A stretch of 49,516 nt of DNA from Candidatus Poribacteria bacterium (GTDB lineage: Bacteria > Poribacteria > WGA-4E > WGA-3G), in NCBI GenBank assembly GCA_028820845.1, contig JAPPII010000073.1, forward strand, positions 1 to 49,516. Direction: 5' to 3'. Below are positions 1 through 49,516 of this stretch, in pieces. A model generated the notes under the pieces. That model ran no database searches. It saw nothing but the letters and a program-made list of their open reading frames with translations, and had not been told where the DNA came from. Numbering within the stretch: the stretch's first letter is position 1; each line of letters starts with the position of its first letter. Both the position numbers and the translations under genes were made by a program.

Positions 1-90
1 ATTTCGCAGCTATATTGATCACTGCTAACAAAATGTAAACACTACGTAGTTATTTGCTAAGAGTCTTTTGGTTCCCAGATGCTTCTTAAC

Positions 91-125
91 TTATAACTTA
101 TAACTTATAACTGACAACTATAAAC
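91..125. repeat. Heptamer-phased repeat array
   Basis: Three exact copies of TTATAAC are followed by TGACAAC and TATAAAC, all in a 7-base register, ending 2 nt before the start codon of the first gene. The rest of bases 1-127 shows no gene. The array is AT-rich and could contribute -10-like sequence, but no convincing -35 partner is visible. It belongs to a class of heptamer-phased intergenic repeats seen across the window. Confidence 0.8.
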
Positions 126-127
126 AG

Positions 128-1456
128 ATGTTAAATTACGGATTGGTAAGCACAGCAATAGGCGAAGATCGGGAGCAATTGACTGAAGGCGTGCAGCTCC
201 TCGCGGAAATCGCACATAAGCATCGTGTTCCGGTCACGTGGGCAACAAACACCAAGTCTGTCCAATTTATCGCTAAGTTGCTCACGACATGGCACACGGA
301 GAATGGTGATGCACCTTTGCTGGTACTTGATACCAAACCAATCTGGGATGCGAATTGGGAGACAGAACAGACAGCGAACCGAGGTAATAGTACAGAAGCT
401 ATGGCATCGCATCTCGTTACGATGCGGGAAAAACTACCAGAATATATCACCAGGGAATGGGAGCGGTTCAAGCGGGCGATACCTTGGGCAGAACCGAGTG
501 TCGCTGGAGCAGCCTTCAAAAATGATGTTTTCCTCCATGCGCTTGAGCAGACCGGGTTTCGAGGACTTTGGGGGTATCACTGGAACCAAGCAGGTGTTGA
601 TGCTACAGATACACGGGCATCCAAAGCGGAACTCGACCGTGGTGGCTTTGGGTGCTTTTATCCGTTTGAGGCTTCAACCTCCATTGATACTATTGTGGCG
701 CGAGATGACGCTACTGAAAACGATGCTAAGCCATTTAAGAAAATTGTTGGCATCCCATATTATACCGCTGCGCACCTCGCAGAAGATATTCATAATCTTC
801 GGGCCGCGCTCTTAACAGAGACGGCGAAGAAGCATTACGATATTTATGTAAAAAGCACTGCATGGAATCAATGGCTCGGTTATGTTGAGCACATTGACCC
901 TTTTACCGTCGCACAACTCGGACAAGACGGACTCGGACGGTTGGATGCCTATTTCGCGTACGTCGTTTCCGATAAGAACACAAAGCCGGTATTGCTTTCT
1001 GAAATCGTTGACGATTATGCAAACCGTTGCAAGCGTACTGAACCGACCGCTATTATAGAAACGGTTCCGACAACACAGAACGAAACTGATGCGCCAAAGT
1101 CGGCGTTAAGAATGTTCTATTACGACGCCGCATGCGAATTGACCTTCGCTGAAGGGAATATGGAGCCCATTGAAATCAAAAATTATACTGGCGAACGCGG
1201 GGCGCGGTCCGTCACACAAAAACCTGCGCTCACGGGATTTTCGCCGACGCGGCACCGGACAAAATTACATATCGCTATCACAGTAGAATCAACAAGGGCG
1301 ATGCCTTACGGGATAACTGTTTGGGGTGACCATGATGGATTACAATTAACTGAGTCTAATGCCGATGATGTCAGATGGATCGGTGAACATCTACTTTTTA
1401 TCCGTCTCACATTACAGCCCGGAAAAAACGAGTTTAACATTCAGTTGTCGATTTAA
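128..1456 (+). CDS. Conserved protein of unknown function, possible deacetylase-type barrel
   Basis: A 442-residue cytosolic protein with no signal peptide or membrane segment. I do not recognise the family with certainty. The N-terminal third (residues about 1-70, with HRVPVTWATN near 33-42) and the segment with GFRGLWGYHWNQAG near 143-156 recall the (beta/alpha) barrel of the polysaccharide deacetylase/glycoside hydrolase superfamily, but no NodB-type metal triad can be picked out. The last 100 residues look beta-rich and could form a separate domain. The ATG at 128 follows a heptamer repeat and has no Shine-Dalgarno sequence, so the start is less certain than the frame. It lies 110 bp before threonine synthase, separated by a GC-rich palindrome, so the two are probably not co-translated. 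Confidence 0.8.
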   Translation: MLNYGLVSTAIGEDREQLTEGVQLLAEIAHKHRVPVTWATNTKSVQFIAKLLTTWHTENGDAPLLVLDTKPIWDANWETEQTANRGNSTEAMASHLVTMREKLPEYITREWERFKRAIPWAEPSVAGAAFKNDVFLHALEQTGFRGLWGYHWNQAGVDATDTRASKAELDRGGFGCFYPFEASTSIDTIVARDDATENDAKPFKKIVGIPYYTAAHLAEDIHNLRAALLTETAKKHYDIYVKSTAWNQWLGYVEHIDPFTVAQLGQDGLGRLDAYFAYVVSDKNTKPVLLSEIVDDYANRCKRTEPTAIIETVPTTQNETDAPKSALRMFYYDAACELTFAEGNMEPIEIKNYTGERGARSVTQKPALTGFSPTRHRTKLHIAITVESTRAMPYGITVWGDHDGLQLTESNADDVRWIGEHLLFIRLTLQPGKNEFNIQLSI

Positions 1457-1465
1457 TTTTTTATA

Positions 1466-1530
1466 GCGAACCGCGGACCGCGAACCGCTCTTCGCGATAC
1501 GCGGTCCGCGGTTCGCGATACGCGGTCCGC
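1466..1530. repeat. GC-rich heptamer array forming a 16-bp inverted repeat
   Basis: Nine consecutive 7-base units (GCGAACC, GCGGACC, GCGAACC, GCTCTTC, GCGATAC, GCGGTCC, GCGGTTC, GCGATAC, GCGGTCC) fill this gap. Bases 1466-1481 (GCGAACCGCGGACCGC) are a perfect inverted repeat of 1501-1516, and a 19-base segment repeats directly at 1491 and 1512 with a 21-base period (three heptamers). Transcribed, it would form a very stable hairpin, but no U tract follows, so it is not a standard terminator. Confidence 0.92.
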
Positions 1531-1565
1531 TAAAACCCTGATAACTATTCAAAAGGAAGAAGATA

Positions 1566-2798
1566 ATGGAAAAAGTATTGGGCCTCAGATGCCGCGAATG
1601 TGATAACACGTATCCAAAAGAACCGCTTCACGTTTGCGAATTCTGTTTTGGGCCACTGGAAGTAGACTATAACTATGAAGAGATACAGAAATCTATCTCA
1701 AGGCGTTCAATAGAAAATGGACCAGAAAACTTGTGGCGTTATGCCGACCTCCTGCCAATAGATGGGGAACCAACTGATGGCGACAACACAGGATTTACAC
1801 CGCTCATTCGGGCTACAAATCTTGCCGATGCACTCGGTGTCAAAGAACTTTATATCAAAGACGATTCCGTCTGCCACCCGACACTCTCCTTCAAAGACCG
1901 CGTTGTAGCGATTGCTTTGAGTAAGGCGAAGGAATTCGATTTTGACACCGTTTCCTGTGCCTCTACCGGAAATCTTGCAAATGCTGTTGCTGCGCACGCC
2001 GCTATCGCAAAACTGAATTGTTTCCTCTTTATTCCGGCGGACCTTGAGGTCGGCAAAGTCGTTGCGTCCCTCGTTTATGCCCCCACCGTTGTGGGTATCA
2101 CTGGAACTTACGACGAGGTCAACCGGCTCTGCAGTGAAATTGGAGGCGTTTATCCGTGGGCATTCGTCAATATCAATATCCGACCCTTTTATGCTGAAGG
2201 ATCGAAAACGCTCTGCTTTGAAGTGCTCGAACAACTTGGATGGAAAGCACCTGCACATATTGTAGCACCTGCTGCTGGCGGTTCTCTCATCACAAAAATT
2301 GGTAAAGCAATTAAAGAATTTCATCTTTTGGGATTAATAGACAAACCGAACACCAAAATCCACGTCGCCCAAGCGGAGGGCTGTGGTCCCATCGTCAATA
2401 CATACAAAGAAAATGGCGATTTTGTAAAACCTGTAAAACCGAATACGATCGCTAAATCACTCGCGATTGGTAATCCCGCCGACGGTATCTATGCCGTTGA
2501 TACCGTCCGCAACTCCGGCGGGGTTGGTGAACACGCCACCGATCCTGAGATCGTAGAGGCGATCAAACTCCTCGCTGCAACAGAAGGTATCTTCACTGAG
2601 ACCGCTGGTGGTGTTACGCTCGCCGCAACAAAAAAATTGATAGACAGCGGACACATTGGACGAGATGAATCGATAGTTATCGCTATCACTGGCAACGGAC
2701 TCAAAACCATTGAGGCACTCCAAGATAAAACCGATAAACCCTATACCATTCCCCCGCAACTCAACGCTTTTCGGAAATTGATGACAGAGATTGATTAG
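1566..2798 (+). CDS. thrC: Threonine synthase
   Basis: A 410-residue PLP enzyme that converts O-phosphohomoserine to threonine and phosphate, the last step of threonine biosynthesis. The N-terminus carries a small zinc-ribbon-like pair, CREC at about 9-12 and CEFC at about 24-27, typical of one bacterial/archaeal threonine synthase subgroup. The PLP lysine is in SFKDR at about 108-112, with the STGNLANA stretch near 129-136 for phosphate and substrate contacts. A glycine-rich AAGGSL cofactor loop lies near 237. An AAGGAAG Shine-Dalgarno sits 7-8 nt before the ATG, so the start is firm. No other threonine genes adjoin, so it appears to be a single-gene unit after the palindromic repeat. Cysteate synthase-like paralogues are the main alternative, but full-length similarity favours threonine synthase. 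Confidence 0.95.
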   Translation: MEKVLGLRCRECDNTYPKEPLHVCEFCFGPLEVDYNYEEIQKSISRRSIENGPENLWRYADLLPIDGEPTDGDNTGFTPLIRATNLADALGVKELYIKDDSVCHPTLSFKDRVVAIALSKAKEFDFDTVSCASTGNLANAVAAHAAIAKLNCFLFIPADLEVGKVVASLVYAPTVVGITGTYDEVNRLCSEIGGVYPWAFVNINIRPFYAEGSKTLCFEVLEQLGWKAPAHIVAPAAGGSLITKIGKAIKEFHLLGLIDKPNTKIHVAQAEGCGPIVNTYKENGDFVKPVKPNTIAKSLAIGNPADGIYAVDTVRNSGGVGEHATDPEIVEAIKLLAATEGIFTETAGGVTLAATKKLIDSGHIGRDESIVIAITGNGLKTIEALQDKTDKPYTIPPQLNAFRKLMTEID

Positions 2799-2805
2799 AC
2801 TTCAG

Positions 2806-2840
2806 TTGAAGATTGGCGGGTAATTAGGCGATAGGCTTGT
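2806..2840. repeat. Heptamer-phased degenerate repeat
   Basis: Units TTGAAGA, TTGGCGG, GTAATTA, GGCGATA and GGCTTGT can be laid out in a 7-base register just after the thrC stop. The units are diverged, so this is weaker than the copies at 1466 or 7554. It shares the TTGGCGG unit with the array at 7554. Confidence 0.5.
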
Positions 2841-2910
2841 TACCTTTCCTATTCAAAAGTGTTTAGACCTTTGCACACTGCTGGCTTTACTATATGGAGG
2901 GATGAAGGGC

Positions 2911-3480
2911 ATGACACAACAAGAAATCCACGAGGTTGAGCAAGGGATACGTCCTCCAGAGAGTATCAAAATGACGTTGGAGGAGTTTCTTGAGTATGAT
3001 GTAGAAGGATATGAATACGCTAACGGAGAATTAGTGCCAATGGCACCGCCATCAAGAGAACATGGTGAAATTAGTATCAATATTATTCGATACTTAGACG
3101 CGCATGTGTATCAGAATAAACTCGGCCGCTTGTACACGGCAGAGACAACATTTCAGGTTAGGGAACGGACGGTAAAACCGGATGTCGCCTTTGTTTCAAC
3201 TGACCGATTGACCGGGGATAAAACAAAAGGTTTTTCTATACCCCCCGATTTGGCAGTTGAGGTTGTTTCTCCGTCAGATGTGCAGTCTCGTATTGCCGAA
3301 AAAGCACTCGCGTATTTAAAGGCAGGAACACCTCTCGTCTGGGTTCTGGAACCTGTTACCAAAACGGTAACGGTCTATCGTTCTGAGACGGACATTGAGA
3401 CTCTCACGCGTGAGGATACACTCACCGGTGAGGATGTCGTCACCGGATTTTCCTGCCTGGTCGCACATCTGTTTGAATAG
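2911..3480 (+). CDS. Uma2 family (DUF820) endonuclease-like protein
   Basis: A 189-residue protein of the Uma2/DUF820 family, which has the PD-(D/E)XK nuclease fold; biological roles are mostly unknown and copies are numerous in cyanobacteria and some other phyla. Visible landmarks are the N-terminal MTLEEFLEYD segment, YANGELVPMAPPSREHGEI around residues 45-63, and the core PDVAFVS (about 90) and PPDLAVEVVSPSD (about 109-121), where the D and E of the nuclease site lie, followed by the KALAYLKAGTPLVWVLEP segment. GGAGG at 2896-2900 is only 1 nt from an upstream ATG at 2902 but 10 nt from the ATG at 2911, so I prefer 2911. It stands 27 bp before recD2 on the same strand and may be co-transcribed with it. 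Confidence 0.9.
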   Translation: MTQQEIHEVEQGIRPPESIKMTLEEFLEYDVEGYEYANGELVPMAPPSREHGEISINIIRYLDAHVYQNKLGRLYTAETTFQVRERTVKPDVAFVSTDRLTGDKTKGFSIPPDLAVEVVSPSDVQSRIAEKALAYLKAGTPLVWVLEPVTKTVTVYRSETDIETLTREDTLTGEDVVTGFSCLVAHLFE

Positions 3481-3507
3481 CGCACTCTACTATATGGATC
3501 CGGCAAA

Positions 3508-5919
3508 ATGGAAACATTGCAGGGTATACTCGAACGTATCGTCTATGAAAACCCTGACACTGGTTACACAGTCGGGCGGCTCTCGGCGCGCGACCACGTC
3601 GAACTCATCACTGTCGTTGGTAACTTAGCATCTGTCAATCCAGGTGAAAGCCTTCTCCTCCAAGGCGAGTGGGTGGACAACGCAAAGTATGGTAGACAGT
3701 TCCAAATCGAGAAGTACGAAACCATCCTACCCGCAAATGTTGTCGGATTAAGGAAATACCTCGGCTCGGGATTAATCAAGGGCATCGGTCCGAAGATGGC
3801 GACACGCATCGTTCAAAAGTTCGGCATGGATACCATGGATATCATTGAGCATGCCCCTGAAAAGTTAGCGCGTATCCCTGGTATTGGACGACATCGAGTG
3901 AAAATCATCAAAGAAGCGTGGGAGGCACAGCGCGAAATTAAAAACGTTATGCTTTTCCTCCAATCCCACGATGTCAGCACAACACACGCCGCAAAGATTT
4001 ACAAAACTTATGAAAACGACGCAATCGCTGTAGTCACGGAGAATCCGTATCGGCTCGCTGATGATATTTACGGCATCGGGTTTGTAACTGCCGACACAAT
4101 CGCCCAAAAACTTGGCATAGATAAGGACGCGCCACACAGAGTGCAAGCGGGAATCAAATACGTTCTCAGCCAAAAGGCGGATGAAGGACACGTCTTTCAA
4201 CACCACAACGAGCTTGTTGAGGCGTGTCAAACCATGCTTGAACAGGAAGCCGAAGCGATTGAAGATGGTATCCATGTCCTCACTCAAAAAGAAGAAGTGA
4301 TGGTCCCCGACTTTACAGACCCAATGCACGCTAACGAACAGGTCAATGTAGGTGAACCACAGGAAGGATATGAAATTAGCAATCAGGAGAGTAGCGGTCA
4401 GCAAGATAGCGGTCAGCAGGAGGACTTTAGAGCAGACACAGCAGTTTTGCAGCCCACACCTGATAGCCGACAGCCGATGGTTTCCGACAGCCATTCCGCC
4501 ATTTACCTTGCACCTTTTTACTACGCTGAACTCGGTGTCGCAAACCAGTTCTTAAGACTCCTATCTAACGAAGGACAAGACCTCAGTTACAGAGACACAA
4601 AAGCGTTGTCATTTACCACTGATGCAGTCCTTACCGAGTTAGAGCAGGAGATGGGGCTCCGTTTCGCACCGCAGCAACGCGAGGCGATCCGGACAGCGAT
4701 GACAGCGCGGGCGATGATTCTCACTGGCGGCCCCGGCACTGGTAAAACGACAACGACCGTCGGGATGATTCGCCTGTTTGAATCACAAGGCAGGCACATC
4801 ACCTTAACAGCACCCACCGGCCGAGCCGCGAAACGTCTCAGCGAAACAACCGGCGGTGAAGCCAAAACCATCCATCGGCTTCTTGAATTCTCTCCACAAA
4901 ATAACGGATTTAAGCGAAATCGCCAGAACCCGTTGGACACAGATGTCGTCATCGTTGACGAAACATCTATGGTAGACCTTGTTCTGATGAATCGCTTGAT
5001 GCAAGCCATCCGCCCGAGTACGACCCTCATCTTGATTGGCGATGTTGATCAGCTCCCCTCTGTCGGTGCGGGCAATGTTCTCAAGTCGCTCATTGATTCG
5101 CAGAAGATACCCGTTATTAAACTGACTGAAATATTCCGTCAGGCACAAGAAAGCATGATTGTCATGAACGCCCATCGCATCAACAAGGGTGATTTTCCAG
5201 AACTCACTGGCGAGGCTGACCGAAATTTCTTCTTCATAGAGGAGGAGGATCCAGACGAAATTGTTGAATTGATATGTTCTCTCATTTCTGATCGGCTACC
5301 GCAACACTACGACTACCATCCCATAGATGACATCCAACTCCTGTGTCCAATGCGACGCGGAGCACTTGGTACTGAAAGTCTCAACAAACGCCTTCAGGAA
5401 GTATTGAATCTTGAATATACTGCTCCAGCAACAATCCACCCGTTGGAGAAAGCGCGCTTTGGTCCTCGTGCCAGCAAGCAGGTATCGCAGTTTTCCGGTC
5501 GATCTCGCACGGCTGGCGGTTTCCGCATCGGCGATAAGGTGATGCAGGTCCGCAACAATTACGATTATGACGTGTTTAACGGCGATATCGGGAGGGTTGT
5601 CGCAATTGAGCACATTGACAAAAAAGTTCGCATCCAGTTCCCTGACAAGCAGGTGGCTTACGATACAGCAGACCTCGGCGAACTCGTCTTAGCCTATGCC
5701 ACAACGATTCACAAAGCGCAAGGCAGTGAGTATCCCGCAGTTGTTATCCCCTTGCATACACAGCACTATCTCATGTTACAACGGAATCTCCTTTACACCG
5801 GTATCACCCGGGCAAAGGAGCGCGTTGTGATTGTTGGGACCAAACAGGCACTCGCTATTTGTATTCGTAATAATCAAGTGATGGAGCGGAACACTTACCT
5901 TGCCGAACGTCTTCAATAG
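3508..5919 (+). CDS. recD2: RecD2-type ATP-dependent DNA helicase
   Basis: An 803-residue superfamily 1B 5'-3' helicase of the RecD2 (RecBC-independent) group, involved in DNA repair. An N-terminal OB-like region (about 1-80) is followed by helix-hairpin-helix elements at IKGIGPKMA (about 89), IPGIGRHRV (about 123) and IYGIGFVTAD (about 187). The helicase core has Walker A GGPGTGKTTT near 406-415, Walker B VIVDETSM near 482, a UvrD-like C-terminal motif TIHKAQGSEYP near 732 and TGITRAKERVVIVG near 763. Family members are usually near 740 residues. The extra length is a low-complexity stretch at about 270-330, rich in Gln/Ser/Asp, encoded by DNA that resembles the window's intergenic heptamer repeats. 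The ATG has only a weak upstream SD. Motifs are intact, so an active helicase is likely. Confidence 0.95.
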   Translation: METLQGILERIVYENPDTGYTVGRLSARDHVELITVVGNLASVNPGESLLLQGEWVDNAKYGRQFQIEKYETILPANVVGLRKYLGSGLIKGIGPKMATRIVQKFGMDTMDIIEHAPEKLARIPGIGRHRVKIIKEAWEAQREIKNVMLFLQSHDVSTTHAAKIYKTYENDAIAVVTENPYRLADDIYGIGFVTADTIAQKLGIDKDAPHRVQAGIKYVLSQKADEGHVFQHHNELVEACQTMLEQEAEAIEDGIHVLTQKEEVMVPDFTDPMHANEQVNVGEPQEGYEISNQESSGQQDSGQQEDFRADTAVLQPTPDSRQPMVSDSHSAIYLAPFYYAELGVANQFLRLLSNEGQDLSYRDTKALSFTTDAVLTELEQEMGLRFAPQQREAIRTAMTARAMILTGGPGTGKTTTTVGMIRLFESQGRHITLTAPTGRAAKRLSETTGGEAKTIHRLLEFSPQNNGFKRNRQNPLDTDVVIVDETSMVDLVLMNRLMQAIRPSTTLILIGDVDQLPSVGAGNVLKSLIDSQKIPVIKLTEIFRQAQESMIVMNAHRINKGDFPELTGEADRNFFFIEEEDPDEIVELICSLISDRLPQHYDYHPIDDIQLLCPMRRGALGTESLNKRLQEVLNLEYTAPATIHPLEKARFGPRASKQVSQFSGRSRTAGGFRIGDKVMQVRNNYDYDVFNGDIGRVVAIEHIDKKVRIQFPDKQVAYDTADLGELVLAYATTIHKAQGSEYPAVVIPLHTQHYLMLQRNLLYTGITRAKERVVIVGTKQALAICIRNNQVMERNTYLAERLQ
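4392..4490 (+). repeat. Intergenic-type repeat embedded in the recD2 frame
   Basis: Within recD2, a 15-base unit starting TAGCGGTCAGCA repeats at 4392-4406 and 4407-4421 (protein SGQQD/SGQQE). At 4461-4490, heptamers GATAGCC, GACAGCC, GATGGTT follow one another. The same words (GGTCAGCA, GCCGATGG, GCCGATAG) occur in intergenic arrays at 34992-35019 and 35122-35156. I infer in-frame capture of intergenic repeat DNA by the gene. Confidence 0.6.
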
Positions 5920-6008
5920 CCATCATTCGTTAGTTATCAGGAAAGGACGATGCTTTTTTCTCAAAACTAACAACTTAATATCCTCTAAAAATTTGAAGGA
6001 GCAAAAGT

Positions 6009-7553
6009 ATGAAGCGAATTACGCTATCTCTTATCGGTTTTCTCTTACTCTTCACACAACCCTTTGTGCATGCCGAGGTTACCCTGCCACGCGTTATCGG
6101 CAGCAACATGGTACTGCAACGCGACATGGAGGTTCCCATTTGGGGGTGGGCATCCGCAGGCGAAGAAATCACGATAACCTTCAGTGCCGAGGACGAAAGG
6201 AACGAATCCCTTTTCTCAACTACAGCGGTTGCTGACACAGGGGGCAACTGGCGCATCAAATTACCTGCGATGGCTGCAGGCGGCCCCTATATACTTAAAG
6301 TCAGCAGCAGTAACACCCTTGAATTGACGAACATCCTTTTCGGAGAAGTTTGGGTCTGCTCCGGGCAATCGAACATGCAGTGGTCTGTGAGTGCCTCAAA
6401 AGACAGTGAGGCAGAGATCGCCGCAGCGAACTATCCCAATATCCGACTGTTCTATGTACCGAGAGTCCCCTCAGGACTGCTTCAGAATGATGTAGAAGCG
6501 GACTGGGACGAAACCACGCCTGAAACAATCGCCAATTTCTCCGCTGTCGCTTACTATTTCGGACGCAAACTCTATAAAAACCTTGATGTACCCATCGGAT
6601 TAATCAACACTTCGTGGGGTGGTACCCGTATTGAACCATGGACACCACCTGCCGGTTTCGCCAGTGTTCCTACCCTTGAATCTATCTCCAAAGAGATTCA
6701 GGAGGCACACGAAACTTATCGCCAGCAGCTTCCACAGAAGATGAAGGATATTGAAGCGTGGATAGCCGAGACACGGAAAGCATTAGAAACAGAAGCACGC
6801 CTTACACAGATGCCTGATAATAGACACTCTTTGAGACACCAAGCGAGACCCACCGGGCTGTACAACGGTATGGTGCATCCGCTTGTCCCTTACGCTATAC
6901 GCGGCGCACTCTGGTATCAAGGTGAGTCGAACCTTCGAGACGGTATGCTCTACCACGAGAAAATGAAAGCACTCATCAACGGATGGCGCGAGGTTTGGGG
7001 GCAAGGCGATTTTCCCTTCTATTTTGTTCAACTCGCGCCGTTCAATTACGGCGGGCGGAATGCCAGCCCATTTTTCCTGCCCCAAATTTGGGAGGCACAA
7101 ACAGCAACATTGTCTGTTCCAAATACGGGCATGGCTGTAACAACGGACATCGGTAACCTCAGAGACATCCACCCGCGAAACAAGCAGGAGGTCGGGAGAC
7201 GACTTGCGTTATGGGCACTTGCAAAGACATACGGCAGGGAAGATGTAACTTACTCCGGTCCACTCTACAAATCAATGGAGATAGCGGGAAACACAATTCG
7301 GCTCAGTTTCGACTCTGTGGGTAGTGGACTGATGGCACGAGACGAGAAACCTCTCACATGGTTTGAAATTGCAGGTGAAGACAAGCAATTCGTTGAAGCG
7401 CAAGCAATGATTGATAGCGACACGATCATCGTTTCCAGTGACACCGTTGCAAATCCGGTCGCAGTCCGATTCGGTTGGCATCAAAGTGCTGAACCCAATT
7501 TGGTAAACAAGGAAGGGCTACCTGCATCACCGTTTCGTACCCATCCGTGGTAA
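6009..7553 (+). CDS. Secreted sialate O-acetylesterase (SASA family)
   Basis: A 514-residue SGNH-type carbohydrate esterase that removes acetyl groups from sialic acid or other acetylated glycans. The first 22 residues are a clear Sec signal peptide (KR, then LSLIGFLLLFTQPFVHA). The N-terminal beta domain (about 23-105) is followed by the catalytic domain with VCSGQSNM at about 116-123 (Ser of GQSN as nucleophile), the strongly conserved WYQGESN block near 300, and DIHPRNKQE near 380, which supplies the catalytic Asp-His. AAGGAG lies 8 nt before the ATG. Downstream lies a dehydratase, fitting a glycan-degradation neighbourhood. Substrate is not readable from the sequence; xylan or other acetylated polysaccharides are possible. 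Confidence 0.93.
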   Translation: MKRITLSLIGFLLLFTQPFVHAEVTLPRVIGSNMVLQRDMEVPIWGWASAGEEITITFSAEDERNESLFSTTAVADTGGNWRIKLPAMAAGGPYILKVSSSNTLELTNILFGEVWVCSGQSNMQWSVSASKDSEAEIAAANYPNIRLFYVPRVPSGLLQNDVEADWDETTPETIANFSAVAYYFGRKLYKNLDVPIGLINTSWGGTRIEPWTPPAGFASVPTLESISKEIQEAHETYRQQLPQKMKDIEAWIAETRKALETEARLTQMPDNRHSLRHQARPTGLYNGMVHPLVPYAIRGALWYQGESNLRDGMLYHEKMKALINGWREVWGQGDFPFYFVQLAPFNYGGRNASPFFLPQIWEAQTATLSVPNTGMAVTTDIGNLRDIHPRNKQEVGRRLALWALAKTYGREDVTYSGPLYKSMEIAGNTIRLSFDSVGSGLMARDEKPLTWFEIAGEDKQFVEAQAMIDSDTIIVSSDTVANPVAVRFGWHQSAEPNLVNKEGLPASPFRTHPW

Positions 7554-7616
7554 TTGGCGGTTGGCGGATAGCAATTAGCGGTTAGCGAATTCCTAACGGC
7601 AAATAGCGGATTGCTG
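7554..7616. repeat. Heptamer-phased degenerate repeat array
   Basis: Directly after the esterase stop codon, nine 7-base units run without a break: TTGGCGG, TTGGCGG, ATAGCAA, TTAGCGG, TTAGCGA, ATTCCTA, ACGGCAA, ATAGCGG, ATTGCTG. The phasing is obvious although only the first two units are identical. No promoter or terminator is clear in the 108-base gap. Confidence 0.85.
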
Positions 7617-7661
7617 AGAGTGGAGTGCCCTGATTGCTAATAGCCGACGAAGGAGAAAAAA

Positions 7662-8804
7662 ATGAAAATTACTGCTATTAAAACCTTTATGGCACGCTTT
7701 GGTAACCGACCCCGCGGACTCATCAAAGTAGAAACAGACGAAGGACTCTATGGCTGGGGTGAAGCCTACTCCACAGGTCCAGACCTGTCTGTTGAGCCTA
7801 TTGCTGATTACATTTTTGAGATGATTCAGGGCGACGATCCGAGACGGATTGAGTATATCATGATGAAACTGCATCAGCAGTTCCGTTTTCCAGCCGGTGG
7901 TGCTGGACTTGCCGTCATTTCCGCTGTTGATCATGCCCTTTGGGACATCAGTGGGAAGGCAGCGGGTTTACCAGTCTACATGCTCCTCGGTGGGCATGCC
8001 CGGGATCGCATCCGTATCTACCGTGGCATCGGGGGTAGGGATGGCATTGAAGCCGCCGACCAAGCGCACAAACTCCATGAAGAGTGGGGGTTCACTGCGT
8101 TCAAGACCAGTCCTTATCAACTGGATCCCGATGCAAATCGGTGGGGACGCGTCTGCGATGCTGCTGCTACCTATTTTGAGCAGATTCGAGAGAATACACC
8201 GACAGAGTGGGAGTTTGCCTTCGATCCACACGCCAAGATCTTTGAACCGATTCGAGCACTGCAACTGGCAAATGCCCTCGCGCCTTACGATCCATATTTC
8301 TACGAGGAGCCACTCCGACCTGAACATATCCCCGCATGGTCACGCCTTCGTGCCCAGATGCAAGTCCCACTTGCAACGGGAGAGTCTCTCTATACGCGTT
8401 TTGAGTTTCTGGACCTCATTGCCGGACAGGGTGCCGACATCATTCAACCAGACATCTGTGTTTGTGGAGGATTGTTGGAGATGTGCAAGATCGCTGCGAT
8501 CGCCGAGGCACACTATGTGAGCATTGCCCCACACAATCCGATGGGACCGCTGGCAACTGCAGTCAATGTTCACTTCGCCGCGGCAACCCCGAACTTCAAA
8601 ATTTTGGAGTATCTCTTGCCGACTGAAACGGAATGGAACGACTGGGTAGATGAACCCTATCTACCAAAAGATGGCTATTTGGAGTTACGGAATCGCCCCG
8701 GCTTGGGTGTGGAGGTAAACGAAGCAGCTATCATGGATAACGAATACATCCATTGGCAACGCACCTGTCCCATCCGTCCAGATGGTTCAACAGGTTATAT
8801 TTAG
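7662..8804 (+). CDS. Enolase-superfamily sugar-acid dehydratase, galactonate dehydratase-like
   Basis: A 380-residue mandelate racemase/muconate lactonizing-type enzyme, predicted to dehydrate an aldonic acid to a 2-keto-3-deoxy product. Metal ligands are D188, E215 (YEEP) and E241 (TGE). FDPH places H190 two residues after D188, and APHNPMGPL gives H291; this D-x-H plus distal His layout is that of D-galactonate dehydratase. K148 lies in AFKTS. The N-terminal capping domain (about 1-115) ends with the family segment VDHALWDISGK. AAGGAG stands 7 nt before the ATG. It converges with the TrpD2-like gene 7 bp downstream. It shares the catalytic layout of the enzyme at 41716 but differs enough for a distinct substrate. 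Confidence 0.9.
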   Translation: MKITAIKTFMARFGNRPRGLIKVETDEGLYGWGEAYSTGPDLSVEPIADYIFEMIQGDDPRRIEYIMMKLHQQFRFPAGGAGLAVISAVDHALWDISGKAAGLPVYMLLGGHARDRIRIYRGIGGRDGIEAADQAHKLHEEWGFTAFKTSPYQLDPDANRWGRVCDAAATYFEQIRENTPTEWEFAFDPHAKIFEPIRALQLANALAPYDPYFYEEPLRPEHIPAWSRLRAQMQVPLATGESLYTRFEFLDLIAGQGADIIQPDICVCGGLLEMCKIAAIAEAHYVSIAPHNPMGPLATAVNVHFAAATPNFKILEYLLPTETEWNDWVDEPYLPKDGYLELRNRPGLGVEVNEAAIMDNEYIHWQRTCPIRPDGSTGYI

Positions 8805-8846
8805 TTATTGGCTATTCCATTGATAGCCGATTGCTGGCTGCTATAT
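8805..8846. repeat. Heptamer-like repeat between convergent genes
   Basis: Words TTATTGG, CTATTCC, ATTGATA, GCCGATT, GCTGGCT and GCTATAT can be phased at seven bases from the dehydratase stop into the 3' end of the convergent TrpD2-like gene, so its C-terminal codons may derive partly from repeat DNA. Weakest member of this class. Confidence 0.4.
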
Positions 8847-10296
8847 ACGCTTGTAGATGTTTCAACGCGCTTCCATTATCCATTACAGACCTTGCACGCG
8901 CGAGTGCCTCTTCCGGTTCTGGACAGATTCCCAACAGGTAGTCAACCATTGCTGTGTTCAGTAGGATCCTATCGTAGACAGGTCCTTTTTCACCCGATAG
9001 TGCTGCCACGCCTGCCTCCGCAAACGCTTGCGCGCTGACAATCTCTGGACGTGGACTTCGGGCATAGTTGAATCCGTAAATCTCCGGATTTATGTCCATC
9101 GCGAAGTCTTCACGGACACCCCTCACACGGCGAAAACCTTGCGAATAGTTGATTGCCATTCTGTCGGATGTAGAGGGTTTTCCGAGGCGCAGGGCATAAT
9201 GACTCGATCCCTCTTCACCCTTCACAGCGACAGCGGCATCAAATCCGCGTTCCCACGCCAGTTGCAGGAGCGGTTTTTCGTAACCGATATGGTAGTAGCC
9301 GAGTACCATATAGTTTGCTTTTCGCGCTGAGAAGAACTGTTGTGCCTTCTCGGTTGCTGCCCAGGGTGGACGTTTCTTGATGTGCACCCGTAGTTCTCGT
9401 AAATCATAAGCAGCTGGGCAATACTCTCGCTGGCTGACATATCCGAAACCGACTGACTCGTCAGTAATTAGTGATGCCGTCTGCGTGAACGAGAGACATA
9501 TGTTTGCACCGAGTGCTGTCAAAATAGCCTCTTCTGTTACACCATTTTTTGGTGGCATCGCGTCTACACCGTGAAGGAGTGATGCTTCGCCGAGTGCTGC
9601 ACGCACGGCTGCGACAAAGAGGGTCGGACGAAAATAGCGTGTCGCGCCGTCGTAAGGCTGTCCGAAGTGGGTGAGTGAGGCAACATCAATCGGTTGGACG
9701 GCTTCCGGTCCGAAAAACGCATCAAGATAGCCGCGTACTTCCTGATATGTTTCGCGGTTCATCCGTTGTCCTATCAATGCAGCACCTTTAAGTGCTGGAT
9801 TTACTTCGTCGCTAAGGATGGCTTCGCACATCTCACGGGTTTCAATGTGACTTAGATGTTTGGCGCGTAAAATCTTTTCCAATGCGTTCACGACAACTGC
9901 CTCTGTTGGGTTCCGTGGCGCGTATCCGTCATCGGGATTCATCAAATATTGGATCTCAGGTGGTAGTTGTTCTGTGAGTGCTGATTGATATTTACGGAAT
10001 GCAGCTGCTTCCGCTGGGCTCCATTGTGTTGATTTCGGGAAATAGGCGCGGAGCGTCATCGCTGCGAAAAACGCGCCCATCTGTGCTGCTGATGCGGTCT
10101 CTGTTTCCGGCAGTCCGTCGGATATGGATTTCAGAATCGTTTCAAGGATCGGCTCTGGTTGCGGTGAATCTGAGGGGTTTATGCCTAACGGACGTGTCTG
10201 ATGCGGTCCCGTGCAAACTCTCGCTTGTGCCTCAAGTAGGTCTGTGTTGGGTCCTGGATATACCGGCGTGTATGTATGAGGAGCAAAATCTTCCAT
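8812..10296 (-). CDS. TrpD2-like (anthranilate phosphoribosyltransferase-related) protein
   Basis: A 494-residue protein with the fold signature of anthranilate phosphoribosyltransferase: the helical domain AILSDEVNPALKGAALIGQR (about 159-178), LLHGVDAMPPKNGVTEEAIL (about 240-259, matching the KHGN region of TrpD) and the C-terminal ARSVMDNGSALKHL. Where TrpD has the PRPP-binding GTGGD loop, this protein has THFGQPYDGA (about 209-218), as in YbiB/TrpD2 proteins, which lack the transferase reaction and, in E. coli, bind nucleic acid. An additional ~130-residue N-terminal extension is present. An upstream ATG at 10344 lies only 4 nt from a perfect TATAAT, so it would be at the transcription start. 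The ATG at 10296 has GGAGG 11 nt upstream and is preferred. Biosynthetic TrpD activity looks unlikely. Confidence 0.82.
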   Translation of the reverse strand: MEDFAPHTYTPVYPGPNTDLLEAQARVCTGPHQTRPLGINPSDSPQPEPILETILKSISDGLPETETASAAQMGAFFAAMTLRAYFPKSTQWSPAEAAAFRKYQSALTEQLPPEIQYLMNPDDGYAPRNPTEAVVVNALEKILRAKHLSHIETREMCEAILSDEVNPALKGAALIGQRMNRETYQEVRGYLDAFFGPEAVQPIDVASLTHFGQPYDGATRYFRPTLFVAAVRAALGEASLLHGVDAMPPKNGVTEEAILTALGANICLSFTQTASLITDESVGFGYVSQREYCPAAYDLRELRVHIKKRPPWAATEKAQQFFSARKANYMVLGYYHIGYEKPLLQLAWERGFDAAVAVKGEEGSSHYALRLGKPSTSDRMAINYSQGFRRVRGVREDFAMDINPEIYGFNYARSPRPEIVSAQAFAEAGVAALSGEKGPVYDRILLNTAMVDYLLGICPEPEEALARARSVMDNGSALKHLQAYIAASNRLSME

Positions 10297-10348
10297 TATT
10301 ACAAGGTCCTCCAAGTTGACTTCAATCGTATTTTTGCAGTACATCTCT

Positions 10349-10377
10349 ATTATACTCCATATAGGTGTTTAAAACAA
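10349..10377 (-). promoter_or_regulatory. Sigma70-type promoter of the TrpD2-like gene
   Basis: On the minus strand a perfect TATAAT (10349-10354) lies 17 nt downstream of TTGTTT (10372-10377). The predicted transcription start falls on or inside the ATG at 10344, which supports translation from 10296 with its GGAGG. Confidence 0.6.
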
Positions 10378-10404
10378 ATAGGTCTTACGAACCCTCATGG
10401 ACAT

Positions 10405-10433
10405 TTGAATTAAATACCTATCTATGCTATCAT
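10405..10433 (+). promoter_or_regulatory. Sigma70-type promoter of the rhamnonate dehydratase-like gene
   Basis: TTGAAT (10405-10410), a 17-nt spacer and TATCAT (10428-10433) lie 26 nt before the ATG at 10460. The leader contains GGAG 6 nt before that ATG. It is divergent from the promoter at 10349-10377, leaving a short shared control region. Confidence 0.6.
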
Positions 10434-10459
10434 GCTGTAAACTCTGAGTGGAGCAGAAG

Positions 10460-11629
10460 ATGAAAATAAAAGACATACAGACAGTCCTAATTGACGTGCC
10501 ACCGCGCGAAGGCGAACGCACACAGCCGCGTCGCGATGCGTGGAACGTCCATGCTGAAGTTGCGAATCCGATGTCGCGTTATCCGCAATACAAACGCCAC
10601 CGTTCCAGTTGGATGCCGAAGTGGGATACCGTCTATGTTAAGGTCACTGCCGAAGACGGTACTTGGGGCATCGGTGAAACCTCCTTCGGAACGCCTGTTG
10701 CGGCGATTATTGATGAGCACTTCGCGCCGATGCTGATTGGTGAGAATTGCTTTGCTGTTGAAAAGATTTGGGATATGATGTTTCGTATGTCCAAACCTTA
10801 CGGATCGCAGGGTTTGACCAGTTGTGCAATCAGCGGTATTGACATCGCCTTATGGGATCTAATCGGGAAAATTAAAAACCAACCGGTCTATGAACTCCTC
10901 GGTGGTCCTGTACGTGAGAAACTCTTTGCCTACGCTACGGGTAATGATACCGATTGGCAGTTGGAGTTGGGATTCAAGGCGGTGAAGTTAGCGTGTCCTT
11001 ACGGACCCGTGGATGGTGAATGGGGTTTAAAAGAAAATGAGAAACTCGTCGCGGAAACCAGAGAAACAGTCGGGGATGATGTTGAAATTATGCTGGATTG
11101 CTATATGGCTTTCGATGTTGATTATACTATCCGTTTGGCACAACGTCTTCGCCCCTATCGCCTCAAGTGGATTGAAGAGTTTCTCATTCCCGAAGACATT
11201 GACGGTTTGGTGAAAGTTCGAGAGGCTGTCGATTGGGTGAGTTTGGCAAGCGGTGAACACCACTACACTCGGTTCCCATTTCAACAGATTATTGAAAGAC
11301 GATGCTTGGATATTTTGCAGCCGGATACCTTCTGGGTGGGTGGTATAACCGAATGTGTTAAGATCTGTCATCTTGCCGATGCCGCTGGTTTGACGGTTAT
11401 TTTTCACGGTGGTGGACTCCGACAATCTGGACTCCACCTTTCTGCTGCTATGCCGAATACGCCATGGGTGGAATACTACCTCGGTGTTCCGCCAGGGGTG
11501 CCTTTGGAGGAAACCAAACGCTTTGAAGGCGAGTCTCTCCCAACGGAAAGTTACATCTCTCCAAATGACGGTCCGGGACTCGGTCTTCACATTGAAGAAG
11601 AGTGGCTAACGCCGAGGAATCCGCGCTAA
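10460..11629 (+). CDS. Enolase-superfamily dehydratase, L-rhamnonate dehydratase-like
   Basis: A 389-residue sugar-acid dehydratase. The metal ligands are D213 (MLDCYMAFD), E239 (WIEE) and E266 (SGEHH), with H316 in FHGGG as the acid/base. The MLDC-M-DV pattern, SGEHHYTRF and DILQPDTFWVGG closely follow L-rhamnonate dehydratase, which forms 2-keto-3-deoxy-L-rhamnonate. A GTG at 10448 is in frame, but the ATG at 10460 has GGAG 6 nt upstream and matches the family N-terminus. The next gene, a SurA-like chaperone, starts 1 nt after the stop, so the two are probably transcribed together despite unrelated functions. Substrate specificity is an inference from motif resemblance. Confidence 0.88.
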   Translation: MKIKDIQTVLIDVPPREGERTQPRRDAWNVHAEVANPMSRYPQYKRHRSSWMPKWDTVYVKVTAEDGTWGIGETSFGTPVAAIIDEHFAPMLIGENCFAVEKIWDMMFRMSKPYGSQGLTSCAISGIDIALWDLIGKIKNQPVYELLGGPVREKLFAYATGNDTDWQLELGFKAVKLACPYGPVDGEWGLKENEKLVAETRETVGDDVEIMLDCYMAFDVDYTIRLAQRLRPYRLKWIEEFLIPEDIDGLVKVREAVDWVSLASGEHHYTRFPFQQIIERRCLDILQPDTFWVGGITECVKICHLADAAGLTVIFHGGGLRQSGLHLSAAMPNTPWVEYYLGVPPGVPLEETKRFEGESLPTESYISPNDGPGLGLHIEEEWLTPRNPR

Positions 11630-11630
11630 T

Positions 11631-12584
11631 ATGGTACGTTTGGTCGTCTTTTTGTTTTTGCTCTGTATGACCAGCAGGGTAGATGCACAGATCCTAATTG
11701 ATACTGTCATCGCGGTTGTTAGTGGAGATGCCGTTACGCGCAGCGAACTCGAAAATGAATTGGGTATCGCTGCTATCATGGAGTCCTCTATTATTACTAA
11801 TGATCGAGTTGCGCTTGGTGCTATTATTAACCGCAAGTTTGTTTTACAAGAATCTAAGCGACTCGGCATTGTTGTCGCCGAGCCTAACGGGCGCGTAGCG
11901 GAAAAGATAGCTGAAATTCGTAAAAAATATGATTCGGATGCAGCGTTCCAAACTGTTTTACAACGGCATAGGTTGGAAGACGAAGCACTTAAAGCGTGGA
12001 TTTATGAGCAGCTGGTCTACGATGAATTTTTCCGTCGCATATTTTTCAATGCTCTCAATAGCGCAGAGATCGCAACGTTAGCCAAGTCTTACTATGATGC
12101 GAACAGTGCCGAATTTATTGTGCCACCCACGATTATCCTTAACGCGTTGTCTATCGTTATACCGAAGGATGCTTCAGAAGCGGAGAAGCAGAGAGCCGAA
12201 GGTACGGTGCAACAACTCTATGCTCGTTTGCAGCAAGGCGAAACATTTGAGACTGTACGTGAAGTCTATGAGGCGCAATTAACTATTGAACTTGAGGTGT
12301 TGACGCTTGCGGCAGACACGCCGTTAGGTGTTATTGCAGCCGAGTTGTCGGATTCTGATCGGAGTGCTCTCCTCCGTATTTCAGATGGATATCAGATTGT
12401 TGAACGCATCCAGAACAATCCAGCGCGCCAAAAGACTTATGAGGAGGTTAGTGAGGAGATTATCGACCGGATTCAGCAAGAGAAAGCAGAGGCGGAATTC
12501 ACAGCATGGTTAGTCCAACAGAGACAAGAGGTAAGTTGGCACATTTTGGGCGACGCACTGGACCAGGAGAACACGACGAAGTGA
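11631..12584 (+). CDS. SurA-like periplasmic chaperone (SurA N-terminal domain)
   Basis: A 317-residue exported protein. Residues 1-19 form a signal peptide ending in DAQ. The following segment, IDTVIAVVSGDAVTRSELENE (about 22-42), is the hallmark of the SurA/PpiD N-terminal chaperone domain, which binds unfolded outer-membrane proteins. Helical segments to about 160 complete the chaperone lobe. Residues about 165-260 (PPTIILNALSIVIPKD onward) correspond in position to a parvulin domain but are short and lack clear catalytic residues, so isomerase activity is doubtful. A C-terminal helix follows. It starts 1 nt after the dehydratase stop and is followed after 4 nt by a TPR gene, suggesting translational coupling. 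A role in outer-membrane protein assembly fits the diderm envelope implied by the TonB receptor. Confidence 0.85.
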   Translation: MVRLVVFLFLLCMTSRVDAQILIDTVIAVVSGDAVTRSELENELGIAAIMESSIITNDRVALGAIINRKFVLQESKRLGIVVAEPNGRVAEKIAEIRKKYDSDAAFQTVLQRHRLEDEALKAWIYEQLVYDEFFRRIFFNALNSAEIATLAKSYYDANSAEFIVPPTIILNALSIVIPKDASEAEKQRAEGTVQQLYARLQQGETFETVREVYEAQLTIELEVLTLAADTPLGVIAAELSDSDRSALLRISDGYQIVERIQNNPARQKTYEEVSEEIIDRIQQEKAEAEFTAWLVQQRQEVSWHILGDALDQENTTK

Positions 12585-12588
12585 GCAG

Positions 12589-14259
12589 ATGCGGAATTAT
12601 TATAACCTACCCCTCACGGAAAATAGAGAGATAAAGCGGAACGTTCTAACAGAGAAATGGCATCTATTTTTTCTGGGAGTTCTCCTATTTTTGTTTACTA
12701 CGACAACGTTTGGAGATCTCTTATCCAACGATATAACGAACTATCCGAAGCCATTTCAGAAGCGGTTAAAGGATGCACAGCGGGCATTCCAGGCAGAGGA
12801 GTGGCGCGAGGCACTCCAATTATATCAACGTCTTACCGAGGAAGCACCCGAATTTCCAATTGTCCACATCGGAGTGGGGGATGCCGCTGCAAAGTTGAAG
12901 GATTATCCCACCGCTATTGCTGCTTTCCAACGCGCCTTGCAACACCTCTCAACCGAACCACAAGGCAATATTACAAAGTCACGCCTACGGGTTATAGTTC
13001 AGGCTAAACTTGCTGCTGCATATCACCGCAACAAGGAGCTTGACGAGGCTGATACGTGGTTTCAAAAAGCCGTCAAAGGTACTGGTGAGGACACACCCGC
13101 GGCGTGGTACGTCGCTTTGGGACAGATTGAGACGGAGCGTGGGAACTTAGAGCAGGCGCGCAGATATTATATTGTTGCTGTCCAACTGCACCCGGACACG
13201 ACTGCTGCCTATAACAACCTCGGGCATGTGCTTCTCAAGCTCAATCGGATTGACGAAGCCGATGCCGTTTTTAGGGAGGCACTCGCGCAAGATGAGACGC
13301 TTGCCAGTGCAGCGTTCGGACGTGGTAAAGTCGGTTTAAGGCGTGGACAGCTCACGATTGCTCGACGTTTTTATGAACGTGCTGTCCGCTATGCACCGCG
13401 CGAACCGGTATTTCACGAGTCACTCGCAGATGTTCTACGCGATATAGGAAACGCCAAGGAGGCGAAAGCTGCTGAAACGCGCTATCGTCGAACGCTTGCT
13501 GAACGCTATCTCCGTCAGGCGCATTGGTTCATTCAAGAAAAGCAGCTACGACCTGCCTTAGTGCCCCTGCAGAAGGCACTTGATACGGATGACACGTTTA
13601 CGCCTGCCTTGAAAGATTATGCCTATGTTCAGATGCAGCTCGGTGAATTGACAAGTGCTAGGCGGTCGTATCAGCGTGTCCTTACGATAGAGCCGACCTC
13701 ACGTCAGGCACTTTTACATCTCGGTATAATAGAAGCAAAGCTTGGAGATCAAACAACGGCTGTATCATACTATCTTACACTCATTCAGCATGAACCTGAT
13801 TTTATGAATGCCTATGTGCAGCTTGCAAACTTGCATGAGAGCATCGGAGACTTGGAAGCTGCTGGGCAGGCTTTGACAATGGGAATACAGCACGAACCGA
13901 CGTGGGCACCCGGGTATTTGTGGCGTGGAAAAATTTATCAGAAACAGGGAGCATCTGATATGGCGGAGACCGATTTTCGTCGTGCAGTCCAGCTCGCACC
14001 GGATGTTTCGTTTCCAAAAGAGGCGTTGGCCTCCTTGCTTGCATGGGAAAATAGGAAGCTTGATGAAGCACTTACCCTTGCTGAGACGGCTGTCAAAAGC
14101 GATGGGCAACCCGCACACCGTGCCACACTGGCACTTGTTTATCACCGTCTCAACCGGGTCCTCGATGCTGGACGTGAAATTGAGGCTGCCTTTGCCCAAG
14201 CCCCTAATCATCTCTATATTCTTAAAATTCGCTCAGAAATCCTAAAAACTGATCCATAA
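12589..14259 (+). CDS. Tetratricopeptide repeat protein
   Basis: A 556-residue protein made almost wholly of TPR units from residue about 50 to 550, recognisable by repeated A/Y/A/P spacing, such as AWYVALGQIETERGN, AYNNLGHVLLKLNR and AYVQLANLHESIGD. The first 46 residues contain a hydrophobic stretch, HLFFLGVLLFLFTTTTFG, so the protein is a membrane-anchored or secreted scaffold. It begins 4 nt after the SurA-like stop codon; no separate strong SD is seen, which supports coupled translation. TPR proteins mediate protein-protein contacts; coupling to SurA hints at envelope assembly, but no partner can be named. Confidence 0.92.
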   Translation: MRNYYNLPLTENREIKRNVLTEKWHLFFLGVLLFLFTTTTFGDLLSNDITNYPKPFQKRLKDAQRAFQAEEWREALQLYQRLTEEAPEFPIVHIGVGDAAAKLKDYPTAIAAFQRALQHLSTEPQGNITKSRLRVIVQAKLAAAYHRNKELDEADTWFQKAVKGTGEDTPAAWYVALGQIETERGNLEQARRYYIVAVQLHPDTTAAYNNLGHVLLKLNRIDEADAVFREALAQDETLASAAFGRGKVGLRRGQLTIARRFYERAVRYAPREPVFHESLADVLRDIGNAKEAKAAETRYRRTLAERYLRQAHWFIQEKQLRPALVPLQKALDTDDTFTPALKDYAYVQMQLGELTSARRSYQRVLTIEPTSRQALLHLGIIEAKLGDQTTAVSYYLTLIQHEPDFMNAYVQLANLHESIGDLEAAGQALTMGIQHEPTWAPGYLWRGKIYQKQGASDMAETDFRRAVQLAPDVSFPKEALASLLAWENRKLDEALTLAETAVKSDGQPAHRATLALVYHRLNRVLDAGREIEAAFAQAPNHLYILKIRSEILKTDP

Positions 14260-14345
14260 AGGCGATCTACGAGAGCACTAAGGATGCTATTTTCAATCTC
14301 GACGATATACATTGTGGTCCAAACTGTCAGTCTGTGAGAGGTCCT

Positions 14346-14371
14346 GCGCAAACTAACAGTTTGCGCTACAA
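14346..14371. repeat. REP-like palindrome with TACAA tail
   Basis: GCGCAAACT-AAC-AGTTTGCGC is a perfect 9-bp inverted repeat followed by TACAA. The same design occurs at 36107, 37057 and 37104 and, degenerate, at 48072 and 48163. It sits 87 bp after the TPR gene stop and may act as a transcript 3' hairpin. Confidence 0.85.
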
Positions 14372-14412
14372 GTAGAAATCTTTTATTTAGCTCAGGTTTT
14401 TTACATTTTTTA

Positions 14413-14441
14413 TTGCAAATTAAAATGTAATATTGTATAAT
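14413..14441 (+). promoter_or_regulatory. Sigma70-type promoter of the Met/Asp-repeat lipoprotein gene
   Basis: TTGCAA (14413-14418), a 17-nt spacer and a perfect TATAAT (14436-14441), in an AT-rich setting. The predicted start near 14448 gives a leader of about 130 nt. Confidence 0.75.
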
Positions 14442-14447
14442 TTACCC

Positions 14448-14580
14448 AAATTGTATGGTATATGGATTTGGAGAGGCACTCTCTGACGTGATAGGCTTAT
14501 TGCTTTAAAGCCTCGGTAGGACAGGTTTGCCACTCTTCCTTAACTTCTTACTTTAGGATATAGAATAAGGAGCATTAACA
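14448..14580 (+). promoter_or_regulatory. Structured 5' leader of the Met/Asp-repeat lipoprotein gene
   Basis: The 321-base gap 14260-14580 holds no gene. Its last part is a predicted leader with a GAGAG-GCA-CTCTC hairpin (about 14471-14483) and an AGGCTT/AAGCCT stem (about 14491-14511), followed by a CGGTAGGACAGGTTTGCC stretch, ending in AAGGAG 8 nt before the ATG. I could not match it to a known riboswitch class. Confidence 0.45.
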
Positions 14581-15000
14581 ATGTTAAAATTTCAGATTCT
14601 TTTAATTGCTATTTTGGTTAGTTGTCTCGCCTTTGTATCTTGTGAAAGGGCACAGCAAGTTATGATGCCTGCTACCGATGAAATGATGCAGGATGGCAGT
14701 CCGTCAGAAGACATGATGGACGATCATGACATGATGGATGACGGCATGATGGACGACGGCATGATGGACGATCATGACATGATGGATGATGACATGATGG
14801 ATGACGACATGATGGATGACGGCATGATGGATGATGACATGATGGACGACGGCATGATGGACGACGGCATGATGGACGATCATGACATGGCAGACGACAG
14901 CATGATGGACGATCATGACATGATGGACGATCATCACATGGCGGACGACGACATGATGGATGATGACATGATGGATGACGACATGGATGATGCCCAATAG
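14581..15000 (+). CDS. Lipoprotein built of Met-Met-Asp-Asp repeats
   Basis: A 139-residue protein. Residues 1-20 are a lipoprotein signal with the sequence LAFVSC placing the lipidated Cys at 21. A short linker, ERAQQVMMPATDEMM, follows. From about residue 42 to the end the protein consists of 17 consecutive units starting MMDD or MADD, each closed by G, D, HD, HH or S, so the chain contains almost only Met, Asp, His and Gly. Met thioethers are soft ligands (copper, haem iron) and Asp clusters are hard ligands (calcium, other divalents), so metal or polycation binding at the outer face of a membrane is a reasonable inference. Its first 37 residues are clearly homologous to the next gene, a cytochrome P460-like lipoprotein. 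It recalls the pentapeptide MXKDX repeat proteins in design, not sequence. Confidence 0.85.
   Translation: MLKFQILLIAILVSCLAFVSCERAQQVMMPATDEMMQDGSPSEDMMDDHDMMDDGMMDDGMMDDHDMMDDDMMDDDMMDDGMMDDDMMDDGMMDDGMMDDHDMADDSMMDDHDMMDDHHMADDDMMDDDMMDDDMDDAQ
14713..14995 (+). repeat. Coding minisatellite (15/18-base units)
   Basis: The MMDD units are encoded by near-identical 15-base (ATGATGGACGACGGC type) and 18-base (with an extra CATGAC) units, so the array can expand or contract by recombination without shifting the frame. Long open frames on the opposite strand here are by-products of the repeat. Confidence 0.9.
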
Positions 15001-15025
15001 TGTTATGTTGTTTCACGATGTTTCT

Positions 15026-15068
15026 AAAAAGGGATCGGTACCCGTATTCTGGTTACTGATCCTTTTTT
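15026..15068 (+). terminator. Rho-independent terminator of the Met/Asp-repeat lipoprotein gene
   Basis: AAAAAGGGATCGGTA pairs with TTACTGATCCTTTTTT (one G-U and small irregularities) and ends in a T run, 26 bp after the stop codon. The A-tract on the other side makes it potentially bidirectional. The terminator after the paralogous next gene starts with the same AAAAAGGGATCG. Confidence 0.8.
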
Positions 15069-15077
15069 ATGCTAAAT

Positions 15078-15127
15078 CTTCTCGGGAATACCGAGAAGAG
15101 CATTTTGTGGGCGCGAGGGCCCCTCGC
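15078..15127. repeat. Two adjacent hairpins
   Basis: CTTCTCGG-GAATA-CCGAGAAG (15078-15098) is followed by GCGAGGG-C-CCCTCGC (15113-15127). Both are perfect. They lie between the terminator of one lipoprotein gene and the promoter of the next, and resemble the paired-hairpin repeats at 20967-21011 in layout. Confidence 0.7.
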
Positions 15128-15198
15128 CTATCCTTAGAAAGCATGCCCAATTATTTATCATCCTCACCATAAATCGCCTTGGAAAAACCCAATTTTTC

Positions 15199-15227
15199 TT
15201 GAAAGTAAAATGAAAGTATGTTATAAT
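15199..15227 (+). promoter_or_regulatory. Sigma70-type promoter of the P460-like lipoprotein gene
   Basis: TTGAAA (15199-15204), 17-nt spacer, perfect TATAAT (15222-15227). A start near 15234 gives an unusually long leader of about 215 nt. Confidence 0.75.
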
Positions 15228-15233
15228 CTAAGG

Positions 15234-15449
15234 TGAAGTTGTATGATACTCGGTTCTGAAGATCAATACAATGAAGTAGGCAGACTTTGTTTTTTAGTCT
15301 GCAGATCTTCTTAAACTTTAGACTCCTTAATTTTAGATTTTCGGTACGATTTTCTAATTTCAGTTCTTCGCCTAAATTGGGCAAGAACCTTGAAACTAAA
15401 GAAATTTGCTTCTTAAACTCTTACATTAGCAAGGATAACCAACATTTTG
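15234..15449 (+). promoter_or_regulatory. Long structured leader of the P460-like lipoprotein gene
   Basis: The 449-base gap 15001-15449 has no gene. In the predicted leader, GAAGATC (15258-15264) pairs with GATCTTC (15304-15310), and inside it GCAGACT (15280-15286) pairs with AGTCTGC (15296-15302), giving a two-tier hairpin. An AAGGAT at 15431 is a weak, distant Shine-Dalgarno. Regulation through this leader is possible; no known RNA class is recognised. Confidence 0.45.
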
Positions 15450-16190
15450 ATGACAATAAAATTTCAGACGGCTTTGATTGCTGTTTTAATCGGTTGTGTC
15501 ACTTTCGTATCCTGCGAGAGAGCGCAGAAAGTCTTGAAACCAGCTACCGATGAGATGATGACTGTTGATGATATGGTAACCACCGATGATATGGTGGATA
15601 TGATGGATATGATGGATAGCATGATGATGGATATGATGGCACACAAGTCATGGGCACACGTTATGCTTCCGGCACCAGGCCCGCAAGAGGCAGCTACGAC
15701 CCCCGCTGAGACAGGGGCAGCTCACAATCCACCGCCGATAGACGGGGGCGCGCTTACCGCACGCACTGTTTATATCAACGATATCGGTGCTATGGCGAAT
15801 AAGGCGGGAGCAGCAGAATATCCAGCTGGTACCGTAATCGTCAAGGAAATTATGGATAAGACCGAAACGTTTGTCGATAAAGTCGCCGTGATGATGAAAA
15901 GCGACGATATGATGTATGCCGGTCACAATGGATGGGTCTACAAAAAATATCTTCGCGCCAGTGCAGATGATCCCTATATGCAGATCAGAGGATCCGACCT
16001 TGAAGATGCAGGAAATGGCTGCCACGGTTGCCACATTGGAGCTACGAACGACAGCGTTTTCGTCTCGCTCCCCATGGATGACATGATGATGGATGATAGC
16101 ATGGCAGACATGGCAGACGACATGGCAGACATGGCAGATGATACGACAGCAGACGACATGGACGAAGCTAATGGTGGTAATGCCCAGTAG
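15450..16190 (+). CDS. Cytochrome P460-like c-type lipoprotein with Met/Asp repeats
   Basis: A 246-residue lipoprotein (TFVSC, lipidated Cys at 22) sharing its signal and CERAQ-V--PATDEMM segment with the preceding gene. A Met/Asp-rich stretch (about 35-63) leads into a cytochrome P460-type domain at about 100-205: TVYINDIGAMA, YPAGTVIVKEI, VAVMMKSD, GWVYKKYL and the haem attachment motif CHGCH at 191-195. A second Met/Asp tail, with MADDMADMADD, closes the protein. P460-family proteins bind a covalently attached c-type haem in the periplasm; some oxidise hydroxylamine using a Lys-haem cross-link, others have no assigned role. The domain is flanked on both sides by presumptive metal-binding repeats. 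The start is the ATG at 15450; an overlapping TTG at 15447 is less likely. Confidence 0.88.
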   Translation: MTIKFQTALIAVLIGCVTFVSCERAQKVLKPATDEMMTVDDMVTTDDMVDMMDMMDSMMMDMMAHKSWAHVMLPAPGPQEAATTPAETGAAHNPPPIDGGALTARTVYINDIGAMANKAGAAEYPAGTVIVKEIMDKTETFVDKVAVMMKSDDMMYAGHNGWVYKKYLRASADDPYMQIRGSDLEDAGNGCHGCHIGATNDSVFVSLPMDDMMMDDSMADMADDMADMADDTTADDMDEANGGNAQ

Positions 16191-16210
16191 TTTTAGCCCA
16201 TAACACTCCT

Positions 16211-16262
16211 AAAAAAGGGATCGATAGCAACATTCTGTTGTTGTCGGTCCCCTTCTTATTTT
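16211..16262 (+). terminator. Terminator between convergent genes
   Basis: A stem of GGGATCGATAGCAACA with TGTTGTTGTCGGTCCC, preceded by an A run and followed by a T-rich tract. It serves the P460-like gene and, read from the other strand, probably the amylase gene that ends at 16275. Confidence 0.8.
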
Positions 16263-16274
16263 CTACACTACATC

Positions 16275-18041
16275 TCAGACGATAAACGCTCCACTTTGAG
16301 CTGGCAATGAAATACTTATGGAATCCTCTGATACTGTCACAGGGTTTCCATTGAGGCGATCTTCCAAGGCAGGAGCGGTCTTTGAATCACGATGATGCCC
16401 CAATGAAATTGGGAGATCGATCGTCTGAGAACGCCGACTCGTATTCAAGGCGATTAGGATAGAATCCGTTTCTGAAGTGCGCAGATACGCGTAAGTCCCT
16501 TTCTGAACGTTCAGATGAACAATCTTTCGCAAACCAGAAGCAAGCACTGAAAACTGTTTCCGTAGTGCCCCCAAACGTCGGAAGTAACCTAATAAATCTC
16601 TGTCCGCTTCATCCCCCCACGACATTGGCAACCGTGCCTCCTCAAAACGCCCGAGTGGGTTCCGTTGTGAGACTCCTGTCTCCGTACCGTTGTAGATTAC
16701 AGGTGGTGCGGGAAGTGTAAAGAGTACCAATGCTGCTAAGCGCACCTTTGCTTTATCCTCCCCCGCCAGGTAGAGAATACGCGTCATATCGTGGTTGTCT
16801 AAAAAAGCAGGGAGTGCGAAGTCTTTGGGGAAATAGGTCTCGTGTGCGGCTAAAAAAGCCTCGAATTCCAATAAGGTTGAAGTCTCAAGAACAAAAGTTT
16901 CCCGCAGCGCGTCCGCAAGCAAAAAGTCAAGACACCCGTCGAAATGTGGAACATAAGACGCTATCGCTTCTGAATGACTAACCACTTCTCCAAACAAGAA
17001 AGCGTCAGGATTCACCGTTTTACAAGCTTGACGGAAATCTGCCCAAAATGTGTGTGGAGGACCTGGTGCATAATCAAGCCGATAGCCATCAACGCCTTTG
17101 CGTAGCCAATGCTGTGCGCATTCCAGTAAATAGTCACTTGCCGGTTTATGCTTTAGATTGAGTTGCGGCATCCCCTTCACGCCGAAGAAACTTGTGTATT
17201 CGTCGGGCCACCGCTGCCATGTATACCACCCCCGATATTCACTGTTTGGATCGCGTTGTGCTGCCTGAAACGTCGGATGATGGTTCGACCAATGATTGGC
17301 GACAAAATCAAGGATAACACGCATGTCGCGCTGATGTGCTTTTTCAATGAGTTCTATCAGTTCTGCGTTCGTACCGAATCGGGGTTCAACAGTGTAATAA
17401 TTTGTTGCATCGTAGCCGTGGTGGGTCGGGCTTGCAAAGAGCGGTGAGAGCCACACAGCATTGCAACCGAGCGATTGAATGTAGTCAAGTTTCTGAATTG
17501 CCCCGCGAAGCGTGCCACCAAAAAACCCAGAGAGGTTTGTTGGTTTCTTCCACGGTGCGCCGTCCCCCGGATAGAATCGATCAAGGAAGATGTGATAGAT
17601 AACAGCATCCCGGACCCAGAGCGGGGTGTCGTAATCGTCCACCGAAATCGCAAACTCTGTTGCTTCCGAAAGGACTCGCGCTTGGTTATCGGCGAAGACC
17701 CAGTTATTTGAACCCAAAACATGTCCACCAATCTTATAGTGCACTATTGCTCCGTTTGGTTGCGGCGGAATTTCTCCGTACCAATGGCGGACATATCGCC
17801 ATTCAAGTCTATTCCATATCGATTCACTTGGCGTGAGTTTGAATATTGTTTCTTCACCATTTGCATTCATCCAACAACGAACTGAGTCGTAAGCGATGCC
17901 ACCGGAGGTCGTTACATGGACAGTAATTGGTCGGTTCGGCTTCGGACGCATTGGCGATAATTGATGAAGGTGTTTGATACCTACCAAACTGCTTTGATAT
18001 TCGGCGATACGGTTCTTGAAATCTCTTTGCGTGCCAAACAT
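16275..18041 (-). CDS. Alpha-amylase family glycoside hydrolase (GH13, neopullulanase-like)
   Basis: A 588-residue cytosolic GH13 enzyme that would hydrolyse maltodextrins or cyclodextrins. An N-terminal beta domain (about 1-150, with WRYVRHWYGE and HYKIGG) resembles those of neopullulanase/cyclomaltodextrinase types. The barrel begins at WVRDAVIYHIFLDRFYPGD. Conserved regions: ILDFVANHW (I), GYRLDYAPG (II, catalytic Asp), FLFGEVVS (III, catalytic Glu) and FLDNHDMTR (IV, catalytic Asp). A C-terminal beta domain follows. A long upstream extension in the same frame overlaps the terminator of the neighbouring gene; the ATG at 18041 has GGAGG 5 nt upstream and is the real start. No signal peptide, so it acts on imported oligosaccharides or storage glucan. 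Confidence 0.93.
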   Translation of the reverse strand: MFGTQRDFKNRIAEYQSSLVGIKHLHQLSPMRPKPNRPITVHVTTSGGIAYDSVRCWMNANGEETIFKLTPSESIWNRLEWRYVRHWYGEIPPQPNGAIVHYKIGGHVLGSNNWVFADNQARVLSEATEFAISVDDYDTPLWVRDAVIYHIFLDRFYPGDGAPWKKPTNLSGFFGGTLRGAIQKLDYIQSLGCNAVWLSPLFASPTHHGYDATNYYTVEPRFGTNAELIELIEKAHQRDMRVILDFVANHWSNHHPTFQAAQRDPNSEYRGWYTWQRWPDEYTSFFGVKGMPQLNLKHKPASDYLLECAQHWLRKGVDGYRLDYAPGPPHTFWADFRQACKTVNPDAFLFGEVVSHSEAIASYVPHFDGCLDFLLADALRETFVLETSTLLEFEAFLAAHETYFPKDFALPAFLDNHDMTRILYLAGEDKAKVRLAALVLFTLPAPPVIYNGTETGVSQRNPLGRFEEARLPMSWGDEADRDLLGYFRRLGALRKQFSVLASGLRKIVHLNVQKGTYAYLRTSETDSILIALNTSRRSQTIDLPISLGHHRDSKTAPALEDRLNGNPVTVSEDSISISLPAQSGAFIV

Positions 18042-18076
18042 AGGCACCTCCGCCGGTTTGTAGTATTTAGAAAATA

Positions 18077-18112
18077 AAAAAGCCGTGTAACGGGTACACG
18101 GCTTTTTGACTT
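18077..18112 (-). terminator. Rho-independent terminator of the IPT/LysM lipoprotein gene
   Basis: On the minus strand AAAAAGCCGTGTA-CCCGT-TACACGGCTTTTTT followed by a T-rich run: a perfect 13-bp stem about 15 bp after the stop codon of the gene ending at 18127. It lies just upstream of the amylase start, separating the two transcripts. Confidence 0.93.
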
Positions 18113-18126
18113 CTTTAACGGTTTGC

Positions 18127-19056
18127 TTACTTGTCGCCCCAAGCGCGCCCACGTGGAATAATTAGCAGCTGTCCTGCACGCAGTCTTGTCCGATCAAAAA
18201 TGTAGGCATCTTGGTTGGCGGTAACTAACCGTTCCCACATCTCAGCGTTATCAAAAATCTCAGGACGTGCAGCGATGCGCTTCAGAGCAGCTTCACCGTT
18301 ATCTTCCTGAATATCTTCTTCCCGGACATGATATTTGTAAAGGACTTCAGGACTGGTGATACTGAAACTAAAACTGTGTGAATTTTCGAGGACATTGCCA
18401 GCCATGTCAGCAGCACCAGAGACGGTAACGGTATACATACGGCCAGCACGCATCGGCATATCGGATGTGAAGGTCACAGAATCCCCGCTTCCGGTAACCG
18501 TGCCTGACAGGGTTCCGTCCATCGGTTCGCTCATCGAATCTTCGGTTTTTGTGACGGCTACATCCACAGTGACACTGTTACTGTCAATCGGTTCGCTAAA
18601 CGATACAGACACGCTATTCATCACGTCGAGTGAATCTTCGTATTCAGAAAAAACTGTGCCGTCTGTCGGTTCGTTCATTGTCACAGTCGGCGGTGTCGCG
18701 TCGGTATAGGTAAATTGCTGTGAGAGCGTGACGGGTACTTCAGGTTTTCCCTTGTTGGTAACAACGACAGTCACAGATTGCCCTGCCGTGCCGCCGGGGG
18801 TCACTGCCGTAATTTGTGTTTCACTGGGGACAGTCACACTTTGAGCGTTTATACCGTTAAACGTTACAGTCACACCGTTTTTCATGTCAAATTTTTCGCC
18901 GGTAATCTGGACGGTTGTCCCACCCGTTTCGGGTCCCTGTGTCGGGTTCATTCCCATGGGTACCGGTTCAGGATTACAGCCAGCACAACCTGCCATCCAC
19001 GCGCAGGCAATCGTGAGGACAGCCAGCACGGCTATGTTTCTGGGTTTTGTATTCAT
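18127..19056 (-). CDS. Lipoprotein with IPT/TIG, Ig-like and C-terminal LysM-like domains
   Basis: A 309-residue lipoprotein; the signal ends in WMAGC (lipidated Cys near 24). The first domain (about 32-115), with MNPTQGPETGGTTVQITGEKFD, is an IPT/TIG immunoglobulin-like fold. The second (about 118-235), starting PPTVTMNEPTDGTV and ending AADMAGNVLENSHSFSFSI, is a bacterial Ig-like domain of the type found in surface proteins. The final 70 residues, from YHVREEDI to LRAGQLLIIPRG, follow the LysM pattern (AN-D, L--GQ-L-IP), which binds peptidoglycan. The protein therefore probably links membrane and cell wall. The ATG at 19056 has AAGGAG 5 nt upstream; an in-frame upstream start is discarded. 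A strong terminator follows. Confidence 0.88.
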   Translation of the reverse strand: MNTKPRNIAVLAVLTIACAWMAGCAGCNPEPVPMGMNPTQGPETGGTTVQITGEKFDMKNGVTVTFNGINAQSVTVPSETQITAVTPGGTAGQSVTVVVTNKGKPEVPVTLSQQFTYTDATPPTVTMNEPTDGTVFSEYEDSLDVMNSVSVSFSEPIDSNSVTVDVAVTKTEDSMSEPMDGTLSGTVTGSGDSVTFTSDMPMRAGRMYTVTVSGAADMAGNVLENSHSFSFSITSPEVLYKYHVREEDIQEDNGEAALKRIAARPEIFDNAEMWERLVTANQDAYIFDRTRLRAGQLLIIPRGRAWGDK

Positions 19057-19519
19057 TGCTTCTCCTTTTACTTCCGGCAAGTACTGAAGCCCTGTCCGGA
19101 CCATTTTGACTGAAATAATTCCTTGTCACCTGATACTTTGTTTGTCTTGAAATTAGTATATTCTTTCGTTGTTGTCAGTTTGTGAGCGCGTGATTCATTG
19201 TGAATCCACACGTACAATAAATTGAACGACAAGTGGATTTTAGAATTCCAAGAAGAATTCCCGAATATGTTGAATTTCCTTCATAACCAATCCAACCTAC
19301 GATTCATGAACGCAAACCTAAAACAGCACTGGTAGTCTGTCACATCTAAACTGACAGGTAGTTCGTAGTAGGGCAATTCATTGCCCGTTTCAGACGTGCG
19401 ATAAATCGCACTACTACGAACTTGACCTCAAATTCGAAGTTGACGAAATACTATACTACACCGTAATCCACATTTTTCAAACGGACCCCAACAGTGAATG
19501 CAAGGTATCGCTACTGCTG
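19057..19519. other. Gene-free stretch with multi-hairpin repeat
   Basis: No convincing reading frame lies in these 463 bases. The region holds the promoter side of the IPT/LysM gene, an AT-rich tract at 19100-19320, a phrase (CCAACCTACG at about 19298) that also occurs at 41635, and the three-stem repeat at 19360-19422. Confidence 0.6.
19360..19422. repeat. T-shaped repeat: outer 12-bp stem enclosing two hairpins
   Basis: AGTTCGTAGTAG (19360-19371) is a perfect inverted repeat of CTACTACGAACT (19411-19422). Between them lie two further perfect hairpins, GGGCAA-TTCA-TTGCCC (19371-19386) and GTGCGA-TAAA-TCGCAC (19396-19411). The single strand can fold into a three-way junction like a tRNA-sized cross. 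No open reading frame is inside. Confidence 0.92.
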
Positions 19520-19918
19520 TTAACTATCGCGGACCCAAGCAGAAGCACTATGGTAGTTTCCATCCTGGTCATGTCCAGATATAGTACTTGAAGCAGACGT
19601 TTTACTCATATCACGGTGCCTTCCCGCGGCAAAAAGACTGTCAAATACAGTTCCTTGCGTGAAATTTTGATGTTTCTGGTAGGGAGGAGGTGTAGCAGGA
19701 TTTGGAACGCTTACATTCAAAACATACCATCCGTTTTGCATTTCATACTCTCCGCTGGACACAGATGAGTAGGCAGTCGTTCTTGCTTTGCCATTGTGAC
19801 GTCTTGATGCAGTAGCAGTAAGTGGACCATCTGTGTCAACATCTTGCTCTGCAAATGCCAGTAAGGATAAGTTTGCGACAAGCACAGGGGTGAGCAGATA
19901 ACAAAATATTTTCTTCAT
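19520..19918 (-). CDS. Small secreted protein of unknown function
   Basis: A 132-residue protein with a clear Sec signal peptide (KKIFCYLL, hydrophobic to about 20, ending AFAEQ). The mature part is polar, rich in Ser, Thr, His and Gly, with no Cys, and I recognise no family. It begins 4 nt after the stop of the preceding gene on the same strand. Its Shine-Dalgarno (AAAGGAGGT) is formed by that gene's last codons, AGG AGG TAA, 5 nt before this ATG, so the two genes must be translated from one mRNA. Confidence 0.8.
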   Translation of the reverse strand: MKKIFCYLLTPVLVANLSLLAFAEQDVDTDGPLTATASRRHNGKARTTAYSSVSSGEYEMQNGWYVLNVSVPNPATPPPYQKHQNFTQGTVFDSLFAAGRHRDMSKTSASSTISGHDQDGNYHSASAWVRDS

Positions 19919-19921
19919 AAT

Positions 19922-20710
19922 TTACCTCCTTTGCAAATTCAGGAATTGATATGGGTCAATTCCCCCTTCAGGCATTTCAATGATGGTGATACCGGGCGGG
20001 ACTATTCCATCATGCAAATCGGGGGCGTATTGTGCTACGTCTGGGCCTCCCAGCACATTTGTAGCGATTCGGTTCATAGTGCCATCTTCGAGTACCTCGT
20101 CGGCCCATCTAACGTAGGCAGTGTTGGGATAAATTGGGTAAACTAATCCACTTGTGGGTGAAAGTTGAACACCAAGTGTCCGCGAGCCTTCGTTCCAGAG
20201 TTTGATGCGCACCCGAGTCAGTAGTTCTGTGTTTTTGGCCCACTCTGGGTCATCAACATATAGATTTTCAACATGATCCCAAATGTTTGGAAGAGGAAAG
20301 TCTAATGGGATCTCCGGATATGGACCAAACCCAAATTGAGAGGCACGTTCCTTAGGTATCTTATTTTCTATTGTTAGAGGATCTTCTTCTAATGGAGATA
20401 GCACTTCGCTATCATTCACTTGCTCAGCTGGAGGCTCAAGTGAATCTTCTGGACTGTCGCCGTTGATTTTCTCAAGACGCACTACTTCTGTTTCTTCAGA
20501 CTGGGGAAGTTCTTCTTTGCTGGACTGCGTATTCGCAGAATCTGCTTTCGCTGTCTCCAATTGCTGGAGAAACTGCTGAGTTGCCTCTTCGCGTTCTTGA
20601 GTTTCATGTTGAATACGTTGACTCCAAATATAACTTCCAATAGCAAAGATGAATACGCAAAGCACAAGTCCTCCAAGGAACAGGCGGTTTGAAAATAGGG
20701 AATTTAACAT
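19922..20710 (-). CDS. Membrane-anchored coiled-coil protein of unknown function
   Basis: A 262-residue protein. A single membrane helix at about 8-28 (LFLGGLVLCVFIFAIGSYIW) precedes a charged coiled-coil segment (about 32-60, QEREEATQQFLQQLETAK), an acidic linker rich in Glu/Ser/Pro (about 60-120) and a C-terminal folded domain (about 130-262) containing NIWDHVENLYVDDPEW and KLWNEG. The family is unknown to me. A TTG at 20752 is in frame, but the ATG at 20710 has AGAGGT 7 nt upstream and leaves the usual short N-terminus before the helix. It is coupled to the small secreted protein that follows; together they may form an envelope pair. Confidence 0.8.
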   Translation of the reverse strand: MLNSLFSNRLFLGGLVLCVFIFAIGSYIWSQRIQHETQEREEATQQFLQQLETAKADSANTQSSKEELPQSEETEVVRLEKINGDSPEDSLEPPAEQVNDSEVLSPLEEDPLTIENKIPKERASQFGFGPYPEIPLDFPLPNIWDHVENLYVDDPEWAKNTELLTRVRIKLWNEGSRTLGVQLSPTSGLVYPIYPNTAYVRWADEVLEDGTMNRIATNVLGGPDVAQYAPDLHDGIVPPGITIIEMPEGGIDPYQFLNLQRR

Positions 20711-20905
20711 ATCAGTTACCTCTTTCGCGATCAAGTTAGCTTTTTCTATCAATGGAACTTACGCCATTCATCAATAATACAATTTAAAAAATATGTAGGT
20801 AGTTCGGAATTCTAAATCTTTATCTTTTTCAAAAGGTATTGATAGTATAATTTAAAACTATTGTAACAGATGGAATGTTTTTTGTCAAGAAAAAAAGGAT
20901 GAAAC

Positions 20906-21050
20906 CCAGGGCCATTTAGTTTTAAGAGGTAAGTTTACTTACATAAAGCCTTCCCGTTTCCGGATGCCCGAATTTATTCGGGATAGCACACTTTTCCCGA
21001 ACAAGTTCGGGCTTCCAGACCCAAATTGTCGGAAAACTGAATGGCCCTGG
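20906..21050. repeat. MITE-like element: 18-bp inverted ends around two hairpins
   Basis: CCAGGGCCATTTAGTTTT (20906-20923) is an inverted repeat, one mismatch, of 21033-21050. Inside are CCCGAA-TTTA-TTCGGG (20967-20982) and CCCGAA-CAAG-TTCGGG (20996-21011), whose stems are identical. The layout parallels the element at 19360. No transposase frame. Confidence 0.85.
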
Positions 21051-21190
21051 ATGAAACCAGAGCCATTCAATTGTCGGTTTTTTTCACCATTCTCGCGGTG
21101 GCATCGCGAACACAAGCTCCTCCAGCAAGAAGTGCTTCAACAGAAAAATCAGAATTATTGGAAAATTGAATGCCTCTGGGATAAAACTTG
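21051..21190. repeat. Second inverted-end element in tandem
   Basis: ATGAAACCAGAGCCATTCAA at 21051 is matched in inverted orientation by GAATGCCTCTGGGATAAAA at about 21169, and a CTCGCG/CGCGAA hairpin lies inside (about 21091-21110). It is related in its ends to the element immediately before it, suggesting tandem duplication and divergence. Confidence 0.65.
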
Positions 21191-21233
21191 ATTCAAAAGT
21201 GAGTTCCAAGTGTTTGAAAAATACGAGAATGTC

Positions 21234-22082
21234 CTAACCGCGCCATGTTGTCCGTTTTAGAGGGTCGTGTACGGACACCGTTAACTCTGGGCCGAAACCT
21301 TCTACTGATAATCGGACTGTGTCTCCGTCCCCGACTGCCGTAAGTGCTTCGTGGTGTGTTCCCGTTGATACGACATCTCCCGGTTCCAGTGTTACCACGT
21401 TGGTTACCTCTGCGAGCAGTTCTGGGATGAAGCGTGCCATGGAATTGGTAGAGAAATCGTGTTGCAGGCCGTCGTTAATCCACAGTTGCACGCCGAGTGC
21501 GTTCGCGTCGTCCACTTCGTCAGCAGTAACGAGAGCGGGACCCATCGGTGCAAACGTATGCCAGCTTTTCCCTAAAAAGAAGCCGCCGGGCAATCCACGT
21601 GCGGAGACATCAATGAACTGCGTGTACCCGAATACGCAGTCTAACGCATTTTCTTCAGTGAGGTGTTTTGCCGTTTTACCGATAACAATCGCTAATTCCG
21701 GTTCAAAGTGGAAGACGGTTACGTCTGCCTCTGGCAGTTCGACTGTATCCGTTGTGTTAATGATGCCGGTTGGAGACTTCAGAAAGGCATTGAATTCGCC
21801 GCGAGACGGACTATCTGGTTCGATGTAGTTCCCTGCGAGGCAGACGAGTTGCCCCGGTCGCGGGACGGGTGCTTTGAGGCTGACGCTGTCCAAATCGACA
21901 GCAGATCCGTTTTCAACGGCATCTTCTATTTTCGGACATAGATTATCAAAATCCTCAATTACCATTCGTATCAGTTCTTGCGGCGTATGGTAAGAGATGC
22001 CGCTGAGGGCATCGTTGATGTCGACAATCCCGTCTTCTGTTAGGACACCGAGTTGGTAATCGTTAAAAAATGTGAGTTTCAT
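21234..22082 (-). CDS. Fumarylacetoacetate hydrolase family protein
   Basis: A 282-residue member of the FAH family, which hydrolyses or decarboxylates C-C bonds of acyl-pyruvate-like substrates, for example 2,4-diketo-3-deoxy sugar acids in rhamnose/fucose catabolism. The metal site is seen in HFEPELAIVIGK (about 117-128), with Glu ligands, and YTQFIDVSARG (about 150). The C-terminal GDVVSTGTHHE (about 238-248) matches the family GD-I-TGTP region. Its ATG directly abuts the stop codon of the upstream Gfo/Idh/MocA gene, so the two form an operon and probably act in one sugar pathway. An AGGAG 12 nt upstream lies inside the preceding gene. The substrate is not determined. Confidence 0.92.
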   Translation of the reverse strand: MKLTFFNDYQLGVLTEDGIVDINDALSGISYHTPQELIRMVIEDFDNLCPKIEDAVENGSAVDLDSVSLKAPVPRPGQLVCLAGNYIEPDSPSRGEFNAFLKSPTGIINTTDTVELPEADVTVFHFEPELAIVIGKTAKHLTEENALDCVFGYTQFIDVSARGLPGGFFLGKSWHTFAPMGPALVTADEVDDANALGVQLWINDGLQHDFSTNSMARFIPELLAEVTNVVTLEPGDVVSTGTHHEALTAVGDGDTVRLSVEGFGPELTVSVHDPLKRTTWRG

Positions 22083-23207
22083 TTAATTTGTGACTCCTAT
22101 ACTAAGACGTTTTACAAGCGGATGGCTCCGCTCCTTTAGTGGTAGTTGTACTTTTGTTCCACTGAAATGAGAAACGTAGGTTGCACTCACGCACTCAAGC
22201 GATGTAAGGGCATTACGTCCACCGAGTTCCGGTTGATTTTCGTTAAAAATAGCATCTCGTATGTTTTTGGCACTCCAGATGGTGTGGCGCGACTGCCACG
22301 CTTTTCCAGAGATTATGAACGCTGATGCGTCAAGTTCTATCTGTTCCCATGTGGGTGTATGTGCGGCAAACGATACATCAAACGGGCAGTACCACATTTC
22401 GTCTATACCGGTCTCTGGGTGTGGTTTAATCATCAATTGCCCTTCTGATCCGAGCAGGTGTGGTCCCATCATCCACCCGTGTCGAGGTTCGCGGCAGTAA
22501 AGTTCCATAATGCCGTAGGCACTATTTCCGCCGCCGATATGCACGAGCATCGTATCCCCCGCAACGATACCGTTATCACGCCGGTCGGTTTTACACAACT
22601 CACTGCTGTGCATAATGTCCGCCTCCGTCACGTCGTGTCCTTGATATGTGATATGCGCTTGGATCCAAGAGATACCGTTGAGAAAGAAATCCATCTCGTC
22701 AAAATAGTGGACTCCCATCTCCATCAACTCGAACCCGGCTTCGCGTCCTTTGCCGACTTCGCGTATGGAGCGGAGTTCGCCGATTTTTCCGGCGTCAATC
22801 AAGGATTTCGCGTGCCGGAAGAGCGGTGTAAAGCGGAACTGATGACTGACTGCCAGGTGCACACCTGCCTCCCGGCATGCCACGAGCATCTTGTCTGCTG
22901 TTTCTAAATCGACAGACAACGGCTTTTCACATAAGACGTGGATACCTGCTTGTGCGGCAGCAATCGCGATCGGTGCATGTAACGGTGCGTGTGTGCAGAC
23001 GCTCACGAGATCGAGTGTTTCGCGTGCGAACATCTCCTCATAGTCGGTATATCGATGTGAGACCTCGTATTCATCGGCGCGATTGTTAAGTGCTTCACGG
23101 TTTATGTCGCACATCGCGACGAGGTCCACTCCTTCTAAGTTCGCATGCGCACCGGCGTGACTCCGACTAATTCCGCCACAACCGACAATCCCTGCTCGTA
23201 AACTCAT
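22083..23207 (-). CDS. Gfo/Idh/MocA family oxidoreductase
   Basis: A 374-residue NAD(P)-dependent oxidoreductase acting on a sugar, inositol or similar polyol. The Rossmann fingerprint GCGGISRSHAGAH is at about 9-21, and the catalytic EKPLS lies near 94-98. HQFRFTPLFRHA (about 121) and the HYFDE segment (about 167) fit the substrate domain. It has GGGAGAT as Shine-Dalgarno. It is the first gene of an operon with the FAH-family gene, which begins on the next base after its stop. A promoter is visible upstream at 23276-23303. Specific substrate unknown. Confidence 0.93.
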   Translation of the reverse strand: MSLRAGIVGCGGISRSHAGAHANLEGVDLVAMCDINREALNNRADEYEVSHRYTDYEEMFARETLDLVSVCTHAPLHAPIAIAAAQAGIHVLCEKPLSVDLETADKMLVACREAGVHLAVSHQFRFTPLFRHAKSLIDAGKIGELRSIREVGKGREAGFELMEMGVHYFDEMDFFLNGISWIQAHITYQGHDVTEADIMHSSELCKTDRRDNGIVAGDTMLVHIGGGNSAYGIMELYCREPRHGWMMGPHLLGSEGQLMIKPHPETGIDEMWYCPFDVSFAAHTPTWEQIELDASAFIISGKAWQSRHTIWSAKNIRDAIFNENQPELGGRNALTSLECVSATYVSHFSGTKVQLPLKERSHPLVKRLSIGVTN

Positions 23208-23275
23208 GAGCTATATCTCCCAAGTTCAATTTGTACTAATGTAGCATGTGCCTTGAAAATTCCGTGTTAAGATGT

Positions 23276-23303
23276 ATTATACGCCAATACCAAAAGAGTG
23301 CAA
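23276..23303 (-). promoter_or_regulatory. Sigma70-type promoter of the Gfo-FAH operon
   Basis: On the minus strand TTGCAC (23298-23303), 16-nt spacer, perfect TATAAT (23276-23281). The leader would be about 60 nt. Confidence 0.7.
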
Positions 23304-23315
23304 GCCAAATTTTTT

Positions 23316-23395
23316 ACTTTTCCTTGCGGTTCGGTTAGATGGGTTGGTTTTTGGACGTTCCTTTACGTATATCCGCTTTCCACTTCGTTCCAAGC
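23316..23395. repeat. Dispersed ~80-100-bp repeat, family B
   Basis: Begins ACTTTTCCTTGCGGTTCGG and ends TTCCACTTCGTTCCAAGC. The copy at 31679-31780 begins ACTTACCTTGCGGTG and ends TTCCACTTCGTTTCAGGC; a partial inverted copy lies at 41651-41687. No reading frame of note. Confidence 0.7.
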
Positions 23396-23414
23396 TATGC
23401 CTCTCGGGCTAATT

Positions 23415-24425
23415 TTAAGAACTGTTCATTTTCAACAACCCTTGCCACTGTGTCTCATCCACGAGGACCCCTTTTTCAAGGCTCTCTTGTCGTGTCCGTA
23501 ACATGCCTTCCCCTGGATATCGCACACTTTCATTTTCATCTAAGGGGACTGATGTATGGAAATCGTCAATAATGGCTGTTACTTTCTCGTTCAAAGCTGC
23601 TTGTCCCATCATCCCAATGGCGTTCATCGCGATGTACACCTGAGAAACGGCGTATTCGGATCCCTGCTTTCCGATGTCGTGTGTGGCTTGTCCACCAGAT
23701 ATAAGGGATGCCATTGTATCGAGTACCAAAGCCAATCCGGACCCTTTCCAGTAACCGATAGGGAGGGCTCTCGCGGAGTCAAGAATTTCGCCCGGGTCAA
23801 CAGTTAGCTCGCCATGGGTGTTGTATCCGCCGGGTAGAGGTAATTCTTTTCCTTGCAGCTGCAACACTTCTAACTTCCCGTTTGAGTACTGGCTCATCGC
23901 CATATCGAGCAGAATATGTCCACCTTCTCTCGGAATACCAATTGCCATGGGATTGTTCCCAATCTTTTTTTCTCCAGAACCCCACGGCGGCATGAGTCGG
24001 GTTGTGTTTGTCCAGCATATTCCAATGTGTCCGGCTTCTGCTGCCTGCAAAGCATAAGCACCGCCTCGCATCCAGTGATTTGTGTTTGAAAGCCCGACGC
24101 ATCCGATACCGTGGATATTTGCGAGTTCCGTTGCGCGTTGCATGCAGAAATGTGCGTTAACAAGCCCGACCCCCATCTTGCCGTCCCACCGTTCTAATGC
24201 CCCGAAACTCTCGATTTTTTCTGGTTTTACTCGGAAGTTAATTTGCTTACTCTCCAGTCCAGCGACGAATCCGGGGAAGCGATTGAGTCCGTGTGAGTAC
24301 ACGCCATCCCGTTGGTTTTCAGCAAAGAGCCTTGCACATAACATTGCTCGCTCATCGGTAAACCCGACGCTCGCGAGCACACGATAAAGTTCGTCTTGTA
24401 AAGTTTGGAAAGGCACACGTTTCAT
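23415..24425 (-). CDS. Malate/L-lactate dehydrogenase family oxidoreductase (Ldh2)
   Basis: A 336-residue NAD(P)-dependent 2-hydroxyacid dehydrogenase of the Ldh2/MDH-2 family, which includes malate, ureidoglycolate and 2,3-diketogulonate reductases. Family landmarks are RDGVYSHGLNRFPGFV (about 38-53), GALERWDGKMGVGLVNAHFCM, NTNHWMRGGAYA (catalytic His region, about 112-123) and CWTNTTRLMPPWGS. The in-frame upstream start at 24488 is ruled out because it lies before the -10 box of a promoter at 24460-24488; the ATG at 24425 has GAGGA about 10 nt upstream and matches the family N-terminus. It follows the general sugar-acid theme of its neighbours. Confidence 0.9.
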   Translation of the reverse strand: MKRVPFQTLQDELYRVLASVGFTDERAMLCARLFAENQRDGVYSHGLNRFPGFVAGLESKQINFRVKPEKIESFGALERWDGKMGVGLVNAHFCMQRATELANIHGIGCVGLSNTNHWMRGGAYALQAAEAGHIGICWTNTTRLMPPWGSGEKKIGNNPMAIGIPREGGHILLDMAMSQYSNGKLEVLQLQGKELPLPGGYNTHGELTVDPGEILDSARALPIGYWKGSGLALVLDTMASLISGGQATHDIGKQGSEYAVSQVYIAMNAIGMMGQAALNEKVTAIIDDFHTSVPLDENESVRYPGEGMLRTRQESLEKGVLVDETQWQGLLKMNSS

Positions 24426-24459
24426 ATAATTTTTTATCCTCGTCAATTTATTAAATGTC

Positions 24460-24488
24460 ATTATGCCTGATGCTTGAGAAAAATGCAA
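24460..24488 (-). promoter_or_regulatory. Promoter of the Ldh2-family gene
   Basis: On the minus strand TTGCAT (24483-24488), 17-nt spacer, CATAAT (24460-24465). It places the start of transcription after an in-frame ATG at 24461, fixing translation to 24425. Confidence 0.6.
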
Positions 24489-24565
24489 GATATTTCGTGT
24501 CTGTTTTAGAGTGGCCCAGCATTCCGTTTCACGATACTTGTTAGGTCTAAAGTGTTAAGTTTCCC

Positions 24566-24594
24566 TTGCGTAAAAGTGGATCGCAGTATATCAT
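24566..24594 (+). promoter_or_regulatory. Promoter of the TonB-dependent receptor gene
   Basis: TTGCGT (24566-24571), 17-nt spacer, TATCAT (24589-24594). The same TATCAT box occurs in the promoter at 10405. A leader of about 60 nt follows; I see no riboswitch or Fur-box-like palindrome in it. Confidence 0.5.
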
Positions 24595-24662
24595 GCATGT
24601 ACCGACACTAAAGTCCATCCATTAGATATAGCATGTTCACCACTAACTGAAAGGAGTGAGAA

Positions 24663-27062
24663 ATGACCTCATCCAATATTTTGTTCAGGATTTTCAGTTG
24701 TATGTTTACATTTCTACTTATCTTTGGAGGAACGTTAATCTATTCAGAAGAAGAACCGGTGAAATTAGAACCAATTGAGGTTATTGGTGTGACACCGATC
24801 CACGGTGTTGGACTTCCGAAAGATAAAGTGCCTGCCAATATCCAAACAGCGAATAGTGCCGCGGTTGATGCTTTCCAGAGTTTGGACCTTACCGAGTTCA
24901 TCAGTCGTAACTTAGGCAGTGTGCATATTAACGAGGCGCAAAACAATCCTTTCCAGCCTGATGTTCGCTTTCGCGGTTTTACGGCTTCTCCTTTGCTCGG
25001 ATTACCCCAGGGATTGGCTACTTATCAAGATGGTACACGTGTTAACGAACTATTTGGTGACACGGTGAATTGGGATGTCATTCCGCAATCTGCAATCGCC
25101 AGCATCAACTTGATGTCTGGATCAAATCCGCTTTTCGGTTTGAACACACTTGGCGGTGCGCTCTCTCTGAAGACGAAGACCGGCTTTACACACCCCGGTC
25201 ACGGCGTGAAAGTCTATGGCGGTTCATTCACACGCAGAGCCGCTGAGTTTTCGAGTGGGGGTCATAATCAGCGATTGAGTTATTTTCTCAGTGGTAATTT
25301 TTTTGCGGAGGACGGTTGGCGCGATTTCTCACCTTCTGAGGTCCGGCAGTTGTTTGGCAACATCGGTTGGAAAGAAAACGCTTCTACACTGGACTTGAGC
25401 CTGACGTTAGCAGATAACGAATTATTGGGCAACGGTGCATTACCGATTGATCTTCTTAACACGGAACGGAATGCTGTGTTTACGCATCCAGACAGGACAG
25501 AGAACAATATGCTCATGGCAAATTTGCGGGGCAGTCATGCGTGGTCGGACAACCTCATTTTGGCGAGTACGGTTTACTACCGGCGTAACAATGTTGAGAC
25601 CTTCAATGGCGACGATACAGATTTTGAGCCTTGCGAAGATCCTGAAAATGAAGGTTTTCTATGCGTTGGTGAAGATGCAGACCAGGCGCGTATAAAGGAT
25701 CAGTTTGGAAACGATGTCCGTCTTTCTGAGAACGGTTACGATGCGGACGACGAAGAGATTGAAATTGATGATGCGGATGACGAAGAGACTGAGATTGATG
25801 ATGAGGATAACGACGATGATGACGAAGGTGGGTTCAACGCTACAAATAATACGAGTCAGACGCGTCAAGGCGGCTATGGAGCAACCTTACAGGTAGCCTT
25901 CACGAGTCCTATCGCCAGTCGTGAAAATCAACTCATTGTTGGCGCGAGTTTTGACCGTGGTGGGGCTCTGTTCAATTCCGAAACCGAGTTGGCAAGTCTG
26001 ACCCCGGATCGAGGAACGGTAGGTAGCGGTATCTTTGAAAGCGAATCTTTTGTGGATGTTGAGACCACGGTTCAGAATATGGGTATCTACGGGACGAACA
26101 CCTTTTCTATCACACCGCGCCTACATCTCACGCTGTCTGGACGCTATAACAGCACTGAGATTATATTACGGGATCAAATTGGTGTCGAACTCAATGGGGA
26201 CCACACTTTTGGTCGCTTCAATCCAGCGGCGGGTTTAACCTATCAGTTTCATAATCTTCTTTCCTTCTATGGCAGCTACAGTGAAGCGTCGCGTGTGCCT
26301 ACGCCTGTGGAGTTGACGTGTGCAGATCCTGAAGCCCCCTGTAAATTGCCCAACGCTTTCGTTGCCGATCCGCCGTTGGATCAGGTGATAACGAAGACGT
26401 GGGAGACGGGAGTACGGGGTGAATTAGGGGGGCTCGCATGGAACGCCGACTTCTTTCGGGCGACGAGTTTTGATGACCTTATCTTCATTAGCAGTGGCGC
26501 ATTGACCAACGAAGGCTATTTTGAAAACGTTGCACGAACCCTCCGTCAAGGTGTTGAGCTAAATATCGGAGGTAGTTTCTTTAATCGCTTACAGGGGTTG
26601 CTTAACTATACTTACATTTCAGCGACTTTCGAGACCGATTTGACGGTCAGCAGCCCCAACCACCCTGAAGCAGACGGCGGCGAAATAGAAGTCGAGCAAG
26701 GCGACCGCATTCCTGGGGTCCCGCAACACAACCTCAAGGCGGATGTGACGTTTGCTGTAACAGATGCGCTGTCTTTGGGTGCGAATGTCCTTATCAATTC
26801 CAGCCAGGTTTTTCGTGGCGACGAGGGAAATTTAATCGATCAGATTCCAGGTTACGGCATTGTGAATCTGCGTGGTAGGTATACGTTTTGGGGTAATATT
26901 TCTGTATTTGCTAAGGTGAACAACCTTTTTGATGACCGGTATGAAACCTTCGGTCTCTTCGGGGAGGCGGACGAGGTGTTAGGAGACGAATTCGAGGATG
27001 CCCGTTTTCTGTCTCCGGGGGCACCCCGCGCTGCATGGATTGGACTTGAGGCAATTTTTTAA
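24663..27062 (+). CDS. TonB-dependent outer-membrane receptor
   Basis: A 799-residue outer-membrane transporter for siderophores, cobalamin or oligosaccharides, energised by TonB. A signal peptide occupies about 1-28. The plug domain (about 35-170) contains EPIEVIGVTP, DVRFRGFTASPLLGLPQGLATYQDGTRVNE and LFGLNTLGGALSLKTK. The beta-barrel follows and ends in the aromatic C-terminal residue expected for Bam recognition (WIGLEAIF). An unusual acidic stretch of about 30 Asp/Glu residues lies at about 360-390 in an external loop position, encoded by a 36-bp direct repeat. AAAGGAG lies 6 nt before the ATG. The substrate is unknown; no cobalamin riboswitch is visible upstream. Confidence 0.94.
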   Translation: MTSSNILFRIFSCMFTFLLIFGGTLIYSEEEPVKLEPIEVIGVTPIHGVGLPKDKVPANIQTANSAAVDAFQSLDLTEFISRNLGSVHINEAQNNPFQPDVRFRGFTASPLLGLPQGLATYQDGTRVNELFGDTVNWDVIPQSAIASINLMSGSNPLFGLNTLGGALSLKTKTGFTHPGHGVKVYGGSFTRRAAEFSSGGHNQRLSYFLSGNFFAEDGWRDFSPSEVRQLFGNIGWKENASTLDLSLTLADNELLGNGALPIDLLNTERNAVFTHPDRTENNMLMANLRGSHAWSDNLILASTVYYRRNNVETFNGDDTDFEPCEDPENEGFLCVGEDADQARIKDQFGNDVRLSENGYDADDEEIEIDDADDEETEIDDEDNDDDDEGGFNATNNTSQTRQGGYGATLQVAFTSPIASRENQLIVGASFDRGGALFNSETELASLTPDRGTVGSGIFESESFVDVETTVQNMGIYGTNTFSITPRLHLTLSGRYNSTEIILRDQIGVELNGDHTFGRFNPAAGLTYQFHNLLSFYGSYSEASRVPTPVELTCADPEAPCKLPNAFVADPPLDQVITKTWETGVRGELGGLAWNADFFRATSFDDLIFISSGALTNEGYFENVARTLRQGVELNIGGSFFNRLQGLLNYTYISATFETDLTVSSPNHPEADGGEIEVEQGDRIPGVPQHNLKADVTFAVTDALSLGANVLINSSQVFRGDEGNLIDQIPGYGIVNLRGRYTFWGNISVFAKVNNLFDDRYETFGLFGEADEVLGDEFEDARFLSPGAPRAAWIGLEAIF

Positions 27063-27089
27063 AAGCCTTCGTTGCCTTGTTTTTGGGGC

Positions 27090-27947
27090 TTACCACATTT
27101 CAAGCCATTGCGTGAAGGGTGTCACGGGTTGCGTTTCGCTATGGATAACCCATTTGAAATCGGGGTCTTTCCAATAAATTGTGCCCGGGTGATCGCCATC
27201 ACGAAGATATCGAATGTCAATTGCCCAGCGGATCATCTCGCTTGTGGTGTGTGGTAGTGATCGGTGAAGCGTCAGGTTGTGAAAGACTAAAGCGTCCCCT
27301 AATTCCATTGGACACGTGACAATACGAGAATCCTCGATGAGTTCATCCATTACTTCAAGAAACTTCCCTTCTCGTTCTTCTGTGTGATGATTGACTACGC
27401 CTAACCGATGTGAACCTGCGACCACTTGTAGACAACCGTTGGTTTCATCTACTGGCACGAGTGGTATCCACGCAGTCGGGATGAGTGAAGTTTCGCTGAC
27501 TGTTCCAAAATAGCCGCTGTCTTGATGCCACGGTACGACGGTCAGTTGCTGACCGGGGAGTTTAGGACGGGCATTGAAAACAGGGTGTCCGATGACATCT
27601 GTGCCTGTGAGTTGTCCTATTGCGTCCACGAGTGGCGCGGCGTGGTGTATATCGAAAATTTCGGAGGTCGCGACTTGGTTGCGCCAAGAACGACCGAAGC
27701 GGTTGGCGTGTTCGCCTGCGACTTGTGAGAATCGTGTTTCAAAAGGGAGTTCTGTCCCTTCATCTTCAATAATTCCGTCCTCTTTCAATTCGCGAATTAT
27801 ACCGTCTACGACGCGAGCAAAACTGTCCCGCACACCGTTGATAGCGGACATCGGAACGACATCTTTTAGGAGCAAATAACCATCGTTTTCCCACTGATCC
27901 ATCTGTTGAGGCGATAATGGGGTTGACTGTTTTTGATTGGTGTTCAT
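27090..27947 (-). CDS. Phytanoyl-CoA dioxygenase family protein (PhyH)
   Basis: A 285-residue Fe(II)/2-oxoglutarate-dependent oxygenase. The iron ligands are H141 and D143 (VPWHQDSGY) and a distal His in HNLTLHRSLPH (H228), with R240 to hold 2-oxoglutarate. The canonical triad is complete, so hydroxylase activity is expected. PhyH-family proteins hydroxylate varied small molecules, not only phytanoyl-CoA; the substrate here is unknown. There is no Shine-Dalgarno before the ATG (GGGATTAAACAAACAC precedes it). It converges with the TonB receptor gene. A strong promoter is visible at 28008-28036. Confidence 0.92.
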   Translation of the reverse strand: MNTNQKQSTPLSPQQMDQWENDGYLLLKDVVPMSAINGVRDSFARVVDGIIRELKEDGIIEDEGTELPFETRFSQVAGEHANRFGRSWRNQVATSEIFDIHHAAPLVDAIGQLTGTDVIGHPVFNARPKLPGQQLTVVPWHQDSGYFGTVSETSLIPTAWIPLVPVDETNGCLQVVAGSHRLGVVNHHTEEREGKFLEVMDELIEDSRIVTCPMELGDALVFHNLTLHRSLPHTTSEMIRWAIDIRYLRDGDHPGTIYWKDPDFKWVIHSETQPVTPFTQWLEMW

Positions 27948-28007
27948 GTGTTTGTTTAATCCCAGCGTTTGAAAATTAAGATGACAAAAAGCAAAAAAGT
28001 TGTAAAA

Positions 28008-28036
28008 ATAATAGCATACTTAATAAAAAGAGTCAA
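28008..28036 (-). promoter_or_regulatory. Sigma70-type promoter of the PhyH gene
   Basis: On the minus strand TTGACT (28031-28036), 17-nt spacer, TATTAT (28008-28013); each hexamer matches consensus at five of six positions. The leader would be about 55-60 nt. Confidence 0.75.
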
Positions 28037-28106
28037 AAGAATAGCTTTGAGAGTGTTGATATTTCATCCAATGCTGTGATACCGGATACATCAAAGGAGC
28101 AACATA

Positions 28107-29480
28107 ATGGCGACTTTAACGCAGACCGAGAACCAGATTAGACCGCTCTATATTGACGGATACACCCACCAACTCAGTTATGCTCCCGGTGACGAGATTG
28201 CGTTCCACATTTCAACGAGTGCGGAGAACTATTCACTTGAGATTGCGCGCATCGGTGCGACGCGCGAGGTTGTCTGGCGTCAAACGGAGCTGCCCGGTGA
28301 AGCGCAACCGATTCCCGAAGATGTTTCATCGCAGGGATGTGGATGGTCCCCTGTTTTTACGCTTGAAGTTCCTGAAACGTGGCAGAGCGGTTATTATGAA
28401 GGCACACTTCGTGCAACGGATGGCGGTGGCGAGGACATTTATAGGAACCGTCGTACGGCTGAGAGTACGCTCTTCTTTATTGTCCGTCCTGCGAAACCGG
28501 GAGCGAACACCTCTATTCTCCTTCAGCTCTCCACCAACACCTACAATGCGTACAACAATTGGGGTGGCTTCAGTCTTTACGGATATCACGGGAAGAGCAA
28601 GATACAAGGCAACCGCGTTTCGTTTGACCGACCGACGCGCGGTATTTTCAGAAATTGGGAATTGCCATTTATTGTCTGGGCGGAGCAGAACGGGTATATC
28701 CTTGATTATGCGGCAAATAGCGATCTGGAGTTCCGCCCTAAGATATTGGAACATTACAGACTCGTGTTGAGTGTCGGGCATGATGAATACTGGTCTGCTC
28801 CGATGCGCGATCACCTTGAGGCGTTTATCGCGAACGGCGGGAACGCTGCCTTCTTCAGCGGGAATTCCGTCTGTTGGCAGGTACGCTCTGAAGACGATGG
28901 CAGAGCCTTGGTCTGTTGGAAGCAAACCTACAATCAGGATCCGGTTTATAAAACCGATGATTACAGTACCCTCAGTACGCTCTGGAGTCACTATCTGGTG
29001 GGTCGTCCTGAAAACGAATTGACGGGTGTCGGTTTCCTTCAAGGCGGTTATCACTTGAGTCACGGGCAGTTTATGGATGGTCCAGGGGAGTACACTGTCC
29101 ATCGTCCGGAGCATTGGGTGTTTGAGGGTACAGACCTCGCGAAAGATGACACTTTCGGTGGGGCGGATACCATCGTTGGCTACGAGTGTGACGGATGTGA
29201 GTGGACGCTTGAAGATGGTCTGCCTGTTCCGACCTATCGCGATGGCACGCCTGATGGTTTCACGATTCTTGCGACGGCTCCTGTACGTTGGCATTCCGAT
29301 GATTGTGAGTGGTACGAACGTTGGGAGAGAGGAAGGACGGGTGCTGCAACGATGGGCATCTATACAAAAGCCGGGACGGTCTTTACGGCTGCCACAACCG
29401 ATTGGTCGCACGGATTGGCAGGTGGCGATGCAGCGGTTGAACAGATTACGCATAACATTCTGCGGCGGCTGGCGCGGTAG
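28107..29480 (+). CDS. N,N-dimethylformamidase large-subunit-like protein
   Basis: A 457-residue protein resembling the C-terminal part of the N,N-dimethylformamidase beta subunit. The N-terminal beta-sandwich (about 10-125) has IDGYTHQLSYAPGDEIAFHIS. The catalytic-type domain has LQLSTNTYNAYNNWGG (about 139-154), LVLSVGHDEYWSAPMRDHLEAFI (about 219-241) and GGNAAFFSGNSVCWQVR (about 243-259), all conserved in that family. DMFase is a mononuclear iron amidohydrolase; whether this shorter homologue cleaves amides is unknown. AAAGGAG stands 7 nt before the ATG. It is divergent from the PhyH gene across 159 bp. No signal peptide. Confidence 0.85.
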   Translation: MATLTQTENQIRPLYIDGYTHQLSYAPGDEIAFHISTSAENYSLEIARIGATREVVWRQTELPGEAQPIPEDVSSQGCGWSPVFTLEVPETWQSGYYEGTLRATDGGGEDIYRNRRTAESTLFFIVRPAKPGANTSILLQLSTNTYNAYNNWGGFSLYGYHGKSKIQGNRVSFDRPTRGIFRNWELPFIVWAEQNGYILDYAANSDLEFRPKILEHYRLVLSVGHDEYWSAPMRDHLEAFIANGGNAAFFSGNSVCWQVRSEDDGRALVCWKQTYNQDPVYKTDDYSTLSTLWSHYLVGRPENELTGVGFLQGGYHLSHGQFMDGPGEYTVHRPEHWVFEGTDLAKDDTFGGADTIVGYECDGCEWTLEDGLPVPTYRDGTPDGFTILATAPVRWHSDDCEWYERWERGRTGAATMGIYTKAGTVFTAATTDWSHGLAGGDAAVEQITHNILRRLAR

Positions 29481-29531
29481 ATGTGCTTGATGTGTTGTTA
29501 GAAGTTAATCCAGTCTACACCGATTATTCTA

Positions 29532-29567
29532 TTGCCAATTCTCCGATGGCGTGTTATCCTATTTAAC
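29532..29567 (+). promoter_or_regulatory. Promoter predicting a leaderless mRNA (radical SAM gene)
   Basis: TTGCCA (29532-29537), 17-nt spacer, TATCCT (29555-29560), then exactly 7 nt (ATTTAAC) to the ATG at 29568. No Shine-Dalgarno is present. The spacing places transcription start on the A of the ATG. Confidence 0.6.
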
Positions 29568-30926
29568 ATGAGAAGGGAAACGCTAACCCCCTCAGCGATG
29601 CACGCCCCTGGTGCAGTCCTCTTAATATCCTGCTACGAACTCGGACACCGACCCATTGGGCTAACCCGTCCCCTTCGCGCTCTTGAAGCAGCGGGGTTTG
29701 TTCCTGATGTGATTGACATTGCTGTGGAACCGTTGGACCTTGAAAAGGTTGCGCGTGCACGTTTCATCGGGATCTCTGTGCCGATGCATACGGCACTGCG
29801 ACTCGGCGTTCATCTCTTGCCCCGTATCCGAGAAGTCAATCCAGATGTCATTATCTGCATGTACGGACTTTACGCTAAACTCAATGCAGACTACCTGCTT
29901 TCGCACGGCGTGGATTTTTGTATCCGTGGTGAAGCATCAACACAACTTATTGCGCTGATGCAATCTTTTGTTGATGGGAAAGGGACTGAAACACAGGAAG
30001 TCGGTTTCCCGATTGCGGAACTGCCGTCCCTGGAGATGTACGCGCAATTTGAAAATAACGGCGAGGTGCGAACGGTCGGGTATACAGAAACAACGCACGG
30101 ATGCAAGCATCTCTGCACACACTGCCCGATACCTCCGGTTTATGAAGGTAGGTTTTTTGCTGTACAACGCGACACGGTGCTCGCTGAGATACGCGAACAG
30201 GTGGTAGAAGGGGCTGCGCATATTACATTCGGGGACCCGGATTTTCTCAACGGTCCGACGCACGGACTCCGCATTCTCCGCGCAATACACGAAGCTTTTC
30301 CGAGTCTTACCTTCGATTTTACAACCAAGATTGAACACATTCTGAAAAATAGAGCACTGTTTCCAGAATTCGCACAACTTGGATGCCGGTTTATTATCTC
30401 TGCTGTGGAATCGCTTAGCGAACAGGTGTTGACAATTTTGGAGAAGCAGCATACACGCGCCGATGTAGCGGAAGCGATTGACATCGTTCACGGAGCCGGG
30501 ATCGCGCTACGTCCGACATGGGTGCCGTTCACGCCGTGGACTGCCTTAGACGACTATCTTGAAATCCTCCAATTTGTTGATACGCACCGTCTTGTTTATC
30601 ACGTGGACCCGGTACAGTATGCCGTTCGGTTGCTAATTCCACCAGGTTCATATCTACTCAACCGTTCCGAGACGCAAAAACTTTCACTCGAACTTGATGA
30701 AGCCGCCTTCAGTTACGTGTGGGCACACCCGGATCCGCGAATGGATGAGCTTCATAAGACTGTCAATGCCCTCGTTGAAAACGACGCGCGCGCCGGTGTA
30801 GATGCCCTTGACACCTTTTATCGGATATGGACACTCGCTGCCGATATGCAGGGTAGTCGGGACGTTCCGTCGTGCCATAATCAGCATCAATCCGCGCCTC
30901 GGATCACTGAAGCGTGGTTCTGCTGA
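29568..30926 (+). CDS. B12-binding domain radical SAM protein
   Basis: A 452-residue cobalamin-dependent-type radical SAM enzyme. The N-terminal Rossmann-like domain (about 15-140), with LISCYELGHRPIGL and FIGISVPMHTALRLG, matches a B12-binding fold, although the DxHxxG motif is not evident. The cluster motif CKHLCTHC (C179, C183, C186) binds the 4Fe-4S cluster. FGDPDFLNG follows as the SAM-contacting strand. The reaction is unknown; such proteins do methylations and rearrangements. A TTG at 29532 is in frame but coincides with the -35 box of a promoter whose -10 ends 7 nt before the ATG at 29568, so translation probably begins at the first base of the mRNA. A DUF169 gene follows after 65 bp. 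Confidence 0.88.
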   Translation: MRRETLTPSAMHAPGAVLLISCYELGHRPIGLTRPLRALEAAGFVPDVIDIAVEPLDLEKVARARFIGISVPMHTALRLGVHLLPRIREVNPDVIICMYGLYAKLNADYLLSHGVDFCIRGEASTQLIALMQSFVDGKGTETQEVGFPIAELPSLEMYAQFENNGEVRTVGYTETTHGCKHLCTHCPIPPVYEGRFFAVQRDTVLAEIREQVVEGAAHITFGDPDFLNGPTHGLRILRAIHEAFPSLTFDFTTKIEHILKNRALFPEFAQLGCRFIISAVESLSEQVLTILEKQHTRADVAEAIDIVHGAGIALRPTWVPFTPWTALDDYLEILQFVDTHRLVYHVDPVQYAVRLLIPPGSYLLNRSETQKLSLELDEAAFSYVWAHPDPRMDELHKTVNALVENDARAGVDALDTFYRIWTLAADMQGSRDVPSCHNQHQSAPRITEAWFC

Positions 30927-30991
30927 GCAGAACCCACCGAAGGGCAGTTTGCTCCGATTCACATTTAGCATTCATCTTATAAAGGAAAAAA

Positions 30992-31678
30992 ATGTCAGAT
31001 CAAATCCAGCAGCTCCTCAATTTGGAAACTGCGCCTGTTGCGATAACATTCCACGAAACACGCCCTGATAATGTTCCACAAACCGAGAAAGTTGAAGCCT
31101 CCGGCTGCACCTATTGGCGACGCGCCGCAGAAGGCAGAACCTTCTATACCGAAGCATCCGACCACTACAATTGTCCAATCGGATGTTATACCCACAACGT
31201 TGAACTCCCACCCACACAAGCCGAAGAACTTCAAAACACCCTCGGACTGATGGGCGAACTCGGCTACATTTCTATGGAGGAGGTCCCCGGTATTCCGCGA
31301 CGCGAAGACCCTTTCCAGAGTGCGGTCTATGCCCCGTTAGCAGATGCATCTGGCACACCGGATGTCGTTATTATCTCTGGGACACCGAGACAGATGATGC
31401 TCTTAGCGGAAGCCGCGACTGCTGCGGGTATCGGCACTGAAAACGGGGTCATGGGCAGACCGACCTGTGCTGTGATTCCTGCTGTGCTACAATCGGGTCG
31501 AGGTGCAAGTAGTTTAGGGTGTATCGGCAACCGCGTCTATACCGCACTTTCTGACGATGATTTCTACTTCGCTTTTCCGGGCAAATACATTGATGTACTC
31601 GTTGAGAAATTGGAGACGATTGTGAATGCGAATCAGGCGTTAGAGGAATATCATCAACAACGCCAAGCGGATTTTTAA
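30992..31678 (+). CDS. DUF169 family protein
   Basis: A 228-residue soluble protein of the DUF169 family, function unknown. Family features include the start LLNLETAPVAITFHE, a SGCTYWRRAAEG segment (Cys near 38), DHYNCPIGCYTHNVELP (Cys near 57 and 61) and a C-terminal GASSLGCIGNR (Cys near 176). The conserved cysteines suggest metal or cofactor binding. AAAGGA lies 6 nt before the ATG. It follows a B12-type radical SAM gene on the same strand, and co-transcription would make a cofactor-related role plausible, but this is inference. Confidence 0.9.
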   Translation: MSDQIQQLLNLETAPVAITFHETRPDNVPQTEKVEASGCTYWRRAAEGRTFYTEASDHYNCPIGCYTHNVELPPTQAEELQNTLGLMGELGYISMEEVPGIPRREDPFQSAVYAPLADASGTPDVVIISGTPRQMMLLAEAATAAGIGTENGVMGRPTCAVIPAVLQSGRGASSLGCIGNRVYTALSDDDFYFAFPGKYIDVLVEKLETIVNANQALEEYHQQRQADF

Positions 31679-31780
31679 ACTTACCTTGCGGTGAAATGAC
31701 GTGGACTGGGTATTGAACAGTTTCTGCCAAAGAGTTGAAGAAACATCCAAGCAAAAACCCTTCCACTTCGTTTCAGGCTT
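31679..31780. repeat. Dispersed ~100-bp repeat, family B (full copy)
   Basis: Fills most of the gap between the DUF169 and SDR genes. Its start (ACTTACCTTGCGGTG) and end (TTCCACTTCGTTTCAGGC) match the copy at 23316-23395. Its second half, 31740-31777, matches the inverse of 41651-41687 at about 32 of 38 positions. Confidence 0.75.
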
Positions 31781-31818
31781 AGATTTTGTTGCTAATTTAA
31801 TGCGGGGATACGAACGTC

Positions 31819-32622
31819 ATGCAAGATGTTGCTGTTATTACGGGTGCAGCGAGCGGCATTGGGAGAGGATTGGCGGAACGGTTTGCTGCGGAAGGTATGA
31901 AAGTCGTTCTCGCCGATGTTGAGACGGAACCGTTAGCCGAACTTGCGTCGGATTTAAGGACTAAAGGTGCGACGGTTCTCACTGTCAAAACGGATGTCTC
32001 AAATCCCGATGATGTCGAAAATCTTGCTGTGCAGACACTGGACACTTTCGGTGCGGTGCATATCCTTTGCAACAATGCGGGTGTTGTCTGTAGCCGTCCT
32101 GTCTGGGAGCATACGCTCGCCGACTGGGAATGGGTGTTGGGCGTTAACCTATGGGGCGTAATTCACGGCATCCGGTCGTTTGTGCCGCGCATGCTTGAAC
32201 AAGGGGACGAGTGTCATATTGTGAACACTGCCTCTATCTTGGGTTTGGTGGGAGGCAGTGGCGAAGGCATCTACAAGGTGAGTAAACACGGGGTCGTCGT
32301 ACTTTCGGAGACCCTTGCTGATGAGTTGGCACAGGAAGGCGCGAATATTCAAGTACATGTGTTGTGTCCCGGATGGGTTCGCACAGGGATTTTGGAATCT
32401 GCTCGGAACCGACCGGACACATTGCAAAATCCAGTGGAGAAATCGCGTGATATAGTGATCGGCGGTTCCCGGAATACCCGCGCCGAGATGGAGGCAGGAC
32501 TGTCTCCTACAGAGGTGGCGGAACATGTCTATAATGCTATACAGAACGGCGCGTTCTATATTCACACGCATCCTGAACACAAGGCATGGATTCGTGAGCG
32601 GATGGCGCGTATTCTTAAATAG
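31819..32622 (+). CDS. Short-chain dehydrogenase/reductase
   Basis: A 267-residue SDR. The cofactor motif ITGAASGIGRG is at about 7-17, NNAG near 90, the catalytic Ser in NTASILG near 139 and YKVSK near 154-158 as the Tyr/Lys pair. The Asp at the end of beta-2 (VVLADVETE) suggests preference for NAD over NADP. Substrate unknown; a sugar-derived or xenobiotic alcohol is typical. Only a weak GGGGA precedes the ATG. It converges with the Zn-alcohol dehydrogenase, the stop codons being 6 bp apart. The two could act on related substrates. Confidence 0.93.
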   Translation: MQDVAVITGAASGIGRGLAERFAAEGMKVVLADVETEPLAELASDLRTKGATVLTVKTDVSNPDDVENLAVQTLDTFGAVHILCNNAGVVCSRPVWEHTLADWEWVLGVNLWGVIHGIRSFVPRMLEQGDECHIVNTASILGLVGGSGEGIYKVSKHGVVVLSETLADELAQEGANIQVHVLCPGWVRTGILESARNRPDTLQNPVEKSRDIVIGGSRNTRAEMEAGLSPTEVAEHVYNAIQNGAFYIHTHPEHKAWIRERMARILK

Positions 32623-32628
32623 TCTCTA

Positions 32629-33711
32629 TTAAGTCAAATCTAGCACACTCCGTGCGACTTCGCCTCTTGCTAATGCCTCGAATGCATCATTTATTCCTTC
32701 CAACGGATACGTCCGCGTGACGAGTTCGTCCAGTTTGAGTTGTCCTCCCTTATAGAGCGAAACCAAACGCGGGAAATCTACATGTGGGCGCGCGGTCCCG
32801 TACATCGAACCGATGACCATTTTTTCGGGCATCAGCATCCGTGCGTCAAATTCAACAGGCGTGTTCTCTGGTGCGTGTCCGACGAAGACCGTCACGCCTC
32901 TACTCCGCGTACAGAGGATCGCTTGCCGGAAGGTTTCGCCAATTAGACCGATTGCCTCAAATGCATAGTGGACCCCGCGCCCATCGGTAATCTCTTTAAT
33001 CTGTGCTACGGGGTCTACTTCAGCGGCATTAACGGTATGCGTAGCACCGAACTGTCTGCCGAGTTCGAGTTTGTTATCTAACACATCGACAGCGATTATT
33101 GGTTCGCCACCAGAGAGCGCAGCACCTTGTATGCAATTGAGTCCGACCCCACCGCATCCAAAAACGGCTACCGAGCTGCCTGGGGTAACTTGTGCGGTGT
33201 TGATGGCCGCGCCGACCCCTGTCATCACGCCACATCCAATTAACGCGGCTTGTGCGAATGGCATATCTTTATCAATAGGAACCACAGCGTCTTGGGGGAC
33301 GAGTGTCTCGGTACCGAAGGTTCCGAGTCCAGACATCTGGTCGATTTCACGTCCACTTGTTTTGATAGCGGGTTTGCCTGAACCGTCAGCGGGGAGCGCG
33401 CATAGGTTCGGATACCCTTTCTGGCACATCTCACAAAATCCACAGTTCCGTTTCCATGAGAGAATCACATGGTCGCCGACCTGCACTTGGGTTACATCGT
33501 TTCCGATCTCTTCTACGATGCCAGCCCCTTCGTGTCCGAGAATGACGGGTAACTTGACGAAAGGCCACTCGCCCTTAACGACGTGCCAATCGGAATGACA
33601 GACACCACTGGCGACCAATCGCACTCGGACTTGGTTTGCACTCGGACGCGGTAAGTCGAATTCTTCAATTTTTAGATGCGTGTCGGTTTCATATAGGACT
33701 GCAGCTTTCAT
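32629..33711 (-). CDS. Zinc-dependent alcohol dehydrogenase
   Basis: A 360-residue medium-chain dehydrogenase of the class III-like/NDMA-type group. Catalytic zinc: C38 (GVCHSDWH), H60-E61 (GHEGAG) and the Cys in LIGCGVMTG. Structural zinc: C90, C93, C96 and C104 (CGFCEMCQKGYPNLC). The NAD site is VAVFGCGGVGLN near 183. It oxidises primary alcohols or hydroxymethyl adducts; exact substrate unknown. GGAGGG is 5 nt before the ATG. A perfect palindrome, AAATTCCC-TGTA-GGGAATTT, sits just upstream of the Shine-Dalgarno (33724-33743) and could be an operator or hairpin. The gene follows the YjjX-like gene on the same strand after 40 bp. Confidence 0.94.
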   Translation of the reverse strand: MKAAVLYETDTHLKIEEFDLPRPSANQVRVRLVASGVCHSDWHVVKGEWPFVKLPVILGHEGAGIVEEIGNDVTQVQVGDHVILSWKRNCGFCEMCQKGYPNLCALPADGSGKPAIKTSGREIDQMSGLGTFGTETLVPQDAVVPIDKDMPFAQAALIGCGVMTGVGAAINTAQVTPGSSVAVFGCGGVGLNCIQGAALSGGEPIIAVDVLDNKLELGRQFGATHTVNAAEVDPVAQIKEITDGRGVHYAFEAIGLIGETFRQAILCTRSRGVTVFVGHAPENTPVEFDARMLMPEKMVIGSMYGTARPHVDFPRLVSLYKGGQLKLDELVTRTYPLEGINDAFEALARGEVARSVLDLT

Positions 33712-33723
33712 GAGGTCCCTCCG

Positions 33724-33743
33724 AAATTCCCTGTAGGGAATTT
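33724..33743 (-). promoter_or_regulatory. Palindrome upstream of the alcohol dehydrogenase gene
   Basis: AAATTCCC-TGTA-GGGAATTT, a perfect 8-bp inverted repeat ending 12 bp before the ATG at 33711 and within a 40-bp intergenic gap. It could be a regulator-binding site or an mRNA hairpin next to the Shine-Dalgarno. Confidence 0.5.
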
Positions 33744-33751
33744 ATGTTATG

Positions 33752-34303
33752 CTACTTTAACGAAAAATAGAGATCTTCTTGAAGGAAAGGGATTAAGGCA
33801 AACGTTATCGCTTGTGTGTAATTTTGCAATCTGTTTATCGCCCCGTTTGTTAATAATCCGCTGGCACTTTGTTTCTCCTTTGTGTTGGACTCTTGAGCGA
33901 GTTCGTCAATGATGTATGCTAATTCGGTACCTGTTAGGAGTTTCTCGACTATCCAGTTGGGCAATTCATACATACCGGTTGTGCCGAAACTTTCTCGGTG
34001 TTGTTGATCCAATATGTAGATGGCAGTGAATTGGAAGTATCTGTTATGGAGTTGAAGAACTCCGCCCTCGATACCAACAAAGAAATTAGCATTGAGGTAT
34101 TGTTCATCGTTGATACGCTTTACCTGTTCAGCTCGGTTCTTGGCACCTGTGAATGTATCTTCGTTAAAGGGTTGGGGGGAAACGCCGGAGTCAGCGGATA
34201 ATCCATGAACTTCTACGGGTTTAAAAAATTGTGAGAAGCTTTGCCGTGTGCTCTCAATTTTTACGCTATTTTCTGAACCGATTAAAACTTTAGTGGGTGT
34301 CAT
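33752..34303 (-). CDS. Inosine/xanthosine triphosphatase-like protein (YjjX/DUF84)
   Basis: A 183-residue house-cleaning NTPase of the YjjX/DUF84 family, which hydrolyses non-canonical purine triphosphates such as ITP and XTP. Family features: VLIGSENSVKIESTRQSF at the N-terminus (phosphate binding), SGVSPQPFNEDTFTGAKNRA near 39-58, and FVGIEGGV near 75-82, with the acidic metal ligands. The C-terminal SASGLLTNGAINR is also conserved. An ATG at 34312 is in frame, but it is part of a perfect TATAAT box; the ATG at 34303 lies exactly 7 nt after that box, so the mRNA is predicted to start at the codon itself (no SD). Confidence 0.9.
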   Translation of the reverse strand: MTPTKVLIGSENSVKIESTRQSFSQFFKPVEVHGLSADSGVSPQPFNEDTFTGAKNRAEQVKRINDEQYLNANFFVGIEGGVLQLHNRYFQFTAIYILDQQHRESFGTTGMYELPNWIVEKLLTGTELAYIIDELAQESNTKEKQSASGLLTNGAINRLQNYTQAITFALIPFLQEDLYFSLK

Positions 34304-34338
34304 GGTTGTCATTATATCACTTTTGGAAAAAGATTCAA
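34304..34338 (-). promoter_or_regulatory. Promoter predicting a leaderless mRNA (YjjX-like gene)
   Basis: On the minus strand TTGAAT (34333-34338), 16-nt spacer, perfect TATAAT (34311-34316), 7 nt (GACAACC), ATG at 34303. No Shine-Dalgarno. Confidence 0.65.
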
Positions 34339-34386
34339 GGTTGATTTTGGCGGCGTTGCAAGCTAAAGCTCGCTATAGAAATAGGA

Positions 34387-34416
34387 TTGACTTCTGACAC
34401 TCAGAAAGGATATAAT
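34387..34416 (+). promoter_or_regulatory. Sigma70-type promoter of the small lipoprotein gene
   Basis: TTGACT (34387-34392), 18-nt spacer, perfect TATAAT (34411-34416). Leader of about 60 nt containing a GAGGAG Shine-Dalgarno. Confidence 0.75.
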
Positions 34417-34483
34417 AGATGAAACAGACTGCTATGGGAAGCCTGCAAGCTGCCCCTAAGAGGCATAAAAGAGGAGAATAGGT

Positions 34484-34984
34484 GTGTTTCGCTTGAATTT
34501 GAAATTGCGGAGTGTTGTGCTCGTTGGGATCTGTGTTCTTTTTATTTTTGCATGTGGGAGTGGTGTGATCCAGAATTTTGAGGGGATTGAACTTCAATCG
34601 GATCCGCGCGTTGACAGGATCGACTTACGGATTTATTTGGTGGATAGAAATGGCACGCCGCTTATATGGAACCAGAGCATTCTCAGTCCGAGTGTTGGGG
34701 TAAGTACGATTTCTGAAGCCGATTTTACCACCAATGCTAAAGTCTACTCCATCCGTAATGGTGCAAAGCATCGAAAAGTCTACGATGGCAGACTAATTGA
34801 CCTTCGTTGGTCACAGGAACTCCATAGACTGGATCGGCTCTTAACGGCGGAGATCCCACGCGTCTTCATTGAGGAGGATCCGGAACGCGATACCCATTTA
34901 GGGGTCATAGTGGTTGAAATCGAGACTGAGAAACAGGGTCCGTTCACGGATACCTTAGAGAGAACTGCTATCTATAAGTATTGA
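34484..34984 (+). CDS. Small lipoprotein of unknown function
   Basis: A 166-residue lipoprotein starting at GTG, with GAGGAG 7 nt upstream. The signal (LKLRSVVLVGICVLFIFAC) puts the lipidated Cys at 24. The mature domain, with DRIDLRIYLVDRNGTPLIWNQ near 43-63 and HLGVIVVEIETEK near the end, looks like a compact beta-sandwich; the family is unknown to me. It has its own strong promoter (34387-34416). A heptamer-repeat gap separates it from the ABC permease gene downstream, so co-transcription is uncertain. Confidence 0.85.
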   Translation: MFRLNLKLRSVVLVGICVLFIFACGSGVIQNFEGIELQSDPRVDRIDLRIYLVDRNGTPLIWNQSILSPSVGVSTISEADFTTNAKVYSIRNGAKHRKVYDGRLIDLRWSQELHRLDRLLTAEIPRVFIEEDPERDTHLGVIVVEIETEKQGPFTDTLERTAIYKY

Positions 34985-35198
34985 ACTGGCTGTCAGCCGT
35001 CAGCGGTCAGCAGTCAGGGGAATGGTTTCTACCAACAGTCAACAGTCAGCAAGAGACTGGGATGGAAGAGGGGAAGGGTGGAAGAAGGGACTCAACCTTA
35101 CGGTTTCCTTGCAGCCTTCCAGCCAAACGCCGATGGCTGAAAGCCGATAGCCAATTCAAACGAAAACTTCTTAAACGACAACTGAAAACGAAAAAAAT
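34985..35198. repeat. Intergenic gap with two heptamer-phased arrays
   Basis: 34992-35019 reads GTCAGCC, GTCAGCG, GTCAGCA, GTCAGGG; 35122-35156 reads GCCAAAC, GCCGATG, GCTGAAA, GCCGATA, GCCAATT. ACAGTCA also repeats at 35035-35048. No gene, promoter or terminator is evident in these 214 bases. Confidence 0.85.
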
Positions 35199-36062
35199 AT
35201 GCCTATTCACACACAGAACTACCGACATTGGGAAGGCACGCTGAAAACCCAAAGTCATACGCGGTGGTGGATTATTGCGAAGGCAGAGTTGAAACTGCTT
35301 GCACAGCGCAAAATCGTCCGATTGATTGTCGCTGTTCCACCCTTAATGTACATCTTTGCCCACGCAGTACTGATCTATATCATTAATCAGGTCCCGGGTG
35401 TAGAGTTCGCGTTTATTAAGGTTGATAGCGAATTTTTCCAAAAATTTCTGTTCCGAATCTATCCATTTCCATCGACATTTATCGTCGCCTTGGTTGCTGT
35501 TTTCGGAGGTTCGGGATTAATTGCTACGGATCTGAAAAACAACACGCTGTCCCTTTATCTGTCTAAACCGATTTCGTGGATAGATTACTTAATTGGTAAG
35601 TTTGCTGCTATTGGTATCTTATTGGCTTGCCTGACGTTGGTCCCTGGGTTGTTATTATTTCTTGAACAGTCGCTATTAGCGGGCACGGCTTTTCTGAAAG
35701 ATAACTACTGGGTTCCTTTTTCAATCATCGCCTATTCCGTAATTATTATCCTGTCTACGGGGCTGTTAATACTCGTGTTTTCATCGCTGACGACAAATGC
35801 GCGTTATGCCATCATCGGTTTCTCCGCCGTGTGGTTTGGCTCAATTGTCCTTTATGAAGTTCTTAAAGAGATGGCACGCACCAGCAAAGTGGCTTTGGTC
35901 TCGATTTGGGCGAACTACGACATTCTCGGCACAGCCCTATTTGGCGGTTCACCGGATTATAGCGTACATTGGATTTGGTCACTCTTTATCCAAATCGCGC
36001 TGATAGTTTTCTACCTTTTCGTGCTTCGTCGTCGGATTCGTGCCGTTGAAGTGGTCAAATAG
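35199..36062 (+). CDS. ABC-2 type transporter permease
   Basis: A 287-residue inner-membrane protein with six predicted helices at about 45-66, 91-112, 130-152, 170-192, 199-220 and 255-276, and a charged C-terminus, RRRIRAVEVVK. The architecture is that of ABC-2/NatB-like permeases, which pair with an ATPase encoded elsewhere. No ATPase gene adjoins, so the partner is missing from the window. The N-terminal HTQNYRHWEGTL precedes the first helix. No Shine-Dalgarno is visible before the ATG at 35199, which follows an A-rich tract; the start is therefore moderately sure. Transported substrate unknown. Confidence 0.85.
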   Translation: MPIHTQNYRHWEGTLKTQSHTRWWIIAKAELKLLAQRKIVRLIVAVPPLMYIFAHAVLIYIINQVPGVEFAFIKVDSEFFQKFLFRIYPFPSTFIVALVAVFGGSGLIATDLKNNTLSLYLSKPISWIDYLIGKFAAIGILLACLTLVPGLLLFLEQSLLAGTAFLKDNYWVPFSIIAYSVIIILSTGLLILVFSSLTTNARYAIIGFSAVWFGSIVLYEVLKEMARTSKVALVSIWANYDILGTALFGGSPDYSVHWIWSLFIQIALIVFYLFVLRRRIRAVEVVK

Positions 36063-36082
36063 TTGTTGGTTTTTGGTTAGAT
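36062..36082. repeat. Short heptamer array
   Basis: GTTGTTG, GTTTTTG, GTTAGAT directly after the permease stop codon. Member of the heptamer-phased class. Confidence 0.5.
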
Positions 36083-36106
36083 GAGGGTGGTTCATAGAGG
36101 TAGCGT

Positions 36107-36132
36107 CCGCAAACTGACAGTTTGCGGTACAA
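36107..36132. repeat. REP-like palindrome with TACAA tail
   Basis: CCGCAAACT-GAC-AGTTTGCGG followed by TACAA; perfect 9-bp stem. It lies between the convergent permease and amidohydrolase genes and could form a hairpin at the end of both transcripts. Same design as 14346. Confidence 0.88.
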
Positions 36133-36157
36133 ATCAGTTAAATATCGTTCCTGCCCA

Positions 36158-37018
36158 TTAGCGAAGTCGCGCGCCATTTGCATCCCACATTTCAGTATCT
36201 GAATATGCCTGAGGCGGTTTTATGGGAGTTAGTGTCGGTGTCCAATCGGCACGAAATTGCTGGACCAACCGAACTGCGTTCTGATAAGCCACTCTCTCCT
36301 TTGTTTCATCATCGAGTTGTGCTGACTCAATTTGTGCTTGTACCAACCGGAAATCGTAATAGGGTAGATCGCTGCCGAACATGATTCTATCGTTCCCAAG
36401 ATTGTTGATGAGATGTACCAGATCCCAACTTGCGTCTGCACCTTCTGGTTTCTGTGCTACGTCGAACCAGATGTTCTCAGACTTAGCGCACTGTGCTATT
36501 GCATCAAGGTGTCCGGCTTTGTTCATGGAGACGTGTCCAATAATAAACGTTACCGATGGGAATCGCTTTGCGTAAGCGGCGATGTTCTGGGTGGAACCTG
36601 CCTGATGGAGCAGGCACAGCCCGTTGTGCATTGCCACGACTTCAAGGAATCCGTGGAGCTCACCGCTGAGTGAATGTCCCGACAACCCTGGATGACACAT
36701 AAAACCGACTAAATCGTCGTCCCGTATCGCTCGTTCTAATTCGTCAACGCCGGCTTGTTCGTGTCGGACTTCCGCGATTCCGAGTCCAATCGGAAAGCGT
36801 TCAGGATATAATTTACATGCGTTGGCGATTGTTTCGTGTTGTGTACGTGTGTCCAATACACCGCGTGCTTGGGGGCTGCCGGCTGTTGGACATGGAATCG
36901 CGCCGATAACACCCGCTGATGCCATCCGCGCCAGACATTTTCCAGTGCTTTGCCCAACGACTGGGGCACGCGATACCGTCATACCGATATGGCAATGTAC
37001 GTCAAAATAGGGACGCAT
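36158..37018 (-). CDS. Amidohydrolase family (TIM-barrel metal-dependent hydrolase)
   Basis: A 286-residue enzyme of the amidohydrolase-2 type, related to decarboxylases and lactone hydrolases. It begins with FDVHCHIGMT (HxH metal ligands at about 8-10). VTFIIGHVSMNKAGHLD (about 154) gives the third His, and MFGSDLPYYD (about 217) the metal-ligating Asp. These four sites complete the active site. AAAGGA lies 7 nt before the ATG. It is preceded by two direct copies of a palindromic repeat. It probably hydrolyses or decarboxylates a small carboxylic substrate in the catabolic network. Confidence 0.92.
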   Translation of the reverse strand: MRPYFDVHCHIGMTVSRAPVVGQSTGKCLARMASAGVIGAIPCPTAGSPQARGVLDTRTQHETIANACKLYPERFPIGLGIAEVRHEQAGVDELERAIRDDDLVGFMCHPGLSGHSLSGELHGFLEVVAMHNGLCLLHQAGSTQNIAAYAKRFPSVTFIIGHVSMNKAGHLDAIAQCAKSENIWFDVAQKPEGADASWDLVHLINNLGNDRIMFGSDLPYYDFRLVQAQIESAQLDDETKERVAYQNAVRLVQQFRADWTPTLTPIKPPQAYSDTEMWDANGARLR

Positions 37019-37056
37019 GGATTTTTCCTTTCCATTTTCTTGAGACTCTGTAATGA

Positions 37057-37128
37057 CACAAACTAACAGTTTGTGCTACAAGGGACGGTTATATTCAAAA
37101 TGACACAAACTAACAGTTTGTGCTACAA
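37057..37128. repeat. Two tandem copies of the REP-like palindrome
   Basis: CACAAACT-AAC-AGTTTGTG-CTACAA occurs at 37057-37081 and again at 37104-37128, offset 47 bases, sharing about 30 identical bases each. Together with 14346 and 36107 they define a dispersed family; here the stem carries compensatory G-C to A-T changes. Confidence 0.92.
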
Positions 37129-37150
37129 CGGCCAGGTTGCTCTTGAACCG

Positions 37151-37918
37151 TTAGAATTCGGGGACAGGCGTGTAGGTATTAAACCCATCTGTCTTGTCTT
37201 CGCCTTGTAGCAAGTAGATATAGTGTTTGCGCCGCCACTCTGCGCCGGGATAACGGACGTTTGCTGGCATGTAGCGCATGGTGTAACCGCACCGACGTTT
37301 TTGTGAGGCGTTGGGACTGGAATTGTGGATGGTCCATGCGTCGTGAAAATGACACTCACCAACTTCTAACTCCAGATTAACCACTTTCGACGTATCTAAA
37401 TCGGCTTCCACGACTTCGGTCCCGAAGAGATTATTTGTGCGATCGACCTCTTCATAGCGGCGGTCCCGTAATCTGTGGCTGCCGGGTATGACGCGCATGC
37501 ATCCATTTTCAACTGTCGATTCATCGACGGCTAACCACATCGTGATAACGTGCATCGGTTCAAGGGACTTGCCCCAATAAACGCCGTCTTGATGCCATGG
37601 GACTGCCATACCGTCGTGTTCCCGTTTGCTGATAAAGTGGCTCGACCAGAGGACGATATCTGGTCCGATAAACCGTTCGATGACCTTCAGCACACGGGAG
37701 TGTGTCAGGTATTTGAACAGAAATGGATGTTCAAAATGCGGTACGTCCATCTGTTCCGGACGTCTTCCTTCCGGCAAATTTTCGATCATATCGTCCACAT
37801 AATCTCGGAGTGTGTCTAATTCTTCTTTTGTGAAGATACGTCCGAATGTGAGATAACCGTTGTCTTTGTAAAATTCGACTTGTTCATCGGAGACGGTCGT
37901 TTCTAGTTTCCAATCCAT
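37151..37918 (-). CDS. Phytanoyl-CoA dioxygenase family protein (PhyH)
   Basis: A 255-residue Fe(II)/2-oxoglutarate oxygenase. H109 and D111 (VPWHQDGVYWG) and H198 (TIHNSSPNAS) form the iron triad; R208/R209 supplies the 2-oxoglutarate salt bridge. Conserved GCMRVIPGSH (about 139-148) is typical of the family. The start at 37918 has AGGTGA 4 nt upstream. It is one of three such enzymes here, each with little identity to the others outside the motifs, so they likely serve different substrates. The LamG gene lies upstream on the same strand (90-bp gap). Confidence 0.93.
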   Translation of the reverse strand: MDWKLETTVSDEQVEFYKDNGYLTFGRIFTKEELDTLRDYVDDMIENLPEGRRPEQMDVPHFEHPFLFKYLTHSRVLKVIERFIGPDIVLWSSHFISKREHDGMAVPWHQDGVYWGKSLEPMHVITMWLAVDESTVENGCMRVIPGSHRLRDRRYEEVDRTNNLFGTEVVEADLDTSKVVNLELEVGECHFHDAWTIHNSSPNASQKRRCGYTMRYMPANVRYPGAEWRRKHYIYLLQGEDKTDGFNTYTPVPEF

Positions 37919-38008
37919 GTGTCACCTATTTTTCTATTTTAACCCATTGTTGAAGAGCAGACCTCGTTAGCGAGGGTATCGTTTATAATACAACCGTAAG
38001 GTAGCAGT

Positions 38009-38848
38009 TTACCTCGTCTTTATTTTTCCCCAGGCGGTAGCTAATTTGTTATTTGGCGAGACAGCTTCCGCACCTAATGCCCGTGCGAGGCCTGCTTCGG
38101 CAATTTCCGTGAGTTGATCTTCTGTCAAGACGACGTTGAACAGTGCGACTTCATCTATTATGCCATCTGCAAGGGTTCGAGAAGGGACACCAACTTCACC
38201 ACCAAGTGTGAGAGGTTTTTGGTTATCCTCATTCTGTTTTTGGTGTGCCGAGATGTCTATTTCAACCTCGAATTTTCCATCTCGATACAATTTCATCGCG
38301 CCTTTCCGATCGGCAGTTGCGGCAAGATGATGCCACTTTCCGTCGTTGATAGGGGATATACCGAAGAGGTGAACACCTGCGCCTTGCGCTAATCCAAACC
38401 AAAACAAGGGTTTCCCTTTATTATTCGGATCGAGGTCTCCGCGGATTCCCAAGAGATAGCCGTGTCTCGGCATGGCGAAATCGGCTTTTTGGATAAGGAC
38501 CGTGTGCCAATTGGGTGAGGTTTTGGAATACTTGAACCATGCCATTATAGAGTAGTTCTCTGTTCCGACGTTTAGGAGTGGTGAAGTGCCAGCGTTAACT
38601 AAGCTGCCGTTCTCGAATTCCAGCCCACCACCAAATTCACCTTCAGCCCATTCTACACCGTTTCCGAGCTCCACATCAAGCGCGTTTTCCGACAAGTCTT
38701 TGGCGAGGTCGCCTTTCTTTTCATCAAAGAGCCAAACTGCTATAGCAGTTGCCGGATCGACGGCGGCGAATCCGTGTGTGGTGAACATTAGTATCAGAAC
38801 ACTTATGACACTCCAGCGAATGCCTAATTTAGTATAGATGTCTCTCAT
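38009..38848 (-). CDS. Secreted LamG/concanavalin-like domain protein
   Basis: A 279-residue exported protein: signal peptide about 1-28 (IRWSVISVLILMFTTHGFAA). The mature part is a LamG-like jelly roll (about 32-240): WLFDEKKGDLAKDLSENAL, GLEFENGSLVNAG, YSIMAWFKYSK, GKWHHLAATADRKGAMKLYRDGK and GIIDEVALFNVVLTEDQL are its usual landmarks. Such domains bind glycans or proteins outside the cell. A C-terminal tail, NNKLATAWGKIKTR, follows. GGAGGT is 8 nt before the ATG at 38848; the in-frame GTG at 38854 is too close to it. Divergent from glycerate kinase across 108 bp. Confidence 0.9.
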   Translation of the reverse strand: MRDIYTKLGIRWSVISVLILMFTTHGFAAVDPATAIAVWLFDEKKGDLAKDLSENALDVELGNGVEWAEGEFGGGLEFENGSLVNAGTSPLLNVGTENYSIMAWFKYSKTSPNWHTVLIQKADFAMPRHGYLLGIRGDLDPNNKGKPLFWFGLAQGAGVHLFGISPINDGKWHHLAATADRKGAMKLYRDGKFEVEIDISAHQKQNEDNQKPLTLGGEVGVPSRTLADGIIDEVALFNVVLTEDQLTEIAEAGLARALGAEAVSPNNKLATAWGKIKTR

Positions 38849-38920
38849 TTCCACTTACCTCCGATACTATGATTTTGGCATAAATTTGCATTGGGTGTCA
38901 AGCAATTTTTCGGTAGGAAC

Positions 38921-38956
38921 TTGACAAGTTGTGAGGCTTGTGATAAATTATCCGTC
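38921..38956 (+). promoter_or_regulatory. Promoter predicting a leaderless mRNA (glycerate kinase gene)
   Basis: A perfect TTGACA (38921-38926), 17-nt spacer, TAAATT (38944-38949), then 7 nt (ATCCGTC) to the ATG at 38957. No Shine-Dalgarno, and the in-frame TTG at 38891 lies upstream of the promoter. Confidence 0.7.
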
Positions 38957-40096
38957 ATGAAAATTGTAGTTGCACCTGATTCATTTAAAGGGAGTGTCAG
39001 TGCTCTTGAAGCTGCGCGTGCGATTGAGCAAGGGATCCGTCGCGTATTTCCAGAGGCTGTTATTGAAAAAGTGCCGATGGCGGATGGCGGCGAAGGGACT
39101 GTGCAATCCCTCGTTGATGCAACGGGTGGTCACATTCAAACGCGTCGTGTGCTTGCGCCACTCGGAAACGAGGTCGAGGCGAAATTTGGTATCCTTGCAG
39201 ATGGGAAGACGGCTGTTATTGAGATGGCATCCGCCTCCGGTCTCACGCTTGTTAATCCGCAGGAACGGGATCCGCTTCGCACGACTACTTATGGTACCGG
39301 GCAACTTATCCACGCTGCTTTAGAAGCGGGGTGCAGACGTTTGATTATCGGTATTGGTGGTAGCGCGACGAACGATGGTGGGGTCGGAATGGCGGAGGCA
39401 CTTGGTGTCTGCTCGCTGGATGCAGATGGGAAACAGATTCCACGCGGCGGTGGGAGCCTCGGGCAATTGCGGTCAATAGATATAACGGGTTTACATCCGG
39501 CTATTGCTGAAACCGAGACGGTTGTTGCTTGCGATGTGAACAACCCATTGACGGGTCCAGAGGGTGCTTCACACGTCTATGGACCACAGAAAGGTGCCAC
39601 CCCTGAAATGATTGAAACCTTAGATGAATGTCTCGGACATTTTGACAAGGTTTTAACCGAGACGCTTGGGATATCCTTTAATAACATCCCCGGTGCAGGT
39701 GCTGCTGGTGGGTTGGGTGCGGGGCTCATGGCGTTTCTCAACGCGGAATTGAAACTCGGCGTTGATATTATGATTGATGCCGTTAAACTCGAAAAACGCA
39801 TGGAAGGTGCTTCTCTCGTTTTTACAGGTGAGGGGCAATTGGACTTTCAGACGGCGTTTGGTAAAACGCCTGTTGGGGTCGCAAAGGTAGCGAAAGCACA
39901 CAATATCCCCGTCATTGCAATTGCTGGCGGCATTGCTGAGGGTGCTGAAGCCGTTTACGAAGCCGGTATTGATGCGATGTTGGGCATCGTCCAAGAACCG
40001 ATGTCTCTTGAGGTTGCTGTTGAAGATGCGACACGGTTAATCGCTGACACGGCGGAGCAAGCGGCACGATTGATCGCTATCGGTCTTGGTAAATAG
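38957..40096 (+). CDS. Glycerate kinase
   Basis: A 379-residue kinase of the GlxK/GarK family that phosphorylates D-glycerate to 2- or 3-phosphoglycerate, linking sugar-acid and glyoxylate catabolism to glycolysis. Family motifs are the start KIVVAPDSFKGSVSA, VPMADGGEGTV (about 41-51), GIGGSATNDGG (about 134-144) and NIPGAGAAGGLGAG (about 239-252), and VFTGEGQLDFQT (about 290). The preferred ATG at 38957 follows a promoter whose -10 ends 7 nt upstream, so a leaderless transcript is predicted. It converges with the sulfatase gene across an 8-bp-stem hairpin. It would receive the glycerate released by sugar-acid breakdown. Confidence 0.95.
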   Translation: MKIVVAPDSFKGSVSALEAARAIEQGIRRVFPEAVIEKVPMADGGEGTVQSLVDATGGHIQTRRVLAPLGNEVEAKFGILADGKTAVIEMASASGLTLVNPQERDPLRTTTYGTGQLIHAALEAGCRRLIIGIGGSATNDGGVGMAEALGVCSLDADGKQIPRGGGSLGQLRSIDITGLHPAIAETETVVACDVNNPLTGPEGASHVYGPQKGATPEMIETLDECLGHFDKVLTETLGISFNNIPGAGAAGGLGAGLMAFLNAELKLGVDIMIDAVKLEKRMEGASLVFTGEGQLDFQTAFGKTPVGVAKVAKAHNIPVIAIAGGIAEGAEAVYEAGIDAMLGIVQEPMSLEVAVEDATRLIADTAEQAARLIAIGLGK

Positions 40097-40110
40097 GAAA
40101 AAATGGAAGG

Positions 40111-40147
40111 TTGGAAGAAAAGAAGACGGACTCTTCTAATCTTCCAA
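40111..40147. terminator. Bidirectional hairpin between convergent genes
   Basis: TTGGAAGA (40111-40118) pairs with TCTTCCAA (40140-40147), and AGAAGA (40121-40126) with TCTTCT (40132-40137). It lies 14 bp after the glycerate kinase stop and 28 bp before the end of the convergent sulfatase gene. No long T run, so termination may be imprecise. Confidence 0.65.
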
Positions 40148-40175
40148 TGGGTTACGGCACAACGGCGTGTGCCTA

Positions 40176-41513
40176 CTACTCTAATAGTACCGGTATGTCC
40201 TTCATAAAGTCGTCCGTTTCGATTTGCCACATTTTCATATCAGCAGCGAGTGAACGGATACGGTCGGCGTGTTCGGGCATATCTGCAAGGTTGGTTGTCT
40301 CGCACGGGTCTTGCTCCAGGTCGAAAAGTTGGATACAATTCGTGCCAGTACCCGTTTCCTCAGACACATAGTAACGGATAAGTTTCCAGTGTCCGTTGCT
40401 GATGGTGCGGTGAATGTCTTTATACGCCGCGAAGACTGTGGCTCTTACCTGTTCTATATCACCTCTCATCAACGGCACTAAGTTACACCCTTCGGTTGTG
40501 TTTGGACATGTGACATCCGTGAGATCGCAAACAGTAGGGAATACGTCGTACAGATAGGTTAAAGCATCCACAGTTACGCCCTCGGGAACTCCGGGGCCAG
40601 CGAATATTGATGGAACGCGGATGCTGTGGTTATAAAGATTTTGTTTGCCTAACAGTCCGTGTTGCCCGACGGCGAGTCCGTGGTCGGCAGTGTAGATGAC
40701 GATTGTGTTGTTGAGATGTCCTTTGGCTTCGAGGGTTCTTAGCACGCGTCCCATTTCAGCGTCCATGTGTGTAATCATCCCGTAATAGTCGGCGATGTGT
40801 TGTTGGACTATTTCGGGGGTGCGCGGGAAGGGTGCTAACACTTCATCTCGGATACGCATTTCCCCGTTATCGAATGGATGTTCGGGGACGAAGTTTTCTG
40901 GGACAGGTATATCCTCTGGTGGATACCTCGTCGCGTATTCTCCGGGTGCAGTCCTCGGATCGTGTGGTGAAGTGAAGGAGAGATAAAGAAAGAATGGATC
41001 CGTTTGGTTGTAGTTTTCTATGAATTGCACAGCGGCGTCTGTAAAGAGTTCTGTAGAAAACTTTTCTCCGATGTATTTGGCATCATTCGGATATTTTCCT
41101 GTTGGATCGAAATCGAAGACTGGTACTTTATATTGGTCGCTCATGCCGCCGAAGAATATTTTTGCACCCTCATCAAAGCTGTTCGTGAACGTCTGTCGAT
41201 CGTTATGCCACTTGCCGGAAAAGAATGTGTGATACCCCGCCTCGCGCATCACTTCTGGCCAGACTGCTAAATCTCGATTAATTTGGTTGCCCCCGCTACG
41301 GAACAGGTTCGCGCTGGTAAGAACGGCGGCACGGCTCGGAACACAGACGGCACCGACGAGAGAACCCATGATGTGTGTTTGACGGAAAGTCGTACCACGT
41401 GCCATCAGTGAATCGAGGGTCGGTGTTTTCACAGTCGGGTCGCCCATACCGCCGATGGCGTCCCATCGGTGGTCGTCGGCAATCATGAAAAGAATATTGG
41501 GGCGTGAAGACAT
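40176..41513 (-). CDS. Sulfatase
   Basis: A 445-residue type I sulfatase, hydrolysing a sulfate ester from a glycan or other substrate. D13-D14 (MIADDH) are calcium ligands. The formylglycine motif CVPSRA at 57-62 has Cys, so an FGE or anSME maturase is needed. YTADHGLAVGQHGLLGK (about 275) contains the C-terminal metal-site Asp-His. No signal peptide is present, so it acts in the cytosol on imported substrate, or is exported otherwise. AGGAG lies 6 nt before the ATG. It is divergent from a galactonate-dehydratase-like gene, which fits use of sulfated galactans. Confidence 0.95.
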   Translation of the reverse strand: MSSRPNILFMIADDHRWDAIGGMGDPTVKTPTLDSLMARGTTFRQTHIMGSLVGAVCVPSRAAVLTSANLFRSGGNQINRDLAVWPEVMREAGYHTFFSGKWHNDRQTFTNSFDEGAKIFFGGMSDQYKVPVFDFDPTGKYPNDAKYIGEKFSTELFTDAAVQFIENYNQTDPFFLYLSFTSPHDPRTAPGEYATRYPPEDIPVPENFVPEHPFDNGEMRIRDEVLAPFPRTPEIVQQHIADYYGMITHMDAEMGRVLRTLEAKGHLNNTIVIYTADHGLAVGQHGLLGKQNLYNHSIRVPSIFAGPGVPEGVTVDALTYLYDVFPTVCDLTDVTCPNTTEGCNLVPLMRGDIEQVRATVFAAYKDIHRTISNGHWKLIRYYVSEETGTGTNCIQLFDLEQDPCETTNLADMPEHADRIRSLAADMKMWQIETDDFMKDIPVLLE

Positions 41514-41533
41514 AGTTTTCTCCTATAATAGTT

Positions 41534-41687
41534 GTCAGCAGTCAGCAGTCAGCAGTCAGTCACAAGAGATGTTAGGATTCTCGGACTCCTTTTTACTGAC
41601 TGATGTGTGAAGTTGGGTTTCAACTGCGTTTCAACCCAACCTACGTGCTACCCGAAACGAAATGGAGGGGTTTTGCTTGGGCGTTTC
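41534..41687. repeat. Repeat-filled divergent intergenic gap
   Basis: Three exact GTCAGCA heptamers and a GTCAGTC lie at 41534-41561. GTTGGGTT (41611-41618) is an inverted repeat of AACCCAAC (41632-41639). A partial inverted copy of repeat family B is at 41651-41687. Promoters for the sulfatase and dehydratase must lie in or around these repeats, but I could not pick them out. Confidence 0.8.
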
Positions 41688-41715
41688 TTTAGCCCAGGAT
41701 CACATAGTTAAAAAA

Positions 41716-42861
41716 ATGAAAATTGCTACAATTGAACAGTTCTTCCCACGTCGTCGGACGCGTCTGGTCAAGATTACGACAGATACCGGTATTATCGGTT
41801 GGGGTGAAACCACGCTTGAAGGTAAACCCAAAAGTACTTGTGCGGCTGTTGAGGAGCTCGCTGATTATTTTATCGGTAAAGATCCGCTACGGATTGAGCA
41901 TCATTGGCAGCACGTCTATCGCTCGGCTTTCTTCCGAGGTGGAAACATCCTCATGTCTGCTTTGTCCGGTATTGATCAGGCATTGTGGGACATTGCTGGT
42001 AAATACCACGATGTCCCTACCTATCAATTGTTGGGTGGTGCTGTACGTGACCGTATCCGCGTTTATGCGCACTGGGGCATCGGGAGTTTAACAGACGAAG
42101 GCAAAGCCGCTGCGAAAGCGCGTCTCGAATTTTTACAACAAAAAGGTGGCTACACAGCGTTTAAGACAGGTCCCGGTGGCAAGTGGCGTGGACATGAACC
42201 TCCCGCGGTTATTGACGAATTTGTAGAACGTGCGTATCTCATGCGCGAGTGGGTGGGACCGGATGTCGAACTTGCGTTTGATTTTCACGGTAAGATGACC
42301 CCTGCGCTCGCTATTGAAATTTGTCATGAACTTAAAGGCATGCGTCCGATGTTCGTTGAGGAACCGATTCCGCAAGAGAATGTAGATGCGCTGAAACTGA
42401 TTTCTGACCATGTGCCGTTTCCGATTGCGACGGGTGAACGCCTGCTGACGCGTTGGGGGTTCCGCGAGATTTTTGAGAAACAGGTGGTCGCTTACTTACA
42501 ACCCGATACCTCTCACGCTGGTGGTATTACGGAACTCAAGAAAATTGCGAACATGGCGGAGGTTTACTATATGCACATTGCACCGCATTGCGCTATTGGA
42601 CCGGTTGCTTTTTCTGCCTCCCTTCATGTTGATGCGGTTGTGCCGAATTTCCTAATTCAAGAGCAAATTGATGCCGGTTTGGGCGACGGTTTGTTTACTG
42701 AGGAGTGGCAGGTTACAGATGGTCACATCGAATTGCCGACAAAACCGGGACTTGGGTTTGAGATTAACACGCAAGAGGCTGAACAGACGCTTGACACCTA
42801 TACGGAGGAGTTAGGCGGCGAATACTATTACGATACAGATGGCAGTGTCGCTGATTGGTAA
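41716..42861 (+). CDS. Enolase-superfamily sugar-acid dehydratase, D-galactonate dehydratase-like
   Basis: A 381-residue enzyme with D189 and H191 (AFDFHGK), E215 (VEEP), E241 (TGER), H291 (APHCAIGPV) and K150, which reproduce the D-galactonate dehydratase site better than the gene at 7662. It would make 2-keto-3-deoxygalactonate. The in-frame upstream start at 41662 lies in repeat DNA; the ATG at 41716 matches the family N-terminus, but has only a distant AGGAT as Shine-Dalgarno. The C-terminal EYYYDTDGSVADW recurs as a remnant at 44984-45022. It converges with the WD40 gene, 1 bp apart. Confidence 0.92.
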   Translation: MKIATIEQFFPRRRTRLVKITTDTGIIGWGETTLEGKPKSTCAAVEELADYFIGKDPLRIEHHWQHVYRSAFFRGGNILMSALSGIDQALWDIAGKYHDVPTYQLLGGAVRDRIRVYAHWGIGSLTDEGKAAAKARLEFLQQKGGYTAFKTGPGGKWRGHEPPAVIDEFVERAYLMREWVGPDVELAFDFHGKMTPALAIEICHELKGMRPMFVEEPIPQENVDALKLISDHVPFPIATGERLLTRWGFREIFEKQVVAYLQPDTSHAGGITELKKIANMAEVYYMHIAPHCAIGPVAFSASLHVDAVVPNFLIQEQIDAGLGDGLFTEEWQVTDGHIELPTKPGLGFEINTQEAEQTLDTYTEELGGEYYYDTDGSVADW

Positions 42862-42862
42862 A

Positions 42863-44959
42863 TCAGTTATCAGTTTTTGGATGTTGAAGGGCGTTTATGT
42901 CCCACAGCAGCACCGTGCCGTCCGCACTCCCACTGGCAAGTATCCTCCCATCTGTACTCCACGATAGGCCCCTTATCCTATCCGCGTGTCCTGTGAAGGT
43001 CGCTTTATGTGCATCGATTAATTTCAATATAACGGAGACTTTAACGAAGGCTTCGGATATAACGGAGATAGGTAAAGTTTTATTTTTTCTGAAAGGTGTT
43101 TTCGGTACAGCCGTAAGCGTTGGGACCTCCCATAAACTCACCTTTCCGTACACATCTCCGCTGGCAAGGAGCGTTCCATCTGAGTTGAACGCTACACAAT
43201 TACTTGAAATACCTGTAAGGATTGGCTTGGGGTTAACACGTGGGAGGTCCCATAAAAACGTCTCGTTACTCCAACTTGTACTGGCAAGGAGTGTTCCGTC
43301 CGCATTCAACGATATACTATGAACATGGTCACCACGTAGTGATTCTGAGAAAATTACTTTTCCTGTTCCGTTTTCCATGTCCCGTAAACGCAAGGCATGG
43401 CTGCCCTCACTGGCACTTGCAAGGCGTGTGCCATCCGCGTTCAAAGCGACACTATGGACTTCCTCTCTATGCCCGATAAGGGTTGCTTTAAGTGTAGGCG
43501 TAGTGTTTGTAAAATCCCATAAACGCACTGTGCCGTGCTCACTTCCACTGGCGAGGTGTGTGCCATCTGCACTCCACGAGACGCTGCTAATTCTCCTTCC
43601 TGATGGACTTCTGTCCGATATTTTTTCCGTGAGCAATCCGATTTCCTTTGTACTTTTGACATCCCATAACCGTAGTCCATCCGCCTGGCCTGTAGCGATC
43701 AGCGTGCCTTCTGGGTTTAACGCCACACTCTCAATGACATGCTTCCACGAGTGTGTCGGTGTGGTTCTCAAAGTTGCGATGTGTGTAGCCGTTGTGACAT
43801 CCCATAAATGTAGCGTATCTGTCCAAATCGCACTTGCGAGGCGTTTGCCATCCGCACTCAACGATACACTCGTAACACTGCCAGTATAGCCTATGAGAGT
43901 CTTTTTAAGAGTAGTGTTTTGGAGTTCCCAGAAACGGACATCCGAGCCGCTAGTGGCAAGGTGTGTGCCATCCGTGCTCCACGAAAGACTCGTGATCCCT
44001 TCTGTATTTGCTCTAAAAATGTTTTTGAGCGTAGGTATAACGTCTGTCATGTTCCACAAACGGACGATTCCGTCGGAATATCCAACGGCAAGTACTCTCC
44101 CATCCTGACTCCATGAGATACTGCTAACAGGTGATCTTGAGTAACCTCCTTCTGGTATCTCATCTCCTCCAAGTGTTGCTATTTGGGTAGCATTTTCGAC
44201 ATCCCATAAAAACCATGCGTATTTGCTGCCGATCTCTGCGATGCCACCTGCGGCAAGGCGTGTGCCGTCTGGGTTTAGCGATACGCATTTCTCGCCGGGA
44301 CCGAATCCTGGGAGGGTTGCTTTCAGTGTGGCAGTTTTGACATCCCATATCTCTATCGTGTCTTCGTGCCAACTGCCACTGGCAAGTAGTCTTGCATCCC
44401 CGCTCAAAGATATGCTCCCCACCTTCTCTCTATGTCGTGGTGCTTTAAAGGTTGCTTTCAATGTGGCAGTTTTGACATCCCATAGGCGAATCTCGTGGAA
44501 ATCCGAGCTCACGAGAAGCGTACCGTCCGTGCTGAGTGCGACAAGATCGGGTATCATGTGTTCGCCGTGATGTTCAGTCAAGTTGATTTTGAGCGTAGCC
44601 GTTGAGACATCCCACAAACGGATCCCGTCGTCGCTTGCACTGGCGAGTAGCGTGCCATCTCCACTCCACGTTATACTCGCGGCTTCGTCTCTCTGTCCTG
44701 TGAGGAATGCCTGTTCTTGATATGTTTCAGTGTCATACAGCCATACCCCTGCGCTGGTGGCTACGGCGAATACATTGCCATCTGGTGCATAAGCGATTTC
44801 TGTTATCGTACCCTTACCGAGACGGGCTTTGGCACCTGGAGGTAGACTGAGTTGGGTAGGCGCGGGATATTGTGCAAAGGCGGTGCTCATAAGCGCGCAT
44901 GAAGTTAGCAGTAATGTGGATATGAAAAGAAGTGCCTTTTTTTCTTTCATGCTATTCAT
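42863..44959 (-). CDS. Exported WD40 repeat protein
   Basis: A 698-residue protein with a signal peptide (KKALLFISTLLLTSCALMSTAFAQ; cleavage after AFA, or a lipobox LTSC). The remainder is a run of about 14 WD40 repeats from residue 50 to the end, most with the pattern S-SWS-DGT-LASGS-D--V-LWD. It would fold into two seven-bladed propellers or one larger assembly, a surface for protein contacts outside the cytosol. The start is either 44959 or the ATG at 44950; neither has a good SD. The gene lies between an intact dehydratase and a 3' remnant of a second copy, which suggests it came in with a duplication or insertion. Confidence 0.9.
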   Translation of the reverse strand: MNSMKEKKALLFISTLLLTSCALMSTAFAQYPAPTQLSLPPGAKARLGKGTITEIAYAPDGNVFAVATSAGVWLYDTETYQEQAFLTGQRDEAASITWSGDGTLLASASDDGIRLWDVSTATLKINLTEHHGEHMIPDLVALSTDGTLLVSSDFHEIRLWDVKTATLKATFKAPRHREKVGSISLSGDARLLASGSWHEDTIEIWDVKTATLKATLPGFGPGEKCVSLNPDGTRLAAGGIAEIGSKYAWFLWDVENATQIATLGGDEIPEGGYSRSPVSSISWSQDGRVLAVGYSDGIVRLWNMTDVIPTLKNIFRANTEGITSLSWSTDGTHLATSGSDVRFWELQNTTLKKTLIGYTGSVTSVSLSADGKRLASAIWTDTLHLWDVTTATHIATLRTTPTHSWKHVIESVALNPEGTLIATGQADGLRLWDVKSTKEIGLLTEKISDRSPSGRRISSVSWSADGTHLASGSEHGTVRLWDFTNTTPTLKATLIGHREEVHSVALNADGTRLASASEGSHALRLRDMENGTGKVIFSESLRGDHVHSISLNADGTLLASTSWSNETFLWDLPRVNPKPILTGISSNCVAFNSDGTLLASGDVYGKVSLWEVPTLTAVPKTPFRKNKTLPISVISEAFVKVSVILKLIDAHKATFTGHADRIRGLSWSTDGRILASGSADGTVLLWDINALQHPKTDN

Positions 44960-44983
44960 GGTTTGTCAACACTTTCAGGGCAG

Positions 44984-45022
44984 TTCTATTATGATACCGA
45001 CGGCAGTGCCGCGGATTGGTAG
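44984..45022 (+). pseudogene. 3' remnant of an enolase-superfamily dehydratase gene
   Basis: This reads FYYDTDGSAADW then a TAG stop, nearly the same as the C-terminus EYYYDTDGSVADW of the intact dehydratase ending at 42861, and the following bases (AGTTATCA) also match. Upstream similarity stops abruptly at about 44983, where the WD40 gene's 5' region begins. I infer a decayed or truncated copy. Confidence 0.75.
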
Positions 45023-45041
45023 AGATTAGTTATCAATTACA

Positions 45042-45529
45042 CTAATTCTCATAAACAATTTTTCCGTTTACTCTTGCCCATTTTTCCGAAAACCCCACAT
45101 GTGAAATATTATTCCGGCTACGATCCAATTGCTGTTCTGTTTTCGCGGCAACGATTTCTGGTTCGAGTTCAAAAATTACTTTTACTTTCGTTTGATTTGA
45201 TGAATAGAATATGGCCAAGTAGATTTTATTATTTCTCCAAATTCTATGCAAGGATTCCTGACGCTTTTCAGGAGGATCTCTAAACATCCTATCAAGCTGC
45301 CCGGATCCTCCTTCCTTACATGATAGATATTCATATAAAATCGTGGAATCGTGAGGATCATGGGCATCCGCATTGCGCTTTGAGATAATAAGTTCGTGAC
45401 CTAAAATGTCAGCAATAATCATTTCTTTCACAAGCCCTGGCTGCAAAAGGTTATCAATTCCAACGTTCGGGCTAATTCTGATGCTTTCACTACAAGTTCA
45501 ATTATTTCGCCATATACTTTGTTACTCAC
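45042..45529 (-). pseudogene. Frameshifted putative type II restriction endonuclease gene
   Basis: Starts at GTG 45529, overlapping the methyltransferase stop by the sequence GTGAGTAA. The first frame encodes VSNKVYGEIIELVVKAS; between about 45470 and 45500 the coding potential moves to another frame (RISPNVGIDNLLQPGLVKE), which runs to 45042. A one- or two-base indel would restore about 160 residues. HDPHDSTILYEYLSCKEG looks like a PD-(D/E)XK nuclease site, with a Ser-Cys-Lys reminiscent of NgoMIV-type enzymes. The pairing and overlap with a DNA methyltransferase support a restriction-modification unit, now inactivated, or a sequencing error. Confidence 0.65.
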
Positions 45530-46325
45530 GATTAAACTCCAAAATTTGTTGATTATAGTGAAGTTCGCGTAATCTTTCTTCACCGGCTCTGACAAAATCT
45601 TGATTAATTTCAAACGCGATGAAATCTCGTCCATGCCGTTTACACACCGCTGGGCAGGTACCTACGCCTGCAAAGGGGTCTAAAACTATATCTCCAGGTG
45701 ATGAACTTGCTAAGACAATCCGCTCAATTAACTGTTCGGGTTTCTGGATTGTATTAAGTGCCTCTCGACACACTAATTCTTTAGATTTATAGGTCAATTG
45801 CTTTATATCGCCCCAGACATTGCCGGGATTTTTCCCTTTTGTGTTGAATTTTGTTTTCCCGAATTTACCTCCCGTTACGGATGGCACACGTTCGCACCGA
45901 AGCCGATGCTCTAACTCAACAAGTTGCTTGACTCTAATAGCATCTAAGTTATAACAGCGCGGTTTCTTTCCCTTAATGAAATAGCAGATAATATCATAGT
46001 TATTGGTGTAATTAATACGTCCTTGCGCGAGTCGACTCGGTTGATACCACACGATCTTTGAACGAAGATTCAAAAATTGCCGGTAGTCTATAAAGTCGAT
46101 GCAGTCGGGTTTCCCGAATAGGTAAAGTGCCCCACCCACCTTGAGTTTTGGCGTGAATTTTTCGATGAGTGAAAGATTAAATTCTTGGATTGAGGCAATC
46201 CTATCCCACGCCTCGTCTGTTACTCCATAAGGTCCATCGCACACAATTAGGTCGACAGAGTCATCTTCTATTTCTTTGATCAGGTGAAACGTATCACCAC
46301 AGTAGATAGTGTTGCGTTTTAGCAT
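45522..46325 (-). CDS. DNA methyltransferase (beta-class, N6-adenine or N4-cytosine)
   Basis: A 267-residue site-specific methyltransferase. Motif IV near the N-terminus reads CDGPYG at 29-34 (variant of DPPY), and the AdoMet motif I DIVLDPFAGVGT lies near the C-terminus (about 213-224), an order typical of the beta class. KPEQLIERIVLASSSPGD (about 195) is the usual motif X-like lead-in. The central region (about 100-185) is the likely target-recognition segment. The gene is AT-rich compared with its neighbours, suggesting transfer. It overlaps the frameshifted endonuclease gene, with which it formed a restriction-modification unit. No SD is visible. Confidence 0.92.
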   Translation of the reverse strand: MLKRNTIYCGDTFHLIKEIEDDSVDLIVCDGPYGVTDEAWDRIASIQEFNLSLIEKFTPKLKVGGALYLFGKPDCIDFIDYRQFLNLRSKIVWYQPSRLAQGRINYTNNYDIICYFIKGKKPRCYNLDAIRVKQLVELEHRLRCERVPSVTGGKFGKTKFNTKGKNPGNVWGDIKQLTYKSKELVCREALNTIQKPEQLIERIVLASSSPGDIVLDPFAGVGTCPAVCKRHGRDFIAFEINQDFVRAGEERLRELHYNQQILEFNRE

Positions 46326-46435
46326 AATATCAAAAAATTTCGATGCGTTCGGCGATATCCTCTAATATGTTTGCTTATACAAGTATCATCCCATTTTGGA
46401 ATTTCAAAATCTCAATAATTTTCCCAATTTAAACA

Positions 46436-46744
46436 CTACCGAGTATCTTTAGTCCAGAATTCGATAGTGTCACCATCGGAATCTATGATTTCACAAGAGG
46501 TCATATTCATTTTTCCAAGGTATTTTCCAGGATCAAGCCGAAAGGAAAATGTTCTTGGTTCAAGAATATAGGTCCAAATACCTTCTTCCACGATCAAATA
46601 TTCTTGGGGATCAGACCATTCATTAATCTTGAGTTCTTGGGTTCCTGATACCCTTACTTCTTCCCAACCGTCATTTTTAAGATATTCAAATTGATGGTAT
46701 CTGTTTAGTATCGACCGAGTTTTTTGGTCGCTTACAGATAGCAT
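46436..46744 (-). CDS. Small hypothetical protein
   Basis: A 102-residue acidic protein with no recognised family, signal or membrane segment: LKNDGWEEVRVSGTQELKINEW and YLIVEEGIWTYILEPRTFSFRLDPGKYLGKM suggest a small beta-rich fold. It lies upstream of the methyltransferase on the same strand, about 110 bp apart, in the AT-rich block, so it may be a passenger of the same acquired segment. The start at 46744 has no clear Shine-Dalgarno and follows a short heptamer array. Confidence 0.6.
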   Translation of the reverse strand: MLSVSDQKTRSILNRYHQFEYLKNDGWEEVRVSGTQELKINEWSDPQEYLIVEEGIWTYILEPRTFSFRLDPGKYLGKMNMTSCEIIDSDGDTIEFWTKDTR

Positions 46745-46756
46745 ACCCTAAAATTC

Positions 46757-46777
46757 ACAGTTGACAGTCAATAGTTG
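46757..46777. repeat. Short heptamer array
   Basis: ACAGTTG, ACAGTCA, ATAGTTG in register; marks the upstream edge of the small hypothetical gene. Confidence 0.5.
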
Positions 46778-46884
46778 CGTAAACTCTGCACAGAAGAAGA
46801 TGTTTGTCCACTCATACCTGCCAGTGAAGTGCTATACCTACAGAAAATTTGGATTAGTTCTATAGCATTCTCCAATGTTCCTGC

Positions 46885-47709
46885 TTACACCGGAACCATC
46901 ATCCCGTCTTGGAATCTCCGATCAGGCCCTCGCTTTGCCTCTTCAAGGATGTGTATTGCCAATGCAATCCCTCCTCTTTTATCTATTTTGTCGTCTGCGT
47001 TGCTGGTGTTGTAATTCTTTGCAGGCTCAATACAATTCTGACACCCTGACCGGCATTCACAACTTTCAGCGATTTCAATTCCTTTTCTCAGCACATCTTG
47101 CCAGACGCTGAAAAGTTTTTTAGCAACACCAATACCACCAGCGTAATTTTCGTAGTAATACGTAGTTGGTGCGTCACCGATTTTTGAATAGGTACTTGTG
47201 TCAAATCGGTCCGCCGGAATGACGAACATTCCTCCAACACGGATGATATGCTCCAGTGCACTGATCCCGTCAGTGGTTCTTTCACTCGGTGGAACATTTA
47301 TCCAAAAGGCATGCAAATTGGGTAGATAGTATGCATCATTAGTTTGGTGCAGTTCCCTTGGATCGCCTGTGCGCTCATCTACTATTCTGTAGCCTGAGAA
47401 ATTCATCGTGAGGTTTACTACCCCATAGTACACCTCAATTTCACCATAAGTGACTCCGTCGAAAAAGTTTGTTGGTGTCAGCACTGTTTAAAAACTTGGA
47501 TCTGTTCTAAGACTGTGCTCAGTATCAGTCAAGACGACTGCATCTGCCTCATGGGCATGTACAGAGTACTTTCGACCAAAGAAAGTGAAAATGGCCCCAA
47601 TGTAAGCTTCCCGAAACCTCCGCATCTCCGAAATTTGTCCGAGTTTCTCGTTCCCTCCACAGGTATTGGCAGCTGCCAAAGTCGTCTCCATCGTGCCCAA
47701 CGCAATCAC
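46885..47709 (-). pseudogene. C-terminal remnant of a DUF1998 (MrfA/YprA- or DISARM-type) helicase
   Basis: One reading frame interrupted by an in-frame TAA at 47488-47490. Before the stop, FREAYIGAIFTFFGRKYSVHAHEADAVVL matches the segment preceding DUF1998 in MrfA/YprA helicases. After it come APTTYYYENYAGGIGVAKKLF and the zinc motif CECRSGCQNC, the DUF1998 signature. DUF1998 occurs in MrfA (DNA-crosslink repair) and in DISARM DrmB. The helicase core is absent; upstream 47710-48198 shows no trace of it. With the broken restriction unit nearby it looks like the rest of a defence or repair locus. Confidence 0.8.
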
Positions 47710-48198
47710 ATTGCGTGTTGTTTATGGGTTTAGGTGAGTTTGACGCGTGCCGCACGTGCAGCCGGTCAAACCATTTATCAACTCAAAGAAAGTTTACTTG
47801 AGGATTACATACGAAAACAACTTCACAAACCTACTATTTCTGTCAATATTGCGTAAGTCCTAGTCCATAAGGAGTTCTTTTGTTGAATAGTGGATTAAGG
47901 CAGATAAAATTAACGCCTTCTGTTATCATTTCGCTTACGATTGCAAATTACCACCACGCCAAAGTAACTTTTATACGTAGCAAGACTGACGCAAAGTTAT
48001 ACAATTTCTAAGCGTTTATATTGCATTAACCTTTCGTGGATGCAAAGGCTCACAGTCTCTGCAACAAGCATGCACAAACTAAAGTTTATGCTACAATTTC
48101 AATCAGAAAGGGTATTATACTATTCCTAAGAGGTTACATTGCATTTATAGGAACAAGACTGGACAGGCTAACAGCCTATGCTACAATTGGAGATGTTC
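47710..48198. other. Gene-free stretch with degenerate REP-like copies
   Basis: No supported gene in 489 bases. A 40-codon plus-strand frame at 47734-47856 (starting GTG, ending in a TAA) looks moderately protein-like, but has no SD, so I do not call it. Degenerate copies of the REP palindrome lie at 48072-48096 (GCACAAACTAAAGTTTATG-CTACAA) and 48163-48186 (ACAGGCTAACAGCCTATG-CTACAA). Confidence 0.55.
48072..48186. repeat. Two degenerate REP-like palindromes
   Basis: Both copies keep the CTACAA tail. In the first the central spacer is shortened; in the second the stem is AGGCT-AAC-AGCCT, so stem bases changed on both sides. They follow the same architecture as the copies at 14346, 36107 and 37057. 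Confidence 0.7.
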
Positions 48199-48945
48199 CT
48201 AAACCACTTGTTTCCGATTTGCGACGTAAGGCGGCTCCAGCATCAACTTCTGATCCTCATCTGCCATCAGATTGCGGAGTTCGTCGTCGTATCTGCCTTG
48301 CCCCCATGACGAGTGACCGGGTGAGTACTTGAACAGAATTGAACGTCGTTCATGGGAAGCAGTCCAAGGAAGGGTGCCGTGCGTCAATGCTTCTGTGAAG
48401 ATGACGACATCTCCTGCTTTCTGATGTACCGGTGCCATGCAGATTTTGTTCTCCTCAACGGGTCGGAAATCGTCTGGACACCGATAATTACTCTTGTGGC
48501 TTCCGGGAATACAGCAGAAACCTCCGTGTCCTGGCAGCATATCGGTCAATGCCCATGATGCGACGGTTAAGCCGTTATACATCCGGTCATTCCGAAAGAC
48601 GTAGTACTGCGCTGGGTCGTAAGGCGTACCGCCGCCGTGGAGCCTTCCGCCTGGATTTCCCTCTATCATCAAGATGCCGTAGACGTGATCGAGTCGGAAT
48701 TTTGGACCGACGATCTCTGCTAAGAACGGCATGATGCGCGGATGGTTGAGGAGTTTTCGGAATGCGTTGTTCTCCCAACTCAAGAATCCACCGAATCTCT
48801 GTGAATAAACATCATCGTCGACGGGATCGGGGTACTCTTGTGCGTCGATTAGGGCATTCAATTCAGCGAGTTCGTCTGTTCCCAAGACGTTTTCGATGTT
48901 AATATATCCCCAAAGGTCAAACAGGTATTTTTCTTCAGCGTTCAT
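48199..48945 (-). CDS. PhyH-family protein with an HxG iron motif
   Basis: A 248-residue member of the phytanoyl-CoA dioxygenase family. The first metal motif reads RLHGGG: H103 is present, but the usual Asp two residues later is G105. The distal His is H189 (LTHGTLPW) and the 2-oxoglutarate Arg is R200/R201. GFCCIPGSHKSN (about 142-153) is the family signature. An HxG or HxA site is found in Fe(II)/2-oxoglutarate halogenases; another possibility is that a different residue (D110 of TPYDP) binds the metal. GGAGGT is 7 nt before the ATG at 48945, so upstream starts in frame are rejected. NIPSNAP lies upstream on the same strand. Confidence 0.88.
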   Translation of the reverse strand: MNAEEKYLFDLWGYINIENVLGTDELAELNALIDAQEYPDPVDDDVYSQRFGGFLSWENNAFRKLLNHPRIMPFLAEIVGPKFRLDHVYGILMIEGNPGGRLHGGGTPYDPAQYYVFRNDRMYNGLTVASWALTDMLPGHGGFCCIPGSHKSNYRCPDDFRPVEENKICMAPVHQKAGDVVIFTEALTHGTLPWTASHERRSILFKYSPGHSSWGQGRYDDELRNLMADEDQKLMLEPPYVANRKQVV

Positions 48946-49000
48946 CAGGGTACCTCCGTTTTGGACTTTTAACGAGGTTGAAAAATAACAGTTTGTGCGA

Positions 49001-49324
49001 CTATTGATGTGCCGAGCGAGAAGTGGGTTCGAGGCGTGTGACGACGATTTTTTCCCTATCAATTAGTTCGCCGACGCGCGGTGAAATTTCGTTTAACCAC
49101 CGATCATCTTCATAAACGGCTGCGTAGAGTTGTTCGCGTTGTGCTTCGCTCTCGAAGCGGCGGATCCAGACGTAAAGATCGTCCTCTTCTTCACCGATGA
49201 AGCTGCCGATGACGACCATCCCTTTAGAAATTTGGAAGGGGATGACAGTCTCTTCCATGTATTTGACCCAATTCTCGCGTTGACCGGGTTGTGTTCTGTA
49301 TTGCCGTAGTTCAAAAAAAGCCAT
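49001..49324 (-). CDS. NIPSNAP family protein
   Basis: A 107-residue single-domain NIPSNAP protein (dimeric alpha/beta barrel, ABM-like fold). Family features: FELRQYRTQPGQRENWVKYMEE at the start, and GSFIGEEEDDLYVWIRRFES (about 41-60). Bacterial members are often encoded beside catabolic enzymes, function unclear. AAGGAG is 7 nt before the ATG. It lies 55 bp upstream of the HxG PhyH gene on the same strand, so they are probably co-transcribed. NIPSNAP-PhyH pairing suggests a common substrate, as an inference. Confidence 0.92.
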   Translation of the reverse strand: MAFFELRQYRTQPGQRENWVKYMEETVIPFQISKGMVVIGSFIGEEEDDLYVWIRRFESEAQREQLYAAVYEDDRWLNEISPRVGELIDREKIVVTRLEPTSRSAHQ

Positions 49325-49343
49325 AAAAAATCTCCTTTTTAGT

Positions 49344-49371
49344 GTTATCGGTTATTGGTTTTCAGTTATTT
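49344..49371. repeat. Heptamer-phased repeat array
   Basis: GTTATCG, GTTATTG, GTTTTCA, GTTATTT in register, 19 bp upstream of the NIPSNAP start codon. Bases 49372-49516 show nothing else that I can support. Confidence 0.65.
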
Positions 49372-49516
49372 GTGCAATTTACATCCGTATTCCAATCCAT
49401 TTCCTTTTCACGTCTTTAGGAATGTGGAGTATAGGTTCTATCATAAACTCGAGAATAATCCTACGCAATAAGTAGTTTTGGACATAGGCAATTTCAGTTT
49501 TCTTAATGTTATCACG

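Follow-up and report, generated by a model that had tools for sequence, protein, structure and literature searches.

Housekeeping-type promoters set on start codons point to a minority leaderless mode of initiation in Candidatus Poribacteria

Three genes with a promoter directly before the start codon

The window, that is, the whole stretch of DNA analyzed here, is the complete contig C73 (49,516 bases, 48% GC) of the 5.69-Mb assembly of a Candidatus Poribacteria MAG. Poribacteria are uncultured and mostly sponge-associated. The window encompasses three genes of particular concern here, which encode a probable B12-binding radical SAM selenoprotein, a yjjX-like inosine/xanthosine triphosphatase and a glycerate kinase (glk) (Table 1). 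The glycerate kinase is up to 99% identical to proteins from MAGs designated ‘Candidatus Poribacteria’. Upstream of glk, on the opposite strand, positions 38009-38854 (-) encode a concanavalin A-like lectin (Laminin_G_3) protein that adjoins a PhyH dioxygenase and an amidohydrolase.

Direct reading of the DNA upstream of the three start codons (ATG at 29568, at 34303 on the minus strand, and at 38957) bears out the architecture that the first-pass annotation described, namely, a -35 box starting with TTG, a spacer of 17 nt (radical SAM and glk) or 16 nt (yjjX-like), a -10 hexamer, and exactly 7 nt to the ATG in all three cases. The same holds for the lack of a Shine-Dalgarno (SD) sequence, none being found upstream of the three starts, and it is fair to say, as that annotation did, that most other genes in the window have one, given that SD-like motifs precede 23-24 of the 39 listed starts (the higher count includes the start at 2902, where the GGAGG falls slightly beyond the span searched for the motif). 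What the annotation overlooked is that the -10 element is extended in all three genes, with TG located one base before the hexamer. The promoters of the radical SAM gene and glk score 11 and 12, respectively, in the genome scan described below; the yjjX-like gene, which was missed by the gene finder used for that scan, was scored by hand under the same scheme and reaches 12. Three such genes in one window is more than the genome average of roughly 1.5%.

The radical SAM gene lies 88 nt behind a same-strand gene that ends at 29480. We rejected the ATG at 29598 as an alternative start of the radical SAM frame. This codon is replaced by ACG or ATA in two relatives, which keep the upstream frame free of indels, and their lack of the downstream ATG supports 29568 as the start.

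Table 1 Coordinates of the three genes and of their start-codon promoters in the window
Feature	Coordinates	Strand	Remarks
Radical SAM -35 box TTGCCA	29532..29537	+	TTGC[CAT]A-like box in 11/11 genus orthologues
Radical SAM extended -10 TGtTATCCT	29552..29560	+	TGn-TATnCT kept in genus
Radical SAM 7-nt gap ATTTAAC	29561..29567	+	7 nt in 9/11 orthologues; final base C/T in 11/11
B12-binding radical SAM selenoprotein gene (probable), CUAEP-tail family NF040546	29568..30968	+	ATG 29568; TAG stop 30966-30968
Inosine/xanthosine triphosphatase (DUF84/NTPase_I-T, TIGR00258), yjjX-like	33752..34303	-	
yjjX-like 7-nt gap GACAACC	34304..34310	-	7 nt in 11/11; final base C/T in 11/11
yjjX-like extended -10 TGaTATAAT	34311..34319 (hexamer 34316-34311)	-	TGnTATAAT invariant, 11/11 orthologues
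yjjX-like -35 box TTGAAT	34333..34338 (34338-34333)	-	Position kept in genus, mostly TTG[AT]AT
glk -35 box TTGACA	38921..38926	+	TTGACA in genus sequences shown
glk extended -10 TGaTAAATT	38941..38949 (hexamer 38944-38949)	+	TGnTA[AG]AnT kept in genus
glk 7-nt gap ATCCGTC	38950..38956	+	7 nt in 27/28; final base C/T in 28/28
Glycerate kinase gene (TIGR00045, PF02595)	38957..40096	+	N-terminus MKIVVAPDSFKGS fixes ATG

Phylogenetic footprints in the genus

Orthologues were collected from up to 30 relatives and from named MAGs, yielding genus alignments of 28 sequences for glk and 11 each for the yjjX-like and radical SAM genes. The upstream DNA differs among members of the genus, apart from the -35 box, the TGn, the -10 hexamer and the distances between them, which are kept. 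The mean information content in the flank, the -35 box and the -10 box is, respectively, 0.16, 1.81 and 1.45 bits per column for glk, 0.59, 1.58 and 2.00 for yjjX, and 0.35, 1.39 and 1.24 for the radical SAM gene. The gap between the -10 hexamer and the ATG is 7 nt in 47 of the 50 sequences, the exceptions being one glk with 6 nt and two radical SAM orthologues with 6 and 9 nt.

A pyrimidine, C or T, immediately precedes the ATG in all 50 sequences, although the other bases of the gap vary; C and T alternate within every family, and a purine never appears. Genome-wide, C or T precedes 50% of the called starts. These counts come from related sequences and do not represent independent events. 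Since bacterial RNA polymerase usually prefers a pyrimidine at -1 followed by a purine at +1, the constant C/T before the ATG suggests the A of this codon as +1.

Promoters and start codons across the genome

About 2 Mb of the genome was scanned, with 1,162 genes from a purpose-written coding-potential caller that picked some wrong starts. By its mean upstream profile, with A/G enrichment around -10, this is an SD genome, and an SD motif is found at 56% of the called ATG starts in the scanned DNA. The strict consensus TTGACA-N16-18-TGnTAnnnT, sought without regard to the three genes, has 82 matches in the 2 Mb, 75 of which are noncoding, against 26% noncoding DNA; genome-wide, the consensus followed by a downstream ATG occurs 39 times compared to once for a reversed-pattern control. 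This sequence is a true promoter in this genome.

The first-pass annotation had proposed a genome-wide histogram of the distances between -10 boxes and start codons; run on the same 2 Mb, it has a peak at 6-8 nt for the full promoter. Using a composite score (-10 match, plus 2 for TG, plus -35 match) with a threshold of at least 10, in-frame ATGs yield 4 matches in total at gaps 0-5, then 9, 9 and 3 at gaps 6, 7 and 8, 11 in total at gaps 9-14, and 70 at gaps 15-39. Because matches are few at 0-5 and 9-14 and number 70 at 15-39, the 6-8 island is separate from ordinary promoters. The 21 matches at gaps 6-8 (among 1385 in-frame ATGs) compare with 2.4 +/- 1.6 in dinucleotide shuffles and about 4 expected from the neighbouring gaps; at a threshold of at least 11, there are 14 of 1385 versus 0.3 in the shuffles. 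Out-of-frame ATGs have a much flatter gap profile but also match at gaps 6-8 (18 of 2177 at scores of at least 10), so that background accounts for some of the genome-wide signal. The excess at gaps 6-8 amounts to 17-19 of the 1,162 genes, that is, approximately 1.5-2%, a lower bound given that promoters with a weak consensus are missed by the scan.

The signal requires the full promoter: TAnnnT alone gives no peak at the called starts. Counting every ATG up to 30 nt downstream of a promoter over the whole genome is uninformative by itself, because the profile is flat over gaps 0-9 and most of these ATGs open no long frame. A called gene start lies within 400 nt of 54 strict promoters; of these promoters, only that of glk is at gap 7, one lies at -10 and the rest are 25-394 nt away. 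In a 250-kb control from a D. deserti plasmid, the known TAnnnT peak at gap 6 is weakly seen (6 versus 1 expected), this control and an E. coli one of the same size being too small for rates.

Additional candidates

Four candidates were picked from the genome-wide list before their relatives were viewed, namely, an MFS transporter, the hrpB helicase, tgt and an AstE-like gene; the sequences of relatives were compared for hrpB. Among the 12 genus members in which hrpB has the motif, 11 share the arrangement TTGATA-17-TATAAT-7-ATG and the twelfth has a gap of 10 nt. Given this and the other exceptions, the distance between the -10 box and the ATG is not absolute. A C or T precedes the ATG in 12 of 12 hrpB sequences, which, combined with the three genes of the window, makes 62 of 62. 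In one further relative (L314, hrpB of G001), the promoter and the ATG are both lost, with GTC at the start position and unrelated upstream DNA, a change that could possibly represent an insertion or decay.

No regulon is apparent among the candidates of the genome-wide list, whose functions are unrelated (FGE-sulfatase, AAA, HD domain, type ISP restriction-modification, ABC transporter, tgt). Among the genes with such starts are paralogues sharing the motif MPxLNLKPNHKAIRDYY (L010:4459-7515 (-), L057 and L210), in which the start lies 6 nt after an extended -10 element and which, judging from this arrangement, look leaderless; the L010 paralogue belongs to the type ISP restriction-modification enzymes.

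Changes of initiation mode between families

Outside the genus, glk is preceded by other arrangements. In two families of the same order (f4 and f2), an SD-like cGGAG or cGGAAG is found instead of the start-codon promoter. In a third family (f3; L161 and L162), 16 nt separate the promoter TTGACA-TGTTATGAT from the downstream ATG, leaving a short leader without an SD, an intermediate between the leaderless and leadered states. A divergent yjjX (55% identity) in G010 (L134) is preceded by TTGGAGGTGATT-GTG, an SD. Given these arrangements of glk and yjjX, the initiation mode is gene- and clade-specific. Mode changes between orthologues have been inferred for other bacteria by Zheng et al. 2011 (PMC3160421).

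One could go further and regard the initiation mode in Poribacteria as an evolvable, gene-specific trait, with glk being leaderless, SD-led or short-leadered depending on the clade and the leaderless set possibly co-regulated and translated differently under certain conditions; as a whole, we consider this extended reading unlikely.

Interpretation and alternatives

Extended -10 promoters of the housekeeping type that are set on the start codon would, with a probability that we put at about 0.87, make these genes leaderless, or leaderless within 1-2 nt, as a minority mode beside the dominant SD-led initiation. Under the proposed mechanism, RNA polymerase would recognize a promoter consisting of TTGnnn, a 16-17-nt spacer ending in TGn, and TAnnnT, and would start at, or within 1-2 bases of, the A of the ATG. 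The resulting mRNA would carry no SD and would be translated as a leaderless message, with the ribosome recognizing the 5′-terminal AUG together with the initiator tRNA, and individual genes would gain or lose this mode between families of the order. What we infer here is that +1 falls precisely on the A of the ATG and that initiation is leaderless.

The reading closest to this one accepts the promoters as real but has transcription begin one to a few bases off the A, so that the mRNAs would have 1-3-nt leaders or begin inside the codon and would thus be near-leaderless. A 6-nt discriminator would place the start on the base before the ATG, and gaps of 6, 9 and 10 nt do occur in single relatives. 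Against this stands the C or T found at that position without exception across all four gene families, a base at which transcription starts poorly and which usually occupies -1 when the start is a purine, and we regard a displaced start as rather doubtful. It is less probable still that most of the protein comes from longer upstream or read-through transcripts via SD-independent initiation. The location of the radical SAM gene behind a same-strand neighbour would fit such transcripts, but the glk DNA beyond the -35 box is not conserved (the 0.16 bits of the flank), and no further conserved element is seen in the 60 upstream nt examined. Almost no weight attaches to the idea that AT-rich upstream DNA resembles promoters by chance, or that something other than transcription constrains it: a loose -10 box is indeed frequent and TAnnnT alone has no peak at the called starts, but the footprints recur in about 11-28 relatives per gene and the full promoter is far above the shuffles. 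The preserved -35 box, -10 box and spacing have largely refuted this explanation already.

How widespread the mode is can be weighed separately. The first-pass annotation had suggested that leaderless initiation is a regular mode in this lineage, comparable to Actinobacteria and Deinococcus-Thermus. That the genes are leaderless or nearly so is strongly supported by the genus footprints, but the ‘regular mode’ does not hold up against a share of approximately 1.5-2% of genes, and the comparison fails also at the level of promoters, with 1 of the 54 strict ones at gap 7. General and abundant leaderless initiation, as in Actinobacteria or Deinococcus, would agree with the clear genome-wide peak at 6-8 nt; nevertheless, the excess of 17-19 genes, even as a lower bound, the prevalence of SD motifs at called starts and the single strict promoter (glk) at a start codon make it very improbable. 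A lineage with abundant leaderless genes would have them at 20% of genes or more, compared to approximately 1.5-2% with recognizable promoters here.

Relationship to known leaderless systems

Leaderless genes have been reported in 207 of 953 bacterial genomes, all from listed groups, with a fraction of about 20% in Actinobacteria and about 40% in Deinococcus-Thermus (Zheng et al. 2011, PMC3160421). The Poribacteria genes resemble the TA-led genes of that study, in which TAnnnT lies about 12 bp before the start codon without an SD, SD-led and TA-led genes coexist, and orthologues switch between the two. All three genes of the window share four sequence features of this class: the -10 box ends 7 nt from the start, inside the 5-9 nt expected, there is no SD, the position is kept in orthologues, and the genome-wide signal peaks above chance. 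Unlike the TA-led genes, however, they come from a phylum that is not in the listed groups, they make up approximately 1.5-2% of genes as opposed to 20-46%, and their promoters carry a full -35 box and an extended -10 element (PMC3160421). In Deinococcus, experiments have tested a -10 box located 6-7 bp before the ORF as the promoter of leaderless mRNA, an arrangement reported for about a third of the genes of D. radiodurans (Zhong et al. 2025, PMC12340547). The -10 box directly before the ORF is shared with Deinococcus-Thermus, whereas the Poribacteria cases are few, have a clear -35 box and TGn, and are predicted from sequence (PMC12340547). The promoter itself (TTGACA, 16-18 nt, TGnTATAAT) is like a housekeeping extended -10 promoter of the sigma-70 type, and is unusual only in sitting directly on the start codon.

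Going by titles and abstracts, literature searches brought up no relevant work on leaderless genes or SD sequences in Poribacteria. The phenomenon is known, and the lineage and the phylogenetic footprints appear to be new. The general picture of translation initiation is unchanged; the results, backed by phylogenetic footprints, add a phylum of uncultured sponge symbionts to those with leaderless initiation, provide a promoter consensus for the lineage, and offer in glk an example of a leaderless/SD-led switch inside one order. They also show that, given many relatives, RNA data are not needed to detect a rare initiation mode.

The radical SAM gene as a probable selenoprotein gene

The frame of the radical SAM gene contains an in-frame TGA at 30924-30926, beyond which the gene extends to 30968. 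A literature search pairing Poribacteria with ‘selenoprotein’ found no paper. The protein scores 612 bits against NF040546, ‘CUAEP/CCAEP-tail radical SAM (seleno)protein’, above the curated cut-off of 500, and, with its CU/CCAEP tail, belongs to this family. The tail reads FC-TGA-AEPTEGQFAPIHI-stop (30918-30968, +), and C-TGA-AEP is present in all orthologues seen in the order. From these sequence features, the gene very probably encodes a selenoprotein in which the TGA at 30924-30926 is read as selenocysteine. The same genome encodes a tRNA-Sec (C124:110357-110446, 78 bits), and a SECIS-like hairpin overlaps the TGA (-13.9 kcal/mol, z -1.8).
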